Of a DNA stretch of 10,854 bases, positions 1 through 10,854 are shown in pieces. Source of the stretch: Actinomycetes bacterium (GTDB lineage Bacteria > Actinomycetota > Acidimicrobiia > Acidimicrobiales > RAAP-2); the NCBI GenBank assembly GCA_021849765.1, contig JAJZSM010000028.1, positions 1-10,854 on the forward strand, in the 5' to 3' direction. Positions within the stretch are counted from its first letter, which is position 1. Every line of letters begins with the position of its first letter. Made by a program: the position numbers and the translations under genes. The notes beneath the pieces were generated by a model. That model made no database searches. It was given only the letters and a program-made list of their open reading frames with translations, and was not told where the DNA came from.

Positions 1-265
1 GACGCTCGAGCGTCACGCCCGGTGACACCTCGAGTTGCACGTCGGCGGGTCGCTGGGCCCGATGCCACGTCGCGACGGACTCGGCGGCGCTGAGGATCGC
101 AGCCGTGGGCACATCGCCGTAGGCCCGCGCACGCTGGGGCTCGGCGTCCTTCGTGCCGTCGAGGCGAGTGGACCATTCGACGAGCGCCGCGTCACCGCGC
201 TCGCGCACGTCCGTGACGATCTGTTCGATGGTGAACTGCTCCTTGGTCACGACGGGACGACTCAC
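1..265 (-). CDS. hisD: Histidinol dehydrogenase, N-terminal part (partial at window edge)
   Basis: The minus strand from a GTG at 265 reads 88 codons to the window edge without a stop. The translation begins VSRPVVTKEQFTIEQIV and continues with VRERGDAALVEWSTRLDG, the typical HisD opening (a helix, then 'V..rGD.AL.e.t..fD'). Further on come a W-H-x-A-Q-R-P segment and a PGV-type stretch, also seen in HisD N-termini. HisD catalyses the last two steps of histidine synthesis, oxidising L-histidinol to L-histidine with NAD+ and Zn2+ in the cytosol. The zinc and catalytic residues lie in the missing C-terminal part, so activity cannot be judged here. The GTG overlaps the hisG stop as GTGA, the usual sign of translational coupling, which supports this start. 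It is the third gene of a yerC-hisG-hisD operon. Confidence 0.9.
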   Translation of the reverse strand, partial: MSRPVVTKEQFTIEQIVTDVRERGDAALVEWSTRLDGTKDAEPQRARAYGDVPTAAILSAAESVATWHRAQRPADVQLEVSPGVTLER

Positions 266-1119
266 GGGACCATCCGTTCCACGGGAAGCGTGAGAATCGA
301 ACTCGCGCCGCAGGCCTCCAGTTTCGGCAGTAACGACCAGATGTCCGCCGCCGGCACGAGCGCGTGCACGGCGACGACACCGGGGGTCGCGAGGTCCATG
401 ACCGTGGGCGATCCCTGGGTTGGCAGCAGCGCGGTCAGCTCATCGAGACGGTCCTTTTTCACGTTGCAGAGCAGGTAGCGATTGGCCCGGGCATTCGTGA
501 CGCTGCCGAGCACCATCGTGAGGACGTTACGCGCCTCGAGGTCCGCCGAGCCCCGTCGCCCAATCAACACAGCCTCGGACTCAAAGAGCGTGCCGATCGA
601 GCGCAGGCCGTTGGTGCGCAACGTGCTGCCCGTCGAGACGAGGTCGACGATGGCGTCAGCGAGCCCGAGGCGCGGCGAGATCTCCACCGCGCCCCCGACG
701 CGCACGAGGTCAGCGTCAATGCCCCGCTCGGCGAGGATCGACGACGTGATGCGCGGGTGTGAGGTCGCGATCCGTCGGCCCTTCAGGTCTTCGATGCCGA
801 CGGCGTCATCCTCAAGGGGCACGGCCGCCTGGAGCGAGCACTTGCCAAAACCCAGCCGTAACAGGACCTCCACATTGCACTGACGCTCGTCGATGAGGTC
901 CAGTCCCGTGATCCCGCAGTCCACGACGCCGTCTTGGACGTACTCGGGCACGTCGTCGGCGCGAACGAACAGGAGGTCGATGTCGGCGTTGCGACAGTGG
1001 GACTGTAGGACGCGCTCGCCCGGCTCCTGAGGGTCGACGCCGCTCGCCTCGAGCAGGGTCCAGGACGGCTCGCGCAGACGGCCCTTACTCGGCAGCGCCA
1101 GGGTGAGTCGGCGGTTCAT
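262..1119 (-). CDS. hisG: ATP phosphoribosyltransferase, long form
   Basis: This 285-residue protein matches the long, self-regulated HisG form. It catalyses the first committed step of histidine synthesis, joining ATP and PRPP to give phosphoribosyl-ATP. Visible features are an N-terminal LTLALPSKGRL segment (residues 5-15), the hinge region around VDCGITGLDLI (66-76), and the PRPP-binding signature at about 146-167, where E146 is followed by the DLVSTGSTL loop (159-167). Residues from about 208 to 283 form the ACT-like C-terminal domain that normally binds histidine for feedback inhibition. Because this domain is present, no separate HisZ subunit is expected. The ATG overlaps the upstream yerC stop by 4 bases (ATGA) and the TGA overlaps the hisD GTG, so all three genes are probably co-translated. 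Confidence 0.96.
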   Translation of the reverse strand: MNRRLTLALPSKGRLREPSWTLLEASGVDPQEPGERVLQSHCRNADIDLLFVRADDVPEYVQDGVVDCGITGLDLIDERQCNVEVLLRLGFGKCSLQAAVPLEDDAVGIEDLKGRRIATSHPRITSSILAERGIDADLVRVGGAVEISPRLGLADAIVDLVSTGSTLRTNGLRSIGTLFESEAVLIGRRGSADLEARNVLTMVLGSVTNARANRYLLCNVKKDRLDELTALLPTQGSPTVMDLATPGVVAVHALVPAADIWSLLPKLEACGASSILTLPVERMVP

Positions 1120-1430
1120 CGGCGGCCCCGTCCCAGCACCACGGGGTAGCCGCCCTCGCCGTACCGTAACCAGTGCGCGACTCGGGTCACCGTCGCGGTC
1201 GACGCGCCGGTTCGCCGCGACACCTCGTGGTACGCCAACCCCTCGTCCACCAGCTTGGCCACCTGGAGCCGCTGGCCCATCGCGTCAAGCTCATTAGTCG
1301 TGCAGAGATCGCGCAGGAACGCCGCGACCGTGTCGGGTTCGCGCAGGTGCACGAATGCGTCGACCAACTCATCGAAGCGACGCGCCGTCTCCTCGTGCGC
1401 CTCGGCCGGAACCACCTTGCCACTAGTCAT
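1116..1430 (-). CDS. yerC: YerC/YecD-type TrpR-fold regulator (probable histidine regulator)
   Basis: This 104-residue protein belongs to the YerC/YecD branch of the TrpR superfamily. The family core runs from about residue 38 to 95: LRDLCTTNELDAMGQRLQVAK-type helices, then the helix-turn-helix around YHEVSRRTGASTATVTRV, then LRYGEGGYPVVL. The STATVTRV recognition helix is intact. Some YerC-like proteins in Gram-positive bacteria have been proposed as repressors of histidine genes (sometimes called HisR). Its place as the first gene before hisG and hisD, with a 4-base overlap, fits that role here, though this is inference from context. The N-terminus is some residues longer than I expect for the family. 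I see no good Shine-Dalgarno sequence before the ATG, so the message may be leaderless. The DNA target and the effector cannot be read from sequence. Confidence 0.9.
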   Translation of the reverse strand: MTSGKVVPAEAHEETARRFDELVDAFVHLREPDTVAAFLRDLCTTNELDAMGQRLQVAKLVDEGLAYHEVSRRTGASTATVTRVAHWLRYGEGGYPVVLGRGRR

Positions 1431-1460
1431 ATCATCATGCTAGCCTGCTACAACATTACT
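1417..1460. promoter_or_regulatory. Divergent yerC/hisA promoter region with overlapping -10 elements (candidate)
   Basis: Only 30 bases separate the yerC and hisA start codons. On the plus strand TTGCCA (1417-1422, 5 of 6 to the -35 consensus) is followed after 18 bases by TAGCCT (1441-1446), which would start transcription about 8 bases before the hisA ATG. On the minus strand TAGCAT (1442-1437) ends 6 bases before the yerC ATG, suiting a leaderless transcript. Both -10 candidates share the GCTAGC palindrome at 1439-1444. A second CTAG lies in ACTAGT at 1422-1427; CTAG is the core half-site of the E. coli TrpR operator, so these could be YerC contacts. Neither gene has a clear Shine-Dalgarno sequence. 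The -10 matches are weak in their middle positions, so this is a candidate only. Confidence 0.4.
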
Positions 1461-2153
1461 ATGCAACTCATCCCCGCCGTCGACCTCCTTGGTGACTTCG
1501 CCGTACGCCTGGACCAGGGCGACTATGACCGCGTGCTCTTCTCCCACCCGCTGGAGGACTTCGTGGCGCGCGTCGTCGCGACAGAACCGCCGATGATCCA
1601 CGTCGTCGACCTCGATGGCGCTCGAACGGGGATCGCCCGACTCGACCTGCTGCGCCGGTGCATCGCACTGGCCGAACCGGTCCCCGTGCAGGTCTCGGGG
1701 GGGCTGCGCTCGATCGACGCCGCGCGCGAGGCCCTCGACGTCGGTGCCGCGCGGGTCATCGTCGGCTCGGCGGCGTGGGCGACGCCCGATGCTCTCGGTC
1801 GCTTCGCCGACGCGCTCGGGGACCGGCTCGTCGTGGCCCTGGACGTGCGCGACGCGCGCATCTCGGTGCGCGGGTGGCTCGCCGACGGTGGTCTCGGGGT
1901 CGACGAGGCGCTCGAGCGGTGCGTCGACGAAGGGGTCACACGCGTGCACGTCACGGCTATTGACCGCGACGGCACGATGCGCGGACCCGACCTCGGGCTC
2001 TACGCACGCGCGTGCGCGAGCGACCTTGCCGTGGTCGCGGCGGGGGGCGTTCGCGACGACGATGACGTGGCCGCGCTCGCCGACGTCGGGTGCGAAGCGG
2101 CCATCATGGGCGTGGGCTATCTCACTCGAATTGGCCTCGCTCTTCCCGAGTAA
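1461..2153 (+). CDS. hisA: HisA, ProFAR isomerase
   Basis: This 230-residue (beta-alpha)8-barrel protein matches HisA, which isomerises the aminoaldose ProFAR to the aminoketose PRFAR in histidine synthesis. Family marks are IPAVDLLGDFAVRLDQGDYD at 4-23 with D8, HVVDLDGA (47-54), the phosphate loop VSGGLRS (78-84), VIVGSAAW (99-106), ALDVR with D128, VRGW (136-139), TAIDRDGTMRGPDL (165-178) with D168, and AAGGVRDDDD (193-202) before IMGVGYLTR. D8, D128 and D168 are the likely active-site acids. The loop reads QGDYDR as in monofunctional HisA rather than the AGSE-type loop of bifunctional PriA, so I favour HisA. The ATG at 1461 starts exactly at the family motif. An in-frame ATG at 1173 would add unrelated sequence antisense to yerC. 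The C-terminus is slightly short for the family. It is transcribed away from yerC-hisG-hisD. Confidence 0.93.
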   Translation: MQLIPAVDLLGDFAVRLDQGDYDRVLFSHPLEDFVARVVATEPPMIHVVDLDGARTGIARLDLLRRCIALAEPVPVQVSGGLRSIDAAREALDVGAARVIVGSAAWATPDALGRFADALGDRLVVALDVRDARISVRGWLADGGLGVDEALERCVDEGVTRVHVTAIDRDGTMRGPDLGLYARACASDLAVVAAGGVRDDDDVAALADVGCEAAIMGVGYLTRIGLALPE

Positions 2154-2163
2154 CGGTGGCGAC

Positions 2164-2182
2164 GTATCATGTCATTTGATAC
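2164..2182 (+). terminator. Weak candidate hairpin after hisA
   Basis: GTATCA (2164-2169) and TGATAC (2177-2182) form a 6-base-pair stem with a 7-base loop, starting 10 bases after the hisA stop. CTCGTTTT follows. The stem is AT-rich and the T tract is interrupted, so it is a weak intrinsic terminator at best and could equally be an operator. The sequence TTGATACC at its right arm (2176-2183) recurs at 4055-4062 before the tusA operon. Confidence 0.2.
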
Positions 2183-2251
2183 CTCGTTTTGCCTCTAGTT
2201 CAGGCTATTTCGGCTTTCCCTATGGAAGGTATTTGATTAGCCTCTAATGAC

Positions 2252-2267
2252 TTTTTCCCCTACTGAT
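2252..2267 (+). promoter_or_regulatory. Shared pyrimidine motif, copy 1
   Basis: TTTTTCCCCTACTGAT lies 53 bases before the ATG of the membrane protein gene. A near-identical copy with one extra C and one C-to-T change lies at 4078-4094 before tusA. Both sit in the AT-rich part of a leader and on the same strand as the gene they precede. A shared regulator site or promoter part is possible; the function is unknown. Confidence 0.3.
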
Positions 2268-2320
2268 CGGTTCGAAATAGCCGTGAGAATGGTCGTGTAC
2301 CACAACTGAAGGGGTAGAAG

Positions 2321-2869
2321 ATGAAACGTAAGACATTAGACCTGTTACTGACCTTGGTGGGCGCGTTGCTCACGGTCGTGCTCTTGGTGTCAGGTGGACT
2401 GCTGATGTGGGGCTACAGCTTCGCGAACTCGACCGTCCACAGCCAACTCGCCGCCCAGAAGATCTACTTTCCGGCGAAGAACTCACCCGAGCTCCAGAAC
2501 CCATTGATTAAGCCCTACCTGACCCCCTACGCCGGCCAGCAGTTGCTCAATGGTCGTGAGGCCGAAGTGTGGGCCGACCACTTCATCGCTGTACACCTCC
2601 AGGAAATCACTGGCGGCAAGACCTACGCGCAGTTGAGTTCCGAGTCGCTCGCCGACCCGTCCAACACCGCACTCGCCAAGACCGTCCAGACCGTTTTCCA
2701 GGGTCAGACCTTGCGTGGGACCCTACTCACGGCCTACGCCTTCTGGATGTTCGGCGTCATCGCCCTCTGGTCGGCGATCGCCATGTTCATACTCGCCATC
2801 TTGATGTTGGTTCTCACCATCTTGGGCTGGCGTCACTATCGCGTCATCGACCCTGCGGTTGAGATTTAG
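2321..2869 (+). CDS. Actinobacterial-type conserved membrane protein, function unknown
   Basis: This 182-residue protein starts MKRK and has a hydrophobic helix at about residues 8-31, then a polar region of about 105 residues outside the membrane, then a long hydrophobic stretch at about 137-168, possibly two helices. The middle segment contains LAAQKIYFPAKN, a PYAGQQLLNG motif, AEVWADHFIAVHLQEI and GGKTYAQLS, followed by FQGQTLRGTLLTAYAFW just before the C-terminal membrane part. I recognise this layout as a conserved family of actinobacterial membrane proteins with no known function. Members are sometimes mislabelled as LigA-type ring-opening dioxygenases, and nothing here supports that. 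The basic N-terminus suggests it stays inside, with the large loop exported. A good Shine-Dalgarno sequence (GAAGGGG) supports the start. It is a single-gene unit ending before two hairpins. Confidence 0.75.
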   Translation: MKRKTLDLLLTLVGALLTVVLLVSGGLLMWGYSFANSTVHSQLAAQKIYFPAKNSPELQNPLIKPYLTPYAGQQLLNGREAEVWADHFIAVHLQEITGGKTYAQLSSESLADPSNTALAKTVQTVFQGQTLRGTLLTAYAFWMFGVIALWSAIAMFILAILMLVLTILGWRHYRVIDPAVEI

Positions 2870-2878
2870 CGACCCTCT

Positions 2879-2921
2879 GGACCACGTCGCGAACCGAGGC
2901 CCCTTCATCGCGGCGTGGTCC
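2879..2921 (+). terminator. Strong hairpin after the membrane protein gene (first of two)
   Basis: GGACCACGTCGC (2879-2890) pairs with GCGGCGTGGTCC (2910-2921) through 12 base pairs including one T-G wobble, around a 19-base loop. It begins 10 bases after the stop codon at 2869. There is no T tract. An overlapping alternative pairing exists between GAACCG (2891-2896) and CGGTTC (2921-2926). It probably helps end transcription or stabilises the 3' end. Confidence 0.4.
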
Positions 2922-2932
2922 GGTTCAACGCG

Positions 2933-2968
2933 GCCCCCAGTGACGTTCCTCCCAACGCCACTGGGGGC
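2933..2968 (+). terminator. Strong hairpin, second of two, before pirin
   Basis: GCCCCCAGTG (2933-2942) pairs with CACTGGGGGC (2959-2968). After one mismatch the stem continues with CGTT/AACG, closing on a 6-base loop CCTCCC. This gives about 14 pairs in a 36-base element. A short T run (CATTTTGG) starts nine bases later, so it resembles an intrinsic terminator with a weak tail. It ends 41 bases before the pirin ATG and separates the two units. Confidence 0.5.
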
Positions 2969-3009
2969 GAAGGGGCATTTTGGGGCGTAGGGTTGGCCCG
3001 GGAGGCGAC

Positions 3010-3924
3010 ATGGGCGACACCGCGGACCACGTACCTGGGTTGAAACCCGAAGTCCTCCCGTCGCACCAGGCGTTGGTCGGGGCCCTCGAAGTCCGCCGCG
3101 CTCTGCCCCAGCGGACGCACCGCACCGTGGGTGCGTGGTGTTTCGCTGACCACATGGGCCCCGCCGTCGTGACCGAGGAACGGGGCCTCGATATCGGTCC
3201 CCACCCGCACACGGGACTCGCGACGGTGACCTGGCTCATCGAGGGCGAGGCCCTTCACCGCGACAGCCTGGGTACCGAACAGTTGATCCGGCCGGGACAG
3301 TTGAACCTCATGAGTGCCGGCTTCGGCGTCGCGCACGCCGAGGAGCCGACCGGCGCCTACCGCGGGACCCTGGAAGGAATTCAACTCTGGATTGCCCAGC
3401 CCGACGAGACCCGTCACCTACCCAGCGCCTTCGAGCACTACGACGAGCTACCGCGCCTGCAGATCGGCTCGTGTAACGCGACCGTACTCGTCGGCGACGC
3501 ACTCGGCGCGACCAGCCCCGCGAGCCACGACACCGCGCTCGTCGGTCTCGACCTCGATCTGCACGGCTCGACCGAACTACCCCTCGTTACCAGCTACGAG
3601 TACGGGGTCGTGGTCCTGCGAGGCGCCGTCTCGATCGGTGGCACGGTGATTGAACCCGGCTCGCTCGCCTACTTCGCGCCCGGCGCCGACGAGTGGCGCC
3701 TCGACGTGCGCGAACCGGCCCGCGTAATCGTGCTCGGCGGCGTGCCCTTCCGCGAACCGATCATGATGTGGTGGAATTTCGTCGCGCGCACCCGTGAGGA
3801 GTTGACCGTCGCCTATCTCGCCTGGGTCGATCGTGCCGAGCGCTTCGGATCCGTCAGGAGCGCCCTCGCCCCGATCGACGCGCCCGTCCCCTTCTGGTTG
3901 CACGGCGAGCGCACGCGGACCTAG
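3010..3924 (+). CDS. Pirin family protein (bicupin, metal-dependent)
   Basis: This 304-residue protein has the two cupin domains of the pirin family. The N-terminal cupin carries the metal ligands in HPHTG (H65, H67) and in the GFGVAHAEE stretch (H109, E111), matching the His-His-His-Glu set of human pirin and E. coli YhhW. The segment between them, with TVTWLIEGE, HRDSLG and LMSAG, is also standard. The C-terminal domain ends with PIMMWWNFVARTREEL, a pirin signature. Bacterial pirins are linked to quercetin 2,3-dioxygenase activity or to redox and stress control; the true substrate here is unknown. I start at the ATG at 3010 because GGGAGG lies just upstream at correct spacing. A TTG at 2980 in the same frame would add residues coded inside the terminator tail. 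All metal ligands are intact. It appears to be a single-gene unit. Confidence 0.9.
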   Translation: MGDTADHVPGLKPEVLPSHQALVGALEVRRALPQRTHRTVGAWCFADHMGPAVVTEERGLDIGPHPHTGLATVTWLIEGEALHRDSLGTEQLIRPGQLNLMSAGFGVAHAEEPTGAYRGTLEGIQLWIAQPDETRHLPSAFEHYDELPRLQIGSCNATVLVGDALGATSPASHDTALVGLDLDLHGSTELPLVTSYEYGVVVLRGAVSIGGTVIEPGSLAYFAPGADEWRLDVREPARVIVLGGVPFREPIMMWWNFVARTREELTVAYLAWVDRAERFGSVRSALAPIDAPVPFWLHGERTRT

Positions 3925-4077
3925 GGAGCCCGCTTCCCGCGACGCATTCGAACGACTCGATCGTGAAGGACCGTTGGACCCAGCTTCGCCGAGGTTGCCG
4001 TCGGCCTCGCGCGCCCGCAGCCAACGCCGCTCAACGTATCCACCATTCGTCGAATTGATACCACCGGGACTTTGTAA

Positions 4078-4094
4078 TTTTTCCCCCTATTGAT
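4078..4094 (+). promoter_or_regulatory. Shared pyrimidine motif, copy 2
   Basis: TTTTTCCCCCTATTGAT matches the motif at 2252-2267 except for one extra C and one T for C. It lies 10 bases before the CRP-like palindrome and 109 bases before the tusA ATG. In both places a TTGATACC sequence occurs further upstream. Confidence 0.3.
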
Positions 4095-4103
4095 GACATA
4101 GTT

Positions 4104-4119
4104 TGTGATTCTTTGCACA
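4104..4119. promoter_or_regulatory. CRP/FNR-family-like operator (candidate)
   Basis: TGTGATTCTTTGCACA fits the CRP consensus TGTGA-N6-TCACA at 9 of 10 core positions, and the symmetry extends outward to TTTGTG (4102-4107) and CACAAA (4116-4121). It is the most symmetrical short element in the AT-rich leader of the tusA-hdr operon, 85 bases before the tusA start. A CRP, FNR or GlxR-type regulator could act here. If the promoter at 4112-4139 is real, the site overlaps its -35 element, which would favour repression. Similarity to the consensus is seen; binding is inferred. Confidence 0.45.
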
Positions 4120-4203
4120 AAGTGACTCCTCGGTGTTATGCCTGGGTCCGAGCGGGAACCGCGCGGGACCCGCGAGACGAAGTAGCCAATCGAAGGAGTC
4201 GAC

Positions 4204-4461
4204 ATGACGATCACCCTGGAAGAACTGCGAGACGTGACCGTGGCCGCGGTCGTCGACGCCCGTGGGACGTCCTGCCCGGGGCCGATCCTGGCCGCGAAGA
4301 AGGGTATTCCTGGCGTCGCCAGTGGTGCGGTCATGGAGGTCATGGCGACGGACTCGGGCACGTTGAAGGACCTGCCGGCCTGGTGCAAGAAGATGGGTCA
4401 CGAGTTCCTCGGCGTCATCGAGGAGCCCGGCTACCTGCGGCTATTCCTGCGCAAGGTCTGA
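4204..4461 (+). CDS. tusA: TusA family sulfur carrier protein
   Basis: This 85-residue protein is a TusA/SirA-fold sulfurtransferase. The active-site region reads VDARGTSCPGPILAAKK at residues 17-33, with C24 in the CPxP motif that carries a persulfide. Further on, ATDSGTLKDLPAWCKKMGHEFLG (48-70) matches the family's second half, and C61 is a second cysteine whose role is not known. In sulfur oxidisers TusA passes sulfane sulfur between rhodanese or DsrE proteins and the DsrAB or sHdr systems in the cytosol; in E. coli it serves tRNA thiolation. Its place as first gene of an operon with dsrE2 and Hdr-like genes favours the energy-metabolism role. The start is set by GAAGGAG five bases upstream. 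The stop lies one base before the next ATG. Confidence 0.93.
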   Translation: MTITLEELRDVTVAAVVDARGTSCPGPILAAKKGIPGVASGAVMEVMATDSGTLKDLPAWCKKMGHEFLGVIEEPGYLRLFLRKV

Positions 4462-4462
4462 C

Positions 4463-4894
4463 ATGGCCGACGCCGACGACGGTGGGCCGAGCGGGCCCCG
4501 GATCCTCGTCTTTTCCACCAACAACATCTCAGACCCCGGTATCGACCTCGCGGGCAGCCGCCACCTCCACTACCCCTCGACGGTCTTCACGGTCACGGTC
4601 CCCTGTTCGAGCGCGATCAAGCCGACCTGGATTCTGCACGCTTTCGAGAGCGGCTTCGACGGCGTCTTCATCGGCGCCGACGGTGACGAGTGCGCCTACC
4701 TGGCCGACTGCAACGCTCGGACCGCCCGGATCGCCGCGCGCGCCCAGGGGCTGATGAGCGCAAGCGGCTACGAGCCCCAGCGGGTAATGATGGCGGCCCT
4801 CTGCTCGGTGTGCGCCGAGCCATTCGTGAATCACATGCGCGAGTTCACCGAGAAGATGACCGCCCTCGGGCGCGTCAGCGTGCTCGCTTCCTAA
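4463..4894 (+). CDS. MvhD/FlpD-like iron-sulfur protein with rearranged cysteines
   Basis: This 143-residue protein matches the MvhD (hydrogenase delta subunit) family, the small [2Fe-2S] protein that passes electrons to HdrA in methanogens and forms the C-terminus of QmoB. Visible marks are VPCSS (46-50), ILHAFESGFDGVFIG (57-71), GDECAYL (74-80), N84 with a following R, the YEPQRVMM segment (103-110), and FVNHM...FTEKMTALG. Family members usually have an N-terminal CxxC-type pair and a GC before the GxCHY motif; here these read STNN and GADGDEC. C48 and C77 are kept, while C83 and a C-x2-C pair (C114, C117) are extra. The cluster may therefore be bound differently or absent. The ATG is one base after the tusA stop and lacks a strong Shine-Dalgarno sequence, so it is probably coupled to tusA. 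The family call is firm, the cofactor uncertain. Confidence 0.75.
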   Translation: MADADDGGPSGPRILVFSTNNISDPGIDLAGSRHLHYPSTVFTVTVPCSSAIKPTWILHAFESGFDGVFIGADGDECAYLADCNARTARIAARAQGLMSASGYEPQRVMMAALCSVCAEPFVNHMREFTEKMTALGRVSVLAS

Positions 4895-4915
4895 CCCCAG
4901 AAAGGAGAGCCAGTC

Positions 4916-5398
4916 ATGGCTCAAACCGACAAGAAAACAATCATCCTCTTCAGCGGCGACCTGGACAAAGTGCTCGCCGCCTTCGTGATCGCCAACGGCG
5001 CTGCCGCCATGGGCGACGACGTGACGATGTTCTTCACCTTCTGGGGCCTCAACGCGCTGCGCCGCGACCACAAGCCGGCCACCCCCGGCAAGACGCCACT
5101 ACAGCGGATGTTCGCGGCGATGATGCCGCGTGGCCCCGAGAAGCTCACGATGTCCCACATGAACTTCGCCGGTGCCGGTCCCGTGCTCATGAAGCGCATG
5201 ATGCGCGAGAACCACGTGCTGTCCATCGACGAGATGATTGCCACCGCGAAGGAGCAGGACATCAAGATGATCGCCTGCACCATGTCAATGGACGTCATGG
5301 GACTGCGAGCCGATGAACTGATCGACGGCCTCGAGTTCGCCGGTGTCGCCACCTATCTCGGCGAAGCCGACGAGGCCAACGTCAACCTGTTCATCTAG
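4916..5398 (+). CDS. dsrE2: DsrE2-type sulfur carrier (DsrE/DsrF-like)
   Basis: This 160-residue protein belongs to the DsrE2 family. The N-terminus IILFSGDLDKVLAAFVIANG (9-28) with AAMGDDVTMFFTFWGLNALR (30-49) is highly typical, as is the C-terminal IACTMSMDVMG (119-129). C121 is the only cysteine and corresponds to the conserved persulfide-carrying residue. DsrE2 proteins are found beside tusA and rhodanese genes in sulfur oxidisers, where they are thought to mobilise sulfane sulfur in the cytosol. The methionine-rich middle (MFAAMMPRG and LMKRMMREN) is common in the family. I see no membrane helix. AAAGGAG about eight bases before the ATG supports the start. It lies 21 bases after the MvhD-like gene and 36 bases before the fused hdrA, so it is likely in the same transcript. 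Confidence 0.92.
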   Translation: MAQTDKKTIILFSGDLDKVLAAFVIANGAAAMGDDVTMFFTFWGLNALRRDHKPATPGKTPLQRMFAAMMPRGPEKLTMSHMNFAGAGPVLMKRMMRENHVLSIDEMIATAKEQDIKMIACTMSMDVMGLRADELIDGLEFAGVATYLGEADEANVNLFI

Positions 5399-5434
5399 CG
5401 CCCGAACGAACGATTACGAGAGGCGGTACGAGTA

Positions 5435-8185
5435 ATGGACTACGACGCACTGGTCGTGGGGGGCGGAATCGGGGGGATGGAGTCGTCACTGAAACTCGGT
5501 GACATGGGCTATCGCGTCCTGCTCGTCGAGAAGGAGCCGAGCGTGGGCGGGCGGATGATCCTGCTCTCCAAGGTCTTCCCGACCCTCGACTGCGCGAGCT
5601 GCATCTCGGGACCGAAGATGTCCTCGACCATTAACCACCCGAACATCACGACTGCCTCCTCAAGCACGGTGCTCGGCATCCGACGCACCGACGATGGCCG
5701 CTTCCTCGCCACGGTGAAGAAGCGCGCCACCTACGTGGACCCGGCCGCCTGCACCGGCTGCCAGGAGTGTGAGCCCGTCTGCACGGTTGCCGTGCCCGAC
5801 CAGTTCAACGCCGACCTCGTGCCGCGCCGCGCGGCCTACCTCGCGTTCCCCCAGGCCGTCCCGAAGAAGGTGGTCATCGAGCGCGCTGGCACCTCGCCGT
5901 GCACCTACACCTGCCCGGCGGGGATCAAGGCCCACGGCTACGTCGCACTCATCCGAAACGGCCGGTACGAGGAGGCGTTCCAGCTCGTGCTCGAAGCGAC
6001 CCCGCTCGTCGGCACCCTCGGGCGGGCCTGCTACGCGCCCTGTGAGAACGAGTGCACGCGCGACGACCTCGAAGCGCCGATTCCCATCCGTCGCCTCAAG
6101 CGCTTCGTCGCCGACCGGCACTACGACACGATGGACGGCCCCGGCGTCGCGGCGCCCGAGCCCAACGGCAAACACGTCGCGGTCGTCGGATCGGGCCCGG
6201 CTGGACTCACGGCCGCCTGGCAGCTCGCCCGGCTCGGCTACGGCGTCACACTCTACGAGGCCTCACCCGAACCGGGCGGGTTCTTGCGCTACGCCATCCC
6301 GGCCTACCGACTGCCCCAGGACGTGGTCGAGCGCGACATCGCCAACGTCACCGCCCTCGGGGTGACGATTGAGACCGACTCGCCCATCACCGACCTCGAG
6401 GCGTTGCACGACGCGGGCTTTGACGCCGTGCTCGTCGCCACCGGCACGCCACGGTCGACCGCGCTCGCGATCCCCGGCGAAGACCTCGAGCACGTGCGCA
6501 GCGGCCTCGACTTCCTGCGTGACGTGCGCCTCGGGAACCCGCCCGACTGGACCGGCCGGCGCGTCGTCGTCATCGGGGGCGGGAACGTCGCGATGGACGC
6601 CGCGCGTACGGCGAAGCGCCTCGGGGCGCGCCACACGACCGTCGTGTACCGGCGCGGCCCCGATGAGATGCCCGCCATGGCGAGCGAGGTGAACGACGCG
6701 AAACGAGAAGGCGTCGCCTTCACGTTCCTCACCGCACCGGTCGAGGTGCTCGGCGACGAGGAAGACCGGGTGACGGGCCTGCGCTGTCAGCGCATGGAAC
6801 TTGGCGCACCGGACGCGTCGGGTCGACGCCGTCCCGAGCCGGTCGAGGGCAGTGCGTTCGTCATCGAGTGCGACGCGGTGATCGGCGCGATTGGCATGGT
6901 TCCCGACACGGGTGACTTCGCCGAGACCCTCACCGTCACCAGTAACCGTCGCATCACGGTCGACTCGCAGACTCGTCAGAGCGAGGTCGCCTACCTGTTC
7001 GCCGCCGGGGACGTCGTCAACGGCGCCACGGACATCACCCGTGCGGTCGGCGAGGGACGTCGTGCGGCCCACATGATCGACCGCTACCTCACCGGACGAT
7101 CCCTCGACGGGTTCGTCGCCCTCGACGACCGCCTAGCGGTCGTGGACAAGACGTCGGTCCGCGCGCGCCAGCAGCGCTACAGCGCCCACGAACCAACCCC
7201 GGAGACGATGACGCTTACAGACGCCCCGAGCGACTTCAGCGAGGTCGAACGAGTGTTGAGCGAGGTCGAAGCACTGACCGGCGCGGGTGGGTGCCTCGAC
7301 TGCGGGGTCTGCTCGGAGTGCGGCGCGTGTATACGCGCCTGTCCCGCCGACGCGATCGACCTCAACGCCAAGGACCAGGTCATCGAGGTCGACGTCGGCG
7401 CGGTCGTGGTGTCGACTGGCTACAAGCTCTTCGCCGCGGACCTCAAGCCCGAGTACGGCTGGGGTCGATACCCGAACGTCATCACCGGCATGCAGATGGA
7501 CCGATTGCTCGCGCCCACGCGTCCCTTCAACACCGTGTTACGACCGAGCGACGGCAAGGTCCCCGAGCGCATCGCCTACGTCTCGTGCACGGGTTCGCGC
7601 GACCGGACCGTCGACAACCCCCTCTGCTCCAAGTTGTGCTGTATGTACTCGATTAAGCAGAACCAGCTGATCATGGGCACGTTGCCGCTGGCCGACGTCA
7701 CGATGCACTACATCGACATCCGCGCGGCCGGCAAGCGCTACGACGAGTTCTACGAGCAGTCCCGCGCCATGGGCGCGTCCTACATCAAGGGGCGCGTCTC
7801 CACGATCACCGAGAAGGACAACGGCGACCTCGTGCTGCGCTACGAGGACATCGAGAACGGCGGAGCGATCGTCGAGGCGCAGTACGACCTCGTCGTGCTC
7901 GCCGTCGGGGTCCAGCCCAATCGCGAGGTCGAGACCCTCTTCACTGACGAGCACCTCGACCTCAACGAGTACTACTACGTCGACGAGCCCGACGACGACC
8001 TCGACCCGGGCCGCACGAACATCCCGGGGGTCTTCGTCGCCGGGGCGGCGGCGGGCGCGAAGGACATCGTCGACTCGATCACCCACGCCGGGGCGGCCGT
8101 CTCCCAGGTCGCCGCCTACCTCGAAGGTCGTCGTGCGGGCGACCGGATCGACCAGGAACTAGCCACGATGGAGCTGTCACGATGA
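5435..8185 (+). CDS. hdrA: HdrA-like flavoprotein with inserted GltD/NfnB-like NAD(P)H dehydrogenase module (QmoA-like)
   Basis: This 916-residue protein is an HdrA split by a second oxidoreductase. Residues 5-40 form the HdrA FAD fold (VVGGGIGGMESS, then SVGGRM), followed by the C53-x2-C56 pair and a ferredoxin motif C106-x2-C109-x2-C112-x3-C116. After FPQAVPKKVVIE a GltD/NfnB-like module begins: cysteines C156, C160, C199, C203 and C207, an FAD site VVGSGPAGL (250-258), an NADPH site VIGGGNVAMDAART (379-392) followed by YRRGPDEMPA (405-414), and FAAGDV (522-527). HdrA resumes near 565 with a ladder C620-C623-C626-C629-C632-C636, CTGSRD at 718 and CSKLCC at 731-736, DIRAAGKRYDEFYEQ, and a closing FAD motif GVFVAGAAAGAKDIVDSI. 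It lacks the N-terminal CHCGxN domain of full HdrA. All cofactor residues look intact. It probably links NAD(P)H to the Hdr/Qmo complex, possibly by flavin-based bifurcation or its reverse. The gene overlaps the next by 4 bases. Confidence 0.88.
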   Translation: MDYDALVVGGGIGGMESSLKLGDMGYRVLLVEKEPSVGGRMILLSKVFPTLDCASCISGPKMSSTINHPNITTASSSTVLGIRRTDDGRFLATVKKRATYVDPAACTGCQECEPVCTVAVPDQFNADLVPRRAAYLAFPQAVPKKVVIERAGTSPCTYTCPAGIKAHGYVALIRNGRYEEAFQLVLEATPLVGTLGRACYAPCENECTRDDLEAPIPIRRLKRFVADRHYDTMDGPGVAAPEPNGKHVAVVGSGPAGLTAAWQLARLGYGVTLYEASPEPGGFLRYAIPAYRLPQDVVERDIANVTALGVTIETDSPITDLEALHDAGFDAVLVATGTPRSTALAIPGEDLEHVRSGLDFLRDVRLGNPPDWTGRRVVVIGGGNVAMDAARTAKRLGARHTTVVYRRGPDEMPAMASEVNDAKREGVAFTFLTAPVEVLGDEEDRVTGLRCQRMELGAPDASGRRRPEPVEGSAFVIECDAVIGAIGMVPDTGDFAETLTVTSNRRITVDSQTRQSEVAYLFAAGDVVNGATDITRAVGEGRRAAHMIDRYLTGRSLDGFVALDDRLAVVDKTSVRARQQRYSAHEPTPETMTLTDAPSDFSEVERVLSEVEALTGAGGCLDCGVCSECGACIRACPADAIDLNAKDQVIEVDVGAVVVSTGYKLFAADLKPEYGWGRYPNVITGMQMDRLLAPTRPFNTVLRPSDGKVPERIAYVSCTGSRDRTVDNPLCSKLCCMYSIKQNQLIMGTLPLADVTMHYIDIRAAGKRYDEFYEQSRAMGASYIKGRVSTITEKDNGDLVLRYEDIENGGAIVEAQYDLVVLAVGVQPNREVETLFTDEHLDLNEYYYVDEPDDDLDPGRTNIPGVFVAGAAAGAKDIVDSITHAGAAVSQVAAYLEGRRAGDRIDQELATMELSR

Positions 8186-9906
8186 GCGAACGACGGATCG
8201 GTGTCTACATCTGCCACTGCGGTGGCAACATCTCGGACTACGTCGACGTGGCGGCGGTGCGCGACGCGGTAGCGGACCTGCCCGACGTCGTGCACGCCGA
8301 GACCTCGCTCTTCGCGTGCTCCGACGGCACCCAGCAGGACATGATCAAGATGATCAGGGAGCAGAACCTCGACGGACTCGTGGTCGCCTCGTGCTCGCCC
8401 AAACTGCACCTGTTCACTTTTCGCGGCGTGTCGCGGCGTGCGGGCCTCAACCCGTTCGAGTACACCCAGGCCAATATCCGCGAGCAGTGCTCGTGGGCCC
8501 ACACCGACGACCGCGACGGTGCCACGTTAAAGGCCATCGGACTGGTGAAGGGCGCCATCGCCAAGACCCGTGAGTCGAGCGCGCTCGAGCCCATGGCCGT
8601 CCAGACCACGCCGGCGTCGCTGGTGGTCGGCGCGGGCATCGCCGGCCTACGCGCCGCGATCGGACTCGCTGACCTCGGTCTGCGGGTCTACCTCCTCGAG
8701 CAGTCGGCCACCGTCGGCGGCTGGGTCGGCCAATTCGGCCCGACGTTTCCCAACGACCGCGACGGGCGGGCGATGGTGGCCGACCTGCTCGAGCAACTTG
8801 GTTCGCGCCCGACGATAACGCTGCTCACCGACGCCGAGCTGACGGCCAAGTCCGGGAGCTTCGGCAACTACGAGGTGACGATCACCGTCCACGGCGAGCC
8901 CGAGTCCACGGTGCTCGCCACCGTGGGTTCAATCATCATCGCGACCGGGTTCGACACCTACGAGCCCGCGATTGGCGAGTACGGCTACGGGATCGACGGC
9001 GTCGTCACCCTCGCGCAGTTCAAGGCGCTCGTCGAGTCCTCGCCCGACGGCTTGCGATTCGCCGACCGGCCCGTTCGCACGGTCACCTACGTCTACTGCG
9101 TCGGCAACCGCCAGCCGGGTGGCAACGAGTACTGCTCCAAATTCTGTTGCTCGGCGACCGTGCACGCCTCGCTCGAGGTTGCCGCGCTCGACCCCTCGAT
9201 CCACCAGTACCACCTCTACCGCGACATCCGCACCTACGGCAAGTACGAGCTGCTCTACGAGCAGTCGCGCAAGCGTGGCTCGGTCTTCATGAAGTTCCCC
9301 GACGAGGTCCCGCCCCGCGTCGCGCGAACCGACGACGGGCGACTCGCCGTCACGACGCGCGACACCCTGTCGGGCAACGTCGACGTGACGATCCCCACCG
9401 ACCTCGTCGTGCTCGTGACCGGCATGGTGCCGCGCAAGAACACTGATCTCACCACGATGCTCCACCTGCCCGTCGGCGACGACGGCTTCTTCAACGAGAT
9501 CCACCCCAAGCTGCGCCCCGTCGAGACGGTCGTCGACGGCGTCATGATCGCCGGTACCTGCCAGGGACCCAAGACGATCAGTGAGAGTGTCGCGTCGGGC
9601 CTCGCGGCGGTCGCCCAGAGTGGCGCCATGCTGATGAAGGGCGTCGCCGAGCTCGATCCGCTCGTCGCCGTCGTTGCCGAGGCGGCCTGCGCCTGGTGTG
9701 GCGAGTGCCAGCAGGTCTGCCCCTACGAGGCGATCACCGCGGTCAGCGTGGACGGCCGCGAGGTCGCGACCATCGACGCCGCGGTGTGCAAAGGCTGTGG
9801 CGGCTGCACGTCGTACTGCCCGAACAACGCCATCGACCTACTGGGCGCGACCGACGCCCAGATGCGTGCCCTGATCGAGAACCTAGTGGAGGTGACCGTC
9901 GCGTGA
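8182..9906 (+). CDS. hdrA: HdrA-like / QmoB-type iron-sulfur flavoprotein
   Basis: This 574-residue protein is a second HdrA. Its N-terminal domain has CHCGGN (C11, C13), FACSDGTQ (C46), ASCSPKLH (C71) and NIREQCSW (C103), typical of full-length HdrA and QmoB. The FAD site is VVGAGIAGL (148-156) with ATVGGW. The middle has YCVGNR (C306), YCSKFCC (C318, C322, C323) and YRDIRTYGKYE. Two ferredoxin clusters follow at C503-C506-C509-C513 and C536-C539-C542-C546. The CxxC pair that other HdrAs have after the FAD loop is replaced by FPNDRDGRA. QmoB proteins normally end in an MvhD domain; this one stops before it, and a separate MvhD-like gene lies at 4463. It is predicted to be cytosolic and to pass electrons between the fused HdrA and the membrane subunit. 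Its ATG overlaps the upstream stop (ATGA) and its TGA overlaps the next GTG. Confidence 0.88.
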   Translation: MSERRIGVYICHCGGNISDYVDVAAVRDAVADLPDVVHAETSLFACSDGTQQDMIKMIREQNLDGLVVASCSPKLHLFTFRGVSRRAGLNPFEYTQANIREQCSWAHTDDRDGATLKAIGLVKGAIAKTRESSALEPMAVQTTPASLVVGAGIAGLRAAIGLADLGLRVYLLEQSATVGGWVGQFGPTFPNDRDGRAMVADLLEQLGSRPTITLLTDAELTAKSGSFGNYEVTITVHGEPESTVLATVGSIIIATGFDTYEPAIGEYGYGIDGVVTLAQFKALVESSPDGLRFADRPVRTVTYVYCVGNRQPGGNEYCSKFCCSATVHASLEVAALDPSIHQYHLYRDIRTYGKYELLYEQSRKRGSVFMKFPDEVPPRVARTDDGRLAVTTRDTLSGNVDVTIPTDLVVLVTGMVPRKNTDLTTMLHLPVGDDGFFNEIHPKLRPVETVVDGVMIAGTCQGPKTISESVASGLAAVAQSGAMLMKGVAELDPLVAVVAEAACAWCGECQQVCPYEAITAVSVDGREVATIDAAVCKGCGGCTSYCPNNAIDLLGATDAQMRALIENLVEVTVA

Positions 9907-10151
9907 CCAGCACACTGAACCGAGACGTCCGTGAGGTGATCCGCGAGGAGCCACTCATGCACCGACCAATCCTTGCGGTGCTCGCCGATGGGCCCCGCAC
10001 CGTGCCCGAGATCGCCGACGCTCTCGGGCGACCGAGCGAGGAGGTCATGTACTGGGTCATGGGCATGCGCCGCTACGCCAAGCTCGTCGAGCTGCGTGAA
10101 CCGACCGACGACGGATTCTTCCAGTACGCCGCCCTCGAGGTCCGCTCGTGA
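9903..10151 (+). CDS. Small winged-helix-like protein inside the Hdr/Qmo operon
   Basis: This 82-residue protein does not match a family I can name. The middle, PILAVLADGPRTVPEIADALGRPSEEVMYWVMGMRRY (about residues 22-58), reads as a winged helix-turn-helix: a first helix, a TVPEIADAL second helix, a turn at GRP, and a recognition-type helix. It is followed by a two-stranded wing LVELREPTDDGFFQYAAL. It has no cysteine, so it is not an electron carrier. The start is set by GGAGGTGA at 9888-9895, seven bases before the GTG at 9903, which overlaps the hdrA stop. An ATG at 9957 preceded by GAGGAG is an alternative that would remove 18 residues. It overlaps the next gene by 4 bases. It may be an operon regulator or a structural partner using the same fold. 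Confidence 0.7.
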   Translation: MTSTLNRDVREVIREEPLMHRPILAVLADGPRTVPEIADALGRPSEEVMYWVMGMRRYAKLVELREPTDDGFFQYAALEVRS

Positions 10152-10854
10152 GCGCCGTCATCGAGGTCACCACGGTCGACCCCGGGCTGCTCGCCGACAT
10201 CCAGCGTTTCGGGGCCGCTGACGTCTCGGCCTGCTTCAGTTGCGGCAACTGCAGCGCCATCTGCCCGCTCTCGAACAACGACGGCACGTTCCCCCGGCGC
10301 ATGATCCGCTACGGGCAGGTCGGGCTGCGCGATGAGCTCCTCGGGAGTAAGGAGCTCTGGGCCTGTTACCACTGCGGACTCTGCAGCGAGAGCTGCCCGC
10401 AGCGAGCCGATCCCGGCGAGTACATGGCCGTCGCGCGGCGCTACGCCATCGCGAGCTACGACCGCACCGGGATCGCGCGCGCCCTCTACGTCCACCCGGC
10501 CGTGGGCTCGGGCGTGCTCGTCGCGCTCGCGGCGGCCTTCGCGACGTTCTTCACGCTCATGAGCGGCGCCGAGCCGCGCCAGTCGCTACGGCTCTTCTCG
10601 TTCCTGCCCGACGGCGTCGTGCACTGGACCGGGGTCGCCGTGATGATCGCCGTCGTACTCGTCGCGCTCGCGGGTGTCTCGACCATGGTCCACGGGCTCG
10701 CCCGCCGCGAGGGCGTGCACGGACGCGACCTCGTCGTCGGGATCGCCTCGTGGCGCCGGGCCTGGCGTGGCGCCTGGTCCGCGGTCGCCGTCGAGTCCCT
10801 CGGCCAGAAGCGCTTCCGCGACGACTGCGCCGACGCGGACCCCGACGAGCACTG
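10148..10854 (+). CDS. qmoC: QmoC-like HdrC/membrane subunit fusion (partial at window edge)
   Basis: From a GTG at 10148 this frame runs 235 codons to the window edge. The N-terminal half is HdrC-like with two [4Fe-4S] motifs: C29-x2-C32-x2-C35-x3-C39-P (CFSCGNCSAICP) and C73-x2-C76-x2-C79-x3-C83-P (CYHCGLCSESCP). Two membrane helices follow at about 118-138 and 157-181, separated by a short loop ending FLPDGVVHW. H116, H159 and H182 near the helix ends could be haem ligands. HdrC joined to a membrane part is the QmoC design, which passes electrons to or from menaquinone through haem b. The final visible part, with C226, is soluble; further helices would lie outside the window. Its GTG overlaps the preceding stop (GTGA). 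It would anchor the two HdrA subunits to the membrane. QmoC is favoured over DsrK/HdrD because no CCG domain is seen. Confidence 0.85.
   Translation, partial: MSAVIEVTTVDPGLLADIQRFGAADVSACFSCGNCSAICPLSNNDGTFPRRMIRYGQVGLRDELLGSKELWACYHCGLCSESCPQRADPGEYMAVARRYAIASYDRTGIARALYVHPAVGSGVLVALAAAFATFFTLMSGAEPRQSLRLFSFLPDGVVHWTGVAVMIAVVLVALAGVSTMVHGLARREGVHGRDLVVGIASWRRAWRGAWSAVAVESLGQKRFRDDCADADPDEH

Follow-up and report, generated by a model that had tools for sequence, protein, structure and literature searches.

The window, i.e. the whole stretch of 10,854 nucleotides that was analysed, carries an operon on the forward strand with genes in the order TusA, FlpD/MvhD, DsrE2, a fusion flavoprotein, HdrA2, a winged-helix protein and a QmoC-like subunit, of which the window includes the start (Table 1). 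The gene following TusA had been taken for a DsrE-type protein in a preliminary description of the sequence; it encodes FlpD/MvhD, and the DsrE2-type sulfurtransferase is the next gene downstream. The fusion is read from a single uninterrupted frame encoding 916 amino acids.

Table 1 Features of the operon and of the fusion protein. Locus counts refer to the best 80 of 524 relatives.
Feature	Position	Strand	Remarks
TusA sulfur carrier	4204..4461	+	PF01206; Cys24 in CPGP
FlpD/MvhD, [2Fe-2S]-type electron-entry protein	4463..4894	+	PF02662
DsrE2-type sulfurtransferase	4916..5398	+	PF13686; Cys121
Fusion, complete frame	5435..8185	+	916 aa
HdrA part 1, residues 1-148	5435..5878	+	FAD fold, C53/C56, C106/C109/C112/C116
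GltD/StnC-like insert, residues 149-624	5879..7306	+
Fe-S helical domain of insert, residues 153-230	5891..6124	+	PF14691; C156, C160, C199, C203, C207, K222
K222	6098..6100	+	aligned to StnC K170 and NfnB E117
FAD Rossmann motif GSGPAG, residues 252-257	6188..6205	+
R292	6308..6310	+	NfnB R187 / StnC R239 equivalent; 80/80 loci
NAD(P) Rossmann motif GGGNVA, residues 381-386	6575..6592	+
YRR, residues 405-407	6647..6655	+	putative NADPH phosphate recognition
CLDC (C620, C623)	7292..7303	+	after motif DFSEVERVLSEVEALTGAGGCLDCG; 80/80 loci
HdrA part 2, residues 625-916 and stop	7307..8185	+	phmmer to 5odc 288-564
HdrA2 partner	8182..9906	+	N-terminal Fe-S domain, C-terminal 2x[4Fe-4S]
Winged-helix protein, 82 aa	9903..10151	+	conserved; AF2 pLDDT 90.6
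QmoC-like subunit	10148..10852	+	HdrC 2x[4Fe-4S] and membrane cytochrome part; cut by window end

Phmmer searches aligned residues 4-149 of the fusion to residues 145-289 of the 5odc HdrA (E 1.6e-40) and residues 621-895 to residues 288-564 (E 2.5e-60). Since the two matched regions adjoin, the flanks of the fusion are contiguous in HdrA. Residues 154-555 matched NfnABC in its GltD-like portion (9n5u_A, E 4.6e-105); NfnB and GltD gave weaker matches. These matches confirmed that an HdrA-type flavoprotein is interrupted by a GltD/NfnB-like module, as the preliminary description had proposed. HdrA resumes at about residue 625 and not at 565, as estimated there. Judged from these alignments, the fusion is an HdrA with a complete GltD/NfnB-like module inside its ferredoxin domain. 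Equal-length proteins with 91-95% identity (91% at locus L001) stem from other assemblies; the fusion is therefore not a sequencing or assembly artefact joining two genes. That explanation, for which no point in favour emerged, is refuted: the same architecture of approximately 900-930 aa recurs in independent assemblies from several phyla.

A tblastn search confirmed 524 relatives, the best 80 of which were kept; all counts of loci given below cover these best 80 and are silent on the other 444. They belong to Actinomycetota, Chloroflexota, Bacillota and others, and the insert was present in 80/80 (at least 383/411 positions aligned). In HdrA part 1, C56 is the equivalent of HdrA Cys197 and C106/C109/C112/C116 form the first ferredoxin motif; the cysteines of this part were kept in 76-78/80 loci, with gaps elsewhere. 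Part 2 holds the second ferredoxin motif (C626-C636), the FAD domain, the Fe-S ligands C718/C731/C735/C736 and K741, the equivalent of the HdrA bifurcation lysine K409. Both these ligands and K741 were found in 80/80 loci. HdrA E356, which positions K409, is replaced by Asp689 in the alignment to 5odc HdrA, and D689 is nearly invariant in A1. The fusion has neither the N-terminal Fe-S domain nor the C-terminal ferredoxin. An AF2 model, built without cofactors, showed low confidence at residues 37-52, 121-123 and 129-147, corresponding to the junction between the insert and the ferredoxin domain.

Both Rossmann motifs, the five cysteines and the arginine pair R406-R407 pointed out earlier are all present in the insert, and the analysis supported a single chain with two FAD folds and numerous Fe-S ligands. 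C156/C160/C199/C203/C207 aligned to NfnB C47/C51/C90/C96/C100. In the account of NfnB excerpted from PMC7596348, the distal cluster is held by C39, C42, C47 and C100 and the proximal cluster by C51, C90, C96 and E117. Going by the alignments, C620 and C623 could replace NfnB C39 and C42 as ligands; they lie within a CLxCG motif, like a motif aligned in 9bov_A. The column of C623 never contained Cys in 102 uninterrupted HdrA relatives (I/L/M in 100, V in 1 and R in 1), taken from the 120 listed of 7347 matches to the joined flanks, and we therefore assign C620 and C623 to the insert. C626, C629, C632 and C636 were Cys in 102/102 of the same proteins.

The residue found in place of the NfnB glutamate ligand E117 on the proximal cluster is K222, a lysine in 80/80 loci. 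It aligned to StnC K170, which belongs to the cluster beside the FAD; PMC10482914 (in excerpt) describes this lysine as ligating a cluster and the FAD of its GltD-like unit as non-bifurcating. The suggestion that the insert flavin bifurcates as in NfnB was dropped on this account. No NfnA partner was found among the nine window genes scanned. If any flavin bifurcates, the conserved K741 makes the HdrA FAD a more likely candidate than the insert flavin. An insert flavin of the non-bifurcating StnC type, next to an HdrA2 devoid of the bifurcation lysine, would also suit a plain NADPH:menaquinone oxidoreductase without bifurcation, in which TusA and DsrE2 serve another purpose. We regard this as unlikely, as K741 is invariant and TusA adjoins the fusion in 73/80 loci, with Cys24 kept in 73/73.

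A YRR motif was present in 61/80 loci and absent from 19/80; LE was found at positions 406-407 in 14/80. In DsrL-2, YRR accompanies NADP(H) use (PMC7596348, in excerpt), and this analogy supports the NADPH-type site previously suggested for the insert. Loci with YRR had a QmoC with transmembrane part in 45 cases and HdrC in 6, as against 3 and 13 for loci without YRR; 13 loci were cut or unassigned. On a tree, the YRR and QmoC/HdrC traits changed three times each. An association of the YRR motif with QmoC was considered and set aside; in view of these changes and the lack of support from independent pairs, we treat the two traits as co-inherited.

Within 7.5 kb of the fusion, the best 80 loci contained FlpD in 74 cases, HdrA2 in 75, the winged-helix protein in 69, QmoC or HdrC in 70, TusA in 73 and DsrE2 in 48 (45-bit threshold, cut loci counting as misses), the DsrE2 matches being partly weak. 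Five Cys of FlpD were kept in 73-74/74 loci with this gene, and the DsrE2 Cys in 47/48 with one gap. HdrA2 has an Ala at the position of Cys197, and the six commonest letters in this column (70/75 loci) did not include Cys; its K409 position was His in 66/73 loci with a letter. The bifurcation lysine is thus missing from HdrA2 and present at the HdrA flavin of the fusion. Complementarity of this kind has been read as a sign of HdrA heterodimers (PMC9012536, in excerpt).

The QmoC-like fragment in the window matched qmoC (NF038018) as its best NCBIfam model, with 103.5 bits, below the 300-bit cut-off. In the close relatives L003 and L005, QmoC is a 392-aa protein encoded by the last gene of the operon, the next called gene lying on the opposite strand. 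Hydropathy predicted 6 TM segments in L003 QmoC, and four His were conserved in 47-48/48 long sequences. The membrane subunit at the end of these operons supports the quinone partner that had been suggested for the fusion. The winged-helix protein was considered as a DsrD-like candidate, which we rejected: it gave generic winged-helix matches only, none with E <= 0.001, in a comparison that did not include DsrD.

In 19 loci, QmoC was replaced by a short HdrC followed by HdrB, a pair of the disulfide-reducing type. This replacement would suit a complex working in the reducing direction, with NADPH, with or without menaquinol, reducing TusA- or DsrE2-bound persulfide to sulfide for respiration or detoxification. 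Most flanking genes outside the operon were not conserved and few recurred. In a selection of 77 out of 265 flanking proteins, the leading Pfam families were DsrE (9), CsoR-type (5), rhodanese (5) and ArsR (5), and 4 matched the BigR model; the CsoR-type, ArsR and rhodanese families near some copies of the fusion, which we take to be typical of persulfide responses, also point to the reducing direction. However, L053 encodes an HdrB with just one CCG domain and one CCG motif match was found in each of the 19 loci, whilst loci with the transmembrane QmoC had no HdrB homologue, except for a distant match (28% identity) in L075. We consider the reducing direction less probable than the reading that we favour.

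The set of QmoA-, QmoB- and QmoC-like subunits could also indicate a Qmo/Dsr component feeding AprAB or DsrAB, and the family does occur in sulfate reducers (Desulfofundulus). DsrA and AprA were searched in 40 genomes chosen from the best 80 loci, many of them MAGs that may be incomplete. Both were over the cut-off in the same 6/40 genomes and neither was in the other 34, which include those of L001 and L004; none of the control genomes was over the cut-off for either protein. A role in sulfate reduction was rejected on these counts, and an electron supply to AprAB or DsrAB appears highly improbable. Service to AprAB, as for QmoABC, and work with DsrAB, as for DsrL, find no general counterpart in these genomes.

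We propose that the fusion acts as the subunit carrying NADPH in a Qmo-like membrane HdrA heterodimer that links protein-bound sulfur, menaquinone and NADPH, with a probability of about one in two. From the modules, conserved ligands, operon and complementary partner present in the sequence, we infer the following sharing of ligands, wiring order, sulfur substrate, direction and bifurcation. NADPH would meet the insert FAD, in the GltD/StnC-like module, NADH probably taking the place of NADPH in relatives lacking YRR. Single electrons would travel from this FAD to a proximal cluster (C160, C199, C203, K222), then to a distal cluster (C156, C207, C620, C623), and from there through both clusters in the ferredoxin domain of HdrA to the HdrA FAD (K741). 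NADPH would thereby take the place of ferredoxin at what is the ferredoxin docking site of an ordinary HdrA. The N-terminal cluster domain of HdrA2, completed by C56 of the fusion, would connect to QmoC and on to menaquinone, and FlpD would be reached through the C-terminal ferredoxin of HdrA2, with TusA and DsrE2 delivering or taking away sulfane sulfur. Three ports would result, one for NADPH where ferredoxin formerly docked, one for menaquinone at HdrA2/QmoC, and one for mid-potential sulfur at FlpD with TusA/DsrE2. Overall, the complex would most probably oxidise a donor at the level of a thiol or sulfide, entering at FlpD, and the HdrA FAD would send part of the electrons downhill to menaquinone and the rest uphill to NADP+. 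The potentials are approximately -0.32 V for NADP+, -0.27 V for sulfur/sulfide and -0.08 V for menaquinone, which would make such a splitting of sulfide-level electrons feasible. Several observations fit the proposal less well: the exchange of E356 for D689, the low AF2 confidence at the junction, the lack of YRR in 19/80 and presence of DsrE2 in only 48/80 of the best 80 of 524 loci, reduced inserts in 12 of 120 listed matches, the poor conservation of most genes flanking the operon, and the lack of a clear sulfur-oxidising or sulfur-reducing catalytic centre among the genes seen in the QmoC-type operon.

As had been guessed, similar fusions are found under generic labels; the architecture had however already been published for archaea (PMC9012536, PMC12054007). 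According to excerpts of these papers, the ANME-1 HdrA 9-11 have their ferredoxin domain interrupted by an NfnB-like insertion (2022), and 'type III HdrA' was named from nine archaeal sequences, with two insertions inferred and no biochemistry (2025). Like the fusion, type III HdrA has a GltD/NfnB domain between the halves of its inserted-ferredoxin domain, with NAD(P)H use proposed, and the fusion has K741 as its K409 equivalent. E356, absent from the fusion, is given in PMC12054007 for type I, and not as a hallmark of type III. The core of the mechanism has a precedent in the same paper, where the insert was proposed to keep ferredoxin out and to supply the FAD with electrons from NAD(P)H. 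ANME-1 class A9 is described as a derivative of A6, a class without the N- and C-terminal Fe-S domains, which the fusion lacks too (PMC12054007, PMC9012536). As described in the excerpts, type III proteins are archaeal, have a GXGXXG motif read as NADH-binding and come with no mention of a TusA operon, whereas the fusion is bacterial, has GGGNVA and YRR, and sits in a TusA-FlpD-HdrA2-QmoC operon. The apparent novelty lies in a bacterial branch whose operon is conserved, TusA-FlpD-(DsrE2)-fusion-HdrA2-winged helix-QmoC (or HdrC+HdrB), and for which we recognised no description in the open-licence literature searched. In the same literature we found neither a StnC-type lysine in HdrA, nor HdrA2 fusions, nor NAD(P)-domain losses; the literature searched reported no activity for any GltD-inserted HdrA.

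QmoABC, type II included (PMC10504309, in excerpt), also combines two HdrA-type flavoproteins with an HdrC-cytochrome b subunit, a set found here with a cut fragment below the qmoC cut-off. FlpD, which we presume QmoB to resemble, is a separate gene here, the NADPH module lies in the QmoA-like subunit, TusA and DsrE2 belong to the operon, and AprA was missing over the cut-off in 34/40 genomes. The GltD-like domain of StnC/NfnABC (8oh5, 9bov, 9n5u) shares with the insert its fold, the CLxCG on the C-terminal side, the proximal-cluster lysine and the FAD/NADPH site; in StnC it is attached to a NuoG-like chain (PMC10482914, in excerpt), here to HdrA. DsrL-2 likewise carries YRR in a GltD-like NAD(P)H unit and acts in sulfur metabolism; excerpts of PMC7596348 describe it as a stand-alone DsrAB partner, whereas here the unit is fused into HdrA and DsrA was not over the cut-off in 34/40 genomes. 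The Moorella-type MetVF-HdrABC-MvhD complex (PMC9012536, PMC5736913, in excerpt) has an HdrA pair and FlpD as well, but serves methylene-THF and not sulfur.

A search with the joined HdrA flanks, restricted to candidates of 0.55-1.75x the query length and thus blind to full-length fusions, gave reduced inserts in 12 of the 120 matches listed (of 7347). In these proteins, 690-770 aa long, the NAD(P) domain is gone (0-19/91 positions aligned at 370-460), but the checked cluster cysteines of both insert and HdrA remain; K222 was found in 6/12. NAD(P)H is therefore not essential to every insert-bearing HdrA, and since the Fe-S part stays when the NAD(P) domain goes, nucleotide use looks like a changeable plug. 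One reduced form (P0135) bears the name Dissulfurimicrobium, a genus of sulfur disproportionators (PMC12998232, in excerpt). A tree of the HdrA core, insert removed, from 38 full-length fusions, 12 reduced forms and 41 uninterrupted proteins explained insert presence by one change, the separating branch having a support of only 75. The reduced form required three changes, two of them forced by supported branches. On this tree, the insert was apparently gained once in the bacterial set. Genomic context was followed for two reduced forms, L089 and L090, both outside this tree. In two Desulfofundulus-class genomes, an insert-bearing HdrA without NAD(P) domain is fused to HdrA2 in one chain of 1360-1367 aa. 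L090 has this arrangement beside MetV-, MetF- and FlpD-like genes, as in the Moorella type, and a separate NAD-binding (PF00175) gene, so that in at least one locus the lost domain is accompanied by an adjoining module. In the phylum of G038, 5/195 genomes matched with open frames of 920-1119 aa, none a reduced form.

HdrA complexes set the destination of low-potential electrons in anaerobic energy metabolism, and a single-chain HdrA handing electrons to NADPH would show how bifurcating machines are re-plugged. More broadly, and tentatively, this may be an enzyme widespread in bacteria that oxidises sulfane sulfur or thiols and thereby, through flavin-based bifurcation, obtains NADPH directly, menaquinone serving as the high-potential acceptor. 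Its insert would be an exchangeable nucleotide plug on the HdrA ferredoxin port, apparently gained once in the bacterial set of the tree, with switches between NADPH and NADH types and several losses of the NAD(P) domain. If so, sulfur oxidisers could dispense with proton-driven reverse electron flow for NADPH, and sulfur-using Actinobacteria, Chloroflexi and Bacillota would have a route to NADPH, Dsr/Apr not being found in most genomes tested. The system is open to testing because some relatives belong to named strains (Actinotalea lenta, Cellulomonas sp. SG140 and two Desulfofundulus species). In the Desulfofundulus class (G022), 28/113 genomes matched the fusion, with 24 open frames of 901-1037 aa (one with an internal TGA) and four of 1359-1383 aa; the eight loci fetched encode frames of 902-904 aa with 59-61% identity to the fusion in the window.

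The gap between HdrA2, the second HdrA of the operon, and QmoC or HdrC was occupied by a winged-helix gene in 69 of the 80 loci retained as the best of 524 relatives. The AF2 model of the 82-aa protein was a confident winged helix (pLDDT 90.6), and structural comparison of this model found nothing that matched at E <= 0.001. We hypothesize that this protein is perhaps an operon-bound effector and not a general regulator. At 19 loci within the same best 80 of 524 (L045, L052, L053, L061 and 15 others), where the membrane subunit QmoC was absent, its place was taken by a short HdrC and, after it, an HdrB-like protein in which the CCG motif occurs once.

Among the 120 matches listed for the joined HdrA flanks, 12 relatives of 690-770 aa (P0121, P0132, P0135, P0138, P0141, P0146, P0147, P0152, P0181, P0183, P0194 and P0203) had lost the NAD(P)-binding domain of the insert but kept its Fe-S cysteines; the lysine at the position of insert residue K222 was also lost in six of them. 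At the loci L089 and L090, a single chain of 1360-1367 aa combined HdrA, carrying a GltD insert without the NAD(P) domain, with HdrA2. The fused gene of L090 had MetV-, MetF- and FlpD-like genes nearby, and its neighbourhood also encoded a CCG protein resembling TmcB/HmcF and an NAD-binding protein of family PF00175.

Coordinates of the winged-helix gene, the upstream genes and the single-chain fusions
Feature	Location	Strand	Remark
182-aa protein	window, 2321-2869		upstream of operon; no Pfam match
Pirin gene	window, 2980-3924		upstream of operon; PF02678
Winged-helix protein, 82 aa	window, 9903-10151		between HdrA2 and QmoC/HdrC
Insert-bearing HdrA joined to HdrA2	L089, 5123-9226	-	
Insert-bearing HdrA joined to HdrA2	L090, 6007-10089	+	

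The genes encoding pirin and the 182-aa protein were both found again in the close relatives L001 and L002. Positions 1-2200 contain ORFs that, from their translations read by eye, we take to be hisD-like (partial) and hisG-like on the minus strand, hisA-like on the plus strand, and TrpR-like.
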